From a virus, in IMG/VR virus record IMGVR_UViG_3300025082_000006, positions 1 to 64,000 of that record: a stretch of DNA of 64,000 bases; one strand, written 5' to 3'. The notes under the pieces were generated by a model. It made no database searches. It was not told the DNA's origin and was given only the letters and a program-made list of their open reading frames with translations. Each line of letters opens with the position of its first letter. Position 1 is the stretch's first letter. Below, piece after piece: positions 1 through 64,000 of this stretch. A program made the position numbers and the translations under genes.

Positions 1-18
1 ACGTGTGTCACATGATAA

Positions 19-363
19 TTAGTGAAAATTAAGTGAATAATTAAAGTCTTTTAAGTTTTCTTTAACATTAACCAGCGCAGCCAACAACAGAGAAAATTCC
101 ATTCCTTGTGCCTCTGATACCAAAAAAGATTTACGCTCTTTTACAAAAAATTCAGCGTCATCCATTTCGTCTAAAAGTTCTTCAAGTTTACCGAGAAGAG
201 CGTGATATTCACATAACAATGTTTCGATATTTAAAGGGAGAGAGCGCTTTGGTGACTCAAATAAAAGATTAGTAGTTATTTTTCTATCATTTTCTATTTT
301 TGTGATATATTTCCACCAAAAGTCTTCTTTGACTTCATAAACTATAGTTTTTTTCGTCGCCAC
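19..363 (-). CDS. Hypothetical protein, 114 aa
   Basis: I do not recognise this protein. It is a charged, mostly helical soluble protein with an aromatic stretch near residue 15 (DFWWKY) and no membrane segment. The only early start is GTG at 363, which overlaps the 3' end of the upstream gene by 22 nt and has no clear ribosome binding site. Expression therefore probably depends on translational coupling to that gene. It is the last gene visible before the window edge and probably belongs to the same transcript as the glutaredoxin cluster. Confidence 0.55.
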   Translation of the reverse strand: MATKKTIVYEVKEDFWWKYITKIENDRKITTNLLFESPKRSLPLNIETLLCEYHALLGKLEELLDEMDDAEFFVKERKSFLVSEAQGMEFSLLLAALVNVKENLKDFNYSLNFH

Positions 364-773
364 GTAGAATAGTTTACCTTTTGACCTTCGCCCCAGAAAT
401 ATTTACTTTTACGACGCTCTGTAACCAAAAGCGCTTGAATGATTTGTTTCCCATCTTTTGTTTTCATCTTAAAACTATGCGGTTCTCCTCGAAATTTTCC
501 ATAAAGCGGCTGGCGTCTTCGTTTTTTGCCGTATTTACTTTTAGGAGGAAAATTTAAGTGCTCGATGCACCCCCTTACTAAGCTCTCTTCTGTATATCCT
601 TGTGATAAATATAAACTGTGGTTTATTTCAATATTAACAGCGATTACCCAACATTTTTTGCCGTATCCTTTGATCTGGAAAAAATTAGATAAGTATTGCC
701 CATGCTTATATTTTGTTTGATCGCTTTGTAATGAACTATTTTGTTTTATTTGTGCCAGCGTGCATGGAATCAT
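342..773 (-). CDS. Hypothetical basic protein, 143 aa
   Basis: Unrecognised basic protein, rich in Lys and Arg, with a KKRRRQP stretch in the middle and a WRRKKL end. The ATG start at 773 lies inside the end of the glutaredoxin gene (38 nt overlap) with a weak purine-rich site upstream. Overlaps on both sides suggest a translationally coupled run of small genes. The charge would suit nucleic-acid binding, but no motif shows this. Confidence 0.6.
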   Translation of the reverse strand: MIPCTLAQIKQNSSLQSDQTKYKHGQYLSNFFQIKGYGKKCWVIAVNIEINHSLYLSQGYTEESLVRGCIEHLNFPPKSKYGKKRRRQPLYGKFRGEPHSFKMKTKDGKQIIQALLVTERRKSKYFWGEGQKVNYSTWRRKKL

Positions 774-1035
774 TTTTTTCTATTTCCTTTAAGTGTTTTT
801 TTAAATCTGTGTATCCACCAATTAATTCTGTGGTTCCGTTTGAGTGTACTTCAAAAACAATGGGCACAGTTTCCCAATTAAACTGTTTTTTTGCTTCTTT
901 TAAAACCTTTGGATGATTATCGCATGTGAATACTGTGTAAGAAATAGCCTTTTTATTTAAAAGTTCTGTGGCCTTCTGACACCATTCACAACTATTTTTC
1001 ACCCACAAAACATAGCTAACCATGTAAGAGTTCAC
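736..1035 (-). CDS. Glutaredoxin-like protein
   Basis: Small thiol-disulfide oxidoreductase of the glutaredoxin/NrdH type. The redox motif CEWC is at residues 16-19 after the first beta strand. The cis-proline motif TVP and the GGYTDL segment that contacts the thiol substrate follow at the expected spacing. Length (99 aa) fits the family. The start is GTG at 1035, with AAGGAGG six bases upstream; the ATG four codons later is badly spaced. Such phage proteins often reduce ribonucleotide reductase, and a class II enzyme is encoded at 19451-21310, so it is a plausible electron donor. That link is inference. Confidence 0.85.
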   Translation of the reverse strand: MNSYMVSYVLWVKNSCEWCQKATELLNKKAISYTVFTCDNHPKVLKEAKKQFNWETVPIVFEVHSNGTTELIGGYTDLKKHLKEIEKNDSMHAGTNKTK

Positions 1036-1312
1036 GATTTCCTCCTTGTAGTTTACCTTCTATAAGAGAAGGTGGGCCTACAACTACAATTTCTAAACCA
1101 GTTTGACCTTTATTTATTATCACTCGTGTGAACTTTTGTCTTTCATCTAGGTTCGAAGGTAAAAGTCCTTCTTTTAATTTTTGTTTAAAATTCACATCTT
1201 CTCTCAAAGACACTACATGTTTAGGATTAACATAAACTTCACGTAGAGTAAACTTTTGTCCTGCATTTTTATTAGCTCGTGACAGTTCACAAACTTCAAC
1301 TAATTGAATCAT
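1016..1312 (-). CDS. Hypothetical protein, 98 aa
   Basis: Unrecognised. The protein is predicted mainly as beta strands, with a VNPKHVVSLRED segment followed by an isoleucine/valine-rich core, loosely like the small FlbD-type beta proteins of many phages. The similarity is too weak to name. The ATG at 1312 has GAGGAAAG just before it, and its end overlaps the glutaredoxin start by 20 nt. Confidence 0.65.
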   Translation of the reverse strand: MIQLVEVCELSRANKNAGQKFTLREVYVNPKHVVSLREDVNFKQKLKEGLLPSNLDERQKFTRVIINKGQTGLEIVVVGPPSLIEGKLQGGNRELLHG

Positions 1313-1569
1313 CTTTCCTCCTGATAGGGCAAAATGTCGTTCTTATTAATATACATTTTTTCGCCATTATACAAAACTGGAAACCAGTCGTTGTTGCTTT
1401 TATTTTCAAGTAAAAGAACGTTTGTAGGTTTCTCTAAATTATGGTATTTGACAGGAGAAGGTCCTATATCTGTTTTTTCAGGGTCTAAAGGGCCTATTGT
1501 CTCATCAAACTCCATTAAAGTTATGTCGGCGGGGATGTACAGTAAATCACCCACTTTCAATTTTATCAT
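1309..1569 (-). CDS. Hypothetical small beta-rich protein, 86 aa
   Basis: Unrecognised small acidic protein. It opens with a KVGDLLYIPADI pattern typical of SH3-like barrels and ends with YINKNDILPY, which could be the closing strand. The ATG overlaps the upstream gene by 23 nt and its stop overlaps the downstream start by 4 nt, so it is part of a tight operon. Confidence 0.65.
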   Translation of the reverse strand: MIKLKVGDLLYIPADITLMEFDETIGPLDPEKTDIGPSPVKYHNLEKPTNVLLLENKSNNDWFPVLYNGEKMYINKNDILPYQEER

Positions 1570-1858
1570 TAGTTGCCCCCTCTAAATTTTCTTTTTCTTG
1601 AAGTTGTAATAATGTTTGCTCGTATCCCATTAAGATATTGTAAGCATCCCCCAAAGAATGATCTGTCCTGGTCATAAGTTTTCTACACTTGTCTATGAGT
1701 TGTACTGCTTTTTTTTCGTTTTCTTCTTCGAGGGCTGGGTTGATTTTTTGATATTCTTTAAATAAAATTTCTAAGTTTTTAGTGGCCTCGGCCAATATTT
1801 TTCTTGTCAAATCAGGTATCTCGTCTAGTTCTACCGAATAAGTGATGTTTACACGCAT
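1547..1858 (-). CDS. Hypothetical helical protein, 103 aa
   Basis: Unrecognised. It begins with a short beta strand (MRVNITYSVELDEIP) followed by long amphipathic helices suggesting a coiled-coil or helical bundle. It is the first gene behind a good host-type promoter (1876-1905) and has TAGGAGGC as ribosome binding site. It therefore heads the small-gene operon ending with the protein at 19-363. Confidence 0.7.
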   Translation of the reverse strand: MRVNITYSVELDEIPDLTRKILAEATKNLEILFKEYQKINPALEEENEKKAVQLIDKCRKLMTRTDHSLGDAYNILMGYEQTLLQLQEKENLEGATNDKIESG

Positions 1859-1875
1859 TTGTGCCTCCTATACTA

Positions 1876-1905
1876 AGTATAACATATTTTTTAATTTGAT
1901 GTCAA
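1876..1905 (-). promoter_or_regulatory. Sigma70-type promoter
   Basis: On the minus strand TTGACA (1905-1900), an 18-bp spacer and TATACT (1881-1876) form a near-consensus host promoter about 18 nt before the 103-aa gene. It lies in one of the few true gaps of this region. Confidence 0.8.
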
Positions 1906-2171
1906 GATAAAAACGTTTTAAAAACAACTGCGCCGCCGAGTCCCAAAACCGTCGTGATAATTATCCAGATCAGGCGAGTGGAGGTTTCTTTCCAGGATTC
2001 AAGCTCTCTGAGCCTAGCATATAATCCTTCGTCGGGGTTATAAACGGCCTCTTTAATCTTGGCGATGTCTTGGGCCATCTCGTCCTGTTTATCAGTGACG
2101 GTTTCTAATTTTTGCATAATTTGATCAAACTTTCCATTCATTTCGGCAAAAGCTACAGCATCACTTTCCAT
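1902..2171 (-). CDS. XhlA-like coiled-coil membrane protein
   Basis: The 89-aa protein has an N-terminal coiled coil (residues about 10-45), a linker, and one C-terminal membrane segment near residues 68-88 (LIWIIITTVLGLGGAVVF). This layout matches XhlA/haemolysin-type accessory proteins and some spanin or holin partners of phages. A role in lysis or membrane anchoring is likely but unproven. Its start is preceded by GGAGGC and by one of the ACTATTTATT elements, so it is probably expressed late, apart from the adjacent groEL. Confidence 0.6.
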   Translation of the reverse strand: MESDAVAFAEMNGKFDQIMQKLETVTDKQDEMAQDIAKIKEAVYNPDEGLYARLRELESWKETSTRLIWIIITTVLGLGGAVVFKTFLS

Positions 2172-2190
2172 AGTGGGAGCCTCCTACAGC

Positions 2191-2200
2191 AATAAATAGT
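2191..2200 (-). promoter_or_regulatory. ACTATTTATT element (candidate late promoter)
   Basis: Coding-strand ACTATTTATT sits between the groEL stop and the coiled-coil membrane protein gene, 20 nt before its ATG. It is the same decamer that precedes the neck, sheath and tube genes. Confidence 0.55.
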
Positions 2201-2201
2201 T

Positions 2202-3770
2202 TTACTGCTCTATAATCGCACAGTTTGTTGTGATTAAAGTTGAAGAAACTGATGCTGCGTTCTGTAATGCACATCTTGTAACTTTTACTGGGTCTATAAT
2301 TCCCTTTTCCACCAGGTCAATCAGTTTGTTCTCTATGAAATCGAACCCGGTTGTTCCTTTTTTATTCTTTACTTTTGAAATAATTATATCTGCTGATTCC
2401 CCCGCGTTTAATGACATTTGAATGAGCGGTGCTTTGATGGCTTCCAAAATAATTTGGACCCCTAACCTTTGGTCATCATTTATAGTTTTAACTTTAAGAT
2501 TTTGGCCGGCTCTTAAAAGCGCAACCCCTCCGCCGGGAACAATTCCTTCTAATTGTGCTGACTTGACTGCTTCTAAAGCGTCTTCAACTCGATGTTTTTT
2601 CTCTACCATTTCTATTTCAGTGGCTGCGCCAACGCGAATAATTGCAATCCCACTGGCTAATCTTGTTATTCGCTCTTGGATTCTTTCGCATTCATGTAAA
2701 CTTTCTGTTTGGGAAAGTTCTGCTTTCAATAAATCAATTTGTCTTTCTACTTCAGATAAATCGCCATCTCCGCCTACTATTGTTGTAAAAATCTTTGAGC
2801 ATTCAAAAGTTTTTGCTTTCCCAAAATGAGTCAATTTTACATCCCGAAGTCTTAAATTGTTTTGGCGCGTAATGAATGTCGCTCCCACTGATAATGCTAA
2901 ATCTTTGAGGATGTTGCGTCTTTCTTCTCCATAACGCGGAGCTTTAACTGCGACCACTCTAAGAGTGCCGCGCATTGCATTCATAATTAAAGCGGCCAAT
3001 GCTTGGCCTTCAATATTTTCTGCAACAATAACAAATGGTCTATTTTCTCGTGCGGCAATTTCTAATGCTGGCATCATATCTTCGACGTTTTCTACTTTTT
3101 CGTCTGTTATCAAAAATAAAGCGTCATCATATTTTACAACCCCTCGTTTTTCATCTGTGATAAATGCAGTAGCTAAGTACCCAGAATCAAAACGAAAACC
3201 TTCCGCTATGTCAAGGCTTGTTTCTAATGAGCGAGCCTCTTCTACTGTGATGGCTCCATCTTTTCCGGCCAAATCTACTGCTTTTGCAATCAAATTACCA
3301 ATAACTTCATCATTATTAGCTGAAATTTTTGCAATGTGGGCTATGTCATCGACAGACATGATAGGGGTCGCCATTTCTTTGAGCTTTGTTACGATGGCGG
3401 CGACTGCTTTGTCCATTCCTCTTTTTAATTCAATTGGAGCCGAGCCAGCCATTAAATATTTTTGTGCTTCTTGGAGAATTGCTCTTGCTAAAACAACAGA
3501 AGTTGTTGTGCCGTCGCCTGCTTCTGCATTTGTTTGGGCTGCCGCTTGTTTTATAATTTGAGCGCCTACATTTTCAAAGGGGTCTTCAAGTTCAACAAAT
3601 TGTGCGACAGTGACGCCATCTTTGGTAATTACAGGATTTTGTTCGGGATGGTGTAGAATAACATTTCTGCCTCTTGGCCCCAAAGTAGAAGCGACATTGT
3701 CGGCTAGAAGATTTACTCCTTTTAGAATTTTTTGTTGTAAATTGGTGCCTGATTCGTATCGACGTGACAT
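2202..3770 (-). CDS. groL: Phage chaperonin GroEL (Hsp60)
   Basis: A complete 522-aa group I chaperonin that refolds proteins in an ATP-driven double-ring cage. Visible landmarks are the nucleotide loop LGPRGRNV (30-37), DGTTTSVV from residue 86, the apical domain in the middle, RVEDAL containing the ATPase aspartate, and GIVPGGGVALLRA. The usual Gly-Gly-Met tail of bacterial GroEL is absent, as is common in phage versions. It has its own host-type promoter (3788-3816) and a GGAGG site. A GroES-like protein is encoded at 18866-19144. The likely role is folding of capsid or tail proteins. Confidence 0.97.
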   Translation of the reverse strand: MSRRYESGTNLQQKILKGVNLLADNVASTLGPRGRNVILHHPEQNPVITKDGVTVAQFVELEDPFENVGAQIIKQAAAQTNAEAGDGTTTSVVLARAILQEAQKYLMAGSAPIELKRGMDKAVAAIVTKLKEMATPIMSVDDIAHIAKISANNDEVIGNLIAKAVDLAGKDGAITVEEARSLETSLDIAEGFRFDSGYLATAFITDEKRGVVKYDDALFLITDEKVENVEDMMPALEIAARENRPFVIVAENIEGQALAALIMNAMRGTLRVVAVKAPRYGEERRNILKDLALSVGATFITRQNNLRLRDVKLTHFGKAKTFECSKIFTTIVGGDGDLSEVERQIDLLKAELSQTESLHECERIQERITRLASGIAIIRVGAATEIEMVEKKHRVEDALEAVKSAQLEGIVPGGGVALLRAGQNLKVKTINDDQRLGVQIILEAIKAPLIQMSLNAGESADIIISKVKNKKGTTGFDFIENKLIDLVEKGIIDPVKVTRCALQNAASVSSTLITTNCAIIEQ

Positions 3771-3787
3771 TAATCCTCCGTTGTTTA

Positions 3788-3816
3788 AATATAATGTATT
3801 ATATATGAATTGTCAA
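3788..3816 (-). promoter_or_regulatory. Sigma70-type promoter for groEL
   Basis: Minus strand: TTGACA (3816-3811), a 17-bp spacer and TATATT (3793-3788), followed by CGGAGG and the groEL start. It matches the optimal host housekeeping promoter layout. Confidence 0.85.
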
Positions 3817-3817
3817 G

Positions 3818-5308
3818 TTATTTTTCAATTTTTTCCACAGCATCTTCAGTGGCAGTTTTTAAATCTTTTGCATTTTGAATCGCATCCATCGCATATTGTT
3901 TGCGGCCTTCGGCGACTCCTTCTTCTTCAGTTACTCCTAGAAAATAATTATTAACATTTTGTGAGAATTCTTGAAGTTGTTTATAAACTGGAAACATTGT
4001 TTCTCGTAATAAATCTGCATACATCGCCCAAGCTTTTTTCATATGATCTTCGCCAATCATTAAGGTGCCGATTCGCTCAAAATTTCCAATAGATTCAGCC
4101 TGGGCTCTTGTAAACAAAAATTGCTGGGGCTTACTTCCTGCTATTTCTCCGTATCCCGGCGTCATTTTTAATGATTTAATTATTTCATTTTTATCGTTCG
4201 CTTCGATATGACGCTGTAAAATTTGTACTGTTGCATAGGAGCCGAAAAGCTTTTCGGCCATCGTTCCTTCAAATTTGCTTTCGGCATATCTGATCGTAAA
4301 AGGCGCAAATTCCTGCATGGTTTCGAGATCTGTGTCGATTATTTGTTGGACTAAGGCGCGTAATTCTGTGTTTCCTAATCCGGTTGCTTCTTTTATAACG
4401 TCAGGCTCTAGGCCAGGGGCGAAAACAAAAGAACGCACCGCGGGATGCGCTGCAAAAAAACCTTTTTTATTAAATGAAATTTCTTTTATAGCAAGACCGC
4501 TGTCAGTAAGTTGAAGAACTAATTGTTGAAATTCTGCTGTCTGTTCTTTCTCATATCTTTCTTTTTCTTTTTTATAAACTGTTTTTAAAAACGGCGCAAC
4601 GAACACATCTAGAAAGCCTTCCAAAGTAATTGTAAATTCTCCAAATTCAAGCCCTTGATTTACTCCAATGCGTCGGGCATCTAAATAAATAACATGGGGA
4701 TATTTTTCAAAGTGTTTTACCATATTTCTAAAAGAGCCTTTAACATCAGTTCCTTCTCCAAGTAGTTTTAAAGAATAATGCTTGTCATTAAGAACCACAT
4801 CGGTAATAGGCTTGCCGTGAATATCTCCTGCGTCTTCTCCTGGTATATCTTCGGGGCCTGTAATCTGAACTGATTGGCCTCCAAAGAGGCCTGCTAAAAA
4901 TCCTTCAAAGATGAAGCCGCCAGCAGATTCAGTGAAATGAGAAATAATGGTATATAAAATTTCACATACAACCATGGTTGCTAATATTTCACCAACAGTA
5001 GCGTTTTCTTTTTTTTCGGCTATCACGCTATTAATAGCAGCTAGCTTTGCTCGTAAATCACCTCCAGGCGCAATATTTCTAGCAAAATTTTCTATTAATT
5101 GGCGATCTTGTGTATCTGGTTTACCAAAATTCTCTGTTATTCGGGGCCGAGGGAACCACGCCTCAAAAGTGGCATCGTCAGTTTGTGGGCCACCAGGCAA
5201 CGCATCTTCAAAAAGCTTCATTTGTTCTTCTATTAGTTGAAACAAGCTGTTAGCTTTAAAATTGCTTGAATTATAATAATTTTTTACTAATTTATTTATA
5301 TCAACCAT
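3818..5308 (-). CDS. Large protein with PD-(D/E)xK-like core, possibly virion-associated
   Basis: A 496-aa protein I cannot assign to a named family. The segment around residues 133-181 has the order expected of a PD-(D/E)xK nuclease-type core: FEGFLAGLFGG (E135), then AGDIHGKPITD (D162 or D170), then YSLKLL (K181). Long helical segments follow, and a Lys/Glu-rich helix ends the protein. Its start overlaps the end of the peptidoglycan-binding protein gene by 8 nt, and groEL lies directly downstream behind its own promoter. Similar proteins occur in T4-like marine phages as far as I recall, but nuclease activity is inference. Confidence 0.6.
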   Translation of the reverse strand: MVDINKLVKNYYNSSNFKANSLFQLIEEQMKLFEDALPGGPQTDDATFEAWFPRPRITENFGKPDTQDRQLIENFARNIAPGGDLRAKLAAINSVIAEKKENATVGEILATMVVCEILYTIISHFTESAGGFIFEGFLAGLFGGQSVQITGPEDIPGEDAGDIHGKPITDVVLNDKHYSLKLLGEGTDVKGSFRNMVKHFEKYPHVIYLDARRIGVNQGLEFGEFTITLEGFLDVFVAPFLKTVYKKEKERYEKEQTAEFQQLVLQLTDSGLAIKEISFNKKGFFAAHPAVRSFVFAPGLEPDVIKEATGLGNTELRALVQQIIDTDLETMQEFAPFTIRYAESKFEGTMAEKLFGSYATVQILQRHIEANDKNEIIKSLKMTPGYGEIAGSKPQQFLFTRAQAESIGNFERIGTLMIGEDHMKKAWAMYADLLRETMFPVYKQLQEFSQNVNNYFLGVTEEEGVAEGRKQYAMDAIQNAKDLKTATEDAVEKIEK

Positions 5309-5549
5309 CGTTATAATTAGTTTTCTTTGCCTTAATCTTCTTTATAAATCTGCGTCTTTTCAAAACAAGCATTTTGTAAGTGATGTCATCACAAATCCCG
5401 TCTCTTTTTAAATGATATTTTTTCTGAAACTTTTCAATTCTTTCTGTTAAATGATTATCAAATTTAGTGGCACCAAACCATTCAGGCTTCCAGCCTAATT
5501 TTTTCGCATTTTTCTTATTGCGCCACCTTATGTACCAACTCCTGAACAT
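5301..5549 (-). CDS. Small peptidoglycan-binding-domain protein
   Basis: An 82-aa basic protein whose core (about residues 35-65, IEKFQKKYHLKRDGICDD) fits the repeat of PG_binding_1 domains, in which a hydrophobic FQ..... L..DG motif is typical. No catalytic domain is attached, so it probably helps another protein reach the cell wall. It lies between ClpP and the 496-aa protein, with 3 nt and overlapping spacing respectively. Confidence 0.6.
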   Translation of the reverse strand: MFRSWYIRWRNKKNAKKLGWKPEWFGATKFDNHLTERIEKFQKKYHLKRDGICDDITYKMLVLKRRRFIKKIKAKKTNYNDG

Positions 5550-5552
5550 TTT

Positions 5553-6203
5553 TCATACTATAATATCTGCGATCCCATATTCCACGGCTTCTTTCGCATC
5601 TAAATAAACATTTACTTTTCTGTCTAGTAGTTTTTTTAGATGCCTCTTTGTCATGTCTGTTTCTTGTACAAGCGCATCAATATGCTGTTCTTGAATCCAA
5701 CGCATTTCTTCCATCTCATTCTCAAGATTATGGAGTGCGCCCCACTGGTCTCCCCTGATGCTGTGTAGCATTATTCGACAATTTTTACCAATACTTCTCT
5801 GCCCTTTTGTCCCTGCTGCCAAAAGTAAAACGCCAGCAGACATTACTTTTCCAAGGCCATATGTTTTTATGTCGCAATCCTCTCTTACCATTCGCATCGT
5901 ATCATAAATAGCAAACATCCCGCGGGCATCGCCTCCCCATGTTGAGATATAAAAATCAATGGGTTTATATATGGTTTTTTTAATCGGAGAATTGGGATCT
6001 TCTGGGTCTTCATATATCTCCTCTTTTCCATAATCTTTGAGAGCAATGAAAGATTGAGCTATTTCAGCAGTCAGTTCTTCATCTAAATTACCAAATAGGC
6101 CTATCATACGAATTTTGGAGGCCTCTTTTGGAGCATCTAAAAAAATTAAAGATGTGAGGTCTTCTTTTGAATCTTTTTTAGTTTCTTTGTCTTTTTTTGC
6201 CAT
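5553..6203 (-). CDS. clpP: ClpP-family serine protease
   Basis: A 216-aa ClpP-like peptidase. The catalytic serine is S122 in GKVMSAGVLLLAAG, the histidine H147 in MLHSIRG, and the aspartate most likely D194 (LLDRK), which aligns before the conserved EAVEYG segment. The oxyanion GGD motif is at residues 90-92. An acidic loop (EDPEDPNSP, 65-73) is inserted relative to bacterial ClpP. No Clp ATPase is visible in this window, so it may use the host ClpX/ClpA or act alone, for example in head maturation or host takeover. Confidence 0.95.
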   Translation of the reverse strand: MAKKDKETKKDSKEDLTSLIFLDAPKEASKIRMIGLFGNLDEELTAEIAQSFIALKDYGKEEIYEDPEDPNSPIKKTIYKPIDFYISTWGGDARGMFAIYDTMRMVREDCDIKTYGLGKVMSAGVLLLAAGTKGQRSIGKNCRIMLHSIRGDQWGALHNLENEMEEMRWIQEQHIDALVQETDMTKRHLKKLLDRKVNVYLDAKEAVEYGIADIIV

Positions 6204-6208
6204 AAGTT

Positions 6209-6514
6209 TTATTCCATTTCCACTGCGCTTATTAGCGCGCTTGATTCTTTTTCATCTAATAAAATATCGGATACGTTAATTGTACCATTTTTCCATTCAA
6301 GATTAATCTTTTTTTGCAAAAACATTCGTATGGCAAGCATACTTTGTTCAATTTCTTTTTTGTCTAAGACTTTATCAGCCGAATTTTCTCTGATCCAATT
6401 TACAAACGAATTAGCTTGAAAAATGCGTTCTGCCATATAAAGATTACTTTCTTGTGTGAGAGCCCCCTCATCAATAAACCATTTTATTAATTTATTGTTT
6501 TCTTTCTTCTTCAT
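6209..6514 (-). CDS. Hypothetical protein, 101 aa
   Basis: Unrecognised helical, charged protein with no membrane segment or metal motif. It overlaps the upstream membrane protein gene by 23 nt and ends 5 nt before clpP, so the three are likely co-transcribed. Confidence 0.6.
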   Translation of the reverse strand: MKKKENNKLIKWFIDEGALTQESNLYMAERIFQANSFVNWIRENSADKVLDKKEIEQSMLAIRMFLQKKINLEWKNGTINVSDILLDEKESSALISAVEME

Positions 6515-6881
6515 GGATGCGCTTTTTCCTATAAACCTCGCTTAAAAGGGTCATCCCTTCTTGCCAGTTGTCAAAAGACAGCTTAATATAATTAGGTACA
6601 GAATTGTGAATGTTTATAATACATGACTTTTTCCACTCTTCAAAGAATTCTTCGTCACGCATCCGAGCTTTTTTAATTTGATTTGGGTCCACTTTAGTTT
6701 CTTTCATTGCTTTATATTTAAGGGCTTTAATATAGGCAATGTCTTCTAGAGCGGTGCCTAGAAATGTTAAAATATTAATTTGGAGTTGTTGTATTACATG
6801 AGTTTTTTGTGCCAATCTAAGGAACGCTAAAAGAAACTTATAAGTAAGCGCCCCTCCTACAAACCATAAAAATTCATACAT
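6492..6881 (-). CDS. Hypothetical N-terminally anchored membrane protein
   Basis: A 129-aa protein with an N-terminal hydrophobic segment (residues about 3-23, FLWFVGGALTYKFLLAFL) and a long charged helical remainder predicted to face the cytoplasm. I do not recognise the family. It lies only 7 nt behind the acidic 326-aa gene, so it probably belongs to the same late transcript. Confidence 0.6.
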   Translation of the reverse strand: MYEFLWFVGGALTYKFLLAFLRLAQKTHVIQQLQINILTFLGTALEDIAYIKALKYKAMKETKVDPNQIKKARMRDEEFFEEWKKSCIINIHNSVPNYIKLSFDNWQEGMTLLSEVYRKKRIHEEERKQ

Positions 6882-6888
6882 TTAGACC

Positions 6889-7869
6889 TCAACGACGGGG
6901 ACGTTTAAGGCGAGCGGCGACGCGCTGTGCTAGCACCCCGGCCATTTTATCTGCGCGCTTTTCTTTGAGCAAGCGATTAATCACGCGATGATAAACTTCG
7001 TTTAATGCGGCATCTTCGTCGATGTAATCAATTTCTTCAAGGCTCGTTCGGCGGCCCTGCTGCTCCTTGGCGAATTTCTTGCATTCTTTGCAATCCCACT
7101 CATCATATGCCTCATGGGTGGCATCACATTTATTTTGGCACGACCGGGTGCCGTATACGTCTTCGACGGGCTTTGACGGCTTGGGGCGCTCCTGCATCAA
7201 TCGCCGTTTACGCTTACGTCGTCGTTTGCTCTCTTGAAGTTTTTCCGCGGACCCCGCTTTGCACATCGGGTTGTTGGGGTTCTTCGCACACTCCACGTGC
7301 CATTCATTGCAACTGGCCGGATCAGCCTCGCATTCCTGCGCTGCGCGGGAATTTGGATGGTAACTCTTTCCTCCCTCGTAGACGGGGATGTGTGGACCGG
7401 GGCGAGGTTCTCCTTCTTGAAGTGGCTCTTCTTCGTCGCCGCCAAATGGGTCGCCGGCGCCTCCTTCGGGCCCTTCGAGTTCTTCTTCGGGCTCTTCGAG
7501 TTCTTCGTCTTCGGGCCCAAACTCAGGTTCAAGCTCCGCTGGTTCTTCTTCGGATACTTCAACGTCTACACCAAAGTCAGAAGCTACGTCTGCAATTGCA
7601 TCTACCATCGCACGAACGGCATCTTCTACTTCTTCATCGACCTCTTCTCCTGCTTCTGGTTCTTCTTCTACGTCCATTTCCATGTCCATGTCTTCTGCTG
7701 CTTCAAGACCGCCAAGGTCAGCTTCAGCACCCGCTAATTCGTCTTCGGGTCCAGCCGCTTCGGGAGGCGCAGGCTGCTCTGTCAAAATATTGCTTGCCAG
7801 CACTTCATTGCCAGCCAGTTTCATGAAACGACGGACAGTGCCTTCTTCTAATAAGCTTCTTTTACTCAT
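6889..7869 (-). CDS. Acidic low-complexity protein with Cys motifs
   Basis: A 326-aa protein with a very acidic, Glu/Pro-rich stretch (about residues 35-160), then Cys pairs (ECEADPASC, CAKNPNNPMC, CQNKCDATHEAYDEWDCKEC) and a strongly basic end. The N terminus SKRSLLEEGTVRRFMKLAG resembles short leader segments of phage head-core and virion proteins. The gene is clearly richer in GC than its neighbours. It is preceded by an ACTATTTATT element 51 nt upstream and a TAAGGAG site. I suspect a virion or scaffold-type protein, but no catalytic function is visible. Confidence 0.7.
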   Translation of the reverse strand: MSKRSLLEEGTVRRFMKLAGNEVLASNILTEQPAPPEAAGPEDELAGAEADLGGLEAAEDMDMEMDVEEEPEAGEEVDEEVEDAVRAMVDAIADVASDFGVDVEVSEEEPAELEPEFGPEDEELEEPEEELEGPEGGAGDPFGGDEEEPLQEGEPRPGPHIPVYEGGKSYHPNSRAAQECEADPASCNEWHVECAKNPNNPMCKAGSAEKLQESKRRRKRKRRLMQERPKPSKPVEDVYGTRSCQNKCDATHEAYDEWDCKECKKFAKEQQGRRTSLEEIDYIDEDAALNEVYHRVINRLLKEKRADKMAGVLAQRVAARLKRPRR

Positions 7870-7919
7870 TACTTTTCTCCTTAGTGTAGTCGTTTGCCAG
7901 CATTCCTGGCTCTACTCTT

Positions 7920-7929
7920 AATAAATAGT
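7920..7929 (-). promoter_or_regulatory. ACTATTTATT element (candidate late promoter)
   Basis: ACTATTTATT on the coding strand, 51 nt before the ATG of the acidic 326-aa gene. It overlaps the last bases of the sigma-region-4-like gene. Confidence 0.55.
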
Positions 7930-8168
7930 TAGAAGTATCTTAAATGTCTCTTTTTTTGTAACTTTTGTAACGCTTTGTCTTGTATTTGCTTAATACGCAC
8001 AATGCTCAGGTCTAATCGTTTCGCAATTTCCGCCAATGTCATGTTCCCGTTGCGCGCGATGGCTACGTTGCTGCAATTAAAATCTTTTTTATAATCAATC
8101 CATGCGCGGCAGTTTTTTTCTGCACATGATTTTTTATTATCTACACACTTTCTTGTACACTCTCTCAT
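7929..8168 (-). CDS. Mini sigma factor-like protein (region 4 HTH plus Cys cluster)
   Basis: A 79-aa protein. Residues 43-73 (MTLAEIAKRLDLSIVRIKQI and QDKALQKLQK) match the helix-turn-helix of sigma-70 region 4.2, which contacts the -35 DNA and the beta flap. Regions 1-3 are absent. The N-terminal half carries five cysteines (C4, C8, C15, C20, C32) that could bind zinc or form a core. It overlaps the RHH-like gene by 4 nt. A role in directing RNA polymerase to phage promoters, or in modifying host sigma contacts, is inference. Confidence 0.8.
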   Translation of the reverse strand: MRECTRKCVDNKKSCAEKNCRAWIDYKKDFNCSNVAIARNGNMTLAEIAKRLDLSIVRIKQIQDKALQKLQKKRHLRYF

Positions 8169-8491
8169 AACTCTGGGTGCTCCTTTTCTAATATGTCAAA
8201 TATATCTTCTATCTCCGCTTCGTCTAGGGCAAAGTGGCGAATGGTATGTTCTTGTTCTTGTTGGGCTTTTTTCGCTTTGTTGCGCCGCACGTGCGATACC
8301 CCTTTGGCTTCTTTTGTTTCGTCTATAAACGCCAAAATGTTTTCATTTTTATTTATATAAGCTGTCACTACCTTGTTAAAAAATTCTTTAATTTTAATTT
8401 CATCATAATGCAAACGAATTTTTAAATCCGCGTGAAGTTTTGCGGTGCTCTCAAAACATATTTGTTTTTTATTTTCACCGTAGTCAGACAT
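8165..8491 (-). CDS. Possible ribbon-helix-helix regulator
   Basis: A 108-aa protein. Its first half has a beta strand (QICFESTA) followed by two helices (KLHADLKIRLHYDEI, then KIKEFFNKVVTAYINK), the layout of ribbon-helix-helix DNA-binding domains. The acidic C-terminal half (from about residue 75) is of unknown role. It overlaps the start of the sigma-like gene (ATGA-type overlap), suggesting a two-gene regulatory unit. The family call is tentative. Confidence 0.55.
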   Translation of the reverse strand: MSDYGENKKQICFESTAKLHADLKIRLHYDEIKIKEFFNKVVTAYINKNENILAFIDETKEAKGVSHVRRNKAKKAQQEQEHTIRHFALDEAEIEDIFDILEKEHPEL

Positions 8492-9520
8492 TTATTGTTT
8501 CCCTAAAATGTGGGTAGAGCTTTCAATTAAGCTGGCTCTTGTTTGGCGAATAAATTTTGCCTTCGCTTGTAATTCAAGGATTGTGCGCGCGCCTGAATAT
8601 GATAGGCCGGATGTAATCCCGTTTTTTAAATCTTCTAGTATCTCTTCCACTCGCCCCTTATAGGGGATCAACGTGGAAACACCTTCGTTGGAAGAGAACT
8701 TGCCGCGCCAGTCTAGCTGCGCCTCTTTGCTCGCCATCCCTCGGTATTCTTTTTGTACCCCTTTTAAGGTAACTATCTTCTCTCCAGGTGACTCATCGGT
8801 TCCGGCCAACATCGAACCAAGCATCACAAAGTCTGCTCCAGCAGCGAAAGCTTTTACGATGTCGCCGCTCGTTCGTATGCCGCCGTCTGCAATGATTCTA
8901 GTGGAGCGATCTGTTTTAGCACAATCAAATAAAGTTTGAAGGCCCGGCATTCCATGGCCGGTTTGAATTCTAGTGGAGCAAATTGATCCACCTCCTATAT
9001 TGCATCGTATACTATCTGCTCCCCAGTCCGCCAAATCGTTGAAAGCCTGAAGGGTTGCAACATTTCCAGCCATAATATGTACACTATTATTTAGCAAGTC
9101 TTTAATAGATTTAATGGCGCGTTCCATTAATTTGTGATGACCGTGAGCTACATCCACACACAAAACTCTTGCGCCGGTGTGTGCCAAGCGAGAGGCTCTC
9201 TTTAAATAATCTCCCGTCACACCTACCGCAGCCCCAATGACTTCAAAATTCTCCCACGCATCTTTAACTATCTTACATTGCTCTTCAATCGAATTATAAC
9301 GATGAATAATTCCTAACCCTCCCGCGGTGGCCATTGCTATTGCCATCTTAGGCCCAGTTACAGTATCCATTGGAGAAGATATAATGGGGAGATCTAATTT
9401 TATTTTGGGGCTGTCTCCTAAAGAATTTCCAATATAGATCTCTTTACGGCTTTCTATGTCTGAATATTGAGGCGTTAACAAAACATCATCATATGTAAGG
9501 GCTTCTTTAAGTTTCTCCAT
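8492..9520 (-). CDS. IMP dehydrogenase / GMP reductase family enzyme
   Basis: A 342-aa TIM-barrel purine enzyme without CBS domains. The active-site loop GGGSICSTR carries the nucleophilic Cys181. [13 protein letters not shown] binds the phosphate, and YRGMASKEA marks the mobile flap. Length resembles GMP reductase, but [11 protein letters not shown] and [11 protein letters not shown] look more like IMP dehydrogenase, so the reaction (IMP to XMP, or GMP to IMP) is unresolved. The ATG at 9520 with GGGAGA upstream is preferred over an in-frame TTG one codon earlier. It fits with dUTPase and ribonucleotide reductase in reshaping nucleotide pools. Confidence 0.9.
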
Positions 9521-9707
9521 CAATAATCTCCCAATTCTCTTTTATTAATTTTAACGGCACCGTAGATGTGCGGCCATCGCCAGCGAACAAGACAGTTGCC
9601 CACGACCGGTCGTACCCGGGATCGCGAACGTCTTTGTCTACCACGACACTTATAACAAGAGCCGTTGAATCGTTTCTTCTGTGTTTTATCAAGTCACCGG
9701 CTTGCAT
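9507..9707 (-). CDS. Hypothetical small SH3-like protein
   Basis: A 66-aa protein when started at ATG 9707 (MQAGDLIKHR), which has GGAAAAG upstream. A TTG six codons earlier would extend it. Alternating short strands suggest a small barrel of the kind common in phage accessory genes. It overlaps the neighbours on both sides by 14 nt. Confidence 0.6.
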   Translation of the reverse strand: MQAGDLIKHRRNDSTALVISVVVDKDVRDPGYDRSWATVLFAGDGRTSTVPLKLIKENWEIIDGET

Positions 9708-9924
9708 TCTTTTCCAGGTCTTCAATCATTTTATCGAGGTACCACCGCGCCTTTTTTAAGTCTTGGAGGGCTTTGCCCTTGTACTTGTGGCGGGAGACGT
9801 ATTTAATGACGTTGCCCTCGGCATACTCCATTCGCCAAGACTTTATGTATTCAAAAGTCTCAATGGCCTGTTCGCCTTTCCAGTTGATATTGTAGTGCGT
9901 TGGGTGATTAACGTTGTCGCTCAT
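9694..9924 (-). CDS. DUF3310 protein
   Basis: A 76-aa protein with the DUF3310 signature: VNHPTHYN at the start, then GNVIKYVSRHKYKG and LQDLKKARWYLDKMI. The family is widespread in phages and is often annotated as nucleotide kinase-like without proof. Start ATG at 9924 (MSDNVNHP) fits the family; a longer frame would begin at TTG 9963 inside the 28-aa membrane peptide gene. It lies among nucleotide-metabolism genes. Confidence 0.9.
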   Translation of the reverse strand: MSDNVNHPTHYNINWKGEQAIETFEYIKSWRMEYAEGNVIKYVSRHKYKGKALQDLKKARWYLDKMIEDLEKNASR

Positions 9925-9943
9925 TCTTTCTCTTTCGTTTGGT

Positions 9944-10030
9944 TCAGTACGGATTCCCTGCAAGATATAATATAGTACTGATAATTATTACGCTTATTAT
10001 GAAGGCAGTAACTTCTTTTAAAAATTTCAT
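9944..10030 (-). CDS. Small single-pass membrane peptide, 28 aa
   Basis: Reads MKFLKEVTAFIISVIIIS then TILYLAGNPY: one hydrophobic helix flanked by Lys at the N terminus. The ATG overlaps the stop of the upstream zinc-ribbon gene (ATGA), and GGAG lies 8 nt upstream, so translation is well supported. It fills the gap before the DUF3310 gene. Function unknown; size and topology would fit a membrane regulator or a small holin-like peptide. Confidence 0.65.
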   Translation of the reverse strand: MKFLKEVTAFIISVIIISTILYLAGNPY

Positions 10031-10305
10031 TTTTTATTCTCCAAATGTTCTTTAAAGTTTTGAACTATTTCAATAGCCTTGTCCCAGCACCCTGGACAGT
10101 AGAGGCGAACTACCTCTTCTTCTTCCCGGACAACCACACTCCAGGTTCGTACTTGTTCTTTGTTCATTTTATCAAATCTTTTTTCGCACGTTAAGCACTT
10201 ATCGCCAAGCTCTCCGAACAAAGTAATTTTGGTTGCGATTTCTTGTTCGCCGTCCTTTTTTGCTTGGTGCGCTTTTTTTCTTCGTAATTTTCTTTCTAAT
10301 GACAT
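10027..10305 (-). CDS. Small zinc-ribbon protein, 92 aa
   Basis: Lys/Arg-rich N terminus (SLERKLRRKKAHQAKK) followed by two Cys pairs, CLTC (about 37-40) and CPGC (about 70-73), that would bind one zinc in a ribbon fold. Probably nucleic-acid or protein binding; the family is not recognised. Its start overlaps the dUTPase stop by 1 nt. Confidence 0.7.
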   Translation of the reverse strand: MSLERKLRRKKAHQAKKDGEQEIATKITLFGELGDKCLTCEKRFDKMNKEQVRTWSVVVREEEEVVRLYCPGCWDKAIEIVQNFKEHLENKK

Positions 10306-10772
10306 TATTTATCTCCTGTTGAGCCAAAACCGCCTTGACCGCGTTTTGAGTGAGGGTTTAAAAACTGGTCGGTGTATACCTCTTCAACCCCACAGTGAAT
10401 GATGGGGATTAGAACTGCTTGTGCAATCTTGTCGCCCCCGTGAATCACCTGGGTTTCTGCGCCAACGTTGTGTAAATTAACATAGACCTCGCCATTGTAG
10501 CCAGGGTCAACAACACATGCGCCCACGAGCAACTGTCTCTTAGATGCTATGCCCGATTTGTTTTTGATTTCAAGCATGTAGCCGTAAGGTATCTCTACTT
10601 TAATTCCTGTCGAAAGCAGGCGCGAGGCCTTGGGTGGGATATAAAAATCCTGAGTGTTGTACAGTTTCTTGTCGCCGTTGGGGCAGTAGTAAAAATCAAT
10701 ACCTGCATCGGTCTTGTGAGCCCTGGTCGGCAACTTTGCTTCGGGCCTCATTTTATAAGCTTTTATATTCAT
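10305..10772 (-). CDS. dut: dUTPase (dUTP diphosphatase)
   Basis: A 155-aa trimeric-type dUTPase that hydrolyses dUTP to dUMP and pyrophosphate, keeping uracil out of DNA and feeding dTMP synthesis. Motif 1 is TDAGIDFY, motif 2 NKSGIASK, motif 3 VVDPGYNGEVYVNL, motif 4 GDKIAQAVL, and the C-terminal motif 5 RGQGGFGSTG that closes over the site is intact. It lies 3 nt after the DNA polymerase gene. Confidence 0.97.
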   Translation of the reverse strand: MNIKAYKMRPEAKLPTRAHKTDAGIDFYYCPNGDKKLYNTQDFYIPPKASRLLSTGIKVEIPYGYMLEIKNKSGIASKRQLLVGACVVDPGYNGEVYVNLHNVGAETQVIHGGDKIAQAVLIPIIHCGVEEVYTDQFLNPHSKRGQGGFGSTGDK

Positions 10773-10775
10773 TTC

Positions 10776-13700
10776 TTATCCTAACATCCTAAAGTTATAT
10801 TTAATGGATCGCGTGCTGAATCCCCACTCCTCATCGTAATCCAGTTTGCTCATGTAAGGGCGGTTGAGATAGATCGTGTCTCTCTCGGGGTTGACCCCCC
10901 AGCACTTGATGGAGTGCGGTGTGGATGTGTCGTCAATCACGCGCACGATCCAATATGTTTTATTATTTTTTGTTTTCTTTGGAATAACTTCTCGCGGAAT
11001 AAACCACGCTACTCCTAAATCGTTGTCCCATTCGCCAAGCGGAGGAACCTTATAGTGATCTAATCTTTCTTTGGTCTCGCTGTTTAAAACCAAGTCCATT
11101 GGAAATATTCCCGTCAAAGAAACAAGATTGCTTATCTTTTCTTCTTTAGTGAACTTGCCTTCCAATTTATACATTTCAATATTTTCATTAAATTTTTTAA
11201 GATTTTTTGGTTTGTCAACAACGGCTGCAGACCAGAAATGCTTAAGCCCTGTGAATCTTTCATCAACTAAGCAGTTTAATGCGCCGCTTCGGACGAGGAC
11301 GTCCAGCGCCTTCTTGTTTAGTTTACTATAAATAATATCTTCATTAAAGAGAAAGTTTTCAATTGTATTGAAGGGCCGATTATTTATAATTTGTTCAATG
11401 GCCTTTTCTCCTAGTCCCTTTAAAGAAGTTAAAGGTTGAATTAGTGTTCTGTTGTCAGCAGCTATCTCCCACACTATTCCTGATTCGTTAATATCTGTTG
11501 GCTTAACTTTAAATTTAAACTTCTTAGCTAAGTTAATCGCTTTTTCTTTGCGACTCTCTGGCTCTTTGTCTAAAAACGCTGCCATCCATTCGGAAGAATA
11601 GTAATGAAAGAGCCATGCACACTGGTAGGAAAGTATAGAATAAGAAACTGCATGAGATTTGTTAAAGCCATACCCTGAGAAGTATTCAAACTTTTTCCAA
11701 AGAGAGTCGGCTGCCTTCTCAGTCATTCCATGTTCGAGACACCCCGCAACGAATTTAACTTTGATGGCGTTCTTTTCCTTGGCAACTTCTCCCGTTCCTT
11801 TTTTGGTGAGGAGTTTGCGAAGTTTGTTTCCTTCATCAAGGCTAATGTCTTTTCCCAGTCGGTGAGCCAGCAATGCGATTTGTTCTTGAAAGATTAAGAA
11901 ACCGTAAGTTTCTTTGGTTACTTCTTTCACAATATCATTTTCGTATTTTATCTTGCCGGGGTTTTCTTTGGCTTCTACATACAGCTTATCTACGTCAGCC
12001 CCCAGTGGGCCTGGGCGATAAATGGAAGTGATGGCAGCAATGTTAATTATGTTCTTTGGTTTTGCCTTCTTGCAGAACTTTTGTGCGCCCGTTTCTGTAA
12101 ACTGAAAGATGCCAGCCCACTTCCCTTTGTGAAAGATTTTGCTGTACACCTCTTTCTCTTCGAGATTAATTTTATCCGGGTGGAGTTTTTCATTGTAATA
12201 GTTTTGGATGTCCTTAAACGTTGGATTCTCAACTCCGTGATGTCTCTTAAGAATGTGTCCAATTGCACATTCTATCATTTTTAAAGTCGAGAGCCCAAGA
12301 ATATCAAACTTGATAAAACCCATTGGCTCTAAGTGTCGAACATTTTGACCTTCTGACCAAGGAGTTTGTGTTATTCCGCCGCTATTAATCAATGGCATAT
12401 ATTTATCGAGATCCTCGCCAATCACTACACCACCAGCGTGTCTAGAAACCGAACGTGTTTGTCCATATAAAACATTAATATGATTAGCAATTTGCGGATG
12501 CTTTGCTAAGAAGCTCTTAAGTGAATCTGAATATTCCATTACTTCTTCAAAGGTTGGCACGTATACTCCTGATTTTATTCCGCGGTGTTTCTTAGCGATG
12601 GGTGTTGCTTCTTTCATCATTCGGGAAGTTACAGGATTTACTTCAGTAAAAGGTACTCCATAGAACTTTGATATATCTTTGATCAAAGAACGAAGCTGCA
12701 AAGTATTAAAGTTAGAAATTGGCACTACGGTGCTCCGCCCCCATTCTTCAATTAATAATTCTTTCAGCTCCATTGGGTCTGAAACGTCATAATCAATATC
12801 TGGATAATCTTTAGTGTCTTTCCTTAGAAAGCGGGAGAACAAAAGATTATATTTAATTGGATCTACTTGTGTAATTCCTAGAGCATAGGCGACCAGCGAG
12901 CCTGCCGCAGAGCCGCGGCCAGGTCCAGTAAGTTGAATTGAGTTTGCTTTATTTACTACTGCGTTCATGGTCAGAAAGTATTTACTAAACCCCCTATCAT
13001 CAATAACTTGTAATTCTTCTTGCAGCCTATCTGTATATTCTTTATTGGTGTGAAGGTCGAGGTCTCTGAGACCTTCGAAGCATAGCTGTGAGAGCGTCTG
13101 GGGGGCACTAAAACCGGCTGGTACAACAAAATCCGGTAGTCGGACTGTATTGTCCGGTAGGAACGATTCTATGCGGTTGTGAGCGATTTTATGAGTCTCG
13201 ATGAGAGAAGACATGATCAATTCATCGTCGTATTCTACTCCGCATTCTTTGGAATATTTTTTATAGGATTCCCACATTTGTTGTCCGTTTTTTGGATATA
13301 GCTCGTAGCCAATCTCATCAACATTGGAAGGTAAAACATCTGAACAATAACTTGGTTTGGATGTGGTTTTCCCCAGCCAGCCCAGCCTTTTATATAATTC
13401 GCGATCTTTCCACGCGTCTGGATTTGGATAGTGACTATCGGCAGTAGAAATTAAGCCGAGACCATATTTTTCTGAGAGTTGAATAATGTACTTATTCAGC
13501 TCATGTTGTTCGGGGACGCTATTCCATTGAAGTTCCCCGTACCAACGGTCTCCGAAGATTGACATCATTTTTTCGGTAGTTTCTTCCATTGCAGTGAAAA
13601 TAGCTTTCTTCCCTTTTTCTTTATTTTCCCAATAATTCCCGGCATATATGCCACCTAAACATGCGCTAGCTGCGATTACTCCTTCATTGTGTTTCCTCAA

Positions 13701-14204
13701 CATTTTGTAATCAACTCTAGGAAAACGATAAAAGTTTTCTTTTGAATAAGATTTTGATACCATTTTAAATATGTTACTAAGGCCCGTTTGGTTTTGAGCT
13801 AAAAGGATTAAATGGCGGCGGCGATTTAAGATGCTTTTGACCGCCTTTTTGGAAGCGCCTTCATCTTCAATTGTAGTTGCTGATCTCGACCCATCCAGGC
13901 CTCTCTTTTCTTTTCTATCAGCTTTCGCTTTTTCGTATTCTTCGCGCCATTCTGAAAGGCTTGGGAGAAAATAGGCTTCCACCCCAAATATTGGTTTAAA
14001 TTTCTTTCCTTCTTTTTGCATCTCTTTCGCATGAAGCACTTGATATGCCAAGCCATTCATACTACCGTGATCAGTGAGCGCAAGTGCGTCTGAACCATTT
14101 TGATAGGCGAACTCCATGTGCTCTTTGGGGTACCCCAATCCATCGAAGGGGCTTCCTATTCCGCTATGCGCGTGTAGCCCAACAAATGGTATATTACTCT
14201 TCAT
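10776..14204 (-). CDS. dnaE: DNA polymerase III alpha subunit (family C)
   Basis: A full-length replicative polymerase, about 1142 aa. The N-terminal PHP domain keeps its metal-binding pattern (LHAHSGIGSPFDG, LTDHGS, TADSHY), so an intrinsic exonuclease is possible. The palm carries PDIDYD with the catalytic aspartates and KFDILGLSTL with the third. A helix-hairpin-helix segment (SLKGLGEKAIEQI) and an OB-like C-terminal region follow. ATG 14204 with GGAGAAG upstream is chosen over TTG 14216. It was not seen with a separate DnaQ proofreading subunit in this window. Confidence 0.96.
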   Translation of the reverse strand: MKSNIPFVGLHAHSGIGSPFDGLGYPKEHMEFAYQNGSDALALTDHGSMNGLAYQVLHAKEMQKEGKKFKPIFGVEAYFLPSLSEWREEYEKAKADRKEKRGLDGSRSATTIEDEGASKKAVKSILNRRRHLILLAQNQTGLSNIFKMVSKSYSKENFYRFPRVDYKMLRKHNEGVIAASACLGGIYAGNYWENKEKGKKAIFTAMEETTEKMMSIFGDRWYGELQWNSVPEQHELNKYIIQLSEKYGLGLISTADSHYPNPDAWKDRELYKRLGWLGKTTSKPSYCSDVLPSNVDEIGYELYPKNGQQMWESYKKYSKECGVEYDDELIMSSLIETHKIAHNRIESFLPDNTVRLPDFVVPAGFSAPQTLSQLCFEGLRDLDLHTNKEYTDRLQEELQVIDDRGFSKYFLTMNAVVNKANSIQLTGPGRGSAAGSLVAYALGITQVDPIKYNLLFSRFLRKDTKDYPDIDYDVSDPMELKELLIEEWGRSTVVPISNFNTLQLRSLIKDISKFYGVPFTEVNPVTSRMMKEATPIAKKHRGIKSGVYVPTFEEVMEYSDSLKSFLAKHPQIANHINVLYGQTRSVSRHAGGVVIGEDLDKYMPLINSGGITQTPWSEGQNVRHLEPMGFIKFDILGLSTLKMIECAIGHILKRHHGVENPTFKDIQNYYNEKLHPDKINLEEKEVYSKIFHKGKWAGIFQFTETGAQKFCKKAKPKNIINIAAITSIYRPGPLGADVDKLYVEAKENPGKIKYENDIVKEVTKETYGFLIFQEQIALLAHRLGKDISLDEGNKLRKLLTKKGTGEVAKEKNAIKVKFVAGCLEHGMTEKAADSLWKKFEYFSGYGFNKSHAVSYSILSYQCAWLFHYYSSEWMAAFLDKEPESRKEKAINLAKKFKFKVKPTDINESGIVWEIAADNRTLIQPLTSLKGLGEKAIEQIINNRPFNTIENFLFNEDIIYSKLNKKALDVLVRSGALNCLVDERFTGLKHFWSAAVVDKPKNLKKFNENIEMYKLEGKFTKEEKISNLVSLTGIFPMDLVLNSETKERLDHYKVPPLGEWDNDLGVAWFIPREVIPKKTKNNKTYWIVRVIDDTSTPHSIKCWGVNPERDTIYLNRPYMSKLDYDEEWGFSTRSIKYNFRMLG

Positions 14205-15081
14205 TATCTTCTCCAATCAAATTCCACTCATGATATCCTAACATATTATTAGGGGGTCTGTCAAGTTTATTTTCACTTCCTAAATAATTTCTTAAATTAT
14301 CCCAGTTGCTGATATTATAATACCATGGAAGAGGAAGTACTTTTGCTTCTTCCATTGTAACATATGTAAATATTTTGTCAAGTTCGAAAAAGCGTGCTGA
14401 CCATCTTTCTTCAATGGGAATTCTCTCTATGGCGTCGTAATCTGGGAACTGACCGCTGCCTTTTTTTCTAATAATTCTGCGGGCTTTCTTGAAATCTTTC
14501 GCATCAAAAGTAAACCCGAGATACTCATTATTTTTTATATTTTTATTTTCATAAGAAACATAAAATGGTTTTTTGCTAGATATATGCTTTCGATAAGGAA
14601 TTAATAATTCAGGATTATATACCCCATACGGGAAAGCTGCATAATATTTATCTGGCACTACCCATTTACTAATTGTTTTGCTCAGCCAATAGGCTGTTAG
14701 CGCTCCGTATAATATACTCCACCCCAAGCAATCTCTTTTATCTTTATCGCGCGGGTGAATGGGTACATAGTAAATTGGAATTATTCGTTCATGTTCTGTG
14801 GGAAATGTTTTTCTTGAAAGTGCAAATCGAGTGGGGTCTTGCGCGTAATCTCCGAGGCGATAGCGAATCAAAGGTTGCATATCGTCATGACAAACAATCC
14901 AAATTGTTTCGCTGCCAGCACAGACACATTCCCATACGGCGCGCTCAATTGCTAAATAATCTTTCCCGATTGGTTGTAAACAATCATGCCATGGAAAATT
15001 AAAATCTAATTTTTGGCCTGCGACTGGTATGATACCCGCCAAGTGAAAACTATTATTAATTTGGGGGCCGCTTTCAATCAC
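14194..15081 (-). CDS. Nucleotidyltransferase-like protein
   Basis: A 295-aa protein whose first 130 residues look like a GlmU/RmlA-type nucleotidyltransferase Rossmann fold: GIIPVAGQKLDFNFPWHDCL at the nucleotide loop, a P-x-G segment LQPIGKDYLAIERAV, and ETIWIVCHDD as a following strand. The usual GxGxRL signature is altered, so activity is uncertain. It starts with GTG, overlapping the upstream gene by 4 nt, and overlaps dnaE at its end. It is not a known polymerase subunit. Confidence 0.6.
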   Translation of the reverse strand: MIESGPQINNSFHLAGIIPVAGQKLDFNFPWHDCLQPIGKDYLAIERAVWECVCAGSETIWIVCHDDMQPLIRYRLGDYAQDPTRFALSRKTFPTEHERIIPIYYVPIHPRDKDKRDCLGWSILYGALTAYWLSKTISKWVVPDKYYAAFPYGVYNPELLIPYRKHISSKKPFYVSYENKNIKNNEYLGFTFDAKDFKKARRIIRKKGSGQFPDYDAIERIPIEERWSARFFELDKIFTYVTMEEAKVLPLPWYYNISNWDNLRNYLGSENKLDRPPNNMLGYHEWNLIGEDNEE

Positions 15082-15848
15082 ATAATTCCTTTACATAATT
15101 TATTTATTTTTTCTGGAAGTTTATATTTGAATTTAATATTTTCAAGATCTCCGTATAGGCTCATTTTTGCTTTCATAATTTCTCTTTTTTCAACTTCCAA
15201 TTTTAAAGTATAATGGTTTGGGCTATTTTTTTTACCCTTTATTCCTAAATCTTTTAACATTTTTGTAATCTTAAATCTCGCATATGTATCAGAATATTCA
15301 AAATCATTTAACTGTTCTTCGCTTAAATATGAAATTGTTACTAAATCTTTATTATCTGGGTGATGGCCGTCTAAACGTTCCGTGGGATAAAAATGAACTT
15401 CATTAATAAAGTCATCTTTTGTGTTTAAATAATCGTGTGCGTGTTTCTCGCAAGAGCGCGCGGACATCCAATCTAAAACAACAAAATCTTTATTTTCTTT
15501 TATGGGCAAAGGAAGCCCGCTTACATTCTCATTATCAAAAACTAATAATTTTTCAAATTTAATTTTAAGGACTCTCGCATTTATTGTCGAAACGCTTATT
15601 TTGTTTTCTTTTATTCGAGTATTATTAGCTTTATCTGTCAACAAGTTTAAACCAGACATTGAGAGAGAGAAAAATAGTCTATGCCAAAGCTCTCGTGCAT
15701 TATATATTCCTATCATATCAAAACGATGCGGGGGCAATAGTTTATTTATTATGAGAGGTGTTTGGTTTTGATACGATTGTAATAAAGCATTAAGATTGCC
15801 ACCTATTATAATCTCTTTGTATTCAAGCTCTGGTATTTTAATTAACAA
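15078..15848 (-). CDS. Rossmann-like protein of unknown function
   Basis: A 256-aa protein starting with a beta-alpha-beta nucleotide-binding pattern (EIIIGGNLNALLQSYQNQ, then TPLIINK), reminiscent of FAD/NAD enzymes such as UDP-galactopyranose mutase, but the rest is not recognised. The start appears to be TTG 15848 with no good ribosome binding site, overlapping the transglycosylase gene by 7 nt, so coupling is likely. It is coupled to the nucleotidyltransferase-like gene, suggesting a shared pathway. Confidence 0.55.
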   Translation of the reverse strand: MLIKIPELEYKEIIIGGNLNALLQSYQNQTPLIINKLLPPHRFDMIGIYNARELWHRLFFSLSMSGLNLLTDKANNTRIKENKISVSTINARVLKIKFEKLLVFDNENVSGLPLPIKENKDFVVLDWMSARSCEKHAHDYLNTKDDFINEVHFYPTERLDGHHPDNKDLVTISYLSEEQLNDFEYSDTYARFKITKMLKDLGIKGKKNSPNHYTLKLEVEKREIMKAKMSLYGDLENIKFKYKLPEKINKLCKGIM

Positions 15849-16462
15849 TCACAACCATTGTTATGTTGGTGTGCTTTAATTAAACGATACCATTTTTTTA
15901 AAAGTTTATAGTGGCTTGGAGTCTCGTGGCAGCGACGATTAGTGCGCGCTGGGGATGACGACCGTACAGCCCTTGATGGGCCGCGCGCTGTTTGGACCCA
16001 GGCAACTACCCATTTTCGCTCATTAGAAAAGTTACGAGGACACCAATGAAGTTTTTCGACCTTATGGCGTTGTTTAACGATGTGTTTCATCCATATATCT
16101 GCGGCTTCATCGACATTATAACGATCTATTTTATACTTTTTCGACCACCAGGGCCAGAGTTGAACAATTCCTTTGGCGCGAGCATAACTTTTCCCTCGCT
16201 TATTAATTGTCCAATCGCCATTGGCTTTTGGGTTGTAACCGCTTTCTATGCAGGCCGCGGCTAAAAGCATCCCTCGCAAGCCTTCAGGGATCTTATGTTG
16301 TTCAAAATAATGCTCCTCAATCTTTACTAAACTTTCTAAAATTTCTTCATTAACGTTTTCCCAATAAGCATGAGGGCATTCATTTATAGCCATAGTCATT
16401 AGCTCGTCATAAGTTACAGTTGGGCCACTAGCTATGATGGCGCTTACCAATATTCCTAACAT
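15842..16462 (-). CDS. Lytic transglycosylase (SLT-like)
   Basis: A 206-aa peptidoglycan-cleaving enzyme. The hydrophobic start (MLGILVSAIIASG) may serve as a signal peptide. The catalytic Glu73 is in AAACIESGYNP, followed by AKGIVQLWPWW, the lysozyme-like GxxQ motif. The C-terminal third is basic and Arg/Ser-rich. It lies 16 nt behind the GH25 endolysin gene, forming a lysis pair. Confidence 0.85.
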   Translation of the reverse strand: MLGILVSAIIASGPTVTYDELMTMAINECPHAYWENVNEEILESLVKIEEHYFEQHKIPEGLRGMLLAAACIESGYNPKANGDWTINKRGKSYARAKGIVQLWPWWSKKYKIDRYNVDEAADIWMKHIVKQRHKVEKLHWCPRNFSNERKWVVAWVQTARGPSRAVRSSSPARTNRRCHETPSHYKLLKKWYRLIKAHQHNNGCDC

Positions 16463-16478
16463 TTTTTCAATTCCTTTT

Positions 16479-17339
16479 TTATGATATTATTAAATTTTCT
16501 AGTTGGCCTCCGGCCATCCAGTTTAAATCAACTCTTCCTTTAATGCCGGGACACGCGCCAGATCCACTGTACTGCCACACATCCCACTCTTGCCAGCCTT
16601 TGAGTTGTTTTTGTGGGCCCACTAATCGCTCCTTACGAATATAGTTGGCCCACCAGACTGGGTATTCGGTAAACTTCTTTCGGTCTTCTTCCTTCGCGCC
16701 TCGGATATAAAGATTCCAGGCCCAGCGCGCTGAGTAGACAATGGCCTTGACGCCCCACTCTTGCTCAGCGAGAGCTAGCCACTCTAGATACCATTCTGCG
16801 TTGTACTGGTCGTCAGTTTTCATTCCTGCTTCAAGATCAATCGCTGGTACCAAATTGCCAGGCTTCAGGCCTCCCACTTGCTCTAAGGTGTCGCGGAAAT
16901 GTTTAAATTCTGCACGCGCATCTTCGTGGGGGGTATCGTACTTATTAAAGTCTGGTCGGGCAAAATGATAAGCGCCCACAATTACATTATTTTCAACGGC
17001 GCCGTTATACCGCTCTACCCAATTACGATTAATGTGGGTTTGGCCCTCGGTTGCTTTTACCCAAGCAAATTTTATTCCAGCTTGAGCAGCCTTGCTCCAA
17101 TCCACTGTGCCATTGTGGGAACTAACATCTATTCCTGCAAGAACCTCGATTCCCAAACTTTTCAAAGTTTTGGGACCAGCCAATCCATCAACAACTAATC
17201 CGTTGGCGGTTTGGTATTCTATAACTGCCTTTTTTGTTTTGGGGCCAAAATCACTATCCGCGTCGATGTTAAGATTGGTTTGTAATCTTCTTACTTCTTG
17301 GCCGTTGTCCCCTTCGCGCAGAGTATAAATAAAACTCAT
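16479..17339 (-). CDS. Endolysin: peptidoglycan-binding domain plus GH25 lysozyme
   Basis: A 286-aa lysozyme. Residues 1-65 form a PG_binding_1 domain (LREGDNGQEVRRLQ, VDGLAGPKT). Residues 68-286 form a GH25 muramidase barrel with D71 (GIDVSSHNG) and the DLE motif (D168, E170) in the active site. It cuts the beta-1,4 MurNAc-GlcNAc bond. The ATG at 17339 with AAAGGAA upstream is chosen; an in-frame start 57 nt upstream would overlap the next gene. Confidence 0.95.
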   Translation of the reverse strand: MSFIYTLREGDNGQEVRRLQTNLNIDADSDFGPKTKKAVIEYQTANGLVVDGLAGPKTLKSLGIEVLAGIDVSSHNGTVDWSKAAQAGIKFAWVKATEGQTHINRNWVERYNGAVENNVIVGAYHFARPDFNKYDTPHEDARAEFKHFRDTLEQVGGLKPGNLVPAIDLEAGMKTDDQYNAEWYLEWLALAEQEWGVKAIVYSARWAWNLYIRGAKEEDRKKFTEYPVWWANYIRKERLVGPQKQLKGWQEWDVWQYSGSGACPGIKGRVDLNWMAGGQLENLIIS

Positions 17340-17350
17340 AATATTTTCCT

Positions 17351-18097
17351 TTACCAGGTATGTCCTTTTTTGCTTTTCATCATTGCCTCGACCCATGATT
17401 TAGGTTGAGAAGTTTTCTTGTTTTCCTTAAGTTGAAAATGTTTCCCGCTAGCCCTCGACCAAAAATCAGCCGCATTGGACACCGTTTCCACGCTGGTCCA
17501 AGGACCAGCCCACGCCTCTTGTATTTTATCCCCGCCTGCATCGTAAGCATTGATAATTTTAAATTCATTGCCTCTAGCTGTTGTTGCGGGTTCGCCAAAT
17601 ATAAATGCTTCCTGGTTATATTTGCGCGCCATTTCAGTGGCGAAATCAAATAAGGCTGCGGGGGTGCTTTCTTCTGCTTCCTCTCCTCTTCCGTGCGTTG
17701 TAACTAGAATGCTATTTTCGGTTACATGAATCGGCTCTTCTAGTTCAACCTCAACTTCTTCTCCAGTTTCAGGATCAACTTCTGTGGTAGTTGTTTCTTT
17801 AAAGCCACCTTTTAATTCGGTATATGGAAAGCCAGCTGATTCAAAGTCGCTTCTAAGTTGGCGATAGGCTTCTTTGTTCGTTTCTCCTTCCCAGCCTTTC
17901 TGTACTCTTTCGTGACGGTCAGAGGATATTATCACAAATGAATTTCCGCCTTCGATATGTTCTCTTACTCTATTGTAAGAACTCATTTCATTAATAAGCT
18001 TTTTTTCGTCGAGAGCTTTTTTAACTAAGTCGAAGATTTCCTTTTTGCTTACATTTTTTATTTTTACATTTTTGATATCCACATTTGCTTCCTCCAT
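17351..18097 (-). CDS. DUF3293-like hypothetical protein
   Basis: A 248-aa protein. The core (about residues 48-170) runs SFVIISSDRHE, then RQLRSDFESAGFPYTELKGG and FDFATEMARKYNQEAFIFGE, a layout resembling DUF3293-type proteins. It contains an acidic insertion (EVDPETGEEVEVELEE). It overlaps the upstream gene by 77 nt; a GTG five codons after the ATG is an alternative start with good spacing to GGAGG. Function unknown. Confidence 0.6.
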   Translation of the reverse strand: MEEANVDIKNVKIKNVSKKEIFDLVKKALDEKKLINEMSSYNRVREHIEGGNSFVIISSDRHERVQKGWEGETNKEAYRQLRSDFESAGFPYTELKGGFKETTTTEVDPETGEEVEVELEEPIHVTENSILVTTHGRGEEAEESTPAALFDFATEMARKYNQEAFIFGEPATTARGNEFKIINAYDAGGDKIQEAWAGPWTSVETVSNAADFWSRASGKHFQLKENKKTSQPKSWVEAMMKSKKGHTW

Positions 18098-18347
18098 AAA
18101 AACAATCTACAATATTTTGCAAATGCTCACGAGCAATTGGGTACAACATATCTTTGCGATATTCCTCAATGTAGTAATTAGTGTGACACATTTTTTCTCT
18201 GTGTTTCATCGCATTTTCGTATATTTCATCGCAATGCCAATCCACTGTATAATATGCCCATCCATCCTCTTTAATCGTTTTATTTGTAATTGTTCCAAAT
18301 CGTAATATTCTATGATATTCGTTCCATACTAAGTCGCCAATTTGCAT
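18021..18347 (-). CDS. Hypothetical protein with C-terminal Cys cluster
   Basis: A 108-aa protein. It starts with QIGDLVWNEYHRI, a small SH3-like opening, and ends in a Cys/Lys-rich tail (CGYQKCKNKKCKQK) that could bind metal or nucleic acid. Its ATG has a strong GGGAGG site. The 77-nt overlap with the next gene is unusually long for this genome. Family not recognised. Confidence 0.55.
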   Translation of the reverse strand: MQIGDLVWNEYHRILRFGTITNKTIKEDGWAYYTVDWHCDEIYENAMKHREKMCHTNYYIEEYRKDMLYPIAREHLQNIVDCFYGGSKCGYQKCKNKKCKQKGNLRLS

Positions 18348-18356
18348 TTTTCCTCC

Positions 18357-18854
18357 CTATGCAGCCGGGATTTCTTCAACCCTTTCTACTTTTATCGGCT
18401 TAAACCAGGCCACTATATCCGGATTTCCAATACTGTAAAATACTCCATCATATTCTTCTTTTATAGCATTTAGAAGGTCATTCCATTCTATTCCTTTTCT
18501 TAAGCCAAAAATAGGATGTTTAACTTTCTGAATAAAATCGTCAGGATCTTCTTTCAAATTATAAACTCTTGAAGATGATACTTCAGTTTTAAATAATTTT
18601 CGTCCGTACCCTTTTGATATTAAGTGTTCCGTTTTGTTCGGGTCTGTATAGAAAAAAACTCTGGGAACATCACTAATTTCTTTTTCTTTGCGACTGTGCG
18701 AGCTTGTATTAGAAACAAATTGATCTGGGTCTAATGTAAAATCATACTCGTCGCTTTTACTATAATGATAGAGATGTATTGTTCCATCTAAATTATAATC
18801 AGCCAACCTTGATTCTAACAGAAAATTTTTAAAATTTTTCATGAAATTTTTCAT
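18357..18854 (-). CDS. Possible ADP-ribosyltransferase-like or toxin-fold protein
   Basis: A 165-aa protein. The N terminus MKNFMKNFKNFLLESR resembles leader segments of virion-associated phage proteins. The body, with HLYHYSK near residue 30, RVFFYTD, LFKTEVSSSRVYNL and EYDGVFYSIGN followed by IVAWFKPIKVERV, follows the order of strands in ART-like or exoenzyme folds. No catalytic triad can be assigned with certainty. If correct it could be a packaged effector like T4 Alt, but that is speculation. Confidence 0.5.
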   Translation of the reverse strand: MKNFMKNFKNFLLESRLADYNLDGTIHLYHYSKSDEYDFTLDPDQFVSNTSSHSRKEKEISDVPRVFFYTDPNKTEHLISKGYGRKLFKTEVSSSRVYNLKEDPDDFIQKVKHPIFGLRKGIEWNDLLNAIKEEYDGVFYSIGNPDIVAWFKPIKVERVEEIPAA

Positions 18855-18865
18855 GCTAGGCCCTT

Positions 18866-19144
18866 TTATTCGAATATTCCATAAACATAGTTTTCTAATA
18901 CTAAATAGTAATGGTGATCACCAATGGCTATTTCTTGAACCATGCTCTCTTCAACTACTACTTTACAGTTGGTGTATTGCTCTCCAAACTTTTCACAGTC
19001 TGGGGAGACCTTGATTACTTTATATAAACCATGGGGCGACTTTTTTACGGAATAATCATCCGGCACTAAAACCAATGACTCTTCGGCGGGAGTTTCTGTT
19101 GTAACCTCCTCCAGCAAAAGATGACGGTTTAAAGGGCTAAACAT
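18866..19144 (-). CDS. GroES-like co-chaperonin
   Basis: A 92-aa protein starting at ATG 19144 (MFSPLNRHLLLEE). SPLNRHLLLEE matches the first strand of GroES (PLHDRVIVKR), VLVPDDY sits where the mobile loop lies, and the chain closes with YYLVLENYVYGIF, like the last strands of GroES. The start overlaps the upstream gene by 8 nt. Since groEL is encoded at 2202-3770, it is a natural lid candidate, analogous to T4 gp31. The similarity is by pattern only. Confidence 0.65.
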   Translation of the reverse strand: MFSPLNRHLLLEEVTTETPAEESLVLVPDDYSVKKSPHGLYKVIKVSPDCEKFGEQYTNCKVVVEESMVQEIAIGDHHYYLVLENYVYGIFE

Positions 19145-19442
19145 TTTTAGTTCCAAATTGTTTTTCTACAATTTCGAACATATCATTAAGGTCATCAATA
19201 TCGGCATCTCTTTCGTATAAACGATAGGCCTTTACAGTGGCCCAGATTTCTCCGCGTGTTAACCAGCCGTTATCCATATATTCTTTACGCAGATCTTTTT
19301 TCTGTTCCTTGTAAGGTTCAATGGCATGTTCAATGGCGATCAAAGATTTAAGATAGTTAATCACATAATGCTCTTTCTGTTGTTCTTCTGTCATTTTTTC
19401 GGTATCCTCTACTTCTCTTAACATATTATTTGTTGTGCTCAT
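19137..19442 (-). CDS. Hypothetical helical protein (weak GapR-like pattern)
   Basis: A 101-aa charged protein of mostly helices. The stretch IEHAIEPYKEQKKDLRKEYM followed by GWLTRGEIWATVKAYRLYER recalls the DUF2312/GapR pattern of DNA-binding dimers, but not strongly enough to name. It sits between ribonucleotide reductase and the GroES-like gene. Confidence 0.55.
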   Translation of the reverse strand: MSTTNNMLREVEDTEKMTEEQQKEHYVINYLKSLIAIEHAIEPYKEQKKDLRKEYMDNGWLTRGEIWATVKAYRLYERDADIDDLNDMFEIVEKQFGTKNV

Positions 19443-19450
19443 AATTCCTC

Positions 19451-21310
19451 CTATGTAATTTCACATGAACCTCCGGCGCATGCTAGTTCGCCGGTTAAAT
19501 TTGTATTGTCACTCGCTTCAACCACTTTGGTTAAATCTACTTTTTGTAGTGTCTCTCTCAATCGTTCGTATTCTTCACGATTACAATCTTCAAAAGGCGC
19601 TTGTTTATAAGTACCTCCATCATATGGTAACACACTTAAGCCATTATAGCAAGAACGATTTTCCCACATCCATTCCCCTACATTGTCCCATTCTTTATTT
19701 TTAATGCTGATAGTAGCAGAAACATTATGAGTATTTTGGCCTCGCCTGTGCCCCGCGGCAACCCACTCTTCGCTTACTTTTTTTATTCTCGATAACAAAT
19801 CGATGGCAGTTTCATGACGTGTAATCGCTCCGTAAGGTGCCATTTGTGGTACACTAATTACCGCAGTATCGTGTGGCCTAAAAAATTCGTCTTCTACTAA
19901 ATCTGGGTGGTGCATTTTTAAATAAGTATGTATTGCTTCATTTTTTCCCACCCTGATGCGACGAATATAATATTTATTATGCCATGCATGAATCCCGCTA
20001 GAAGTTCCAAAAGTTAAAGATGTAGTTCCTGCTGGCTTTACACACGTCATTCTGGTGGCTCGTTTAATACCAATTAATTCTGCTACTCGCTTGTTTTCCT
20101 CTTTTACAGCTTTGGCGGCTTGTTTCATATCAAGTTTTAAGGCTTTACCAGATGCAACTCCTGTCATACTTACACCAATGAGAGCATCTCTTTCTGTGTT
20201 TCTGCGCCAGACGTCGCGAAGATAATGAAAATCTGTATAACTAGCTTGAAGCGTACCGATAAAAGTAGCTGCTTTGGCTCTTTCTTCATAGTCTTCTTGT
20301 GAATAAAGGTTACTGGCATTGATCTCTGTCAAATTGCAAAACTGATGGGGGCGCAGTGCGATTTCGCAGCACGGATTCGTTCCCCAATCTTTATCATTTG
20401 TAAAATAAAAGCCTGGTTCGCCTGCGCCGCTAGCCTTCACTCGTTCCCACAAATCTTCAAAATATTCTTTTGTAATACGATGGCGCATTAATACTACTGA
20501 ATTATTGGCTCGGCCTCTTTGTGGGTTTTTTTCCCACCAGTTTCCTGTTTTGGCGGCGATCATTTCGTCGTCTTCCGCGCTAAATAAAGAAATTAAGGCG
20601 GCGCGGCGGATTCCACCCGCAAGCACAGCGTCTGCTATATGACAAATAATATCATGAACTTCAATTGGCTCTAGCTTATCGCCGCTTTCTTTGTGATTGA
20701 AGATGCCTTCTACTTTTACAAGGCATTCACGCAAAGGCTGTGGGCCAGGAGCTTTTCCTCCAGAAGTAAGAAGGCGTTCGCCTTTTGCTCTAATGTCGCT
20801 GTAGTCAAAACGTATTTTTGAGCCGCCCTTAAAATAACTTCCCGCCAACGCTTTAACGGCATCGGCCCAGCCTTCAATCGAGTCGGCAATTAAAAATCTG
20901 CGACTTCGTTTTTCATTTGGCCTTTGAATCTCCGGGAGGCTTTCAACGTGATGCCTCTGTACACTGTATCCGACTCCGGTGCCTCCTAAAAGCAAGAACA
21001 TTGTCTCGCTAAAAGCTCTCCAATCGTCAATTGGTAAATAGGCGCAATTAAATATTCTGTTAGGCGCCACTTCAATTGGCTTTCCTCCGAACTGCATTGA
21101 TCGCATCGATGGAAGTACTTTCTTATCATATACAAATTGATAAACCTTTTCAATTTCTTCTTTTAAGTGAGGGTAAGTTTTAATGTGCATATTCTTGTTT
21201 CTGGTGACTAGCTCTTCCCACGTTTCGCGTCTTTTTTTCTTAGGGAGGTAACGTGCGTATTTCATATAAACTGTGATGTTAGATAATATTTGAGTTGCTA
21301 CTTCAGTCAT
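19451..21310 (-). CDS. nrdJ: Class II (B12-dependent) ribonucleotide reductase
   Basis: A 619-aa monomeric, adenosylcobalamin-dependent reductase making deoxynucleotides. FNCAYLP (C89) supplies one redox cysteine, NPCCEIALRPHQFCNL the radical cysteine loop, TCVKPAGTTSL the phosphate-binding site, and C611/C616 in CAGGSCEIT form the C-terminal shuttle. It lacks the N-terminal regulatory cone of large class I enzymes. It works without oxygen but needs B12 from the host. It sits 8 nt upstream of the 101-aa gene and 1 nt after the helicase. Confidence 0.95.
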   Translation of the reverse strand: MTEVATQILSNITVYMKYARYLPKKKRRETWEELVTRNKNMHIKTYPHLKEEIEKVYQFVYDKKVLPSMRSMQFGGKPIEVAPNRIFNCAYLPIDDWRAFSETMFLLLGGTGVGYSVQRHHVESLPEIQRPNEKRSRRFLIADSIEGWADAVKALAGSYFKGGSKIRFDYSDIRAKGERLLTSGGKAPGPQPLRECLVKVEGIFNHKESGDKLEPIEVHDIICHIADAVLAGGIRRAALISLFSAEDDEMIAAKTGNWWEKNPQRGRANNSVVLMRHRITKEYFEDLWERVKASGAGEPGFYFTNDKDWGTNPCCEIALRPHQFCNLTEINASNLYSQEDYEERAKAATFIGTLQASYTDFHYLRDVWRRNTERDALIGVSMTGVASGKALKLDMKQAAKAVKEENKRVAELIGIKRATRMTCVKPAGTTSLTFGTSSGIHAWHNKYYIRRIRVGKNEAIHTYLKMHHPDLVEDEFFRPHDTAVISVPQMAPYGAITRHETAIDLLSRIKKVSEEWVAAGHRRGQNTHNVSATISIKNKEWDNVGEWMWENRSCYNGLSVLPYDGGTYKQAPFEDCNREEYERLRETLQKVDLTKVVEASDNTNLTGELACAGGSCEIT

Positions 21311-22678
21311 TTACTTGTTCCTTTTCTTCCTGTAGTTTTTGTATTTTTCTTTAAGTGACTCTTCTTGTTTCTTTACTTCATTCTGCTTGATCTCATCATA
21401 AGTTTCAATTTGAGGAAGCACTTCTATCTTAACATTTGCAGTGTCCATGAAAATTGGGTAAACCAATCCGTCCGGACCGTTTCTGTTTTTGGCAACAAAC
21501 ATTCTTCCTCCGTTTGTATTTTTATGCTGAATAGTTCTAGAGATGGAAAATATAAAATCGGCTACAAAACATTTGTTAAAAGCTTCCGATATCGCCTCCA
21601 TCGTAATTACTTCTGCGTTTAAGCCGCCGCGGTTTGTTTGGGAAGCTGTCCAGATCGGACATTCGAATTCTTGGGCCAAACCTCTTAGCTCTTCATAAAT
21701 AGATTCCAACTGATGTCTTTTCTCATCTTTTTTTGATTTTGCACGTAATAAATCTCCATAATCTACGATAATCATATTGGGAAAAATATCGCGCTGGCGT
21801 AACCTCTCTAAATGATTACGAAGTGTCTCGACACCCGCAGATTTGGTGGGGTATTCTTTTACAATTAGCTGCCCATCTAAATCTTTGATCTCCTCATAAA
21901 TTTCATCTTTACGATTAAATATCTCTCTGAGTGGAATGCCTGTAATACAACTATCATAGCGGGTGGCAACGGCAACATCCGCCAACTCTAAAGTGTAGTG
22001 TACGACGGTTTTACCTTCTTTGATCGCCTGCGCGCCTAAATGAACGAGGGCCATTGATTTGCCCGCCCCAGTTGGCGCAATAACAACGCCAAGCTCTCCA
22101 ATCCCTAGCCCCCCTTTACACAAATCATCAATAACTTCCCAGCCAGTGGTAATTGGACCACGGGCTATGATTTGAAATCTTGCTTCAAAGTCCTTGAGGT
22201 AATGATATCCAAAATCATTATTGCAACCCAACTTCATCGCATCATTAATTAATTTTTGTACATCTTCAAAAGATGATTTCTTAAGGAGTGGAACAGATTT
22301 TAATATTGCTTCCTTCAGCACTTGCTTTTTACAGAAATCAAGTGCAATATCTTTAATATACTTTGCATCTTGTACTTCTGTTTTTAAAAGACGTGCAAAG
22401 AAATCTCTCACTTGTTTCTGGACAACTTCGTTCTCTTCGAGTACTTCCGTGCGGAGAATTGTAGTCAGGATCGAGGGCGATGGTTGCAATTCGTATTTCT
22501 CTTTATAGTCAAATATCTTCTTTACAAACACCTGAAGATATGCTAGTTCTAGGAAATTAATATTTAACACTTCCTTCATTTGATCGGCAAACTCTCTATC
22601 GTAAAGAATTAACTGACACATGTTCTCCTGGAATGCTTTTCCAAACTGAGAGAAGTCTTCTTGTTCATTATAGTTCAA
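21311..22678 (-). CDS. Replicative DNA helicase (DnaB/gp41-like)
   Basis: A 455-aa hexameric helicase. The helical N-terminal domain (residues 1-150) would contact primase; the RecA-like motor has Walker A APTGAGKS at 201-208, Walker B MIIVDYGDLL, and downstream SQTNRGG with the sensor region. The start is TTG at 22678 with AGGAAA upstream. It is adjacent to ribonucleotide reductase, so dNTP supply and fork movement are co-expressed. Confidence 0.95.
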   Translation of the reverse strand: MNYNEQEDFSQFGKAFQENMCQLILYDREFADQMKEVLNINFLELAYLQVFVKKIFDYKEKYELQPSPSILTTILRTEVLEENEVVQKQVRDFFARLLKTEVQDAKYIKDIALDFCKKQVLKEAILKSVPLLKKSSFEDVQKLINDAMKLGCNNDFGYHYLKDFEARFQIIARGPITTGWEVIDDLCKGGLGIGELGVVIAPTGAGKSMALVHLGAQAIKEGKTVVHYTLELADVAVATRYDSCITGIPLREIFNRKDEIYEEIKDLDGQLIVKEYPTKSAGVETLRNHLERLRQRDIFPNMIIVDYGDLLRAKSKKDEKRHQLESIYEELRGLAQEFECPIWTASQTNRGGLNAEVITMEAISEAFNKCFVADFIFSISRTIQHKNTNGGRMFVAKNRNGPDGLVYPIFMDTANVKIEVLPQIETYDEIKQNEVKKQEESLKEKYKNYRKKRNK

Positions 22679-22687
22679 ATATGTTTC

Positions 22688-22867
22688 CTATCGTGATCGA
22701 ACCCATCGGCAGCGAGTTTCTTTTTCGCCTTTCTTGTTTACTTTCGTGGTACAGACTTCTTCCCAAGTTTCAACTACTTGTATAGGTCTTACGCCCGTTG
22801 CAGGATACGGAATGTGGCACCCTCCGCAAAAAATCATCCCCGCTATTAATACAATAATCTTTTTCAT
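22688..22867 (-). CDS. Small lipoprotein, 59 aa
   Basis: Found by reading the gap. It begins MKKIIVLIAGMIFCGGC, a signal peptide with a lipidation cysteine (C17, or C14), followed by HIPYPATGVRPIQVVETWEE and a CTTKVNKKG... basic end. AAGGAGAATAAA precedes the ATG. The mature start resembles that of the 97-aa lipoprotein at 25319 (YP-TG-...VVE...VC). Likely an envelope lipoprotein of the infected cell; role unknown. Confidence 0.8.
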   Translation of the reverse strand: MKKIIVLIAGMIFCGGCHIPYPATGVRPIQVVETWEEVCTTKVNKKGEKETRCRWVRSR

Positions 22868-22903
22868 TTTATTCTCCTTTGTTAAGTTTGCCGGTTATAT
22901 AAT

Positions 22904-23713
22904 TTATCTTTGCCTTTTGCCCGAATAAGCGCATCCAGAACTCCTTCGACTAGTTTTGTAAGCGTCCTCCGCACAACTGATGTTTTCTATAAGTGCAAAC
23001 AAAGTTTTATGTTTTCCCCCCAGGTGGTTTTTGTATTTTTCTAATTTTTCTCTATCTAAAAGTTCGGATAAAACAAAGTGAAAAGAATCGCGATAAGATT
23101 TTTTCGCTAGTAGACTCTTTAGCTCGTTGCAGAGTTTCTCCTCCTCCCCATGTACATTATGTTTCACGTGGAGAGCGAAGTCATTTTCATCCCACTCTTT
23201 ACGAAGATAATCGTAAAACCCGAGATGTTGGAGTCGCTCCACCCGTTCCTGATAATTAAGAATCTTCCATTGTTTATCATATGCTTCATTATAGCGCTTA
23301 ATGTGCTTCTCTACTTTCTTGGATGACCAATCTAGATGGTATTCGTTCAAAAGATTATGTTTCTTTTTCTTGTGTCGGTATCCTTCGCAAAAAGACCACT
23401 CTATATACTCTTCTCGCTTTTCTTTATCTGTCATAGAAGCCAACTCCGCTTTTCTTTCCGCTGCCTGTTGCCGACATCCTACCGCAAATTCACAGTCACC
23501 TTTAAAGATATCAACGCCAAATCCTGCGCCATCGCAACCTGGCTGTTTCGTAGAGCCGCACCCTTCTCTATTACCAAGAAAATCAACTTTCAATTGATTG
23601 GCTGGAAATATATCATAACAATGTAAGCACCATAACTCATCCTGTTCTCTTATTTCTTCTCCAATGAATCCTGAATCTTTTTTTTCTATCAGAATGTTAT
23701 TAGTTTTGTTCAT
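22904..23713 (-). CDS. Hypothetical protein with N-terminal Cys/zinc region
   Basis: A 269-aa protein not recognised. The first 80 residues hold CLHCYDIF, GCGSTKQPGCDGAG and GDCEF, likely zinc-binding. The rest is Lys/Glu-rich helical with a KHIKRYNEAYDKQWK segment. It lies just downstream of the tRNA-Ile gene (22-nt gap) and likely shares its promoter. Confidence 0.6.
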   Translation of the reverse strand: MNKTNNILIEKKDSGFIGEEIREQDELWCLHCYDIFPANQLKVDFLGNREGCGSTKQPGCDGAGFGVDIFKGDCEFAVGCRQQAAERKAELASMTDKEKREEYIEWSFCEGYRHKKKKHNLLNEYHLDWSSKKVEKHIKRYNEAYDKQWKILNYQERVERLQHLGFYDYLRKEWDENDFALHVKHNVHGEEEKLCNELKSLLAKKSYRDSFHFVLSELLDREKLEKYKNHLGGKHKTLFALIENISCAEDAYKTSRRSSGCAYSGKRQR

Positions 23714-23735
23714 TTAATTTTCTCCTTTATTAAGT

Positions 23736-23808
23736 ACGCCCGCCTGGACTTGAACCAGGGACATCCACCTTATAAGAGTGGCACTCTAACCTACTGAGTT
23801 ACGGGCGC
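23736..23808 (-). tRNA. tRNA-Ile (anticodon UAU)
   Basis: A 73-nt cloverleaf on the minus strand. The acceptor stem (GCGCCCG with CGGGCGU), the D arm, the anticodon stem CCACU/GGUGG with loop CUUAUAA, and the T arm CCUGG-UUCAAGU-CCAGG all pair. Anticodon UAU reads AUA, a rare codon in many hosts. CCA is not encoded. A perfect host-type promoter lies upstream. Confidence 0.95.
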
Positions 23809-23824
23809 GTAATTTCACATTTTA

Positions 23825-23853
23825 ATTATAAATGAATAATTTTTGTTTGTCAA
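23825..23853 (-). promoter_or_regulatory. Consensus sigma70 promoter before tRNA-Ile
   Basis: TTGACA (23853-23848), 17 bp, then TATAAT (23830-23825) on the minus strand. Both hexamers are exact consensus, placed about 17 nt before the tRNA 5' end. Confidence 0.9.
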
Positions 23854-23861
23854 TGGGCTTC

Positions 23862-24653
23862 CTAAGATAATAAATTAATCGTAGTTGGGAAATTTCCTTT
23901 ATATGTATAGTTGCCTATATGCTGCAGCCTGATCCACGGACAAAGCCACACTTTGAGGCCTGCTTTTCTTGAATAGCGGCAAAACATATAGTCTTCAGAG
24001 AGATAGCGCGCGCTATCAGGATCGATTACAGTATCAAAGTAGGCTACCATCTCTTGCTTATAGAATTCTTCATCTTTTCCAGATGTGTCAGAAACGTATT
24101 TAAGTTCTGGGTATGCATTTTCAAATTTTTCGAAGCACTCTCGCTTGATCATCATAAAGCCGGTGCCAGCTTCCGCCACTTCCATTGGAAGAGTGAGAGA
24201 CATTTTATTATCAGCAGTGGGAGTGAAAAAGAAATCGCCGGTAAAGCTTTCTATTTCTCCGCTTTTGGAGCCAAGATTTAAATTTCCCTTAGACAACGCT
24301 TGCATTACTCTATCCCATCTGATAGTCTTTTTAGAGTACGGCCCACACATAATATCGCGGTCGTAGGCTAACATTTTTAAAACATCAATCGGGTCAAATA
24401 CAATATCGGCATCTATAAACATCATGTGAGTATAGTCTGTTTTTAAAAATTCGTGTACGCATACATTTCTTGCACGCGTCACTAAACTCTCATTAAAAAG
24501 AGTGTACAATTCAAAGGGCACTCCCAACTCTAAACACATTCTTTGGAGACGCATACATGCTTGCATGTATCCTCCATTACATTGATTCCCATACATTGGA
24601 GTAGCAATGTAAAGACTTTTTCCTTTTAACTTTGATAGATCTAATTGTTTCAT
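23862..24653 (-). CDS. Glycosyltransferase (GT-A fold)
   Basis: A 263-aa sugar transferase. GKSLYIATPMYG starts the nucleotide-sugar fold, NESLVTRARNVCVHEFL follows, and the metal-binding DxD is D81-A-D83 in HMMFIDADIVFD. SEDYMFCRYSRKAG supplies the acidic base region. It may modify DNA, surface sugars or a virion protein; the substrate cannot be read. It overlaps the small upstream gene by 4 nt. Confidence 0.85.
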   Translation of the reverse strand: MKQLDLSKLKGKSLYIATPMYGNQCNGGYMQACMRLQRMCLELGVPFELYTLFNESLVTRARNVCVHEFLKTDYTHMMFIDADIVFDPIDVLKMLAYDRDIMCGPYSKKTIRWDRVMQALSKGNLNLGSKSGEIESFTGDFFFTPTADNKMSLTLPMEVAEAGTGFMMIKRECFEKFENAYPELKYVSDTSGKDEEFYKQEMVAYFDTVIDPDSARYLSEDYMFCRYSRKAGLKVWLCPWIRLQHIGNYTYKGNFPTTINLLS

Positions 24654-24871
24654 TCTTCGTTTTCTCCTGTTTTATTTAGTTCATATATTCTTGGTCTACT
24701 TTTTGAATATGTTACAGCGACGTGAAATGAATACGTACTATTTTTATTCTTTTTGATACCCACTTCTAAGTTTTTACATTTACAAAAAACTTCTGGGCTT
24801 TTCTCATGAAAGTCCTGTTGTCTAAACGCCTCATTGCATTCTAAACATTCTATTATTAAATAATTTTCCAT
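24650..24871 (-). CDS. Small Cys-pair protein, 73 aa
   Basis: Hypothetical 73-aa protein with two Cys pairs (CLEC at 9-12 and CKC at 30-32) forming a possible zinc ribbon, and a basic strand-rich tail. Overlap with the glycosyltransferase start (ATGA) suggests coupling. Function unknown. Confidence 0.6.
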   Translation of the reverse strand: MENYLIIECLECNEAFRQQDFHEKSPEVFCKCKNLEVGIKKNKNSTYSFHVAVTYSKSRPRIYELNKTGENEE

Positions 24872-24891
24872 ATCTCTTTTGGGCCTTTCTG

Positions 24892-24963
24892 TACCCCCGC
24901 CAGGATTCGAACCTGGAATAAAGGTTTAGAAGACCTTTGTGATATCCCTTTCACCACGGAGGT
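24892..24963 (-). tRNA. tRNA-Arg (anticodon UCU)
   Basis: A 72-nt cloverleaf on the minus strand: acceptor ACCUCCG with CGGGGGU, D stem GUGA/UCAC, anticodon stem AAGGU/ACCUU with loop CUUCUAA, T stem CCAGG/CCUGG. It reads AGA. CCA is not encoded. It lies 5 nt after the Cys-rich exported protein gene, so it is likely processed from that mRNA. Confidence 0.95.
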
Positions 24964-24968
24964 ATGCA

Positions 24969-25217
24969 TTATTTATAATACTCGCATTTTTCTTCTGTCT
25001 GGTACCACTCACATGTGGTATAATCAACGCACCAATATTCTCCGCACGTCTTTGTATTTTCATACCGCTCCCACAAACAACAGCGAGTATCACAAATTGT
25101 AGCAGAATTTACCCCGTAAGGTGCGTTGTAATCGCATGGGTACTCGGCAGGCGTTGACACCGGAGATGAAAAAACAGCTGTGTTCCAGGTTAGTAACCAA
25201 ATAAATAATAATTTCAT
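24969..25217 (-). CDS. Exported Cys-rich protein, 82 aa
   Basis: The N terminus MKLLFIWLLTWNTAVFSS is a signal peptide with no lipobox. The mature part carries ten cysteines (such as CDTRCCLWER, CGEYWCVDY, CEWY, KCEYYK), suggesting a disulfide-knotted periplasmic protein. There is little ribosome binding site; the stop of the 35-aa lipoprotein gene is 10 nt upstream, so coupling is likely. No family recognised. Confidence 0.7.
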   Translation of the reverse strand: MKLLFIWLLTWNTAVFSSPVSTPAEYPCDYNAPYGVNSATICDTRCCLWERYENTKTCGEYWCVDYTTCEWYQTEEKCEYYK

Positions 25218-25227
25218 TTTTTTATAA

Positions 25228-25335
25228 CTATCTTTTTGAATAAGGAAGCGATTTTTCAGGATCGCAGTCGTCTACTAGCATTTGGCAGCCGTTCAAGAAG
25301 CCCACAATAATCAATAGCCTAGTAACAGTATTCAT
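25228..25335 (-). CDS. Tiny lipoprotein, 35 aa
   Basis: Read from the gap: MNTVTRLLIIVGFLNGC is a compact signal peptide with the lipobox LNGC, followed by only 18 mature residues (QMLVDDCDPEKSLPYSKR). It overlaps the end of the 97-aa lipoprotein gene by 17 nt in another frame, with GGGA about 8 nt upstream. Such very small lipoproteins recall lysis peptides or exclusion factors, but the role is unknown. Confidence 0.65.
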   Translation of the reverse strand: MNTVTRLLIIVGFLNGCQMLVDDCDPEKSLPYSKR

Positions 25336-25612
25336 CTACCAGTTCCCAGCTGCAATAAGTGGCCAGCCCTACCTGCGTCTCATAAATACACCATGTTTCT
25401 TCACATGTTGTGTAGTAATAAGGATAATCAATTATCCATGTGCAACAACCATCCCAACATGTCCACACCTCTTCATAATAATATGGTGTATCATCATAAG
25501 TACAAACTTCGACCACTTCGATATGAGGGCCAATTGCGACTGAGCCTGTTGGTGTATAAATTTCACATCCTATGCAAGCTAATGCAAATAAGGATATTAA
25601 TATTGTTTTCAT
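25319..25612 (-). CDS. Cys- and Tyr-rich lipoprotein, 97 aa
   Basis: Signal peptide MKTILISLFALACIGC with lipidation at C16 (or C13). The mature region is rich in Cys, Tyr and Trp (VVEVCTYDDTPYYYEEVWTC, WDGCCTWII, TTCEETWCIYE), implying several disulfides in the periplasm or outer envelope. AGGAGGAAAGAA precedes the ATG, which overlaps the exonuclease stop. The start of the mature part resembles the 59-aa lipoprotein at 22688. Confidence 0.8.
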   Translation of the reverse strand: MKTILISLFALACIGCEIYTPTGSVAIGPHIEVVEVCTYDDTPYYYEEVWTCWDGCCTWIIDYPYYYTTCEETWCIYETQVGLATYCSWELVDEYCY

Positions 25613-26571
25613 TTCTTTCCTCCTAATACTATTCTTTTAAAAGTGGTATATAAATCTAACCAACTTGTTTTTCCAATTCCATCTTCTAGCATCATACCAT
25701 CTGTGGAAGTTTTGTCAAATGTTAATTCAGTATTCCTAATAGTATATTTGATTTTTTGTTTATTTTGTACAGAAATGCTGGGGCTGTATAATTGCATCAA
25801 TTTATAGTTCTCTTCGATCACTTCTTGACTCTCCACAATGTTTTGATATGCTTTCAACGTCGAGTTAGCATTCTCGCAGAACTCTTTAACCTCTTGAATC
25901 GTATATGCTTTTTCTTCAGCAAGAAAGGGCAAGCGCTTGGCTAACGTTGGTAAGCCGACGCCTTTTACGCCATCGAGGTTATCGCTTTTGTCCCCCACTA
26001 TTGCTCGCGCCAACGCAAAGTTGGTGGGGTGAATCCCAAATTTCTCTACAATCATATTCTTATTTAATATTTCATGTTGCGTGGGTCTGTATGCCAACGT
26101 CTCATTGTCGAGGAGTTGGAAAAAATCTTTATCGCTAGAGACGATGACTTTCTGCCACCCCTTGAAGTCTGGCATTTGGGCGACGAAAGAGATGACGTCA
26201 TCGGCTTCCACTTCGTCAAAGACTAGCTGGGTTACTGGAAAATTATTTAAATATTCCATCAGGCGCATTTGTTGCCAAATTTTATTTTGAAGCTCCTCTT
26301 GGGCGGTGAGAGTTCTAATGTCGCGGTTCAAGCGCAGAGGCTTGCGCCCCTCCTTGTAATTTTTGTTTACAAGCTTGCGCTTTCTGCTGCCGCCTTTGCC
26401 ATCCCAACAGATTACAACCTTATCAGGTTTGACCTCTCGGCAAAGTTTTTGTAGAATTTTAAGAAAGCCCGCAGTCCCACCAATGGGATCTCCATTGGGG
26501 GATAAAGACGGGTTGACGATGTACCCTCGCAAAAATTGGTTGAGGGCATCAATTATCATTACTCGTTTCAT
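25609..26571 (-). CDS. 5'-3' exonuclease (FEN / PolI N-terminal type)
   Basis: A 320-aa flap nuclease or RNase H analogous to T4 Rnh and the N-terminal domain of PolI. Metal sites are seen in MIIDALN, VICWDGKGGSRKR, EVEADDVI, SSDKDFFQL and GDKSDNLDGVKGVG, the last being the helix-hairpin-helix that holds DNA. It likely removes Okazaki primers. It is detached from the family A polymerase at 30789-31973. Confidence 0.94.
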   Translation of the reverse strand: MKRVMIIDALNQFLRGYIVNPSLSPNGDPIGGTAGFLKILQKLCREVKPDKVVICWDGKGGSRKRKLVNKNYKEGRKPLRLNRDIRTLTAQEELQNKIWQQMRLMEYLNNFPVTQLVFDEVEADDVISFVAQMPDFKGWQKVIVSSDKDFFQLLDNETLAYRPTQHEILNKNMIVEKFGIHPTNFALARAIVGDKSDNLDGVKGVGLPTLAKRLPFLAEEKAYTIQEVKEFCENANSTLKAYQNIVESQEVIEENYKLMQLYSPSISVQNKQKIKYTIRNTELTFDKTSTDGMMLEDGIGKTSWLDLYTTFKRIVLGGKK

Positions 26572-26574
26572 GGT

Positions 26575-26670
26575 TTATTTCTTCTTTCGCGCCAAGCGTC
26601 GTTTCCTGCGTCGGGCTGACCCGAGTTTGCGTCGACGTCTAGACTTTGAATGTGGTGCTTTACGACTCAT
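26575..26670 (-). CDS. Arg/Lys-rich peptide, 31 aa
   Basis: Reading MSRKAPHSKSRRRRKLGSAR then RRKRRLARKKK: 19 of 31 residues are Arg or Lys. An ideal AAAGGAGG site lies 5-10 nt before the ATG. It fits between tRNA-Leu and the exonuclease gene, 3 nt from the latter. Charge suggests DNA condensation, RNA binding or ribosome interaction; no family is known to me. Confidence 0.75.
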   Translation of the reverse strand: MSRKAPHSKSRRRRKLGSARRRKRRLARKKK

Positions 26671-26683
26671 TTAATTCCTCCTT

Positions 26684-26770
26684 TGGTGGCTGGAGCGGGG
26701 CTCGAACCCGCACACCCTTACAGATAACGGATTTTAAGTCCGTTGCGTCTACCAATTCCGCCACCCAGCC
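26684..26770 (-). tRNA. tRNA-Leu (anticodon UAA)
   Basis: An 87-nt class II tRNA on the minus strand with a long variable arm. Acceptor GGCUGGG pairs with UCCAGCC, anticodon stem ACGGA/UCCGU encloses CUUAAAA (UAA, reading UUA), and T arm GCGGG/CCCGC. The 3' CCA is encoded, unlike in the other two tRNAs. The end of the upstream protein gene runs 22 nt into it. Confidence 0.97.
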
Positions 26771-27204
26771 ATTTTTTCCGATGTAATCGTAGAAAAAGCA
26801 TCGGTCGTATTTATTACGTCAAAGAATCCTTTTCCGTACTCGGGGGCAACCGGTGGTTCTTCTGCGATCACGAGCGGAAGAAGATCTTCTTCCGGAAGAG
26901 GCTCTTCTTCCAGAATATTCTGGAAGAATTCTTCCAGAATATATTGTTTCTCAGCGTTGGTCTCCTCTAAGCTAACATCATCCATAAAAGATTCTTTCTT
27001 ATATAATGTGGGAGACGCGACAGAATGGATCTCAAGTTGTTTATATACATCTTCTGAACGGCTGGCGCGCGCAGCGGGTTCGGCTGTCCACCAAAAAAGC
27101 GAACACAAAACAAGAGCCACGTGAAAGACTGCAGATGTTGTTAAAGATGCTAATAGATTAATGTTAAATAGGTGGTTATATTTTTTATAAGTTATAAGGT
27201 TCAT
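26749..27204 (-). CDS. Acidic membrane-anchored protein (TonB N-terminus-like layout)
   Basis: A 151-aa protein: N-terminal membrane segment (about residues 16-38, LLASLTTSAVFHVALVLCSL), then an acidic Pro/Glu linker. This layout recalls TonB-type or virion-envelope proteins, but no function is certain. A host-type promoter lies before it (27233-27260). Its last codons (GWRNW and stop) are read from the 5' end of tRNA-Leu. Confidence 0.65.
   Translation of the reverse strand: MNLITYKKYNHLFNINLLASLTTSAVFHVALVLCSLFWWTAEPAARASRSEDVYKQLEIHSVASPTLYKKESFMDDVSLEETNAEKQYILEEFFQNILEEEPLPEEDLLPLVIAEEPPVAPEYGKGFFDVINTTDAFSTITSEKMAGWRNW
26881..26940. repeat. Cluster of nested palindromes inside the acidic membrane-protein gene
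   Basis: Within about 60 bp lie AAGATCTT (26881-26888), CTTCCGGAAG (26889-26898), the perfect 20-bp palindrome CTTCCAGAATATTCTGGAAG (26907-26926) and GGAAGAATTCTTCC (26922-26935). They are within a coding stretch rich in Glu codons, so some symmetry could follow from GAA/TTC use, but the density is unusual. Confidence 0.7.
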
Positions 27205-27232
27205 CGTTTTTCCTAACGTTAGTTACAATATT

Positions 27233-27260
27233 ATTATAACATCTTATTATAAAAATGCAA
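27233..27260 (-). promoter_or_regulatory. Sigma70-type promoter
   Basis: Minus strand TTGCAT (27260-27255), 16 bp, TATAAT (27238-27233), in the gap before the acidic membrane-protein gene and tRNA-Leu. The -35 is imperfect and the spacer one base short, so moderate strength is expected. Confidence 0.65.
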
Positions 27261-27283
27261 GGAAAAAATATTTATTTTTATCT

Positions 27284-27895
27284 TTAAGGGGTGCGGCGTC
27301 CCTTGCGGCAGTCAAGCCATTTGCGGAAAGCTATTCGTCTCGGATCGGTGGCTGGTCGGGACTTCCAATCGGCGCCGAGCGGTGGCCGTGGGCCGCAATT
27401 GCCTGGTGTTCTGCCTATTGTTGTGGGGAGGCCCTCTGGATCATCAAATCGAAGATCTTCTGGGAATTCTTCCTCTTCACGCTCCGGCTCTTCTATTCTA
27501 AAATAGCGGGTGACGTTGCGCCAGAGGCCACACTTTGCCATCCTTGTCCGGGAGCACTTGGTTCTGGAGTCTTGGCGATATAAACGAGAAATTTGTACGC
27601 CCTGCGGTAGTGTGCACCCGATTTTTCCCATCATCGCCTCGAAATTAGCGCTGCTCATCCGCTTAGTTTTTTCGGGTAGCTGGACCTTCCAGACCCATTC
27701 TACAGATTGCTCCCTCCCAGGAACATTAATAAGGGAAGGCCATGCTTCATGAGTAAAACCTTTAACCTTCCAATGCTTGAGACCCCCCGAATCAAAATCG
27801 GGAAACCTATAACCAGCGCATCCCGTGGCTGCCTGTTCAAATAGTAATAGCTCTTCTTTAATGATCTGCTTAAGCTGGGATTTGGTAAGTTTCAT
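27284..27895 (-). CDS. Probable virion-associated protein, 203 aa
   Basis: The N-terminal MKLTKSQLKQIIKEELLLFE is a short amphipathic leader common on virion proteins of marine T4-like phages. The rest is basic with several cysteines and a Glu/Pro-rich part around residue 138; not recognised. An ACTATTTAAT element 21 nt before the ATG and TTGGAG support late expression, though it lies among replication genes. Confidence 0.6.
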   Translation of the reverse strand: MKLTKSQLKQIIKEELLLFEQAATGCAGYRFPDFDSGGLKHWKVKGFTHEAWPSLINVPGREQSVEWVWKVQLPEKTKRMSSANFEAMMGKIGCTLPQGVQISRLYRQDSRTKCSRTRMAKCGLWRNVTRYFRIEEPEREEEEFPEDLRFDDPEGLPTTIGRTPGNCGPRPPLGADWKSRPATDPRRIAFRKWLDCRKGRRTP

Positions 27896-27915
27896 GAGTA
27901 ATCTCCAATGACTAT

Positions 27916-27925
27916 ATTAAATAGT
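27916..27925 (-). promoter_or_regulatory. ACTATTTAAT element (candidate late promoter)
   Basis: Variant of the recurrent element, on the coding strand in the gap between recA and the 203-aa gene, 21 nt from its ATG. Confidence 0.5.
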
Positions 27926-27938
27926 TTATAAGTTAAGA

Positions 27939-29039
27939 TTATTCCTCGTAGAAGTCTTCTGGGCTGCCTGTACGGTCATGAAATTTCATAATAATTTCTT
28001 CGTCCATGATTTCTAGAACTCTTTGTTTAAATTTAGGTTCTTCAAGTTTCGCTTTCCAGCCTGAGCTTTGAAATTTGTCGGACGTGCCATCGCCGTGATC
28101 AAGTGTAAACCATGCACCACTGTTAGATAAATGTTGCGAACTTTTGATCGCATCCAGCCAGCTTTCTTCATCTTGTACTCCTACTTCTTCTCCCCACAGG
28201 ATCTTAAAGTTACATTGTCGACCTTGCGTACCGAAGCGGCTCTTCTCAAGCTTTACTTTGACTTCCGAACCAATCCTAAAGCCCTTGTCATCCGTGACAA
28301 AAGATGCTTTGGCCTTTCTTCCTGTGAGCCAGATGCGCAGCGAGTACGCATAGATCATTGCTTTGCCGCCAGGAGTCATGTAAGGTGTTGTAAGTGCTTC
28401 CGAAGGAGAGCGTGTGATGTTTGTCTTAAGCTGGTTCAGCACTAGAAATGTTGATTGGCTGTTCGCGATTGGAACTGTCAGCTTTGACATTCCCTTGGCA
28501 AGAATGCGTGCCTTGACTGCCATCGAAGAGAGAGGATTAAAGTCTCCCTCGATGTCTGAGACTGCTGGCGTCAGTGCCAGGGAGTCCCAGATGAAAAGCA
28601 TTCGGTTCTCGTTTGAACCGAGTAGCTCTTCAATTGTCTCTAGCACAAACTCTACCGAAGTTGCCTGTACATAAAGAAGGTTGTCGACATTGCAGCCAGC
28701 CTTTTCTAAAAAGCCTGGATCGATTGCAGATTCTGAATCGAAATAAACAACATCTATCCCTTGCGCTTGCGCGTTTGCTGCCACCTGTGCGCCTAAAAAT
28801 GATTTGCCTGTAGACTCCAGGCCAGCGATCTCTGCAATTTTTCCTACTGGGATTCCTGCTAGTTGCCCTCGGCAGATGATTGAATCGAGCCAGCGTGATC
28901 CGGTTGGGATCCAATCTTTTACGATTGTTGGGCTGTCTTCATTTAAATTGTGTGCAACATTCATGCCAGCTTTTTTATTGATAAGCTGGCGCATGTCTGC
29001 TATTGAAAGTTTTCCTGTTTTTGTTTTAGCTCTCGCCAT
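27939..29039 (-). CDS. RecA/UvsX recombinase
   Basis: A 366-aa strand-exchange ATPase. Walker A is GLESTGKS at residues 73-80; MLFIWDSLAL is Walker B; PGGKAMIYAYSLRIWL is the DNA-binding/subunit region. Length and motifs match bacterial RecA more than T4 UvsX in the core. It follows the ssb terminator closely and supports recombination-dependent replication. Confidence 0.95.
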   Translation of the reverse strand: MARAKTKTGKLSIADMRQLINKKAGMNVAHNLNEDSPTIVKDWIPTGSRWLDSIICRGQLAGIPVGKIAEIAGLESTGKSFLGAQVAANAQAQGIDVVYFDSESAIDPGFLEKAGCNVDNLLYVQATSVEFVLETIEELLGSNENRMLFIWDSLALTPAVSDIEGDFNPLSSMAVKARILAKGMSKLTVPIANSQSTFLVLNQLKTNITRSPSEALTTPYMTPGGKAMIYAYSLRIWLTGRKAKASFVTDDKGFRIGSEVKVKLEKSRFGTQGRQCNFKILWGEEVGVQDEESWLDAIKSSQHLSNSGAWFTLDHGDGTSDKFQSSGWKAKLEEPKFKQRVLEIMDEEIIMKFHDRTGSPEDFYEE

Positions 29040-29063
29040 GTTTTCCCCTTAAAGGTGTTAGAT

Positions 29064-29092
29064 TAAAAAAGAAGGGGGGCCCGAAGGCCCCC
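29064..29092 (-). terminator. Rho-independent terminator after ssb (UUCG loop)
   Basis: On the minus strand GGGGGCC-UUCG-GGCCCCC is followed by C-TTC-TTTTTT. It starts 7 nt after the SSB stop. The extra-stable tetraloop and T tract make it a convincing terminator, separating ssb from recA. Confidence 0.9.
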
Positions 29093-29098
29093 ACATTC

Positions 29099-29854
29099 TT
29101 AACCAAGTAAATCCGCGAAGGCTTTGTCAACAGACGTGCCTTCTTTTTTATTTGCGTTATACTTGGTGGTCTCGCTAGAGTTTTCTTCGGGGTCTGAATC
29201 GCTCAAAAGAAATTCATCTAGCATGCCCTGAACTTCGACCGCAGTCTTTCGACTTGGGGCGAATAGCTCCTCAAAATCTGGAATGTTTTCCAGAAGTTCG
29301 TGGCACTTCTCAGGATCGTCGGGACAAAGCGGGGAACTTCGTCGTCGCGGGGTAAGCTGCGTGACTGGAAAGCTGGCACCGACCGGCTTGCCATACGCGA
29401 CGGCCAAGTCGATTCCTTTTTCGGGATCGGTAATGTCTCCGTATTCCGGGTTCAGAACAAGGTTAAGAAGGGTTTCGTAAACTTGCTTTCCAAAGCCCCA
29501 AACACGGACACCTTGATCTTCTTCGCCGCGAACAAGCACCGGTGCGAAAAAACGCTGACGAGCAGACAACTTCTTAGCCATCCGTTTACTATCTTCTGTT
29601 CCTTCTTGCCAAAGCTGGCGGACGAAAGAGTCCAACGGACAATCTTCCCCAAAGTTTCTCTTCGGGCTAAGAAAGCCAGGATTGTCTCCAACGTTGTAGT
29701 GGAACCAATAGTCCTTGAACGGATCTCCATCGGCTGTGGGAACAATGCGAATTACTGATTCGCCATCTGGCGGACGCCAAAAACGGTTATTCGCGCCCCC
29801 TTTAGTTTTGAGGGTGGTCATGCGCTCGCGCATTTTATCTAAATTGATTGACAT
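29099..29854 (-). CDS. Single-stranded DNA-binding protein (gp32-like)
   Basis: A 251-aa SSB of the T4 gp32 type. A basic N terminus (NLDKMRERMTTLKTKGG) for cooperative binding precedes the OB-type core with FWRPPDGESVIRIVP and VRVWGFGKQVYETLL, and an acidic C-terminal tail (LLSDSDPEENSSE...AFADLLG) for partner contacts. It has its own promoter and terminator, consistent with high expression. Confidence 0.9.
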   Translation of the reverse strand: MSINLDKMRERMTTLKTKGGANNRFWRPPDGESVIRIVPTADGDPFKDYWFHYNVGDNPGFLSPKRNFGEDCPLDSFVRQLWQEGTEDSKRMAKKLSARQRFFAPVLVRGEEDQGVRVWGFGKQVYETLLNLVLNPEYGDITDPEKGIDLAVAYGKPVGASFPVTQLTPRRRSSPLCPDDPEKCHELLENIPDFEELFAPSRKTAVEVQGMLDEFLLSDSDPEENSSETTKYNANKKEGTSVDKAFADLLG

Positions 29855-29916
29855 ATTTCTTGTCTCCTTTTTTTGTTAAAGTCAGTACAATAACTCTCTT
29901 GTACCGCTATTTTTAT

Positions 29917-29945
29917 ATAATACTATAAATTTAAATCTTTGTCAA
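29917..29945 (-). promoter_or_regulatory. Sigma70-type promoter for ssb
   Basis: TTGACA (29945-29940), 17 bp, TATTAT (29922-29917) on the minus strand, in front of ssb and partly inside the 3' end of the tubulin-like gene. Confidence 0.85.
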
Positions 29946-30789
29946 GTCTAAATTTATTATTTTGAACTATTGTACTATTCAATAAACTAAATGCGTAAAC
30001 ATCATCATAGTTTGTTGAAAAAACTCCGTAGCTCATCTTCATTTTATCATGTTGTTTCTGTTCTTTTAATTGCTCTCCGATCTTTTTCAGCAGTGTTCCA
30101 TCGGTTTGAAGTATTTTTTCAGGCACCCCATAATAATATCTCTTTTCGCGCGGGATGTCAAGATCAAAAAACATTTTTTCTTCCCCAGTTTCGTAATTCA
30201 ATAAACTAAAAGTTGACATTCGAGCTGTCTCTGCAAAGGGAGCGAACGTGGTGGCTTCTGCTTCCGAGTTGTTAAATACATTCATCATATGAATTGTGTA
30301 TACAATTAATTCATTTAATTTACTAAAGTGATCTCGGATGGGAACGTCCCCGACAATTTTAGTTACTTCTACATTATCTACTAAATATATTCTTTCAAAC
30401 AACGCGCATCGAGCGTATTCTTGAAGCACATGAAAAACAATGTTATCGTTGAGAGTTTTCAATTCTGGAAGTAACGCCCGATCCGGTCTAATATATAAAA
30501 TGCTTATTTGACATTTATGTTGTATTTGCTCTAAAATTCTAAGGATGGCTGACGAAATAAAGCCGCAGCTTGTTACAAACAACACATCCCCTTTTACATT
30601 TTTAAAAAAGCTTTTTAGGTTGGGGCAGTTTTCTTCATACTTTTCAGGATGGTCATATTTTGGAAAATTGTAGCAGCGCGGTGCTTTCTTAAGTCCCGCT
30701 CTTATTTTATATATTTTATATTGAGGATATACAGCAAATTGGTCTGCTATGTTACAGCCGGCTTTTCCTAACCCAATGATCGTTTGCAT
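29923..30789 (-). CDS. Divergent tubulin/FtsZ-like protein (tentative)
   Basis: A 288-aa protein. It opens with QTIIGLGKAGCNIADQF, like the first nucleotide loop of FtsZ (GVGGAGGNAVNRM). DVLFVTSCGFISSAILRILE (69-86) takes the place of the glycine-rich T4 loop, which is lost, and a segment near 159-190 (LNELIVYTIHMMN, TFAPFAETARMST) resembles the T7/helix H7 region. Without the G-rich loop, GTP binding is doubtful; a plain Rossmann protein is the alternative. It overlaps the polymerase stop by 1 nt. Confidence 0.5.
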   Translation of the reverse strand: MQTIIGLGKAGCNIADQFAVYPQYKIYKIRAGLKKAPRCYNFPKYDHPEKYEENCPNLKSFFKNVKGDVLFVTSCGFISSAILRILEQIQHKCQISILYIRPDRALLPELKTLNDNIVFHVLQEYARCALFERIYLVDNVEVTKIVGDVPIRDHFSKLNELIVYTIHMMNVFNNSEAEATTFAPFAETARMSTFSLLNYETGEEKMFFDLDIPREKRYYYGVPEKILQTDGTLLKKIGEQLKEQKQHDKMKMSYGVFSTNYDDVYAFSLLNSTIVQNNKFRLDKDLNL

Positions 30790-31973
30790 TATTTTACATT
30801 CATCCTTTTCATTTCGCCAAAGTTTTTGCCACCAAAGACATTTACTTTAAAGTTGCCTAGCTCTGTAACAGCAAACTCTTCTTTCAGTTCGTGCACAATT
30901 GTTTCGTCTTCTTCTGTTAGGTCGATCACGAGAGAATCGTGCAAACAAAATGCAATTTGAGATTTCTTATCTTTAAGTAGTTCCCAAACTTTAATCATCT
31001 GCCGAAGGAAGAGGTCCGCCGCTGTTGACTGAATTATATAGTTCAAAGCGTGATGATCATCAGAATCAATTGTCCTGTTCCAAAGGGTTGTCACTTGGCT
31101 TCCATTGTAGTACTTTTGTAACACAGAGTCTCGATCATATTCTTTGTTTAAGAGGCGGTCTTTTGACTCTGGGTTATATAGCCACGCAAATATTCTTTTC
31201 TTTGCTTCTTCTCTTGTGCCTTTTCCTTTGTATACGTGTTTTAAATTCCAGTCATGCAAGTCTTGTTGAGGTTGCTTTTTGCCCAAAAGTGCAAGCATTA
31301 CACGAAGTTCTGCGGCATTGTAATCTAACTCCAGAAACCACTTATTATTGGGCTTCAAGATAGTTCTATATTCTTTGTCCATCGTTAGGATTGGAAAATC
31401 TTTAGAAGTGAGTCTTCCCGTCTTTGTCCCTCGCATATCATATATAATGTAAGGGGCTATTTTATTTATTTTTTTAAGGAATCTCCGCACTTTAAATTCA
31501 TGACGCCGATTGTCCAATAAAGTTAAATCTATATTTAATTTTGTATTTTTTATCTCTGTTAAGGCTTTTGCAAGATTAACCATGAATTCATAATTTTGTG
31601 GTTTTTTAAAATTGGAAAAAATATGAGCGCAAATTTTCTCCCGAATATGCCCATACTTTAACAAAAAATGCGGGGGAACAAGGTCGAAGAAACAATGTTC
31701 GTTAAGATCTAGCTTTGCCTCGCTGACTGCCCGGTAAAAAGCTTCTAATTTGTTATTTACGCTTTCCCATTCTTCTCTTAAGTGGTTAGGGCAAGCTTCA
31801 TTTAAGCTCTTTCCGCCACAATAGTATTTTGCATATTCAACATTCTTGTCTCTTAAGACTTCAGAGTAATCCCACGTTTTTGTGAGCGCGCTAGGGAGCT
31901 TATCTTTATGAATTTTGCCTTTTGCAAAAATGGCAATACATTTCTTTTTATCGTCGAAAGTTTGAAAAAACAT
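30789..31973 (-). CDS. Family A DNA polymerase lacking exonuclease domains
   Basis: A 394-aa PolI-type polymerase. TKTGRLTSK (183-191), motif A DYNAAELR from D217, motif B REEAKKRIFAW, and motif C CLHDSLVIDL (D346) are present, as is NYIIQSTAADL near the O-helix region. The 5'-3' and 3'-5' exonuclease domains are absent; the former is encoded at 25609-26571. The first 170 residues are not recognisable. It coexists with DnaE, so a gap-filling or repair role is likely. Confidence 0.9.
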   Translation of the reverse strand: MFFQTFDDKKKCIAIFAKGKIHKDKLPSALTKTWDYSEVLRDKNVEYAKYYCGGKSLNEACPNHLREEWESVNNKLEAFYRAVSEAKLDLNEHCFFDLVPPHFLLKYGHIREKICAHIFSNFKKPQNYEFMVNLAKALTEIKNTKLNIDLTLLDNRRHEFKVRRFLKKINKIAPYIIYDMRGTKTGRLTSKDFPILTMDKEYRTILKPNNKWFLELDYNAAELRVMLALLGKKQPQQDLHDWNLKHVYKGKGTREEAKKRIFAWLYNPESKDRLLNKEYDRDSVLQKYYNGSQVTTLWNRTIDSDDHHALNYIIQSTAADLFLRQMIKVWELLKDKKSQIAFCLHDSLVIDLTEEDETIVHELKEEFAVTELGNFKVNVFGGKNFGEMKRMNVK

Positions 31974-31977
31974 TAAA

Positions 31978-33327
31978 TTAATATTCAGTGCTAGTAGCTT
32001 TTGGTACGTCTTCCTTTTTCATTATATCAGAAGCTTCATAAGAATGCAAGCCTGAAGGAGTAGCACCTCCAAAATATTTTATCCTATAAGGGGCCTTCTT
32101 GTCAATAGGTATTTTTTTATATATGTTTGTGCGCATGGCTATTTTGCCTATATGGTTAGCTGCGGCTTCGATTCCATAAGCTCTATAAAAGTCTAATGTT
32201 CTTTTTATTGCTGATGTAAGTTGTCGTTTATTATATTTAATATTGCTCTCTGCTAACCTTAGTTTTAAATAAATTGGTAAAAAATATTCATCACTATATT
32301 GTTTTGTAAATTCTTCATCAAAGTTAAGAGAGATACCCTCTCTCATCCCTTCTTTTATTTTTGTATTGTACGAATTGCTTCCTACGTCATTCCAAACAGC
32401 TACAGGGCAATTTTTTATTTCATAAATTGTTCCATAGGTTGCAGATGTTGGGTTTACTATTAAAGTTGCGTACATGTTCCAGAGGCGCGCCTTCATACTT
32501 TCATAAGAAAAATATTCACTTTTATAAAAATAACTAGAAAAAATCTCATTGTTATCCAAGCTCGTGCCAAAACGTGCCATGTAATCCTTGATCGGTTGGG
32601 AATCCATGTTTGCGGCCAATCTCCATGGAATATTTTTATCAACATAAAATCCATAAAAGGCTGCTGTTTTTAAATATCTATTAAAAGACGGCCTTGAAAG
32701 AAACCGCGTATATTTAATGATGTCGTTATCGGGCGGCAAGTTTTCCAACTCAATGAAAAGGCCGCTGATGGCGTTTGTACAAAGCGGAGAAACAATAAAA
32801 CCAGTTTTTGTAATGGGAAATTGATCTACCATTAAGTGAGCAAAATGTATGAACTCTGTTACAAAGTTATCAAAATTCTTAACTTTTTTATTAATTTTAG
32901 CGACGTTTAAATATTTGTTTGAAAACACATTAAAGACATTATTTACAAAATGATCTTGATAGAGCTGATGAACGCTTTTAAGTCCTGATTTGGGAAGAAA
33001 AGAAGAAAATAAATCATTAAAGACTCTTTGGCGGGACATGAGTCCTTTGTCAATAAATGCTTTAAAATCATTAAAAGCTGCTGCTACAAAATCTAATACT
33101 AAAATTAAACCGTCGCCAGGTAATTGGGTCATATTAACTTCTGAGGGGTAAATTGGGGTGCCATGCACATCAACTTTGCCATAAAAAGGCTTTTCATATA
33201 TGACGTCTAACGGGATTGGATCAAAAAGGCGTGAAAAAGATTTCTGTTTATATAATAATCTCTGCTCAAATAAAAACGGCTGCTTTAAAGAATTAATACC
33301 ATAAGGTGGTGGATCAATATATCCCAT
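31978..33327 (-). CDS. Probable virion structural protein, 449 aa
   Basis: Unrecognised 449-aa protein without catalytic motifs. It lies at the end of the tail gene run, 41 nt after the baseplate gene, and is preceded by a TCTATTTATT element 20 nt from the ATG. Late structural protein is the best reading. Confidence 0.6.
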   Translation of the reverse strand: MGYIDPPPYGINSLKQPFLFEQRLLYKQKSFSRLFDPIPLDVIYEKPFYGKVDVHGTPIYPSEVNMTQLPGDGLILVLDFVAAAFNDFKAFIDKGLMSRQRVFNDLFSSFLPKSGLKSVHQLYQDHFVNNVFNVFSNKYLNVAKINKKVKNFDNFVTEFIHFAHLMVDQFPITKTGFIVSPLCTNAISGLFIELENLPPDNDIIKYTRFLSRPSFNRYLKTAAFYGFYVDKNIPWRLAANMDSQPIKDYMARFGTSLDNNEIFSSYFYKSEYFSYESMKARLWNMYATLIVNPTSATYGTIYEIKNCPVAVWNDVGSNSYNTKIKEGMREGISLNFDEEFTKQYSDEYFLPIYLKLRLAESNIKYNKRQLTSAIKRTLDFYRAYGIEAAANHIGKIAMRTNIYKKIPIDKKAPYRIKYFGGATPSGLHSYEASDIMKKEDVPKATSTEY

Positions 33328-33346
33328 TAAAATTTCCTCTTCTTTA

Positions 33347-33356
33347 AATAAATAGA
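33347..33356 (-). promoter_or_regulatory. TCTATTTATT element (candidate late promoter)
   Basis: Recurrent element on the coding strand in the 41-nt gap, 20 nt before the 449-aa gene, followed by AAGAGGAAA as ribosome binding site. Confidence 0.55.
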
Positions 33357-33368
33357 TCTTTTATAAAT

Positions 33369-36275
33369 TTATTGGACTGTTGGATGCCCAGAGATTGCTT
33401 CTGTTTCCGCGTTGGCGGCTTCGTTTTGTTTTTGCTTGAGTTCTTCTTGCTGCGATGGCGACATATTGCCAACAGTTTTGACGGCGCCCGGGGTCGCATC
33501 CTTATTTTTCCCACGAATAACCATATCGGCAATTTCAAGAATTCCGACTACAGTGGTTTCCCACCCATCAGAGCCAAGATGACTTTGAACACTCGTTATT
33601 GTATAATAGCCGCCGTTCATGATCGATTCTCTCGCAAAATGACCGCCACTAATTAAATCAGTATTAATATAAATGTATTGGCCAATATAAAAATAAGGAT
33701 TTCCTACTAATTGTAATTCACACTCATATTTAGCTGGTTTAATAATCCCGCGGCCGGCCGCAACACCGCCGGCTTGCGCGTTCCTCATCAAGGCTGTGGC
33801 AAGAAGACTGTTGGTGTTTTCTTTAAATTTTATACTTTTTAACAAGCCGCGGTTTGGGCCACCCACCGTGAAATGCATAATACCTTCTTTTCTATCTTGC
33901 ACTGGGTCAGCAGTGTGTGCTTTTTTAACTCTTTCTCTAAAAGGTTCATGTTTCTTCGCATGAAATAAAAATGCATTAGATATTTGTTGAATTTGAAGTG
34001 TCTGGCGCGCCGCGCTTTGTTTGGGGCGACTTTTTTCACCTAAAGTTAATATTGGGTTTATATGTTGTCCATCTTTGTTTACAATGCTTAGTAATGAATT
34101 TTTAGGTAAATCAATAGAACTAATATCTAATTTAAAATTTGTACGCTGCTCTCCTTTGGGTTGTAACATTGCAGTGCCTAATTGACTCTTCCCTAAAGAA
34201 GACACAAGCGAATCCATGACAAATTTAATTAAATCTTGAATAAACATCATTAAAGGATAAGCTCGTTTGCCTTCGCTAACAATTTTTTGAGCTATAAAAT
34301 TACTAAACATTTCTAAAGATACCGGCAAATAATATAAATTAGTTGTTATGAGATGGTCGCTATCGGCGGCAGTAAAATCCATTTTTCCAAAGAGGAGCCT
34401 GAAGTCGGGCGCTAATTGTTCTATCCCTTCTCCAAATTTAGCATGGTCAAGAATGGCTGATATTAAATCTCCTAACACAAAAAACATAATTTTGTCGCCG
34501 GCAATATATTTGTCCATTGTAAAATATCTGCTTAGCGTGCCAGATTTTTTAAAAGTATCAATGACCTGTGTAGTCCCATCTGCCAATGTTATTTTAACTG
34601 TTGTTTTAGTTGCAGTATCTAGTCGCCTGCCTTCATTTTCAACTTTTTCTTTGACTTTGCTGCCGGCATTTTTTGCTATGTCAGCGGACTCGGTGGGGGC
34701 CGGTGATATGTGGGTAGACCATGCCGGCATCATCTGTGAGGCATCGGCGGCGCCCTCTCCTTTGGGCGCCTCGGGGTCTCCTCCTTTCAAATCTTCCATA
34801 TACCGCACGTATCCTCCAAAAGCGGTAGTTTCGCTAGTTGGTACCCACATTATTCGATCATTTGCCATTAACTTTTGTGTATACACAAACATGTTTTCGG
34901 CGCGCATATTGGCTTCTAACACCACTATTTTTTTCTGTATTGCGCTCGATGCTTTTTGTAATTCTTCTTGATACTTTTTATATTGTTTTTTGTCTTTGCC
35001 TAGGAGGGCATTAAGATCCGTGTCAACGCTCTTTATAATTTTTTCTCTATAATTTCGTTGCTTATCGGCTTGCGTCCCTCGCACTGCTGCATTTAAACTT
35101 TCATGTTTGGTTGGCACTGACAGGCCAGAAGTGCCGCTGTAAGTTTCTAAAGAGCTTTTAAAAGCTTTATAATCTTTATTGACAGCTGGTTTTACCTTTA
35201 CAAAAGTTTCAGTGTCTCCTTGTGCATCTTTCATAAGTTTATCCAGCATCTTTTCAGTGGCTTTTAATTTAGCACTTGCTTTTTTAATATTAAGCAAACG
35301 TGCAAGTCCTTTTTTACGAGGCCCTGAAGATGAATTAACTACTTTTTCTAAGTGTGTTAGCTCAAGGGACGCAAGTTGCGCTTTTAGCTGGAGTATATTC
35401 ACATCATCGCTAACATTATACTGATTCATTATATCAGCTGTGACGCTACTGAATGCGGCTTCGAGGGCGCCTTTGTATTGAATGCTTAATTCTACGGAAC
35501 CATCTTCTTTGAATTCTAAATCATGTGTAAACATGTCACCAACAAAATTCATTCTTGATTGTTGAATCGCTTTTATAAAATCTTTTCCTCCTTTCATTTC
35601 TTTAAGTACTGAATTGTTTTCATTTACATTCCACCCCAAAGACATTCTTATTCTAAAGGCGGCCGGCAATGAACGATCATCTACATCCTCATTTTTCATA
35701 GAAGGAGGGTATCTAATTAAATCAGAATACTGAGCGCTAAACCCTTCTTTGGTTGCCCATTGTTTAAATAAAGTTTTTACATCGTTAAAAACTAATTTTA
35801 GTGTAACATGCATAATGTTGGCGGAAAAAGGATTTCTTCCTTTACCGTCCATTTTTACATCAACGCTCACTATGCCGGCGTCTCTTCCGCGGAAAGGACT
35901 TCCTAAAAGATTTTCTGATGACCAGTCTCTATTAAAGTCAGTATATGCTTTAAAGGGAAAAAGTATTTCAAATACATCTTCTTTATTTTTAAGGTATACT
36001 TTGTATATCTCAATATGTGGAACTAGTTGACTATAATCAATTGGGCGGCCATCAAAAAAAGTAATAACCTCGGGGGAAACTGTGAAGTGATTTACAATTG
36101 CTTCGCTATCGTTATATGTTTCTATCAGTTTGATATATTTGCTAATGGTGGCGCCCGGGCGATTCCAATCTAAAAGAGGGTTAACGAGAGGGTGTACATA
36201 ACTCATTAAAAAAGCTTGTTTATACCACGATTGCTTTGTGGCGATATCTATTAATTGTGCTTTACATTTGGCCAT
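33369..36275 (-). CDS. Baseplate hub-like protein, 968 aa
   Basis: A large tail protein. The last 160 residues contain YECELQLVGNPYFYIGQYIY, then GYYTITSVQSHLGSDGWETT, a pattern like hub proteins of the gpD/gp27 type that form the ring holding the spike. The middle holds a long coiled-coil region (about 300-470). It follows the gp53-like gene directly. The assignment rests on order and these patterns. Confidence 0.65.
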   Translation of the reverse strand: MAKCKAQLIDIATKQSWYKQAFLMSYVHPLVNPLLDWNRPGATISKYIKLIETYNDSEAIVNHFTVSPEVITFFDGRPIDYSQLVPHIEIYKVYLKNKEDVFEILFPFKAYTDFNRDWSSENLLGSPFRGRDAGIVSVDVKMDGKGRNPFSANIMHVTLKLVFNDVKTLFKQWATKEGFSAQYSDLIRYPPSMKNEDVDDRSLPAAFRIRMSLGWNVNENNSVLKEMKGGKDFIKAIQQSRMNFVGDMFTHDLEFKEDGSVELSIQYKGALEAAFSSVTADIMNQYNVSDDVNILQLKAQLASLELTHLEKVVNSSSGPRKKGLARLLNIKKASAKLKATEKMLDKLMKDAQGDTETFVKVKPAVNKDYKAFKSSLETYSGTSGLSVPTKHESLNAAVRGTQADKQRNYREKIIKSVDTDLNALLGKDKKQYKKYQEELQKASSAIQKKIVVLEANMRAENMFVYTQKLMANDRIMWVPTSETTAFGGYVRYMEDLKGGDPEAPKGEGAADASQMMPAWSTHISPAPTESADIAKNAGSKVKEKVENEGRRLDTATKTTVKITLADGTTQVIDTFKKSGTLSRYFTMDKYIAGDKIMFFVLGDLISAILDHAKFGEGIEQLAPDFRLLFGKMDFTAADSDHLITTNLYYLPVSLEMFSNFIAQKIVSEGKRAYPLMMFIQDLIKFVMDSLVSSLGKSQLGTAMLQPKGEQRTNFKLDISSIDLPKNSLLSIVNKDGQHINPILTLGEKSRPKQSAARQTLQIQQISNAFLFHAKKHEPFRERVKKAHTADPVQDRKEGIMHFTVGGPNRGLLKSIKFKENTNSLLATALMRNAQAGGVAAGRGIIKPAKYECELQLVGNPYFYIGQYIYINTDLISGGHFARESIMNGGYYTITSVQSHLGSDGWETTVVGILEIADMVIRGKNKDATPGAVKTVGNMSPSQQEELKQKQNEAANAETEAISGHPTVQ

Positions 36276-36295
36276 TTCAATTTCCTAAAATAAAT

Positions 36296-36640
36296 TTATT
36301 CAAACATACTTAAAATAATGTTTAGAGGTTTGGGGACGAGGACAACTTCACCGGGCTCGTAATCGGCTTCTAGAGGAAGTTTATTAAACCATGGGATAAT
36401 CCACCACAAAGTGGGATCTCCATAATGTTTCTCCGCTATTTTATAAAAACGGCTCCCTACGCCCCATACTTCATTTTCGTAATCTAGACTTCTTCGTTGT
36501 ATTTCTGTGGGGTATACCATGTTTGCGGTATCAAAATGATTTATAAACTGCAAATCTCTGCTTGAAAGCTGTTTTATGTATTCTGCATATGCATTTTTTA
36601 GCACTTGTCTATTATTATATCTTGAAAAACTGAAAGCCAT
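36296..36640 (-). CDS. Baseplate wedge protein with LysM-like domain (gp53-like)
   Basis: A 114-aa protein. The last 60 residues (WGVGSRFYKIAEKHYGDPTL, then LPLEADYEPGEVVLVPKPLN) fit a LysM-like fold, as in T4 gp53, which joins baseplate wedges into a ring. The N-terminal half begins FSFSRYNNRQVLKN. Neighbours are also tail genes. Confidence 0.8.
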   Translation of the reverse strand: MAFSFSRYNNRQVLKNAYAEYIKQLSSRDLQFINHFDTANMVYPTEIQRRSLDYENEVWGVGSRFYKIAEKHYGDPTLWWIIPWFNKLPLEADYEPGEVVLVPKPLNIILSMFE

Positions 36641-36654
36641 TTTATACTCCTTTA

Positions 36655-37542
36655 TTACTTCCCACTTAACGCGTCGGTTGTTGTGCCGTCCTTAGCCTGT
36701 TGCTGTGGGCTTTGCGGGGCGGCCGCGCGACCGGCCGCGGTGTCGGTGTCCGAGTCTGTTGAGCCAACAATGGCGACGCTTGCGTCGTCGCCTGCACCTC
36801 TTTGGATCCCGCTTGGATCTTTGTCTCCGGCGGATCGCGCTTCTACGCCCCTTTTACCGAATTCGCCAGCATTATATGGAAAATTGTGACCGTAACCATT
36901 GGGGCTAAATTGATTTTTATACCAACCTACTAATTGATCGTGGACTACTTGAAAATTTGCACGTACTGTTATTTCTCTTGGTAATGCTCGATATCCTTTA
37001 TCTTTCCCTTGCCTTCCAAAAGCAACATTTTTAGCAATAGTTCCAAGAGAGTGACCAAAACTATTAAAGTAGCCAGTTAAACCATTTTCAACGTCTCCTA
37101 AAAAATCACCGCTAGGGAAAAAGCTTCCTATATAATTGCCATATCTAATTTTAAAAAATGGAGGGGCGCCCAAAACAGCAAGAGGGTCTCCATTGATTGT
37201 CGTACCAGTTTCATAATAGGCCGGATACAAAAGCTGTGTAAGTAAATTTATATTGCGAATATTGTTAACAACACCGCCCGGGCCGTCCATTATATGATGT
37301 GCCTGGCATTTAAAATTTATACTTAGACTTCTTCTTACATTTTGAAAAGTTACAATAGGGTCCATTCGTCCATATGCATCCTTTTCTGAAAATCTTGGCC
37401 GAAAGTCTTGACTAATAGTTAAGTCCTCAACTGGAATCAATATTGCTTTGCTTTTAGCAGAAGTTTCATGTAAATTAACATGCATGGGTTCGAAAGAAAA
37501 TACTTTAAATGAATTTTTGAAATTTGATACTGGTGTTCCCAT
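36655..37542 (-). CDS. Baseplate or tail protein, 295 aa
   Basis: Beta-rich N-terminal region (about 1-230) with NINLLTQLLYPAYYETG and APPFFKIRYGNYIGS, typical for proteins at the tube-baseplate junction, then a low-complexity Ala/Asp/Gln tail (GSTDSDTDTAAGRAAAPQSP). It lies between the tape measure and gp53-like genes. Exact role not identified. Confidence 0.65.
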   Translation of the reverse strand: MGTPVSNFKNSFKVFSFEPMHVNLHETSAKSKAILIPVEDLTISQDFRPRFSEKDAYGRMDPIVTFQNVRRSLSINFKCQAHHIMDGPGGVVNNIRNINLLTQLLYPAYYETGTTINGDPLAVLGAPPFFKIRYGNYIGSFFPSGDFLGDVENGLTGYFNSFGHSLGTIAKNVAFGRQGKDKGYRALPREITVRANFQVVHDQLVGWYKNQFSPNGYGHNFPYNAGEFGKRGVEARSAGDKDPSGIQRGAGDDASVAIVGSTDSDTDTAAGRAAAPQSPQQQAKDGTTTDALSGK

Positions 37543-37553
37543 TACTTTTTCCT

Positions 37554-39743
37554 TTATCTCTTACTAAAAGTTCCCGGTGGTAATATTTTTTCTATTTCCC
37601 CTTCGACAAAATCAGCAAGTACTCTTTCATTAAGTTTTAATATATTGTGAAGAACAATTTTTTGGTCGCCACCTGGAGCTGCTTTTGTTGTTGTTCCTGG
37701 TCCTTGTTCAACTTGTACTTTTACAGGCGGTATATTCGCTGGTGCCTGAGTTGGAGGTATTTCTGCTTCTGTAGTTACTCCCCCTTCTCCTGTAACCGCC
37801 GCCTTTGCTTTTCCCCACAAGGTTCCTCCTTGCTGTTTTGCAAATTCTACAATATCGCCCGATTCTAAAGCTTTATTAGCTGCGTCAATGGATTTGGCAA
37901 TTGCCATGAAGGCGTCAACTACGTGCGTTTGCAGGTTTTTGCGTGCGAGGGTGCCTACATTTTGCATCGATGAATAAAGTTTGCGCAAAGTTTCATCAAC
38001 TTGTGTATAGGCTTTTTCATAAAGGACGAGCCCTTCCATGGCCGCGGCCTTCTGTTCTTTTAATGATGTAGCATTTTTTGCAGCGCCGTCTTTCACACTT
38101 CCCGCTAGTTGGTCTAAAGTTTTTGCCTGCGTGTCGATGGCTGCAGTGCGTGCATTAATTTCACTAGATTCGCCCATGAAGATTTTTGAAGCTGATTCTA
38201 CATCGGTGCTAAGCGCTTGCGCAATTGCTTTTTGCATAAAGCGGTCCATGTCATTAAAGCTTTGACCGGTGCTAGAAACAGCCTCTTTGATCATCATAAT
38301 TCTTTCCGTTTCTGTGGCGTTAACTAAATCTAAAGTATTTAAATAGGGGCCACCTAACATTGCATTAAGATCTCCAACTTGGTTCGCGGCTTTTCCCATA
38401 TCATCAAATTGTCCGGCAATTTTTAGTACTTCAGACATCCCGACACCAGTTACTCCAACAATAGCATTAAGTTTTTTGAATTGTGCTCTGGCTTGTTCTA
38501 GTGGATAGGCCGCTAAATATTGCATTGCTTTGGGCAGGTCTTCACCAACTTGTTTCGGTAGACGCCCCGTTTGTCGAGCAATATTTACAAGTTCTGTTGC
38601 GAAATCACGACTCGTTCTGGCAATATTAGATTTTCTGTACGTTTTTCCTAAAGTATCCACTGCATTCGCATATGAGGCAGTATCGAGACCTAATTTTCCA
38701 AATATAAATGCTTGCTCTCCTAAGCTTTTAGTAACTTTATCTGCATCCTTTCCTTGGTTGACCATAACAGATCTTAAAGTTTGTGAATGCGTAATTATAT
38801 CTGTCATGGATTTGCCTACGGTTGCAACGGTGGCGCCTAAATCTCTATTTTCATTAGTAATTCCGATCAGCGATTCGGCATAAGTTTTTTGGCTGCCAAC
38901 TAAAACACCAATGGCTGCGTCGGTATTCATAACATTACCAGTTAATTTAGCCATTTCGGCACTTTGCTCGCTTACTTCTCCGTAAGCAGTTTTGCCTTGG
39001 CCGATAAGGCCGGTGGCGGCCCCGGCGGCGGCGCCTGCAACTGCTGAAGCAGGGCCGGTGCCGGCACTTGCGGCAGTAAAGCCAACTTGTCTTAAAGCCC
39101 AAAGAAGGGCGCGGCCAATGGCTCCTGCACCCGGCAAAACGGCGCCGACGGGCGGGGTGCCCGTGGGAGCAACTATGCTGGCGGCGGCTGGTTGCGGAAT
39201 TGTTGCTCCTACTACGGGCTTGCCACCAGCTTCTGGGCTCAATTTTTTTGCAGCTTTGGCTTCCGCTAACCTTGTTTTTTCAAGATCTAGTCGTTTTTGT
39301 TCGATGCGTGTTGACTTTTCTAGAGCTGCTTGCTCTTGTTTTTGTAATTTAATGCGCGTTTCAAGGTTGTTTATTTGTTGAATGGCCGTCGCTTTGTCTT
39401 CTTTGCTTAAAGTCGTATTTTTTTCTAGCACTGATCCTATATTTTCAAGAGTGCCCAACATAGCTTCATTTGCTAAAGCAGACTTATCGGTTAACTGGGC
39501 CATTTGTAAATAGGGCCCAAGCGTGGCGTCTACGGCTTTGGATAAAGATTCGTATGCTTCGGCGCCTCTAAGCAATTGCTCTGTCATGAGTTTCGCAGCT
39601 TCCGCACCGTCACTCAATTCTTTGCTATAATCAGAAATAGGCTCTAAGAGTTTTCCTAAATCTTGCCCCATCGCGGCCAATGTCTTGTTCGCGTCATCTA
39701 ATATTTTTTTAATTGCTTCTGCGTTTTCGCGTGTTGTTGCCAT
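37554..39743 (-). CDS. Tape measure protein
   Basis: A 729-aa protein mostly of long helices: N-terminal coiled coils (1-170), an Ala/Gly/Pro-rich central hydrophobic part (175-250) that may cross the host membrane, and helical repeats with TGNVMNTDAAIGVLVGSQKT and later. Its place just after the tail chaperone pair is the standard tape-measure position. At about 1.5 angstroms per residue it would fit a tail of roughly 110 nm. Confidence 0.85.
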   Translation of the reverse strand: MATTRENAEAIKKILDDANKTLAAMGQDLGKLLEPISDYSKELSDGAEAAKLMTEQLLRGAEAYESLSKAVDATLGPYLQMAQLTDKSALANEAMLGTLENIGSVLEKNTTLSKEDKATAIQQINNLETRIKLQKQEQAALEKSTRIEQKRLDLEKTRLAEAKAAKKLSPEAGGKPVVGATIPQPAAASIVAPTGTPPVGAVLPGAGAIGRALLWALRQVGFTAASAGTGPASAVAGAAAGAATGLIGQGKTAYGEVSEQSAEMAKLTGNVMNTDAAIGVLVGSQKTYAESLIGITNENRDLGATVATVGKSMTDIITHSQTLRSVMVNQGKDADKVTKSLGEQAFIFGKLGLDTASYANAVDTLGKTYRKSNIARTSRDFATELVNIARQTGRLPKQVGEDLPKAMQYLAAYPLEQARAQFKKLNAIVGVTGVGMSEVLKIAGQFDDMGKAANQVGDLNAMLGGPYLNTLDLVNATETERIMMIKEAVSSTGQSFNDMDRFMQKAIAQALSTDVESASKIFMGESSEINARTAAIDTQAKTLDQLAGSVKDGAAKNATSLKEQKAAAMEGLVLYEKAYTQVDETLRKLYSSMQNVGTLARKNLQTHVVDAFMAIAKSIDAANKALESGDIVEFAKQQGGTLWGKAKAAVTGEGGVTTEAEIPPTQAPANIPPVKVQVEQGPGTTTKAAPGGDQKIVLHNILKLNERVLADFVEGEIEKILPPGTFSKR

Positions 39744-39774
39744 AAAAAGCCTCTTCTATAAAAAACTACTTCAC

Positions 39775-39784
39775 TATAATTAGT
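39775..39784 (-). promoter_or_regulatory. ACTAATTATA, weak variant of the late element
   Basis: A variant of the ACTATTTATT element 32 nt before the tape measure start. It differs in the central bases and is therefore weaker evidence. Confidence 0.3.
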
Positions 39785-39813
39785 TGAGGTCTTGATTTTT
39801 TAGATTATTTTGA

Positions 39814-40056
39814 TTAATTGCGGGAGGGGGTGTTGGCTTCTGCTTCGTCTTTTTTTTGTTTTACAAGTCTATTGAAAAACCAGGTACGTAAACCAACTGG
39901 TAAATTATAAGCTTCAATGAGGCTCCAATTGCCATGATATTTTAACAAAAAGAATTGTTCGTAGACTTGTTCCATGTACTCATGCGTTAAACCAAAAAAA
40001 GTTAGCAGTGAGAGGAACCTCCATGGTCCCCTCATAACCACATTCTGAGCAACCAA
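39814..40056 (-). CDS. Tail assembly chaperone extension, probably made by -1 frameshift
   Basis: An 80-codon frame overlapping the gp26-like gene by 77 nt. No ATG with a good ribosome binding site is present; the first possible start is TTG. A T7 run (39994-40000, AAC TTT TTT TGG in the upstream frame) lets the ribosome slip back one base, which joins LTANFF to GLTHEYMEQVYEQFFLLKYH. The fused product would resemble the G-GT chaperones made just before the tape measure in many phages. Confidence 0.65.
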   Translation of the reverse strand: MVAQNVVMRGPWRFLSLLTFFGLTHEYMEQVYEQFFLLKYHGNWSLIEAYNLPVGLRTWFFNRLVKQKKDEAEANTPSRN

Positions 40057-40840
40057 AAGGATGCTTCATATCGAGTGATGGTATTAAATCATCGTACACT
40101 TTTCTTATATAACGAGTATGTAAAGCTGGTAACGTATTAATAAATTCATTCAATGGGGAGGGCTCTCTAATCCCATTAACTGAAACAATCACAAACCTTA
40201 AGAAGTCCGTTACAGTAGTTTCTGGAAAGTTTCTTTTCTTTTTATGTTCTTGGGTTCTTAAAACCTTTTTTTCGTCGTGACCATTTAAAAATTTAACTTC
40301 AACTGTGTATTGTGTTTTTGGCAATGGCACCAAAAAAGTGCCTTCTTCCGTTTTTTTAACATCGTGTTCTTCCATTCTCTTTTCGGTGGGAAACTGTAGT
40401 TCTAAAGAATCTAGATCAAAAGAATATTCTTGGGTACTTTCACATTGAGGGCAATTAACAGATGTTTCATAAATAGTTCCATAAGCATGGGCCCGGGCCG
40501 CAATGATTAGTGCGTTTTTGTCTCCTAAAAGTAAATCATTTACTTTAATTCTTTTATCTACTAAAATATTTTCAAGCATTCTTTCAAGAGCCATCCCTTT
40601 TTTTAACAAAGTTACAGAAGTTAAAATATCTTCTTCTTTTGCAGTCATATGCTTAATCTCTACAACGCCTTGGCCGTGCAGGGGATTATCTGGTGTGTAG
40701 AATTGTCCTTTGCTCGGAAGCTCTACAAATTCTGTAGGGGTTATAAACTTTAAAGTGCCTGTTTCCAAAATAGGTTCACTATTTTCTTCTGTGACGGGGG
40801 GATTGGCCCCGAGTCTATTTTCATTAGATCTTGTATTCAT
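39980..40840 (-). CDS. T4 gp26-like baseplate/tail chaperone protein
   Basis: A 286-aa protein of the T4 baseplate family (PF12322-like). FVELPSKGQFYTPDN, EEDILTSVTLLKKGMALERM and DLLLGDKNALIIAARAHAYG fit the family, with Cys pairs CPQC and CSEC for zinc. Position between the tube and tape measure suits a tail assembly factor. It probably also exists as a C-terminally extended form by frameshift. Confidence 0.8.
   Translation of the reverse strand: MNTRSNENRLGANPPVTEENSEPILETGTLKFITPTEFVELPSKGQFYTPDNPLHGQGVVEIKHMTAKEEDILTSVTLLKKGMALERMLENILVDKRIKVNDLLLGDKNALIIAARAHAYGTIYETSVNCPQCESTQEYSFDLDSLELQFPTEKRMEEHDVKKTEEGTFLVPLPKTQYTVEVKFLNGHDEKKVLRTQEHKKKRNFPETTVTDFLRFVIVSVNGIREPSPLNEFINTLPALHTRYIRKVYDDLIPSLDMKHPFGCSECGYEGTMEVPLTANFFWFNA
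39994..40001 (-). promoter_or_regulatory. Slippery T7 frameshift site
   Basis: On the minus strand C TTT TTT T lies ten codons before the end of the gp26-like frame. A -1 slip enters the 39814-40056 frame directly without a stop. It is the only mononucleotide run in the overlap. Confidence 0.6.
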
Positions 40841-40886
40841 CTTTACCTCGTATTTTATTTAGATTTTAAATTATTTTTAATGGATT

Positions 40887-41603
40887 CTACCAAGCGATCC
40901 ATTTATCACCATATTTTGTAGCAAGTCGGTCATCGCCGCTAGCTGCAGCTTGTAACCTTCTATTTAATTCTCTGTTGCTCCATCCTTGCTCAAATTGAAA
41001 ATTTTTATACTCAAATTTTAAATTTACAGTACCAAAACCAGTTCCTGCATAATCAATCTTTGAAAAAGTTGCACTTGTTAAAACTGGTTGATATATACTC
41101 CATTCTCCGACCGCGTCCCCTTTGTCGTTTATTTCTAAAATTGAAATAATGCGGGGACCACCTTGTGTGTATCCTTGTATAAACAATTGATACGCTTTAT
41201 TGGCTGCGCCTTCTTCCATTGCCATCGCAGTTTCTTCGTAATTCCATGTTTTTTGCATCATTCCCAATGCAGCATTAACATGGCCCGTAGTATCGGGCCC
41301 TTGTTTGTGGCCTATGTTCGCATCGACTAAAGTAACTTCAATTGGCGCTGTAGTAAATTCTTGAGTAGGATAATCTATTTTAGCATAATCTCCGGAGCGC
41401 AATTGATATTCAGATTTTTGCGTTCCAATAGTATTATAACCTGGTCTGCTAAAACTTTTAACCATAAAAGGTGGAAAAGCGTTGGCGTCTGTTCCGCCGA
41501 ACATAAAATCACTAAATAATAATAGACCTTCAAAGACTCTTTTAGGTCTTACTTGGGTGTTGCTCCAAAATTGCCATGCGCCTGGTGAAAAAATATCAAC
41601 CAT
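40887..41603 (-). CDS. Tail tube-like protein, second copy
   Basis: A 238-aa relative of the tube protein at 41612. Both start FWS..T.V.PKR.F..(L/I)L, share an (A)VTLVD strand and a C-terminal (V)FEYKNFQFEQGW-like strand. It may be the tube terminator, tube initiator or a second tube subunit. It has a long inserted loop (NAALGMMQKTWNYEE) absent in the first copy. Confidence 0.8.
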   Translation of the reverse strand: MVDIFSPGAWQFWSNTQVRPKRVFEGLLLFSDFMFGGTDANAFPPFMVKSFSRPGYNTIGTQKSEYQLRSGDYAKIDYPTQEFTTAPIEVTLVDANIGHKQGPDTTGHVNAALGMMQKTWNYEETAMAMEEGAANKAYQLFIQGYTQGGPRIISILEINDKGDAVGEWSIYQPVLTSATFSKIDYAGTGFGTVNLKFEYKNFQFEQGWSNRELNRRLQAAASGDDRLATKYGDKWIAW

Positions 41604-41611
41604 TTTATATC

Positions 41612-42229
41612 TTATAAGCCTGTGGCGCCCATTTCTTCTCTATATTTATTAATTGTTTGCGCTTGGTCTGGTCCGTTACCCATAATTAATTGCGGTATTG
41701 GATTGTTGGCATTTTGTGGTGCACCTTCATATTGAGCCCAGTCATATCGGAATGTTACGCTTACATTTAACATTTCATCAGTATTATAAGCTAGCTCTCC
41801 AAACTTGGCATCTTGAATCCAAGCATTATACAAACTCCACTGATCGACTATACGACCTTCTGCATCTAATTGTGCAATGGAAGGAATTCCAAGGGCAGCA
41901 ACTGCGTTTGCTTTGCTAAAAGAAATTGTTGCAGCTTCTTCTGTTCCGGGAATGGCGTAGCCAGAGGCTTGTAAAATTTTAATTATTTTGGCAGACGCAT
42001 CTGGATAAACGGGATCTACTAAAGTCACTGCAACTTCATTCCAAGTTATCTTGCCCGGATAATTAAAAGTGTGTCCAATATAATTATGAGCTATATTAGT
42101 TATCGTAAAGCTTGGTTTAGCTACGGTTTTAACAACATACGTTGGAATTTGATCAAAGATTAATATCCATCGAAAGCTTCGCTTAGGATCAACCGTAGTT
42201 GAACTCCAAAAATTGCTGCCTGCGCCCAT
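41612..42229 (-). CDS. Tail tube protein (gp19-like)
   Basis: A 205-aa beta-sandwich tube protein. SNFWSSTTVDPKRSFRWILI opens the fold, EVAVTLVDPVYPDAS follows, and VSVTFRYDWAQYEG closes it. It lies directly after the sheath gene as in other myoviruses, with a TCTATTTATT element upstream. It forms the inner tube that DNA passes through. Confidence 0.88.
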   Translation of the reverse strand: MGAGSNFWSSTTVDPKRSFRWILIFDQIPTYVVKTVAKPSFTITNIAHNYIGHTFNYPGKITWNEVAVTLVDPVYPDASAKIIKILQASGYAIPGTEEAATISFSKANAVAALGIPSIAQLDAEGRIVDQWSLYNAWIQDAKFGELAYNTDEMLNVSVTFRYDWAQYEGAPQNANNPIPQLIMGNGPDQAQTINKYREEMGATGL

Positions 42230-42258
42230 TTTTAATTTCTCCTTTTTGTTCTTCTATT

Positions 42259-42268
42259 AATAAATAGA
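42259..42268 (-). promoter_or_regulatory. TCTATTTATT element (candidate late promoter)
   Basis: Coding-strand decamer in the gap between sheath and tube genes, 30 nt before the tube ATG, followed by AAAAAGGAG. Confidence 0.6.
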
Positions 42269-42282
42269 ATCAAATTAAATTT

Positions 42283-45200
42283 TTAGTCCTCAAAAGATGC
42301 TCCTGAATCCGTAATAATGAAATCGATTGCGATAAATTCAATGGCCCGGGCCGGTTTCACATATATTTTTGCATACAATATGTTTCGATCAATAAGGTCT
42401 GGAGTGGTAGTTGTCTCATCCAAAATCAATTTATAATCAGTAATTCCTAAGCCTGCTTTTACATCACTCAAGAACGGCTCGACCTTTCCTTTAAACCTAT
42501 TCCAGGTTGTTTGAACATTTTGATCAAATAAAATCGTAGCCGCAAATCTTGAAATTTGTTTCTTCAAGAAAATTACCAAGCGGCGAACATTAATTCTATC
42601 TAGAGCCGAAGGGGTTAATTGTAAAGTTTTCTGACCGAAAATTACAATGCCTTCTGCCGGGAATTTTGCAATTGGATTAATGCCTGCCTCATAAAGCCTA
42701 TCTCGCTTTCTTGATGTGAGACGTTCTTCTATACCAACGACTGGGAGTCCTCCAGCGCGATTGGCACTAAGTCCGCCGCGTGTAAAGCCAGCCGGGGCGA
42801 ACCAAAGTTGTGAATTTGCTTCGCTGTACGCCATGGCGCCCAGCGCGACTACTGATGGAGGTGCCCAAAGAGTGGCACCGTTAACAGTGTCACGAATTTG
42901 AACCCATGGGTAATATGTACATCCGTAGCTACTATTGATTTTTAAGTAATTTCTCTTGTTGCTAATGACGTTGTTAACATCTCCCTTTCGATCAGTTTTA
43001 GCTTGTCCATTTTCAGTATCAGGCTTATAACCGTTTTTCAAGTCAATGACTGCCAATGCATCCCCTCGATTTTCACACATTTCTACTAATTTTGTGTTAA
43101 GAGTGTTATTGGTCAATCCTGGCATTGATAGCAAATTATATTCAACAATCTCGGGATCCCGCAAAGAGTCTATAGCTACATTAATAGAGTTGAAAGCAGC
43201 ATTAGTAGTTTCTCTTTTTCCTTCTAAATCAGTATTGTTGAATGGGTCTCTTTCTGTAATGTCTAGACCATCCTGGCCTCCATGTAGACAAGTCGTAAAT
43301 TGATCCCAGCCTGCGGTGGGGCCGCCGTCAACTTGATCAACTACATTCAAATAAGATGCCGAAACGGGGCCGGCCGTGGTTGAATTGGCGCCAGATCCAG
43401 TATGCGCAGTATAAGAAAGGCCGGCTGCGCGGGAGCCGGATGCATAAACTGCGTCGGATCCATATGCGCCGTCATATGAGGAAGCAGTGGCGTGAACGTT
43501 TCTTACGTCATCTAAAGAAAACACCCAAGAATTCTCCGTAATGCCAGATTCTGCTTCCCAGTTGTCTACATCTTCTGCTTTGCCTCGAAGCACATCATAA
43601 ACGCTGTGGTCAAATCTTGAACTACGATAAGTGGTGTCAACACCAAAGCAAGCATCGCGGGGGTCATTTAACGTTTTACCCTCGGAAGAACTAGCGCGGA
43701 GTCTCAACTTTGGAAATTCATATCTAGAATTAATGATGTTTCCATCGGCGGAAGCATTAAATGTGCCAGTTGATGGGTCTGAAATTGGGTTTTGGCTCCC
43801 GGATTCTACGAATGCGCCGGAATTGAGCGTTGGGGCGGCCGAATAATCAAATGTCATTAGAGTGCCGCCGAGCGTAACGCTTCCGCTCGTAGCAAACCCA
43901 ACATATCGTGGTGGCCCATAAACGCCGAAAGGAAGTAAAGTATCCCCTGTACTGCCGCGGTCTACAAGTTCGTTCATTTCCACGTAAATATAATCGGATA
44001 CATTATCATATTCACCGTAGTAACGGTAACGACGATCATCATCGCTCCATCGCTCAAATTTATTGCCAATTTTTTTGGCAATATAATTATCCGAAGATGG
44101 ATTTAAATTACAATTATTGTATTGTTCTAAAATATCAGGCGCAGCGTCGACATCTGAAATTTTTCGAATTGCTACCGTAAAAGTACCATAAGAATTCTGT
44201 GGATCTTCTGATCCTTTAATATCTTTAATAGAAATTTTTACTTTGCGTTGAGTTTCTTCACCCAGTTCGCGGGCTGCAAGTCGAAATAGTTTTTGCATAT
44301 TCTCTGGGGCATAAGAAGAAGTATCGCTTGTGGTGTCTTGTGAAATAAACCATCCTGTTTTTGCAAACTGATTTGTTGGACTTTTAGTGGGGCTCATTCT
44401 GAAATCGGCGCCATCCGTAATTCCATTAGGGGTCGCAAGCCTTAAAATAGTCCCATAACAATTTGAAGGTATAGATCCACTAATTCCTATGCCGGAGCCG
44501 CCTTCGGTGGTGCCTTTAAACGTGCTTAAGTTGCCTTCAAAGCTTTCACCAAGCCAGTATGTAAGTGTAGTTCCACCGTCTGGCGTAAGGTCTCCATTAG
44601 TTAAAGTCGGATTAGTGTTAAACACTTTTCTAATAAATCGTGGTGAATCCGGATTAAAATTAAATGAACTATTAATGGCAGCTGACGAGCCTGAATTAAT
44701 GACAACTTTAAAGGAAGGACCACTATCAACGGCTCTAATCCAGCCGGCCATAGAGGCGCCGTATGTGGTACTGCCGGTGACAATTGTTTGCCCCGAAAGA
44801 GCAATCGAACCGTGATCCAAATACCATATAGCCGCTAAAGTTCCGAGAGAGGCGGATGTCGCGTTAAACTTGGAAGATCCTGTGTTTTGTGCAAGCCCTG
44901 TGCCATCGCTTGCGCCGGCTTCGAGAGGCCCTGCTCCACTGCCGAGTGGGCCTTCACAGACAAAAAGGCCGTATGCGCCGCCGTTGGTTGTTGCGGTCGT
45001 GGTTGACTCTATTTTATCAGTTTTCCATCCGGCATACGCCGTACTTACTGCGGCGTTGGCGTTAGTTTGCCCCAATAGGCGGACCATGGTCACTGGAGAA
45101 TTGTTTCGAAGCCACGCTTGTGCTGCGTATGCTGCATAAGTAGGGGCTGTAAAATTTCCATAGCGCCAAACGTCGCCGGCCGATTGTCCTGGGTCAGGTT

Positions 45201-45381
45201 TGCCGAAAATATCAACGAATTCTGAGAAAGAATTAACTTGGACTGGCTTCAAAGCGGGGCCTTGAGAAAGTTTCCCAATCAATGCTGGGCCTGTCGCGGC
45301 CGGCAGAGCGGGTAATTGTGAGTTGTCAATCTCGGTAATAAAAATACCGGGGGACATAAACTTAAATTTTCTATATGACAT
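42283..45381 (-). CDS. Tail sheath protein (gp18-like)
   Basis: A 1032-aa contractile sheath subunit. SPGIFITEIDNSQLPALPAA at the N terminus and the C-terminal block (LNPIAKFPAEGIVIFGQKTL-like, then RRLVIFLKKQISRFA and PARAIEFIAIDFIITDSG) are conserved sheath parts. The middle (about 100-700) contains long Gly/Ser-rich insertions, making it larger than T4 gp18 (659 aa); extra surface domains are likely. It has its own late-type element. Confidence 0.95.
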   Translation of the reverse strand: MSYRKFKFMSPGIFITEIDNSQLPALPAATGPALIGKLSQGPALKPVQVNSFSEFVDIFGKPDPGQSAGDVWRYGNFTAPTYAAYAAQAWLRNNSPVTMVRLLGQTNANAAVSTAYAGWKTDKIESTTTATTNGGAYGLFVCEGPLGSGAGPLEAGASDGTGLAQNTGSSKFNATSASLGTLAAIWYLDHGSIALSGQTIVTGSTTYGASMAGWIRAVDSGPSFKVVINSGSSAAINSSFNFNPDSPRFIRKVFNTNPTLTNGDLTPDGGTTLTYWLGESFEGNLSTFKGTTEGGSGIGISGSIPSNCYGTILRLATPNGITDGADFRMSPTKSPTNQFAKTGWFISQDTTSDTSSYAPENMQKLFRLAARELGEETQRKVKISIKDIKGSEDPQNSYGTFTVAIRKISDVDAAPDILEQYNNCNLNPSSDNYIAKKIGNKFERWSDDDRRYRYYGEYDNVSDYIYVEMNELVDRGSTGDTLLPFGVYGPPRYVGFATSGSVTLGGTLMTFDYSAAPTLNSGAFVESGSQNPISDPSTGTFNASADGNIINSRYEFPKLRLRASSSEGKTLNDPRDACFGVDTTYRSSRFDHSVYDVLRGKAEDVDNWEAESGITENSWVFSLDDVRNVHATASSYDGAYGSDAVYASGSRAAGLSYTAHTGSGANSTTAGPVSASYLNVVDQVDGGPTAGWDQFTTCLHGGQDGLDITERDPFNNTDLEGKRETTNAAFNSINVAIDSLRDPEIVEYNLLSMPGLTNNTLNTKLVEMCENRGDALAVIDLKNGYKPDTENGQAKTDRKGDVNNVISNKRNYLKINSSYGCTYYPWVQIRDTVNGATLWAPPSVVALGAMAYSEANSQLWFAPAGFTRGGLSANRAGGLPVVGIEERLTSRKRDRLYEAGINPIAKFPAEGIVIFGQKTLQLTPSALDRINVRRLVIFLKKQISRFAATILFDQNVQTTWNRFKGKVEPFLSDVKAGLGITDYKLILDETTTTPDLIDRNILYAKIYVKPARAIEFIAIDFIITDSGASFED

Positions 45382-45418
45382 GTGCTAATTCTCCTTTGGC
45401 TAACACGGCTTTTTCTTT

Positions 45419-45428
45419 AATAAATAGT
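45419..45428 (-). promoter_or_regulatory. ACTATTTATT element (candidate late promoter)
   Basis: Exact decamer on the coding strand, in the 79-nt gap before the sheath gene, 38 nt from the ATG. Confidence 0.6.
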
Positions 45429-45460
45429 AATAAAATAATGCAAAAACCTTTTAAAAGGCT

Positions 45461-46363
45461 TTATTCTCTGTAAAAGCCATTATCTGGCTTATAATCCCGT
45501 ATATCTCCCATAATTACTTTCTCGCGCGGCATTTTAACTTCAACTGCGTTCTCTCGTCGAATAATTTTAGGACGTTCTTGATTCTCTCCTTCTCCGATCA
45601 AATATCCTAATACATCAAAATTAATTTGCGTTTGATAAGTTCTTTCTTCTTTATCATAAGAACCAACGTTATTTTCTAAACTTAAATCAGAACCCATAAA
45701 TGTTTCATACGAGTGGCCATCGCGCTTAATTAAGAAAGAATTAATGTGACCACCCAATGTTAGAAATGGTTGCAGCATTTGATTCATGTGCTGTTGATAG
45801 TTTGTTTTTAAAGAAAGAGTATACCTAATATACGTGTATATGGGTTGTGGCACGTATAAGGTCTCGACTACAACTTTTTCATTCTTTTTGATTTTTGGGT
45901 AATAAGCTTGCCTGCCTGGTGTTCTACGAGTATTATTAAACCTCTTTCTGTTGTCTGCTGCTGAAAAATTAGTTGTTTTATCTGAAACGATCCTTCTTCC
46001 GACTACAATTCGGCCGCCATGGTAAGGTCCGATCATAAAAGGCGGCGCGCCAAAATATTTACCTTTTTTAGTTAAATCTTTAGTAACAGATGTTCTTTCA
46101 ATGCTCATAATTGGATAAATTAATGTACCATCTAAATCATATAATTCCTTCTTCTCTTTTGCAAAAAATGCGCGCTCCGGCGATGCCCACATCAAAGGAA
46201 CTTTTTTCCACCCTTTATTAGTATCACAAAAAATGTTCATTTCTTCATTAACGAAATCATAAAAAGCAAAATCAATTGTTTCTAAATTTGAAGGTTCTAT
46301 TTCTACTTCATGAATAACATCATTAGCATTTTCAATTCCTGTGTAAGAATAATCAACTGGCAT
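45461..46363 (-). CDS. Neck/tail terminator protein (gp15-like)
   Basis: A 300-aa protein just before the sheath gene. TLYVPQPIYTYIRYTLSLKT followed by MNQMLQPFLTLGG matches T4 gp15-type proximal sheath stabilisers, which cap the tail and bind the neck. ATG 46363 is chosen over an in-frame TTG one codon upstream. Assignment is by pattern and order. Confidence 0.7.
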   Translation of the reverse strand: MPVDYSYTGIENANDVIHEVEIEPSNLETIDFAFYDFVNEEMNIFCDTNKGWKKVPLMWASPERAFFAKEKKELYDLDGTLIYPIMSIERTSVTKDLTKKGKYFGAPPFMIGPYHGGRIVVGRRIVSDKTTNFSAADNRKRFNNTRRTPGRQAYYPKIKKNEKVVVETLYVPQPIYTYIRYTLSLKTNYQQHMNQMLQPFLTLGGHINSFLIKRDGHSYETFMGSDLSLENNVGSYDKEERTYQTQINFDVLGYLIGEGENQERPKIIRRENAVEVKMPREKVIMGDIRDYKPDNGFYRE

Positions 46364-46859
46364 CAAAAGTTCCCTCTCTAGCTTTTACGCAATGTGCTTC
46401 GATTTCAAAAACACGGTCCCAGCCGGCCCATGCCTGCCCAAATATTTGTTTTGGATAGTTGAGAGTTAAAATTTCAAAATGGTCTTGGCCATATAAAACA
46501 AAGTCACCTTCTCTCACATATAAATCTTGATCTTCCGTTAGCCGTCTTCGGTGAAATTTAACTATTATTGTTAATCTTTTATCAATACCGAGTTTTGTTA
46601 CAGTGGTGGCATAGCCTTCCCATGTTACAAGCGCATAAACTCTTATAGGTGCTAAAAAATTTTTCTCGACGGCCTCTCCATACAAAGGGTGAAAATTACT
46701 ATTTTCAACACTAATAGGATAATAAATAATTTCTTGACCTATGACGCGCTCTATTAATTCGTCATTTACTTGTTTTACAAGATCACGTTCTTTTTCGCCT
46801 AAAAATAGGGGCGGCGGTGGAGCGGCTGGTTGAGACCATTTATTTTTATCTGGAGGCAT
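46353..46859 (-). CDS. Neck protein (gp14-like)
   Basis: A 168-aa protein. The C-terminal half (EGDFVLYGQDHFEILTLNY, QIFGQAWAGWDRVFEIEAHC) fits T4 gp14-type neck subunits. The N terminus is Pro-rich. It overlaps the gp15-like start by about 11 nt and follows the gp13-like gene. The ATG at 46859 is preferred over GTG one codon upstream. Confidence 0.65.
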   Translation of the reverse strand: MPPDKNKWSQPAAPPPPLFLGEKERDLVKQVNDELIERVIGQEIIYYPISVENSNFHPLYGEAVEKNFLAPIRVYALVTWEGYATTVTKLGIDKRLTIIVKFHRRRLTEDQDLYVREGDFVLYGQDHFEILTLNYPKQIFGQAWAGWDRVFEIEAHCVKAREGTFDAS

Positions 46860-46865
46860 CACATA

Positions 46866-48161
46866 TTACCCCACGTATACCTTTAATGGAATATGTTTTT
46901 CAATAGTATTTACTGATTCCATTAGCTTCGCGTCGTCTTCCATCAACTTCGTATACGTCAACTCATCCAAAATGGTTTTTAACTCTTCTCTCAAGTCTTT
47001 TTGTTCGGTTTGGCTTTGAGTAACTAAATCTTTACCGTCTAATGTGACACTTTCGCCAGGAATTGGAATTGAGCCAAACTTACTTCTAACAGTACCAAGC
47101 GTTTCTTTAGACAATGAAAGTGCAAATCTTCGAATCCATTGTTTTCCTATGGAGTTAATATTTTCATAAGGAAGATTTTCATAAGGAAGACTGTTTAAAT
47201 TATTAATTCCGTCTGTTACAGTGCCTCCGCCGCGGCCGTCTGTGTCTCCAGCGTCCCACGGATCTGGGTCTACAAAAAATTCTACCCAAAATTGGGAGGG
47301 GCTTGTTTTGACAACATTTGGAAATAATCTTAATCTATTATTTTTTATTTCGTACGAATAATGCGAATTCCTTGTGTATATTGCGTCTTCAAAGGCCATG
47401 GCTTGTGCTTTGTTTTGCCATGGCGGAATTATTTGAAATGTCGAATCATCTGTCCATTGTCCGTAGCTAGATAGGTCTCCCACAGTATTTAAGCCGCCAT
47501 AATATCCATAAAATCGCCACATAGCTTGTGGTGTCTTATAATAAACTTTTGTTACATTAATTCTTTTATTGCCTACAGGGTTAGATGTGCCAAAAGTCCC
47601 ACTTGCAGCAGAAGAAGAAACAATTTGTTGTAAATCATAATCTTGTTTCCCGTCCGTGCCTTCGAATGAAGCAGAATAAATTGTTACCTCTCCACCGAAG
47701 CCAACTTCTGTGGAGGTACCGTATCCAACTCTTCGAGCGTACGCAAATTCAAAGCGAGGAAATTTAAGATTAATATTTTTTCCATACAATTCATCGCCGG
47801 TTTGAATTTGACCGTCATGATCAAAAGTGCCGGTAGTTGCGCCTAATAAGTCTGATAGTGTGTTTTTCGCTTGGTGTAAATTAAGGATATAAGAATATTC
47901 TAATACGGACTCTTCGTACGCTGCATATATATTATTATTGGTTAATTCAATATCTAGTATATCTCCGCCTAGTTTTTTATATGTATAACTAACTTGCTCG
48001 GCGGCGCCGGAGCAAAAATATTGTGAGAATAAAGGAGACGTGCCGGCGGAGTAAAGGCCAAAAGGTAAATTACTATTGTCTGCTACATCACTAGCTAAAC
48101 TTCCAGTTGAAAGCGTGATTGCGCTTGTTTGTGACCGTGGATTTAAAGTAGGTAGCGCCAT
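46866..48161 (-). CDS. Neck protein (gp13-like), 431 aa
   Basis: A 431-aa late protein in the T4 gp13 position, upstream of the gp14- and gp15-like genes. It contains IDIELTNNNIYAAYEESVLEYSY-type segments and a helical end (TQTEQKDLREELKTILDELT). It likely forms part of the head-tail connector. It has its own ACTATTTATA element. Confidence 0.65.
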   Translation of the reverse strand: MALPTLNPRSQTSAITLSTGSLASDVADNSNLPFGLYSAGTSPLFSQYFCSGAAEQVSYTYKKLGGDILDIELTNNNIYAAYEESVLEYSYILNLHQAKNTLSDLLGATTGTFDHDGQIQTGDELYGKNINLKFPRFEFAYARRVGYGTSTEVGFGGEVTIYSASFEGTDGKQDYDLQQIVSSSAASGTFGTSNPVGNKRINVTKVYYKTPQAMWRFYGYYGGLNTVGDLSSYGQWTDDSTFQIIPPWQNKAQAMAFEDAIYTRNSHYSYEIKNNRLRLFPNVVKTSPSQFWVEFFVDPDPWDAGDTDGRGGGTVTDGINNLNSLPYENLPYENINSIGKQWIRRFALSLSKETLGTVRSKFGSIPIPGESVTLDGKDLVTQSQTEQKDLREELKTILDELTYTKLMEDDAKLMESVNTIEKHIPLKVYVG

Positions 48162-48179
48162 TCATTTAGATCTCCTTAC

Positions 48180-48189
48180 TATAAATAGT
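48180..48189 (-). promoter_or_regulatory. ACTATTTATA element (candidate late promoter)
   Basis: Element 19 nt before the gp13-like ATG, immediately followed by GTAAGGAG. It is the shortest clear case of element plus ribosome site. Confidence 0.6.
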
Positions 48190-48225
48190 TGGAGAGATCG
48201 GAAAAGCTATAGAGAAAACCTGTTA

Positions 48226-48387
48226 TTAGTCTTCTTTCTTCTTTTTCCAAAAGGGGTTTTTTTTAACCTTCTTGGCTTTTTTAGTTGTTTTTACAGTTTC
48301 TTTTACTGCGCCGGTCGCTTCTTCGGCTGCTTTTTTAGCAGCTGCGACTTTTCTTGTTAACCAAAGTTTTTTCCATTTTTTACCCAT
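48226..48387 (-). CDS. Lys/Ala-rich basic protein, 53 aa
   Basis: ATG 48387 (MGKKWKKLWLTRKVAAAKKA) has AAAGGAGAC upstream; a longer frame lacks this. The protein is a highly basic Lys/Ala/Thr-rich helix, histone H1-like in composition. As the first late gene behind the capsid terminator, it may be packaged with the DNA; function not established. Confidence 0.7.
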   Translation of the reverse strand: MGKKWKKLWLTRKVAAAKKAAEEATGAVKETVKTTKKAKKVKKNPFWKKKKED

Positions 48388-48403
48388 GATAAGTCTCCTT
48401 TCT

Positions 48404-48413
48404 AATAAATAGT
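48404..48413 (-). promoter_or_regulatory. ACTATTTATT element directly after the capsid terminator
   Basis: Exact decamer 17 nt before the 53-aa gene and 61 nt behind the strong terminator at 48474. As readthrough should be small here, this copy is the best argument that the element promotes transcription. Confidence 0.65.
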
Positions 48414-48473
48414 CTCTAAAACCCAAAATCTCAAAAAATTGAGCGCGTAAAAATTTGGCATATTCGCTTTTTT

Positions 48474-48508
48474 GAAATAAAAAAGCCCTCGCCTAGGGCG
48501 AGGGCTTT
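48474..48508 (-). terminator. Rho-independent terminator after the major capsid gene
   Basis: On the minus strand a 12-bp stem AAAGCCCTCGCC / GGCGAGGGCTTT with a 3-nt loop is followed by TTTTTTAT. It begins 30 nt after the capsid stop codon. It caps the most highly expressed structural gene. Confidence 0.95.
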
Positions 48509-48537
48509 AATATTAGATTAAAAATCTATCTTATGGC

Positions 48538-50337
48538 TTACGTGCCACTCTCACCAAGGAGTCCACGAACGACGACAAGGCCGTACATATCGGGACGAAC
48601 CATCTTCTTGGCATATCGAGTCATGACACCCTTGCGGGGCACGAAGTCTTCAATACCGAAGATTGTGGGAGTAACTTGCAATGGCACATAAGGGGCATAT
48701 ACATAGCCACTTTCGAGGAAGCTATTACCCTTACGGCCAACCAGCAATAAATTACGCGGGAAGTAAGGATCGACGTAAACGTCAAATTTCTTACTCACGC
48801 TACCAACTTTTTGTGTGCCTGCAACGCCTTTGTTGTCATCAGCAGTTACACTAGCTCGGAAGCCAGCAGTAAACTCCATAATGTTTGCAACTTCAGGAGA
48901 AGTAACGACAAAGTTAGCACCACCGCGTAAAGTCTTACGGTGAATCTGAGCGGAAACATCATTGACGGTCTCAATGAGAGTCTCATACCACTCAGAAACG
49001 GTACCGGTGAAGTCTGGAGCTTTTGCCGAAGCGCCAACTTCTTGCCCAGTAGTTCGATGAACAAACAAACCAGGCGAACGGGACCAGTAATAAGTAGAAG
49101 CTGTTGCGCCTTTGATGAGATCTTCCATGATCTCTCGGTCAATCTCAAGAGCAATTTGCTCAGAAAGAATTGACGTAAGCTCAACTTCAGCATCCAGATT
49201 GTGATAGGCATTAAGATCCTGACCAAGTTCTGGCGTCCATTTGGCTTTCAGCTTTTTAGTGACTGCCGTGACAGATACTGAATCGACCTTGAGGTCAATT
49301 TCAGGAATTGTTTCATTATCTTCCAATCCCCAAGGATCCACGCCAACAACGGAGCCGAGTGCATTCGCATTCCCGGCAGCTGCAGTGCCACCGAAATTAT
49401 CAGTAATTGGGAATGTATATGCCTGAGTAGAACCCATTGAAGTCCTAATATTAGCTACGGTACCGTTCTCACTCAAGGCGACGATATAAACAGTACTTGT
49501 GGCACTAGAGCCAGAAAATGCTGTCAATCGACGTGCTTGACGGATCGATCCGGTAGCCAACGCTAACGAATCATCAGTATACGTACCCGGTGCACCAGAA
49601 TTTGTAGCTACAAGCGCAACCAAATCATCATCATTAAATGCGCCACCGTTGGTAGCGCCAGTCGTCTCAACTGTCGCAATTACGAAAGAAGTGCCGTCCG
49701 TGCCGGCGGCGCCGGAGACGAGAGCTGGATCGTATTGCAGAAGATTATTAATCTCAGTTGTTGTCAAACTAGTAGTCGTGTCGGTTGGATCAAGTGCGTG
49801 GGTGTTACCCCCCCAAGTTCCAGAAGCCACAAAATTGTGAGTAATGGTATCCGAGCCGGTTGGCGAAGAATAACCATTGTTCAAGCTATAAAAGCTTTTC
49901 TCAGAATTAAGGCCACTCAAGTCAACACCACCAGTGATTTGTTGGCCGACTTTTCCGCCGCCATACAATGATGCATTGGCGACTGCACTGTAGCGTTCGT
50001 TAGCGAACGTAAAGTCCATAAAGAAAATGAGTCCCGAAGGGAGACTCATTGGCTGTACACTAACGAGTTCGTTAGCAATAAGGCCACCAAATACTCGACG
50101 AACAATGGGGAATGCAACGGCTGCAAAACCTTCAACATCTCCACCGGCCATCGTCGAAGCTTCACGAAGAAGCTCCTTGGCTTGGTTTTCGAGCAGACGA
50201 GCCATATTATGCTTGCCCGACTCTCCTCCAAGACCTTCAAGAAGACCTGTTTTGCCCCATTTACTGAGCAGTGCAGCGCCTTCCTTTTTGAGATCGCGAT
50301 TAACGATCCCTTCAGTTAATTTTTGAAGTACTGACAT
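48538..50337 (-). CDS. Major capsid protein (gp23-like)
   Basis: A 599-aa HK97-fold capsid protein. ANELVSVQPMSLPSGLIFF in the first 110 residues and IALEIDREIMEDLIK near the centre are typical of T4 gp23. The N terminus (about 1-70, helical, ending near MARLLENQAKELLRE) is probably removed by the gp21-like protease; LLE-NQ is a possible site. The middle contains a Ser/Thr/Gly-rich inserted domain. It follows the scaffold gene as in T4. Confidence 0.93.
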   Translation of the reverse strand: MSVLQKLTEGIVNRDLKKEGAALLSKWGKTGLLEGLGGESGKHNMARLLENQAKELLREASTMAGGDVEGFAAVAFPIVRRVFGGLIANELVSVQPMSLPSGLIFFMDFTFANERYSAVANASLYGGGKVGQQITGGVDLSGLNSEKSFYSLNNGYSSPTGSDTITHNFVASGTWGGNTHALDPTDTTTSLTTTEINNLLQYDPALVSGAAGTDGTSFVIATVETTGATNGGAFNDDDLVALVATNSGAPGTYTDDSLALATGSIRQARRLTAFSGSSATSTVYIVALSENGTVANIRTSMGSTQAYTFPITDNFGGTAAAGNANALGSVVGVDPWGLEDNETIPEIDLKVDSVSVTAVTKKLKAKWTPELGQDLNAYHNLDAEVELTSILSEQIALEIDREIMEDLIKGATASTYYWSRSPGLFVHRTTGQEVGASAKAPDFTGTVSEWYETLIETVNDVSAQIHRKTLRGGANFVVTSPEVANIMEFTAGFRASVTADDNKGVAGTQKVGSVSKKFDVYVDPYFPRNLLLVGRKGNSFLESGYVYAPYVPLQVTPTIFGIEDFVPRKGVMTRYAKKMVRPDMYGLVVVRGLLGESGT

Positions 50338-50353
50338 TTTTTCTTTTCCTCCT

Positions 50354-51712
50354 TTATTTATCAGTTATTCCAGCGAGAGCTTTCATTCTCGCCGCGAGAG
50401 TATCAACCCTCTTTTCCTCTTTACGAGGCATAAAGGCTGAAGAGCGCTTTGTCACAACTTCGTTCAGTGATTTTGGCTGGCGCTTTGGAGCGCTGGCACC
50501 CACTGCACTTTGAAGAGTTTCGTATATAATTTTTGCTTCTTCAACAGTATTCGCTTTCGAAATAGTCTCGACAAGTCTATCTTTTTGCCGCTCATTCAGG
50601 GAGGCGCTATTTAAAATACGATTTTGATAATGTAGTCTTGCATTTTGCAGACTACTTTCCTCCAATTGTTGTTTCAATTGAGGGAAAACTTCTTGATATT
50701 TGTTTAGTTTTTGTTCTAAAAATTTTAATTTATTGTTTAATTGTTTGTGTTCTTTTTTGGGCTCATCGGGCGTAGGGGGGCCATGAATTCTTCCGCTTGG
50801 CTTTTTGCAAACACCATGTTTATTATCATCGGCGTTGACATATTTTCCGGGGAGCCAATCGTAGTTTTTTGGACATTCTTTTTTCTTCTTTGCCTCTTTT
50901 GTTTCCCATTTTTGTTTTAGTTGTTCTTCGAGACCGGCAGTTTCGACTTTCGAAGGAGGGCGCTCCTCAAAAAGATCATCCATTTCTTCTGCTAAGATAT
51001 CTCGGATTGCTTTTTCAAGGCTTTCTTGTTGTTGTACAGATGGCGCGCAGTGTCCTTCAACGCACTCCTCGTCTGCACCGCAATCCTGATTGTCCGTGCA
51101 TTCGTCCCTTTGATATGCTTCACCTTCTTTTAGAGGATAACCCATTTCTTCAGCAAATATCTGATTCATTGTTTCTTCTATCTGGTTAGATGCTGTATTC
51201 TGTGAGGTGCCATCAAGATCTTCCATCAGAATATCATCAATTTCATAATTTTCTTCATCTTTTCTTGTTGTTTTTGCTATTTTATTGGATTTTGCTTGCA
51301 CCATCTTTTGAATTGATTCTTCTAGCTTATCTAAATCAAGACTAACAACATCTCGATCTGCAGTCGTTGTAGCATAAGGAGTTTGTTTTACAAGCGATTC
51401 GCCTTCGTGTGTATCTGTGCCCTCTGATTCCATATCGATTAAACCAGCGGATGGGTCTAGCCATCCGGATGGATTTTCGCCGGGCATTACTGTGGAAGGA
51501 GATGCAAAGGGTGTTGTTGGCGCCATTGTACCGACGTCGGGGAGAGGGAATCCAAGCGGATCCAAGCCGCCAAAATCTTGTTCTAAAATTAAATCAACTG
51601 CCTCCTTAATGTCCTTAGAAAAATGTTCAATAATTTTCTCTTCGGCACTCTTTTTGGCCGCTTCTTTTAAAGCCTCGGCATCAATAATGGCTTCTTCGAG
51701 CATGCTAGACAT
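50354..51712 (-). CDS. Prohead core scaffold (gp22-like) with Cys-rich insert
   Basis: A 452-aa acidic scaffold. The C-terminal 150 residues form coiled coils (KLKFLEQKLNKYQEVFPQLK, then QLEESSLQNARLHYQNRI), as in gp22. An unusual Cys-rich block (ECTDNQDCGADEECVEGHC, about 204-222) sits in the middle, reminiscent of extracellular disulfide modules. It lies between protease-side genes and the capsid gene. Confidence 0.85.
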   Translation of the reverse strand: MSSMLEEAIIDAEALKEAAKKSAEEKIIEHFSKDIKEAVDLILEQDFGGLDPLGFPLPDVGTMAPTTPFASPSTVMPGENPSGWLDPSAGLIDMESEGTDTHEGESLVKQTPYATTTADRDVVSLDLDKLEESIQKMVQAKSNKIAKTTRKDEENYEIDDILMEDLDGTSQNTASNQIEETMNQIFAEEMGYPLKEGEAYQRDECTDNQDCGADEECVEGHCAPSVQQQESLEKAIRDILAEEMDDLFEERPPSKVETAGLEEQLKQKWETKEAKKKKECPKNYDWLPGKYVNADDNKHGVCKKPSGRIHGPPTPDEPKKEHKQLNNKLKFLEQKLNKYQEVFPQLKQQLEESSLQNARLHYQNRILNSASLNERQKDRLVETISKANTVEEAKIIYETLQSAVGASAPKRQPKSLNEVVTKRSSAFMPRKEEKRVDTLAARMKALAGITDK

Positions 51713-51745
51713 AAACCTTCTCCTTCGTTACAGGTATCTCATCAC

Positions 51746-51755
51746 AATAAGTAGT
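51746..51755 (-). promoter_or_regulatory. ACTACTTATT, variant of the late element
   Basis: One-base variant of ACTATTTATT, 34 nt before the scaffold ATG. It lies in the 78-nt gap before this head gene. Confidence 0.4.
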
Positions 51756-51790
51756 TTGTTTGTTTGTAAAATTCCCTTATTAATTAGTGA

Positions 51791-52765
51791 TTATGGTATA
51801 TCTTCCACTATATCGCCGGCGTCTGTATTGGCCGGGGTCATATTGTGAGTATTCTCGCTCATATCGTAAACGCGTGCATTCGCATCAGTACTGTCCAAAT
51901 TGTCCGCCAGGCCTGTGACCGCTTCGGCGCCGCAGCCGCCTGCTGATGAGGGGTTGACGCAGCCGTCGCCCATGCGCCACCAAGATACTATATTTGCGGC
52001 GGCCGAATGATCGGCGAGGTTGGTAGGATCCCCGCTATTATAAATATCTGCGATCTCTGAAGATGACAATGCTTTATCCCAAATACTCGCTTCATCAATG
52101 TTGCCATCAAACCCGGTGCCGGAGGACTGGAATCCAAAGGCCTGACCGCCGATTGTAACATCCGCCGTATTAACTATCGTAGCGCTCAAACCTGGGTCGT
52201 TATGATAATAGCCTAGGCCCGTTTGATTGACTCCATCCATCCAAATCTCTACATCGGCAGCGTAAAACGGGCCGGCTCCCGCGGGCTTCACGCAAATTAC
52301 ATTATGCCAGCTTCCATCCGCCCACGTCCCGCTAGATGGTTTGGCTTGTAAGCTATTAAGTTGATAAGAATTGTTTATCCAAAATTCGGGTTGGCTTAAG
52401 CCGCCGGCGTACGCCGCCGGAACCCATACGATGCTCCAGCCTTTGATGCCGTTCCAATTAGTAAATGGGGCTGTTTTACTTATTAATGAGGAAAAAGCAA
52501 GGGTATTGGTTGTTTTAAACCACACTGAGATAGAAAATGCATCGGTATACTCAAAATCAAAATCACTGTGGGTGTCCATCTCTAGCCTTTCTGTGGTCGT
52601 CCCGGACCCTTCACCCACAAGAATAGACTTAGTTTGGGCCCATGGAGTGGGAGCCCAACCCGAAGGTGGACTGACGCCTCCGATGTCTTTAATATTCGCT
52701 ACGCTTACACCCGCAATTGTTTTAATGCTGGCTGCAGCAATGCCACCAATAGTTTTGACTACCAT
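51791..52765 (-). CDS. LamG-type adhesin with N-terminal short repeats
   Basis: A 324-aa virion adhesin candidate. Residues 1-33 hold two to three copies of a short repeat (KTIGGIAAASIKTIAGVSVA). Residues about 55-250 form a concanavalin A/LamG-like domain: FSISVWFKTTNT, WHNVICVKPAGAG, EIWMDGVNQTG and IDEASIWDKALSSSEIADIY. The start touches the stop of the next adhesin gene by 1 nt. Sugar binding at the tail or head surface is likely. Confidence 0.8.
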   Translation of the reverse strand: MVVKTIGGIAAASIKTIAGVSVANIKDIGGVSPPSGWAPTPWAQTKSILVGEGSGTTTERLEMDTHSDFDFEYTDAFSISVWFKTTNTLAFSSLISKTAPFTNWNGIKGWSIVWVPAAYAGGLSQPEFWINNSYQLNSLQAKPSSGTWADGSWHNVICVKPAGAGPFYAADVEIWMDGVNQTGLGYYHNDPGLSATIVNTADVTIGGQAFGFQSSGTGFDGNIDEASIWDKALSSSEIADIYNSGDPTNLADHSAAANIVSWWRMGDGCVNPSSAGGCGAEAVTGLADNLDSTDANARVYDMSENTHNMTPANTDAGDIVEDIP

Positions 52766-53586
52766 TAGCTAATCCCCATGATAGTTTTAATACTGTCGGC
52801 GGATATTCCCCCCACAGTTTTAACGCTGTCTCCGGCAAATCCTCCCACGTCTTTGATGCCCGAGGGAAAAGCAGCAGGCAATCCGTCGCTTAAATCCAGC
52901 CCTGCTCCGCTATTATAAAGACTCGCCACCTCATCAGGTGTGGCGGTTGCGTCCCATAGAGACACTTCGTCGAGATACCCTCGATAATTAGCTGAGTAAG
53001 GATTGGTGCAAGTAAATTGTGGGCCTGAGCCAAGCATCAAGGCGCAGCCCATTGTTCCGGCCTGCCAGGCGGCGGTGGCCCGGCTGACGTCGAGCGCGCC
53101 ATCAACATAAAATTTCATGTTGCTCCCATCACATGTGATCACTACATGGTGAAAGGCCGAAGTATCGTTGCCCGCGACTGTAACTTCGCTGTACCAATCT
53201 ACATCGGTGTCCGATGGGTGCCCATATCGCTTAAATCTTATTTTTTTGCTCACCCAGCCGATTAAAAAATCTTTTGCGCCGCTGCCGACTTCAGTACCCA
53301 TAACATAATCACTGCTGTTGGCGTACTGGAGCTTAGTCCAATATGATATGGTAAAAACACCGCTGTTTATGAAAGAAATATCACTTGTGTCGCCACAAGA
53401 GTGAATACAATCAACGGGGATGGCATCGCGGTCCCCCTGGTAAGAATAAGAGCCGCGAACTTTCTCTGCTGTTTCATAGCTGCCGCCAACCAGGGTGCCG
53501 TTCATACCGTTTCCGGCATTTGAAGTGTCATTTGCGTTATTTTCGAATTGATAATAGCAGACCGGTTTGGAGCTTCCTAAAGCCAT
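52765..53586 (-). CDS. LamG-type adhesin with C-terminal short repeats
   Basis: A 273-aa paralog in layout. The LamG-like domain (about 5-235) shows FENNANDTSNAGNGMNGT, FTISYWTKLQY and YLDEVSLWDATATPDEVASL. The C terminus (about 243-273) carries repeats SVKTVGGISADSIKTIMGIS matching those at the N terminus of the neighbour. Probably a surface lectin. Confidence 0.8.
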   Translation of the reverse strand: MALGSSKPVCYYQFENNANDTSNAGNGMNGTLVGGSYETAEKVRGSYSYQGDRDAIPVDCIHSCGDTSDISFINSGVFTISYWTKLQYANSSDYVMGTEVGSGAKDFLIGWVSKKIRFKRYGHPSDTDVDWYSEVTVAGNDTSAFHHVVITCDGSNMKFYVDGALDVSRATAAWQAGTMGCALMLGSGPQFTCTNPYSANYRGYLDEVSLWDATATPDEVASLYNSGAGLDLSDGLPAAFPSGIKDVGGFAGDSVKTVGGISADSIKTIMGIS

Positions 53587-53589
53587 GGC

Positions 53590-55425
53590 TTAACTCAGTT
53601 CAATCCAGTTAGTTCCGGGATTGAAGTAAATGAGATTGGGATCTGCGCCTGCATAGCCCACAATGCGCGCATAACTGTCCGTTGCAGTGGGTGCCGCGCC
53701 GCTCATGTAGCCGCCGCCGGACCCTGATTCGATGTAAACTGCGCTGCCGGTGATGAAGGACCCGTTGAATCTTTCCGTATTAACCCATCCGCGGATTAAC
53801 ATGCCGCCGGCGTCTGATTCGGATCCTTGCGCGCTAGTGCCCAACGCAATTGCCAATAGGCTGTTATTGCCGGAGCCGGTTGCGTGAGCGGATGCGCTCA
53901 TCCATTGGCCACTGTTGTGTAAATAATAAATAGCGCCGGAGAGAAGTCCCGTATCGTTACCAAAACTAACGACGTCGCCGCCGCCGGCGTTGCTATCTAG
54001 GTCCGGGTTCCAGCGAACATCTAAGGTAACTTTTGGGCTAGTTGTGCCAACACCGACTCGGCCGACGTCACCAGAATTACTTCCAGTGACCTGGCACATT
54101 AAAACTGTTTTGCCTTGGTCTTGATTTACTGTGCCCCCTTCAACTCTGAGTACAACTCCATCGCCTCCCTGCCCATCATAGTTCGGGGCTATCCCTATGG
54201 CCGCGGTGCCGGAAAGGTTAATCGTCCCAGTAAAAAGGGTTTGCGCATTAATAAAAAGTTGCGATTGTGTTTTATCAAAAGTGAGGTTGGCCTCGCCGCC
54301 AAAGCTGCCACCATCATTGAATTGAATTTGAGTATCTGAGCCCCCGGGTGAGCCTCCGCCGCCAGAAGAGGCAGTTAAAACTAATTGACCCTGGTTGTTG
54401 ACGCCGACATAACTGCCCGGGCCTGCGATTGATCCGCTAGCGATTTCGTTAGCAGTTATGGTACCTGAAAGGTTAATTCCGTTAGTGGAACCTGAAGTGG
54501 ATTCGATTATAAGGGCGCTTTCTCCTGCGCCCCAACTAATATAGCTGTGGCCTTGGCCCGACTCGGGATTGGAAAGAAGACTTCCTGTCCCTAGCCAAAG
54601 CTTTTTCTGCCCGTCGATGATGAAGTCGGCCGAAGTGCGCACTTTCTTAGCGGCGGTGTTGACACCAAAGTAGAGACCATTTTCTGGGTCTCCTTGGCCG
54701 GTGTCGGAACTTCCGGAGATTACAAATGCACCAACATTACCATCGGGTATGTGAAACGCCGCGCCGCCGCCCGAAACATCCAATAAATAAGTAGGAGCAT
54801 AGTTGGCTCCGATCCCAACATTACCATTAGCGTCAACTTGCATTTTAGTGGCCGAAGCTATCTTAAAAGTTATGTTATTGCTGCCTTTGGCATTTAATTC
54901 AGTTGAGCCAGGCTGGCGCTGGCGCAGACAAAAATCTGTGTCGTTGGCGTTATCTTGGTGACAGAAAATAGCCATGTCAGAGTTTGCGCCGTCGTAGCCT
55001 AGGTGCGTACGGCCAATTTGAGCGGAAGCATCTTGGTCATCCATAACTAATAAGGGAACTGCAGCAGGGCCCGTTAAGGTGAGCGTTCCGCTTAAATAGT
55101 GAGACCCGGTGTGATGAATGGTGCCGGTAACTGATAGTGCATTGGTCGATCCGTTAAATATGAGGCTTGATTCAATGCTTGCTGTTCCAGCGCTTTTATA
55201 TGTTGCAACACCGTTTGCAGTCGAGCCATCAAAACTGATCCCCCCGCCGCTTCCGCCGGCTGGGAGATTTGTGAGGGCGGAGCCGTCGCCGGTAAATCCG
55301 ACCGATGACGAAACAGCGCCTTGTACGTGCACGCTTCCTGTGAACTCGTGAGTGGTGGTAGTATCGCCTGACGCAATTGTTGATCCTGCAGTTTTTTTAC
55401 CGCCCGATTGAAAATCTGATGGCAT
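53590..55425 (-). CDS. Tail fibre-like protein, 611 aa
   Basis: A Gly/Ser/Thr-rich fibre. GFTGDGSALTNLPAGGSG near residue 45 is the GDGSxLTxL motif of trimeric phage fibres, followed by repeated SGTLTLTG-like strands. It lies 3 nt upstream of the LamG genes and forms an adhesin group with them. It may mediate host attachment. Confidence 0.8.
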   Translation of the reverse strand: MPSDFQSGGKKTAGSTIASGDTTTTHEFTGSVHVQGAVSSSVGFTGDGSALTNLPAGGSGGGISFDGSTANGVATYKSAGTASIESSLIFNGSTNALSVTGTIHHTGSHYLSGTLTLTGPAAVPLLVMDDQDASAQIGRTHLGYDGANSDMAIFCHQDNANDTDFCLRQRQPGSTELNAKGSNNITFKIASATKMQVDANGNVGIGANYAPTYLLDVSGGGAAFHIPDGNVGAFVISGSSDTGQGDPENGLYFGVNTAAKKVRTSADFIIDGQKKLWLGTGSLLSNPESGQGHSYISWGAGESALIIESTSGSTNGINLSGTITANEIASGSIAGPGSYVGVNNQGQLVLTASSGGGGSPGGSDTQIQFNDGGSFGGEANLTFDKTQSQLFINAQTLFTGTINLSGTAAIGIAPNYDGQGGDGVVLRVEGGTVNQDQGKTVLMCQVTGSNSGDVGRVGVGTTSPKVTLDVRWNPDLDSNAGGGDVVSFGNDTGLLSGAIYYLHNSGQWMSASAHATGSGNNSLLAIALGTSAQGSESDAGGMLIRGWVNTERFNGSFITGSAVYIESGSGGGYMSGAAPTATDSYARIVGYAGADPNLIYFNPGTNWIELS

Positions 55426-55439
55426 TGTGTTTGTTTCTC

Positions 55440-55847
55440 CTACTCAGTTAGACCAGAGCCAGTTAAATCATACATGTGATGGGGGTCAATTCCAGTCAAG
55501 TTTGCGACCACTTCAAAACCGTCATCAGCGTTGCTGACAGAAACACAACTAATAAAAACACCTGTACATTTGTGATGAAAAGTATAGCTCTGGTCGTCCG
55601 CTTGTAATGTAACGTAGTGATGACCGCCGATGACGTTAGTAGAGCTGGTTGAAGCGAAATGTAGCCTCAATACTGGGCCGTTTCCGGATCCAGAGGCTAT
55701 AACTGTAAAATCTCTTGTCACAAAAGGAAAATCGATTTGCGCTTCCAGGCCCGCGCCTAGTATCGAACCTGTTATATAAGGATGCCCTGATATTTGATAT
55801 GAGCCTACATTTCTTAGTCCGACTCCGGATCCTGGGTTAAATACCAT
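55440..55847 (-). CDS. Small beta-rich virion protein, 135 aa
   Basis: A 135-aa all-beta protein starting with NVGSYQISGHPYITGSI-type strands. I do not know the family; a decoration or fibre-base protein is likely from the position and the ACTATTTAAT element 17 nt upstream. It lies 14 nt before the fibre gene. Confidence 0.6.
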   Translation of the reverse strand: MVFNPGSGVGLRNVGSYQISGHPYITGSILGAGLEAQIDFPFVTRDFTVIASGSGNGPVLRLHFASTSSTNVIGGHHYVTLQADDQSYTFHHKCTGVFISCVSVSNADDGFEVVANLTGIDPHHMYDLTGSGLTE

Positions 55848-55863
55848 CTTAAATCTCCTTTAT

Positions 55864-55873
55864 ATTAAATAGT
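55864..55873 (-). promoter_or_regulatory. ACTATTTAAT element (candidate late promoter)
   Basis: Element 17 nt before the 135-aa gene, overlapping the stop codon of the bS21 gene by one base, followed by AAAGGAG. Confidence 0.5.
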
Positions 55874-56100
55874 TAGTTTAATTTCTTTTCTCTTTCGATT
55901 CTTAACTTCTCTAAAACTTTTTTTCTTTGGGCGCGTTCTCTCTTTCGTTTAATCGAAGGCTTCTCATATCGCATACGATCTTTAAAGTCTTCAATAATTC
56001 GTTCTTTTTTGCATTTTTTTGTAAATCTTCGAATCATTCTTTCTATATCTTCATTTTCATATCTTGGTTTAACTTCTACATTAATAGATCTTACAGCCAT
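55873..56100 (-). CDS. rpsU: Ribosomal protein bS21 homologue
   Basis: A 75-aa basic protein matching bacterial bS21: NVEVKPRYENEDIERMIRRF, TKKCKKERIIEDFKDR and RYEKPSIKRKRERAQRKK match the conserved RF-K..C...-EKP..KRKR pattern. In the 30S subunit bS21 lies at the anti-Shine-Dalgarno site and helps initiation. A phage copy could replace the host protein and favour phage mRNAs. It lies within virion genes, so late expression is likely. Confidence 0.93.
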   Translation of the reverse strand: MAVRSINVEVKPRYENEDIERMIRRFTKKCKKERIIEDFKDRMRYEKPSIKRKRERAQRKKVLEKLRIEREKKLN

Positions 56101-56116
56101 TTAATTTTGCCCTCTT

Positions 56117-56536
56117 TTAAATAAGATTTTTCCACTTATCGCCTCCTAGCGCCATGATCCCAGATATATCAACACCAGAATCATCCGGAGCTGTTCCGGC
56201 GAGGGGGCCATGAGAAGGACTGGTCCCGGGATTGCCCCCTTCTGTTAGTGGTTTTACACCTTCAAAAATTTCACTACCAAAACCAGTTGCATCAAGGACT
56301 TTTCTTTTTTGCTCTTTCGCCCTCTGGTATTTTTCTTCTTCTAACCGGTGTTTTTGCTGTTCAAGCAATTTTTGTTGTTTAGAATTGTCTTGTATGCTAT
56401 TTTCTGTCAACACGGGTGACATTCCCTTGACCACTTCTGCGACAACATTAGAAAGAATTCCTTCTTCTAGAAGGGTTTCTCTAACACATTGTTTAATCAA
56501 TGGCTTAAGGATGGTTTTTAATTCTGATCTTTTCAT
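56117..56536 (-). CDS. Prohead core-like protein (gp67/gp68 position)
   Basis: A 139-aa protein. The leader KRSELKTILKPLIKQCVRET with EEGILSNVVAEVVKGM is a known pattern in marine T4-like phages, followed by a coiled coil rich in Gln/Lys/Glu and a Gly/Pro-rich end. It sits beside the prohead protease, as the small core proteins do in T4. Confidence 0.65.
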   Translation of the reverse strand: MKRSELKTILKPLIKQCVRETLLEEGILSNVVAEVVKGMSPVLTENSIQDNSKQQKLLEQQKHRLEEEKYQRAKEQKRKVLDATGFGSEIFEGVKPLTEGGNPGTSPSHGPLAGTAPDDSGVDISGIMALGGDKWKNLI

Positions 56537-56547
56537 ATTCCCTCTTT

Positions 56548-57156
56548 TTATAAAATATTATTAAGTGCTCGGTGGATTCTATCACCTTTTGTGAAAATTT
56601 GATTTAAATTTCTTTCCAAACCTTCGCGCATAATATAGGCACCCCTGCAGGACGGCTCCGACACAGCGTCGAAACAAATTAATTGAAGATCTTCTTGTAC
56701 TATCTGAGACCCTTTATCTTTGTCTTCTTTTAGAGAACCCAAAGCTCGGGATGAAAAACCGAACATTACGCCGCTTTCATAAAGTCCTCTCAAAATATTT
56801 CCTGCTGGGGTACTTAAAACTTTAATAGATCCAAGAAGGCTTTTGCCGTCCCACCAAACTCTAGAAACCATGTGAGAAGCGTTTTTAAGATTGATTACAC
56901 TTTCATCTGGGTGGTCGCACTCTCCGATGGCTCGACCCTCTTCAACCAGTTTCATATAATTTTTGACTTCACGCGTTAATACCTCATGAGGATATATTCG
57001 TCCATTACCATTAAGGGCGTCTGATTCTTGTAGTTTTGCGGGGAAAATTAAACCGCCCGAAGCGTTTATTTTCTTTTCTCCCTCTGTCAAAAGATCTTGA
57101 CAGCCGCGTTCATCACATTTTAATTCATAAAATTCTCGTAAAAGTACTTTTGACAT
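56548..57156 (-). CDS. Prohead maturation protease (gp21-like)
   Basis: A 202-aa serine protease of the T4 gp21/U9 type. The catalytic His is H82 in GECDHPDES and the Ser is S135 or S136 in FGFSSRALG. It trims scaffold and capsid proteins before DNA packaging, then degrades itself. Start ATG is directly after the stop of the 30-aa gene. Confidence 0.92.
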   Translation of the reverse strand: MSKVLLREFYELKCDERGCQDLLTEGEKKINASGGLIFPAKLQESDALNGNGRIYPHEVLTREVKNYMKLVEEGRAIGECDHPDESVINLKNASHMVSRVWWDGKSLLGSIKVLSTPAGNILRGLYESGVMFGFSSRALGSLKEDKDKGSQIVQEDLQLICFDAVSEPSCRGAYIMREGLERNLNQIFTKGDRIHRALNNIL

Positions 57157-57249
57157 TTACTTTCCCTCTTCTGCGGGCGCGACCCGCGCGATATTAGAGC
57201 CGCCGCAACAGTGAGCAACCGGTCGCAACATCCATCTTTTCTTAATCAT
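57157..57249 (-). CDS. Small basic peptide, 30 aa
   Basis: Read from the gap: MIKKRWMLRPVAHCCGGSNI then ARVAPAEEGK. AAGGAG lies 9 nt before the ATG inside the preceding gene, and the stop TAA abuts the protease ATG, so the fit is exact. Two adjacent cysteines are notable. Function unknown. Confidence 0.6.
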   Translation of the reverse strand: MIKKRWMLRPVAHCCGGSNIARVAPAEEGK

Positions 57250-57571
57250 GATTACATTCTCCTTCATTCTTGTGGGTTATTTTAAACCCGAAATCATTAG
57301 CCAGAACACTCATTAAATAAGTAGTTCCAGATCCTAAACATCCTAAAATAAGCGCATTGGCTACGCTATACTCAAAAGTAAATAGTTCTGTGTGTCTATT
57401 AATTCCAAACAAAAACATGCCTGCCCAAAAGCCCATACACAACGGGCAATGAAATAATTTTCCAAAACCATGTAGCCAATTTTTTGAAGGGCGTATTTTA
57501 TTGAAAATTGAACCGAAAATTAAAATTTGAGTTAAGCCATAGGCTGCCAAGATAAAATATATTAATTGCAT
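57242..57571 (-). CDS. Membrane protein with CPLCMGFW motif (DUF1360-like)
   Basis: A 109-aa inner-membrane protein with hydrophobic segments near residues 3-22, 45-60 and 69-90. The motif FHCPLCMGFWAGMF is typical for DUF1360-type proteins, which many phages carry beside structural genes. Role unknown. Confidence 0.75.
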   Translation of the reverse strand: MQLIYFILAAYGLTQILIFGSIFNKIRPSKNWLHGFGKLFHCPLCMGFWAGMFLFGINRHTELFTFEYSVANALILGCLGSGTTYLMSVLANDFGFKITHKNEGECNHD

Positions 57572-57581
57572 TCACACCTCT

Positions 57582-58118
57582 TTATTCTTGATACATTCCA
57601 TATAAGCCATATGCCGTATTGATACCAGCATATTGGGTCATGGTACCTTTGCGTTTCTTGTGTGGCACTTGGCCAAGTTTAGTAGAATCTTCTTCATCTG
57701 GCTCTAAAAGCTCTTTCTCAAAATCATTCTCATATTTTTTAATTGCTTGATAGTGTGGTTGCTCTTCTAACAAGAAATGAACTATTGAATATAAAGTCAT
57801 TTGAATAGAATCAACTTTGTCAGGCTCTGTGCTTTCTAATATTATCCCTTCTAAAGAACCGTAAATGTTGCCTCCATGAACTGTGCTGGGATCAACGACG
57901 CCTTTTCTGCTGAGATGGCTAAAAAGACGTGATTGCGTGGCATATATATGGTCGCCATATTGCTGTTTTGCTATTGCTAAAACTTTTTTATTTTTAGGAG
58001 ATAGAACAATATCAATTTCTGGGTGGTCTAAAATTAATATATTGCCGTCTAAGGTTTTACGTGCTCTTAACTTTAATCGTGCATCAACAGGATTTTCAAC
58101 TTGTACTTTAATAGTCAT
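57582..58118 (-). CDS. Conserved head-region protein, 178 aa
   Basis: Unrecognised 178-aa protein with beta-rich first half (VQVENPVDARLKLRARKTLD) and helical acidic second half; it ends AGINTAYGLYGMYQE. It overlaps the 272-aa gene by 1 nt. Late head-region gene by position. Confidence 0.6.
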   Translation of the reverse strand: MTIKVQVENPVDARLKLRARKTLDGNILILDHPEIDIVLSPKNKKVLAIAKQQYGDHIYATQSRLFSHLSRKGVVDPSTVHGGNIYGSLEGIILESTEPDKVDSIQMTLYSIVHFLLEEQPHYQAIKKYENDFEKELLEPDEEDSTKLGQVPHKKRKGTMTQYAGINTAYGLYGMYQE

Positions 58119-58936
58119 TATGATTCGATCTCGCTAGCTAAAGTTTGTATTTTTAAAATCTGCTGTAAAAATTCTCTATTGATTGGCTTTTGGTTTGATT
58201 CTTCTAAATGTTTTTTGATTTCTTTCATTTTAGAGGCCATGCTCTTATCTTGTTTAAGCTCATCTAACTCGAAAGAATTATTAATTTTTTTCTTTAAATT
58301 ATTAATTTCTTCATTTAAGTAGATTTTAAAATCTACGCCGTTGTCTAGAAAAGAAAGAATGAACTTGTTAAGTAGTGCTTTTTGGTTTTCCAATAGGGCC
58401 TCATTATATTGTTTATTGAATTTCTCAACAAACTTATTTACAATAAGCCCAGATAATTGTGTTTTTTTCTGTTTTTCTGTCTTTTTCTCTGAAATTAATT
58501 TTTTTAATACGCTCTCTTCGAGTAACACGCGATTTTTTACACTCACATCTTCCCCAAATATCTGTGACAAGGTGGCAATATCTTTATAATTTGGAACAAA
58601 ATTAGAAAAAACTGTTTTTGATAGTTCCTTATTTATTTTTTTAATTAAGGTGCTTTGCTCATTAAAGACATGTTTTAAATCTAGCTTTTTGTATTCTTTC
58701 TTTGTCTCTTGAATCAATTTTTCAGCGCTGTGTTGAGATAAGTTTTGTGATTCTAATAAATTTTTAAAAAGCTGTAGTTCTTTGCCGATTTCAGTTTCTA
58801 TTTTAAAGCATTCTTTTAAAATAGAAATTACTTTATTTCGTTGAATTATATTTTTGTTAACAGTTTGTTTAACTGTCTCCCTCACCAACATTTCATAAAG
58901 AAGGGCGGTATTTCTTTTTTTATTGTGTCTTGGCAT
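58118..58936 (-). CDS. Helical head-region protein, 272 aa
   Basis: Lys/Glu-rich, almost wholly helical protein with no known motif. It overlaps the portal gene by 17 nt and the next gene by 1 nt, so it is translationally coupled to both. An assembly or scaffold helper is the best guess. Confidence 0.6.
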   Translation of the reverse strand: MPRHNKKRNTALLYEMLVRETVKQTVNKNIIQRNKVISILKECFKIETEIGKELQLFKNLLESQNLSQHSAEKLIQETKKEYKKLDLKHVFNEQSTLIKKINKELSKTVFSNFVPNYKDIATLSQIFGEDVSVKNRVLLEESVLKKLISEKKTEKQKKTQLSGLIVNKFVEKFNKQYNEALLENQKALLNKFILSFLDNGVDFKIYLNEEINNLKKKINNSFELDELKQDKSMASKMKEIKKHLEESNQKPINREFLQQILKIQTLASEIES

Positions 58937-60920
58937 TGTCTTTTTCTTCCAGTTCTTGTATCAAGTTTTGTATGCTCTTATTCGTCTCAAGTAATATTTG
59001 TTCTTCATCATTGTAAATAGTATCTTTATTCTCAGAAATACCTTTTCCTAACCCAAGCAATTCAGAAGCGCCGGAGGGTAGCTGTCGTAATTGTCGAGCA
59101 GGTAAACGTGCCAGCTCATGAGATGCTTGTGCGCGGTAATGACGCTTCCGGGCACCGCTTTGACGTTTATCAGCTTTCACACGCTTGTACGCTTTTCCTT
59201 TTGATCCAGGAGTTGTGTAAGTGCCATCTGGCTGTACTTTGATCTGCATCCAAGCTTTATCATCGCGTTTCCCGGGCGCGGCTAAAAGTGCAGTTTCAGC
59301 CTCTGGGCCTCCTGCTGCCTCTGGCGGAGGGCCGGCGGTTGGTTCTTCGGGCACCGCTTCTGCTTCACCTTCTGGCATTCCTTCCATGGGCGCGGTTTCT
59401 TCTCCTCCAAGAGGCATAGCTCCAGGCATGCCGCCCATTCCACCCGGGGTTGCGCCGGCCGCGGCTGCTTCTCCTTGTGCGAGTGCTTGAGTAAAGTGCA
59501 TATCATAAAACATTTCTCTTTGATTTCGTAAAAATTCTTCTTCAGACATGTCAAAAAGATTTCGAGCTAGCCACCGTTTACTGAAGAACCCTTCGGTAGC
59601 CTGTGCAGCCACTGTAAATTTAGTGTTCCATTGCTCAAGTTCTTGTAACTCTGCGATTTTAGAAGGGTTGTTTAATTTAAGATTAAAAGACAGTAAATCA
59701 TCTCCTCTATAGCCAAGTGTATAGAGGTGAATAATTCCTATTTTTTCTAGCTCGGTTACAATAGACCTTTGAAGCCGCTGTACTGTTCTTGCAAAACGAA
59801 TGTCTTTTTGTGCCAACGTTGCTTTGTCTTCGTCGCCCCCTTCTGCCCTAGACAAATAAGATGCTGGAACTTTTAATGCAGAAAACAGTTTATCTCTTAA
59901 GTATTTAACGTCATCAATATCGCCAGTGTAAGTGCCGCCGGCTAAACTAGAAATTTCGGTGCCGATGCCGCCGCGCATTGGAACAAAATAATCTTCTTCG
60001 ATGCTTAATGGATTATAGCGCAAATCTACGCGGCCGGTGTCTGGGTCTACTACTTGATTTCTTTTCATAGAAGTTATGATGCGCTGCATATATTGTTCAA
60101 CTTCTTGTGGTGGGATGTTGCCCACGTCGACTTTAAATATTCTTCTTTCTGGGGCTCGAACAATTCGGTATGCCATCATCGCATCTTCTAGAAGAACTAA
60201 CTGGCGCCAAATTCTTCTCGCACCATCCAAAATAGAAGTTCCATACGGGGCAAACTTATCATTTCCTAAAACTCTAAAATGCCCCATTTGCCAATTCTCA
60301 AATGTTACGCCGCCGGAGTTCCATTGAAATTGCACATAATTTGGATTGGTTTTGTCTTCTCCTTCCATCCGCTCAATTTCTTGACTAGGGAGTCCAATGA
60401 CTTGTTTAATGCCTAATTCTGAATCAACGTCAAGATACAAATAAAAATCGCCATATTTACACATGGTGCGGCACCAGCCAAATAAATTAAATCCAACATT
60501 TAAAACATTATAAAATAATGTATCTAAAATATTTTTCACTTCTTCATCGCTAGAATCGATTTGAAGAACTTTTGTAATGCCGCTGTGAGTCGTCATTTCA
60601 TCAGCATAAATGTCTAATGCAGAAGAGATTTCAGGCGTATACTCCATTTGATCAAAGTCGGCATATCTCTGTAGGCGGGATTGTGTTCCCATCATATAAG
60701 AAGAATGATTATCAAAGGGGCTATAGCCGACTCTTTCGAACTTGTTACCAGCAACGTCTTTAAATGTTTTTGCGTATTTATCGAGGCGGCGGCGGCGGAG
60801 TTGTCTAGTATTTTGTGAACGATAATTAATTAAAGGCCCAGAAAATAATTTAGTTAATCTTTTATAAAGTGGAGAATCCGGATTTCGTGGATTTTTTTCA
60901 TTTTTATTGGGAAGTGCCAT
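58920..60920 (-). CDS. Portal protein (gp20-like)
   Basis: A 666-aa portal forming the dodecamer through which DNA enters. The core (about 30-480) contains MEYTPEISSALDIYADEMTT, LPSQEIERMEGED and YLRDKLFSALKVPASYLSRA, all typical of gp20. A Gly/Ala/Glu/Pro-rich segment (about 490-545) is followed by a basic end. It lies 5 nt after the terminase gene. Confidence 0.95.
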   Translation of the reverse strand: MALPNKNEKNPRNPDSPLYKRLTKLFSGPLINYRSQNTRQLRRRRLDKYAKTFKDVAGNKFERVGYSPFDNHSSYMMGTQSRLQRYADFDQMEYTPEISSALDIYADEMTTHSGITKVLQIDSSDEEVKNILDTLFYNVLNVGFNLFGWCRTMCKYGDFYLYLDVDSELGIKQVIGLPSQEIERMEGEDKTNPNYVQFQWNSGGVTFENWQMGHFRVLGNDKFAPYGTSILDGARRIWRQLVLLEDAMMAYRIVRAPERRIFKVDVGNIPPQEVEQYMQRIITSMKRNQVVDPDTGRVDLRYNPLSIEEDYFVPMRGGIGTEISSLAGGTYTGDIDDVKYLRDKLFSALKVPASYLSRAEGGDEDKATLAQKDIRFARTVQRLQRSIVTELEKIGIIHLYTLGYRGDDLLSFNLKLNNPSKIAELQELEQWNTKFTVAAQATEGFFSKRWLARNLFDMSEEEFLRNQREMFYDMHFTQALAQGEAAAAGATPGGMGGMPGAMPLGGEETAPMEGMPEGEAEAVPEEPTAGPPPEAAGGPEAETALLAAPGKRDDKAWMQIKVQPDGTYTTPGSKGKAYKRVKADKRQSGARKRHYRAQASHELARLPARQLRQLPSGASELLGLGKGISENKDTIYNDEEQILLETNKSIQNLIQELEEKDNAKTQ

Positions 60921-60925
60921 TCATT

Positions 60926-62512
60926 TTATCCTTTCAGCAGCCAAAGAAATTCTTTCATTTTCTTTTTCTCGTCAACCATTTTTTCAAAAAGTTCTGTGTG
61001 CTTTGGTTTTTGCATGCCAGGTATGCGAGAATCAAGCTGTGTCTTGTTTGTTATTATACAATTTAAAAATGCTTTTTTATACTCTAAATCTCGTTGATTT
61101 TCAATTAAAGCCGTATCTCTTACCCAGCATCCAATCGCACAAGCCATAATTAAATCATCATTGTAACTACGTTGGGCTTGTGGTTTCCCGTTTTTCCAAA
61201 TAAAAGTATCTAACTCATTAATTAATCTCTTAGAATAAATAGTCAACATTTTATTTCTTATATATTCTTCAAACTTGGCAACTATTAAAGGTCGAGTTCT
61301 TAGTGAAGTAGTAAATCCTGCAATTGCGCTCGGAGTTGTCTCGGCCTGGTATTGATCAATATATTCATGGGAAGACTTAATTGAATGGTATACGTTGGGA
61401 TATACTTTGTCCGCTAACTTCTCTAATACTGCAAACCCGACACTATTATTTTCTACAACAACCATGGCATTCCCATATTCTCGGCCCGCGTTATAAACTA
61501 TCTCAGAAAACAAATCAAGTGTTACTTTTCCCTGGTATTCTGCAATAATCTCCATGGTCTCCAATTTGAAAATATGAAAAACAGAAAAGTCGGCGCCATC
61601 GCCGCGAGAAACGTCGGCAACAAGCAAATAAGTATTTTCTTGATTGAACTCTTCCCAAATCCAATAATTTCTATCGATACCTGTCCTGTGTTTTGGTTCT
61701 TGGATCCTCTTTTTCAGCCACTGTATGTCATCTCCATCAATAACCGTTTCGCCTGATGTATTAAAATTGCACTCGTACTCTTGTGCAATTTGTCTTTTGC
61801 TCATATTTTTAGTTTCTGTCTCAAACCATTCTTGATCTCTGTCTGGGTGTACATCCCACATTAAATGAACGGGGAAAAATTCATTTTGACCACTTTCAGA
61901 TTTAATATAGGTCTCATGAAACCAGTCGCCAACACCATTTGGAGTTGACAGGGCGATGCATCGGCCACCAGTAGAAATTGTAGGATACAGCGCTGTCCAC
62001 AAATCAGTTAAATTTTCAACATGAGCGGCCTCATCGATCACCAACAATGACAATGATTCCGAACGGCCAGCATCGGCAGAAGTAGATGAGGCCTTGACTT
62101 GAGATCCGTTACTTAATTCAAACGAGTTCTTATTATCAACATCAATATTGGCAATTTTTAACCAAGCTGGTAAATGTTTAATAATTCCTTTGACTTTCCG
62201 GACAAGGTTTGCCGCTGTGCTTAATTTAGTTGCAACAACCAATACATTTTTGTCTCGATGAAAAAGCATTAGCCATGCAATATACCCAGCCACAATTGTA
62301 GAAATGCCAAGCTGGCGTGCTTTAAGAATAACCGTAAACCGATGGTCATCAAAGGTTTCTAACAATTCATCTTGATAATCATATGTTTTAAATGGAATTA
62401 GGCCGTGGCCTGGGTGTGGTATTTTAGCGTAATTATTATTAAAATATTGAGAGCTTTTGCCGCACTTTAAGACTTCTTTTAAAATCTCTTTTTTTGTTAA
62501 TTTGTAGCTCAT
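60926..62512 (-). CDS. Terminase large subunit (gp17-like)
   Basis: A 528-aa packaging motor. The ATPase has a Walker A variant LKARQLGIST at 63-72 and Walker B LLVIDEAAH (D159-E160). The RNase H-like nuclease has VADVSRGDGADFSVFHI, VVENNSVGF and SYNDDLIMACAIG. Headful packaging is expected by family. Its ATG overlaps the upstream gene by 1 nt. Confidence 0.96.
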   Translation of the reverse strand: MSYKLTKKEILKEVLKCGKSSQYFNNNYAKIPHPGHGLIPFKTYDYQDELLETFDDHRFTVILKARQLGISTIVAGYIAWLMLFHRDKNVLVVATKLSTAANLVRKVKGIIKHLPAWLKIANIDVDNKNSFELSNGSQVKASSTSADAGRSESLSLLVIDEAAHVENLTDLWTALYPTISTGGRCIALSTPNGVGDWFHETYIKSESGQNEFFPVHLMWDVHPDRDQEWFETETKNMSKRQIAQEYECNFNTSGETVIDGDDIQWLKKRIQEPKHRTGIDRNYWIWEEFNQENTYLLVADVSRGDGADFSVFHIFKLETMEIIAEYQGKVTLDLFSEIVYNAGREYGNAMVVVENNSVGFAVLEKLADKVYPNVYHSIKSSHEYIDQYQAETTPSAIAGFTTSLRTRPLIVAKFEEYIRNKMLTIYSKRLINELDTFIWKNGKPQAQRSYNDDLIMACAIGCWVRDTALIENQRDLEYKKAFLNCIITNKTQLDSRIPGMQKPKHTELFEKMVDEKKKMKEFLWLLKG

Positions 62513-63144
62513 TATGCTTTAGCATTTTTTGTTTTCTTGGCACCTTTTGGTGCTTTAACGTTGCTTGGCTTTTTAGTACCTGGATACTTGTCTTTGCCTA
62601 TTGCTAAAAACTTTTCAACTGCTGTTCTTAATTTTGCCTCGGCCTCGTCTGGGGAGCCCGGTCCGTCGTGTGCACCGGCTTGGCTTTTGTCTGATTCATA
62701 TCCTATATCTTTCATGGCGCCAATTGTATAAACTTTTTTGGCTTCGACCCATGTACGAACTTTAGACATATTTTGCACTAAGATATTAGCATCGCCATCT
62801 GAGGTTAGGGCCACAGTATTGCCAGTAACTGCTTTATATTCTTTTTTCAAGAACTTCACAATGTCTTTATAGGTGCGCTCAATTTCTTGATCAAGTTTGG
62901 AATTATGAAATTCTTTAATGGATATTTCTGATTGATAAGTAACAATAAGTTTTGGGCCAACAAAACGTACCCTAAAACCATCCATCACTCTCGAATCAAG
63001 AATCGCGTCTCCCTTTTCGCGTTTTCCTCCCCATGTGCGCTTTTTGCCATCAGCAGCATATTTTTCATATTGTGAACCATCGTAAGCATTTGCTGCCGCT
63101 TGGTTCAAACCTTTTATAATGTCATATACAGATACAGTTGCCAT
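62512..63144 (-). CDS. Conserved protein upstream of terminase, 210 aa
   Basis: Unrecognised 210-aa protein. The first 170 residues form an alpha/beta domain (FRVRFVGPKLIVTYQSEISI); the end is Lys/Ala/Pro-rich and basic (KKPSNVKAPKGAKKTKNAKA). Its place before the large terminase would suit a small terminase or DNA-binding head protein, but nothing proves this. Confidence 0.6.
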   Translation of the reverse strand: MATVSVYDIIKGLNQAAANAYDGSQYEKYAADGKKRTWGGKREKGDAILDSRVMDGFRVRFVGPKLIVTYQSEISIKEFHNSKLDQEIERTYKDIVKFLKKEYKAVTGNTVALTSDGDANILVQNMSKVRTWVEAKKVYTIGAMKDIGYESDKSQAGAHDGPGSPDEAEAKLRTAVEKFLAIGKDKYPGTKKPSNVKAPKGAKKTKNAKA

Positions 63145-63540
63145 TTAACTTTGCTCCTCGTCTTTTAGTTGGGGCCGGCCCTCTAACCATTTTTCTTCGT
63201 GACCTTGAACGTGTTGAATATAACAGCCGAAACAACATTCAAACTTATTCATATAAAGATCATCTTTGATCTCAAAAGAAAATACCTCACAGACAGGACA
63301 TTTCCTTTTATTCCTCTTAGTAATTAGATTCTTGGGAAGGAAAAAGCCGTCTTTCTTAACTTTCTCTTTTTGCTCTTCCTTTTTGTCCTCTTCCTTATAA
63401 AATTCTTTTAATTGTTCTAGGTACTCTTCTTCTTTCTCATCTGTCCAAGATGACTTGGGATTTACAATTGTGTCTTTGCCAAATTTTTTAGCTATAGCTT
63501 TTTCAATCTCCGCTATTTTATTTAAATCTTTTTCCTTCAT
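63145..63540 (-). CDS. Zinc-ribbon protein, 131 aa
   Basis: The N-terminal 75 residues are a charged coiled coil; the C-terminal part has CPVC and CCFGC pairs (about 82-105) forming a likely zinc ribbon. It overlaps the adhesin gene by 1 nt. It might bind DNA for packaging, but this is a guess. Confidence 0.65.
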   Translation of the reverse strand: MKEKDLNKIAEIEKAIAKKFGKDTIVNPKSSWTDEKEEEYLEQLKEFYKEEDKKEEQKEKVKKDGFFLPKNLITKRNKRKCPVCEVFSFEIKDDLYMNKFECCFGCYIQHVQGHEEKWLEGRPQLKDEEQS

Positions 63541-64000
63541 TAAACACCTGTCACTTTCACAATGTCTGCTGCAGCAACTCCTATAACTTTTACAATATCT
63601 CCCGATGCAACTCCTAAAACGCCATGGCCATAGCCAGTAGGGGCGTACACGAATTCGAAGCAGCCTCTATCAGGATTATCCTCACTCCCCGGGGTGCCGC
63701 CGGACGGCCTTACATTCCCACTTAGATCAAAGAAAATTCCTATGGGCGTTCCATATCCCACTGCTGGAGACGAGGAGCTGAGTTGGAAGTTGGATGCAAC
63801 AGATGGGCTACTTCCCATGGCGGTACCGTCGATAAACTGTGGGCTTGAGCCGGTGTAGCCGGTCTCTCCTTCGCCATCAGTACCGTCAGCGCTGTTGGCC
63901 AAGTTTCGAAAGTTGGTGCCACCTACATTTAGTAAATTATAAGTATGGTTATCAGAGGCAATTCCTTTTAAGTTCGGTGATGTTCCGGAAACGATACAAT
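63540..64000 (-). CDS. Partial beta-helix-type adhesin, C-terminal part
   Basis: The reading frame is open to the window edge, so the gene starts outside. The visible part has NHTYNLLNVGGTNFRN, SSSSPAVGYGTP, FDLSGNVRPSGG and DRGCFEF, typical of the end of parallel beta-helix surface proteins (choice-of-anchor Q type). It ends with repeats VLGVASGDIVKVIGVAAADI like those of the LamG adhesins. Probably part of the tail-fibre set. Confidence 0.7.
   Translation of the reverse strand, partial: CIVSGTSPNLKGIASDNHTYNLLNVGGTNFRNLANSADGTDGEGETGYTGSSPQFIDGTAMGSSPSVASNFQLSSSSPAVGYGTPIGIFFDLSGNVRPSGGTPGSEDNPDRGCFEFVYAPTGYGHGVLGVASGDIVKVIGVAAADIVKVTGV

What the first reader, a model, noticed from the sequence alone, without database searches (positions are those of the whole stretch)
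22688..25612. Cluster of small exported Cys-rich proteins and lipoproteins
Four small genes (59, 82, 35 and 97 aa) carry signal peptides; three have lipobox-like sites and all are Cys-containing, two densely so. They sit around tRNA-Arg and tRNA-Ile. Two mature N termini share a YP-TG-VVE-VC pattern. A phage investing in periplasmic lipoproteins suggests superinfection exclusion or envelope remodelling, and the set looks undescribed.
Basis: partly seen in the sequence, partly recalled or inferred. Interest (0 to 1): 0.75.

Follow-up and report, generated by a model that had tools for sequence, protein, structure and literature searches.

The report
New disulfide-rich phage lipoprotein family
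An uncultured marine virus of bacteria carries a small operon of secreted, probably membrane-anchored proteins that belong to a previously unnamed family built on eight conserved cysteines; they most likely modify the infected cell's outer envelope, perhaps to shut out competing viruses, but the target is unknown.

Summary
Three of the four genes (97, 35 and 82 aa) are tandem paralogues of one new family. Its mature domain has eight invariant cysteines, two invariant tryptophans and an otherwise variable sequence: C…C-x3-CC…C-x-E-x-WC…C-x-W…CY. I recovered 36 distinct members, all in viral contigs, mostly between an exonuclease gene and the replicative helicase gene. All full-length members except the window's 82-aa protein carry a signal ending in a +1 cysteine. 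Cysteine losses are mostly even-numbered, dN/dS is about 0.1, and successive paralogues overlap by the same 17 nt in five lineages. No cellular homologue, no Pfam, PHROG, NCBIfam or PADLOC family and no known fold was found. The 35-aa gene is a truncated stub of an 80-83 aa paralogue. The 59-aa gene is a separate, conserved lipoprotein family; its claimed N-terminal similarity to the 97-aa protein is not significant. Best functional reading: disulfide-knotted outer-membrane or periplasmic lipoproteins, made early, that act on a host envelope protein in the manner of T5 Llp or Rtp45 (superinfection exclusion). That step is inferred, not shown.

The parts
25319..25612 (-). p97: prototype member. 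Signal MKTILISLFALACIGC, lipid Cys at residue 16 (conserved; C13 is not), variable Pro/Val tether, 8-Cys domain
   Evidence: orthologues follow exo in the same order; dN/dS about 0.1
25228..25335 (-). p35: truncated second paralogue (signal + LNGC lipobox + 18 aa, stop at codon 36); starts 17 nt before the end of p97
   Evidence: nt alignment to L020 6887-7138 ends at nt 104; full-length versions in L003, L020, L195, L139; overlap geometry
24969..25217 (-). p82: third paralogue with all 8 Cys, hydrophobic N terminus but no lipobox Cys (predicted secreted, possibly soluble periplasmic)
   Evidence: close relatives only in its own lineage
22688..22867 (-). p59: separate small lipoprotein family (YPxxGxRPxxVVETxExxCT...CRWxRxR) with one potential disulfide
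   Evidence: 10 loci; dN/dS 0.1-0.2; beside the 8-Cys lipoproteins in L133, L134, L139
24650..24871 (-). p73: small Cx2C/CxC (zinc-ribbon-like) protein that also sits beside the lipoproteins where these lie elsewhere in the genome
   Evidence: L391, L393/L220, L154, L025, L003, L004
25691..25718 (-). sigma70-type promoter TTGACA-16-TATGAT, 106 nt upstream of the p97 start, inside the exo 3' end
   Evidence: kept in L003, L005, L009, L130 (11/12) and L004 (10/12), though the site lies in coding sequence
23825..23853 (-). perfect sigma70 consensus TTGACA-17-TATAAT in front of tRNA-Ile, p269, p59 and helicase
25609..26571 (-). 5'-3' exonuclease (phrog_107), syntenic anchor upstream
21311..22678 (-). 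DnaB-like replicative helicase (phrog_19), syntenic anchor downstream
24891..24963 (-). tRNA-Arg(TCT)
23734..23808 (-). tRNA-Ile(TAT)

Best explanation
The 97/35/82-aa genes are tandem copies of a new phage family of small exported proteins. A signal peptide targets them out of the cytoplasm. In nearly all members a +1 Cys is lipidated (inferred), leaving a short disordered tether and a compact all-beta domain held by four disulfide bonds (inferred from eight invariant Cys and mostly even-numbered losses). They are probably transcribed early from a host-type sigma70 promoter and co-translated with the next paralogue through a 17-nt overlap (overlap shown, coupling inferred). Most likely they sit on the periplasmic face of the outer membrane and bind a host envelope protein, locking it in a state that blocks attachment or DNA entry by further phages. 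That is the way T5 Llp and Rtp45 work. p59 is a second, unrelated lipoprotein of the same locus. The identity statement (exported, disulfide-rich phage family, mostly lipoproteins) I hold at about 0.9; the superinfection-exclusion mechanism at about 0.4.
For: Eight invariant Cys and two invariant Trp across 21 aligned members, with p97 only 27-42% identical to the non-orthologous members. 36 distinct members, nearly all with a signal and a +1 Cys, most with exactly 8 Cys after it. Losses are mostly even: L139_102 lost one Cys of the CC pair and the WC Cys together; L391a lost four; L109b lost two positions. One related phage encodes a thioredoxin-fold (AhpC-TSA) lipoprotein with a WCDYC motif between p59 and a family member (L133 6162-6746). 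AF2 gives an all-beta domain with pLDDT about 85 outside the tether. dN/dS is about 0.1. The overlap of successive paralogues is 17 or 20 nt at seven junctions in six loci. Strong sigma70-type promoters are enriched on the coding strand (8 vs about 0.6 expected), one of them at -106 of p97. Known analogues: T5 Llp is a small lipoprotein, periplasmic, with one disulfide, and acts on FhuA (PMC9586334); Rtp45 is a 6-kDa lipoprotein with one disulfide acting on LptDE (PMC12685063).
Against: No host, receptor or phenotype is known, and no sequence match to any PHROG family, exclusion proteins included. Purifying rather than diversifying selection within orthologues gives no sign of an arms race, and two to three tandem copies are more than known exclusion systems need. 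p82 lacks a lipobox. Promoter evidence is consensus matching only. The gene lies in the replication region, not beside a receptor-binding protein as Llp does. Some members have odd Cys counts (7 or 9), so a free thiol or an intermolecular bond is not excluded.
Confidence: 0.42

Rival explanations
1. General envelope remodelling: the proteins reinforce or re-balance the host outer membrane or its oxidative-folding and proteolysis pathways during infection, without excluding other phages. They would act with other exported proteins of the same phages (a 163-aa predicted outer-membrane protein, a TlpA/ResA-like lipoprotein, a trypsin-like lipoprotein).
For: In related phages, family members lie beside a 163-aa signal-peptide protein with Myxococcota homologues (L005, L009, L130, L392), a thioredoxin-fold lipoprotein (L133) or a Trypsin_2 lipoprotein (L392/L178, L010). 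Copies are tandem and probably co-translated.
Against: None of these partners lies in this part of the window and none is constant across lineages; neighbourhood may reflect a common insertion site.
Confidence: 0.25
2. Protease or enzyme inhibitor: the eight-Cys knot inhibits a periplasmic host protease or defence enzyme, or the phage's own trypsin-like lipoprotein.
For: Disulfide-rich small domains are common inhibitor scaffolds (general knowledge). In two lineages a trypsin-like lipoprotein gene lies just downstream and convergent to a family member (L392 8386-9165; L010 1991-1248).
Against: No such protease near the genes in this window; no fold match to inhibitors at a meaningful E-value.
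Confidence: 0.13
3. o-spanin: an outer-membrane lipoprotein that fuses the membranes at lysis.
For: T4-type o-spanins are Cys-containing, lack proline stretches and use disulfides; LNGC is a known deviant o-spanin lipobox (PMC6139136). p151 nearby is a single-pass membrane protein.
Against: The o-spanins described there do not carry an eight-Cys domain in tandem copies. The same genome has a better i-spanin candidate (N-terminal TM + charged helical tail) and small holin-like TM proteins at about 65.2-66.9 kb, outside the window (L394). Promoter type suggests early expression.
Confidence: 0.06
4. Host-derived cargo: ordinary secreted lipoproteins picked up from the host without a phage-specific role.
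For: Neighbouring exported genes of related phages have bacterial homologues, best in the phylum of a Polyangiaceae MAG.
Against: No member in 247 + 237 + 71 sampled genomes of two phyla and one class, none among about 118 matches of the genome-collection pattern scan (capped). Strong purifying selection within phages and a fixed locus argue for a phage function.
Confidence: 0.08

Closest known systems
T5 Llp / Cor-type superinfection-exclusion lipoproteins (PMC9586334)
   Same: Small phage-encoded lipoprotein with an intramolecular disulfide; Llp acts from the periplasmic face of the outer membrane
   Different: One disulfide, not four; single gene next to the receptor-binding protein gene; no sequence relation found; target FhuA known there, unknown here
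Rtp45 of phage Rtp (PMC12685063)
   Same: About 6-kDa disulfide-containing exclusion lipoprotein with beta structure
   Different: One disulfide, acts on LptDE; no sequence relation found
Ltp of Streptococcus phage TP-J34 (PMC3952083)
   Same: Phage-encoded surface lipoprotein family for superinfection exclusion
   Different: Gram-positive host, temperate phage; no relation found
T4-like o-spanin PseT.2 (PMC6139136)
   Same: Outer-membrane lipoprotein with two conserved Cys in T4-like phages
   Different: Lysis role with a dedicated i-spanin partner; no eight-Cys domain or tandem copies

Membership tests
Bacterial/phage lipoprotein (lipobox signal) | Basic n-region, hydrophobic h-region, [LVI][ASTVI][GAS]C or accepted deviant, conserved +1 Cys | tested here: met
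   Most family members and p59; p82 does not meet it (no +1 Cys); p35 has LNGC, a deviant also seen in o-spanins
Bacterial/phage lipoprotein (lipobox signal) | Actual lipidation and outer-membrane localisation | not testable with these tools
   No signal-peptide predictor or experiment available
Cor/Llp superinfection-exclusion lipoproteins | Sequence homology to known members | tested here: not met
   No PHROG, Pfam, NCBIfam, PADLOC or PDB match
Cor/Llp superinfection-exclusion lipoproteins | Small lipoprotein with intramolecular disulfide | tested here: inconclusive
   Eight invariant Cys and mostly even losses; disulfides not observed directly
Cor/Llp superinfection-exclusion lipoproteins | Blocks adsorption or DNA entry of a second phage | not testable with these tools
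   Needs host and phage
Two-component spanin (o-spanin) | Partner i-spanin gene overlapping or adjacent | tested here: not met
   No i-spanin-like gene adjacent to p97/p82; spanin-like and holin-like genes lie at about 65.2-66.9 kb of the same genome. Spanin genes can also be separate, so this alone does not exclude the role
Eight-Cys phage lipoprotein family (proposed here) | C...C-x3-CC...C-x-E-x-WC...C-x-W...C | tested here: met
   p97 and p82 have all eight Cys; p35 has only the N-terminal part; p59 does not belong

The most novel reading that the evidence does not exclude
A phage-only family of four-disulfide, mostly lipid-anchored proteins, produced early as translationally coupled paralogous pairs or triplets. 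Together with p59 and, in some phages, an outer-membrane protein, a thiol-disulfide lipoprotein and a lipoprotein protease, it forms a phage-encoded envelope-takeover module whose paralogues each block a different host surface receptor.
Probability: 0.15. Interest if true: 0.75.

Novelty: new variant of a known kind. Interest (0 to 1): 0.48.

Why it matters
Small exclusion lipoproteins are known mainly from coliphages and dairy phages. A widespread, structurally distinct four-disulfide family in uncultured marine T4-like phages gives a searchable motif for phage envelope effectors and a hint of a Myxococcota-type host. It also suggests that lytic marine phages rely on host oxidative protein folding in the periplasm. 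If each paralogue targets a different receptor, it would give a direct handle on phage-phage competition in the ocean.

Tried and rejected
Rejected: homology of the p59 and p97 N termini. Rejected: p35 as an intact micro-gene. Rejected: T4-late expression from the TATAAATA motif (8 sites vs 5.2 expected; one lies just upstream of tRNA-Arg and proves nothing). Tried without result: known families (Pfam, PHROGs, NCBIfam, PADLOC, PDB sequence). Foldseek against PDB and BFVD gave only short, weak matches (best E 0.098, none at E<=0.001). An alignment of all members was too divergent for the loci finder. The host was sought only through two neighbouring genes of related phages.
Full report
WHAT THE LOCUS IS. 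The window is 64 kb of a 71.1-kb viral record of a distant T4-like marine phage. Its terminase has only 44% identity to the nearest cultured phage and its helicase about 40%. The finding lies between a 5'-3' exonuclease gene (25609-26571, phrog_107) and the DnaB-like helicase gene (21311-22678, phrog_19), all on the - strand. Gene order in the direction of transcription: exo, p97, p35, p82, tRNA-Arg, p73, a glycosyltransferase-like protein (23862-24653), tRNA-Ile, p269, p59, helicase.

THE GENES ARE REAL. tblastn-confirmed p97 relatives occur in ten contigs, 68-100% identical, in nearly all cases directly or shortly after exo. Pairwise dN/dS of p97 orthologues is mostly 0.05-0.2, and of p59 0.10-0.21. 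An independent 5096-nt contig is identical to the window over its whole length. A lipobox screen alone would not have convinced: 3 hits in the window against 0-3 in shuffled sequence. Conservation of the export signal in diverged relatives does.

ONE FAMILY, EIGHT CYSTEINES. Aligning p97, p82 and the small ORFs found between exo and helicase in relatives reveals a shared mature domain: C...C-x3-CC...C-x-E-x-WC...C-x-W...CY. A degenerate DNA pattern of the core matched known members and nothing else in 132 fetched loci. A scan of the viral collection with it, followed by an HMM search of every reading frame, gave a sharp split between real members (E below 1e-4, almost all with an N-terminal signal) and chance matches (E above 5e-3, no signal). 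In total there are 36 distinct member sequences. Eight Cys and two Trp are invariant in the 21-member alignment, while p97 is only 27-42% identical to the non-orthologous members. Most members have exactly eight Cys after the +1 Cys. Where Cys are missing, the losses are mostly even: L139_102 lacks one of the CC pair and the WC Cys; L391a lacks four; L109b lacks two of the eight positions. This is what four disulfides predict, and suggests CC-WC as one pair. A few members have 7 or 9 Cys, so this remains inference. AF2 gives an all-beta core with pLDDT about 75-90 behind a disordered tether. No Foldseek match in PDB or BFVD reaches E of 0.001, and no family library holds the domain.

TANDEM PARALOGUES AND A BROKEN COPY. 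In L003, L020, L195, L139 and L391 a second member follows the first. Its ATG lies inside the end of the first gene with an overlap of 17 nt (20 nt in L139 and in the first junction of L391, which has three members in a row). The window keeps this geometry for p97/p35, but p35 matches the second paralogue only for 104 nt and then stops; 10 nt later p82 begins. So p35 is a truncated copy, and p82 a different member that has lost the +1 Cys but kept all eight domain Cys. Close relatives of p82 occur only in its own lineage.

p59 IS SEPARATE. p59 has its own conserved family (10 loci) and lies beside eight-Cys members in L133, L134 and L139. Profile comparison with the eight-Cys family gives no signal. 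The N-terminal resemblance to p97 scores no better than shuffled sequence for the window pair (P=0.23) and is marginal in relatives.

CONTEXT ACROSS PHAGES. In G010 (L391) and G019 (L220/L393) the family members lie elsewhere in the genome, yet a p73-like Cx2C/CxC protein is again adjacent, so the association is more than shared position. In other phages members neighbour further exported proteins: a 163-aa signal-peptide protein (L005, L009, L392; further downstream in L130), a thioredoxin-fold lipoprotein with WCDYC (L133), and a Trypsin_2 lipoprotein (L392/L178, L010). The 163-aa protein and the thioredoxin-fold lipoprotein have their best sampled cellular relatives in the phylum of a Polyangiaceae MAG: 4/170 genomes at 34-42% identity (against 0/166 in the class of a Granulosicoccaceae MAG), and 39/189 genomes at best E 6.5e-25 (against 3/185, 4/198 and 11/198 elsewhere). 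This is a weak host hint, taken from relatives and not from this phage. No eight-Cys member was found in 247 + 237 + 71 cellular genomes sampled.

EXPRESSION. The - strand carries eight sigma70-type sites with at least 11 of 12 matches, against about 0.6 per shuffled sequence. One is 106 nt before p97 and a perfect one precedes tRNA-Ile and the p59 side. The p97 site recurs in L003, L005, L009 and L130, but it lies in exo coding sequence. L378 and L109 have 11/12 sites in other contexts. This fits early, host-polymerase transcription; it is not proof.

MECHANISM. Shown: constrained, paralogous genes with an export signal and an invariant Cys framework, phage-only as far as searched. Inferred: lipidation, disulfides, early co-expression. 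[quoted passage not shown]), and Rtp45, which does so on LptDE (PMC12685063). Both are small lipoproteins with a disulfide. I therefore favour superinfection exclusion or receptor locking (about 0.4), ahead of broader envelope remodelling (0.25), an inhibitor role (0.13), host cargo (0.08) and a spanin role (0.06). Membership in the Cor/Llp family is not claimed: homology was tested and not found. The spanin reading is weakened because an i-spanin-like gene and small holin-like membrane proteins lie at about 65.2-66.9 kb of the same genome.

LIMITS. Pattern scans were capped, host and receptor are unknown, no signal-peptide predictor was available, and several contigs are fragments.

Noticed in passing
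window 26749-27204 (-); homologue L130 3059-3439: p151: single N-terminal TM (TTSAVFHVALVLCSLFWW) followed by a Glu/Pro-rich periplasmic-type tail. The TM resembles the SxxxH energising helix of TolA/TonB as I remember it; no Pfam hit. Could be a decoy for TolQR/ExbBD.
   Followed up: partly
L133 6162-6746: Phage-encoded thioredoxin-fold (AhpC-TSA) lipoprotein with WCDYC between p59 and an eight-Cys lipoprotein; best sampled cellular relatives in the phylum of a Polyangiaceae MAG.
   Followed up: partly
L005 735-1226; L392 7477-7968; L130 5138-5641: 163-aa signal-peptide protein, probably an outer-membrane protein, beside or near eight-Cys lipoproteins, with about 40% identical homologues in the same phylum.
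   Followed up: partly
L392 8386-9165 (-); L010 1991-1248 (-): Trypsin_2 lipoprotein encoded convergently just downstream of an eight-Cys lipoprotein in two lineages.
   Followed up: partly
window 24650-24871; L391 3491-3742; L220 663-896: p73, a small Cx2C/CxC protein, stays next to the lipoproteins even where these lie at another genome position.
   Followed up: partly
L129 7635-7973; L104 6452-6730; L109 7713-7973: Divergent branch of Cys-rich lipoproteins (CEGACCTF...TYC...CRW) in the same exo-helicase interval, outside the HMM threshold.
   Followed up: no
G000 65.2-66.9 kb (L394 2211-3927): Likely lysis region just outside the window: i-spanin-like protein with N-terminal TM and charged helical tail, plus small holin-like TM proteins, between fibre-like genes.
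   Followed up: no
window - strand, e.g. 23825-23853, 29917-29945, 30133-30161, 3788-3816, 1876-1905: Eight near-perfect sigma70 promoters on the coding strand against about 0.6 expected, in a T4-like phage.
   Followed up: partly
window 2202-3770, 5553-6203, 8492-9523: Phage GroEL-like, ClpP-like and IMP-dehydrogenase-like genes (by eye from the translations); related phages carry DnaK and ClpP next to the lipoproteins (L139, L392, L003).
   Followed up: no
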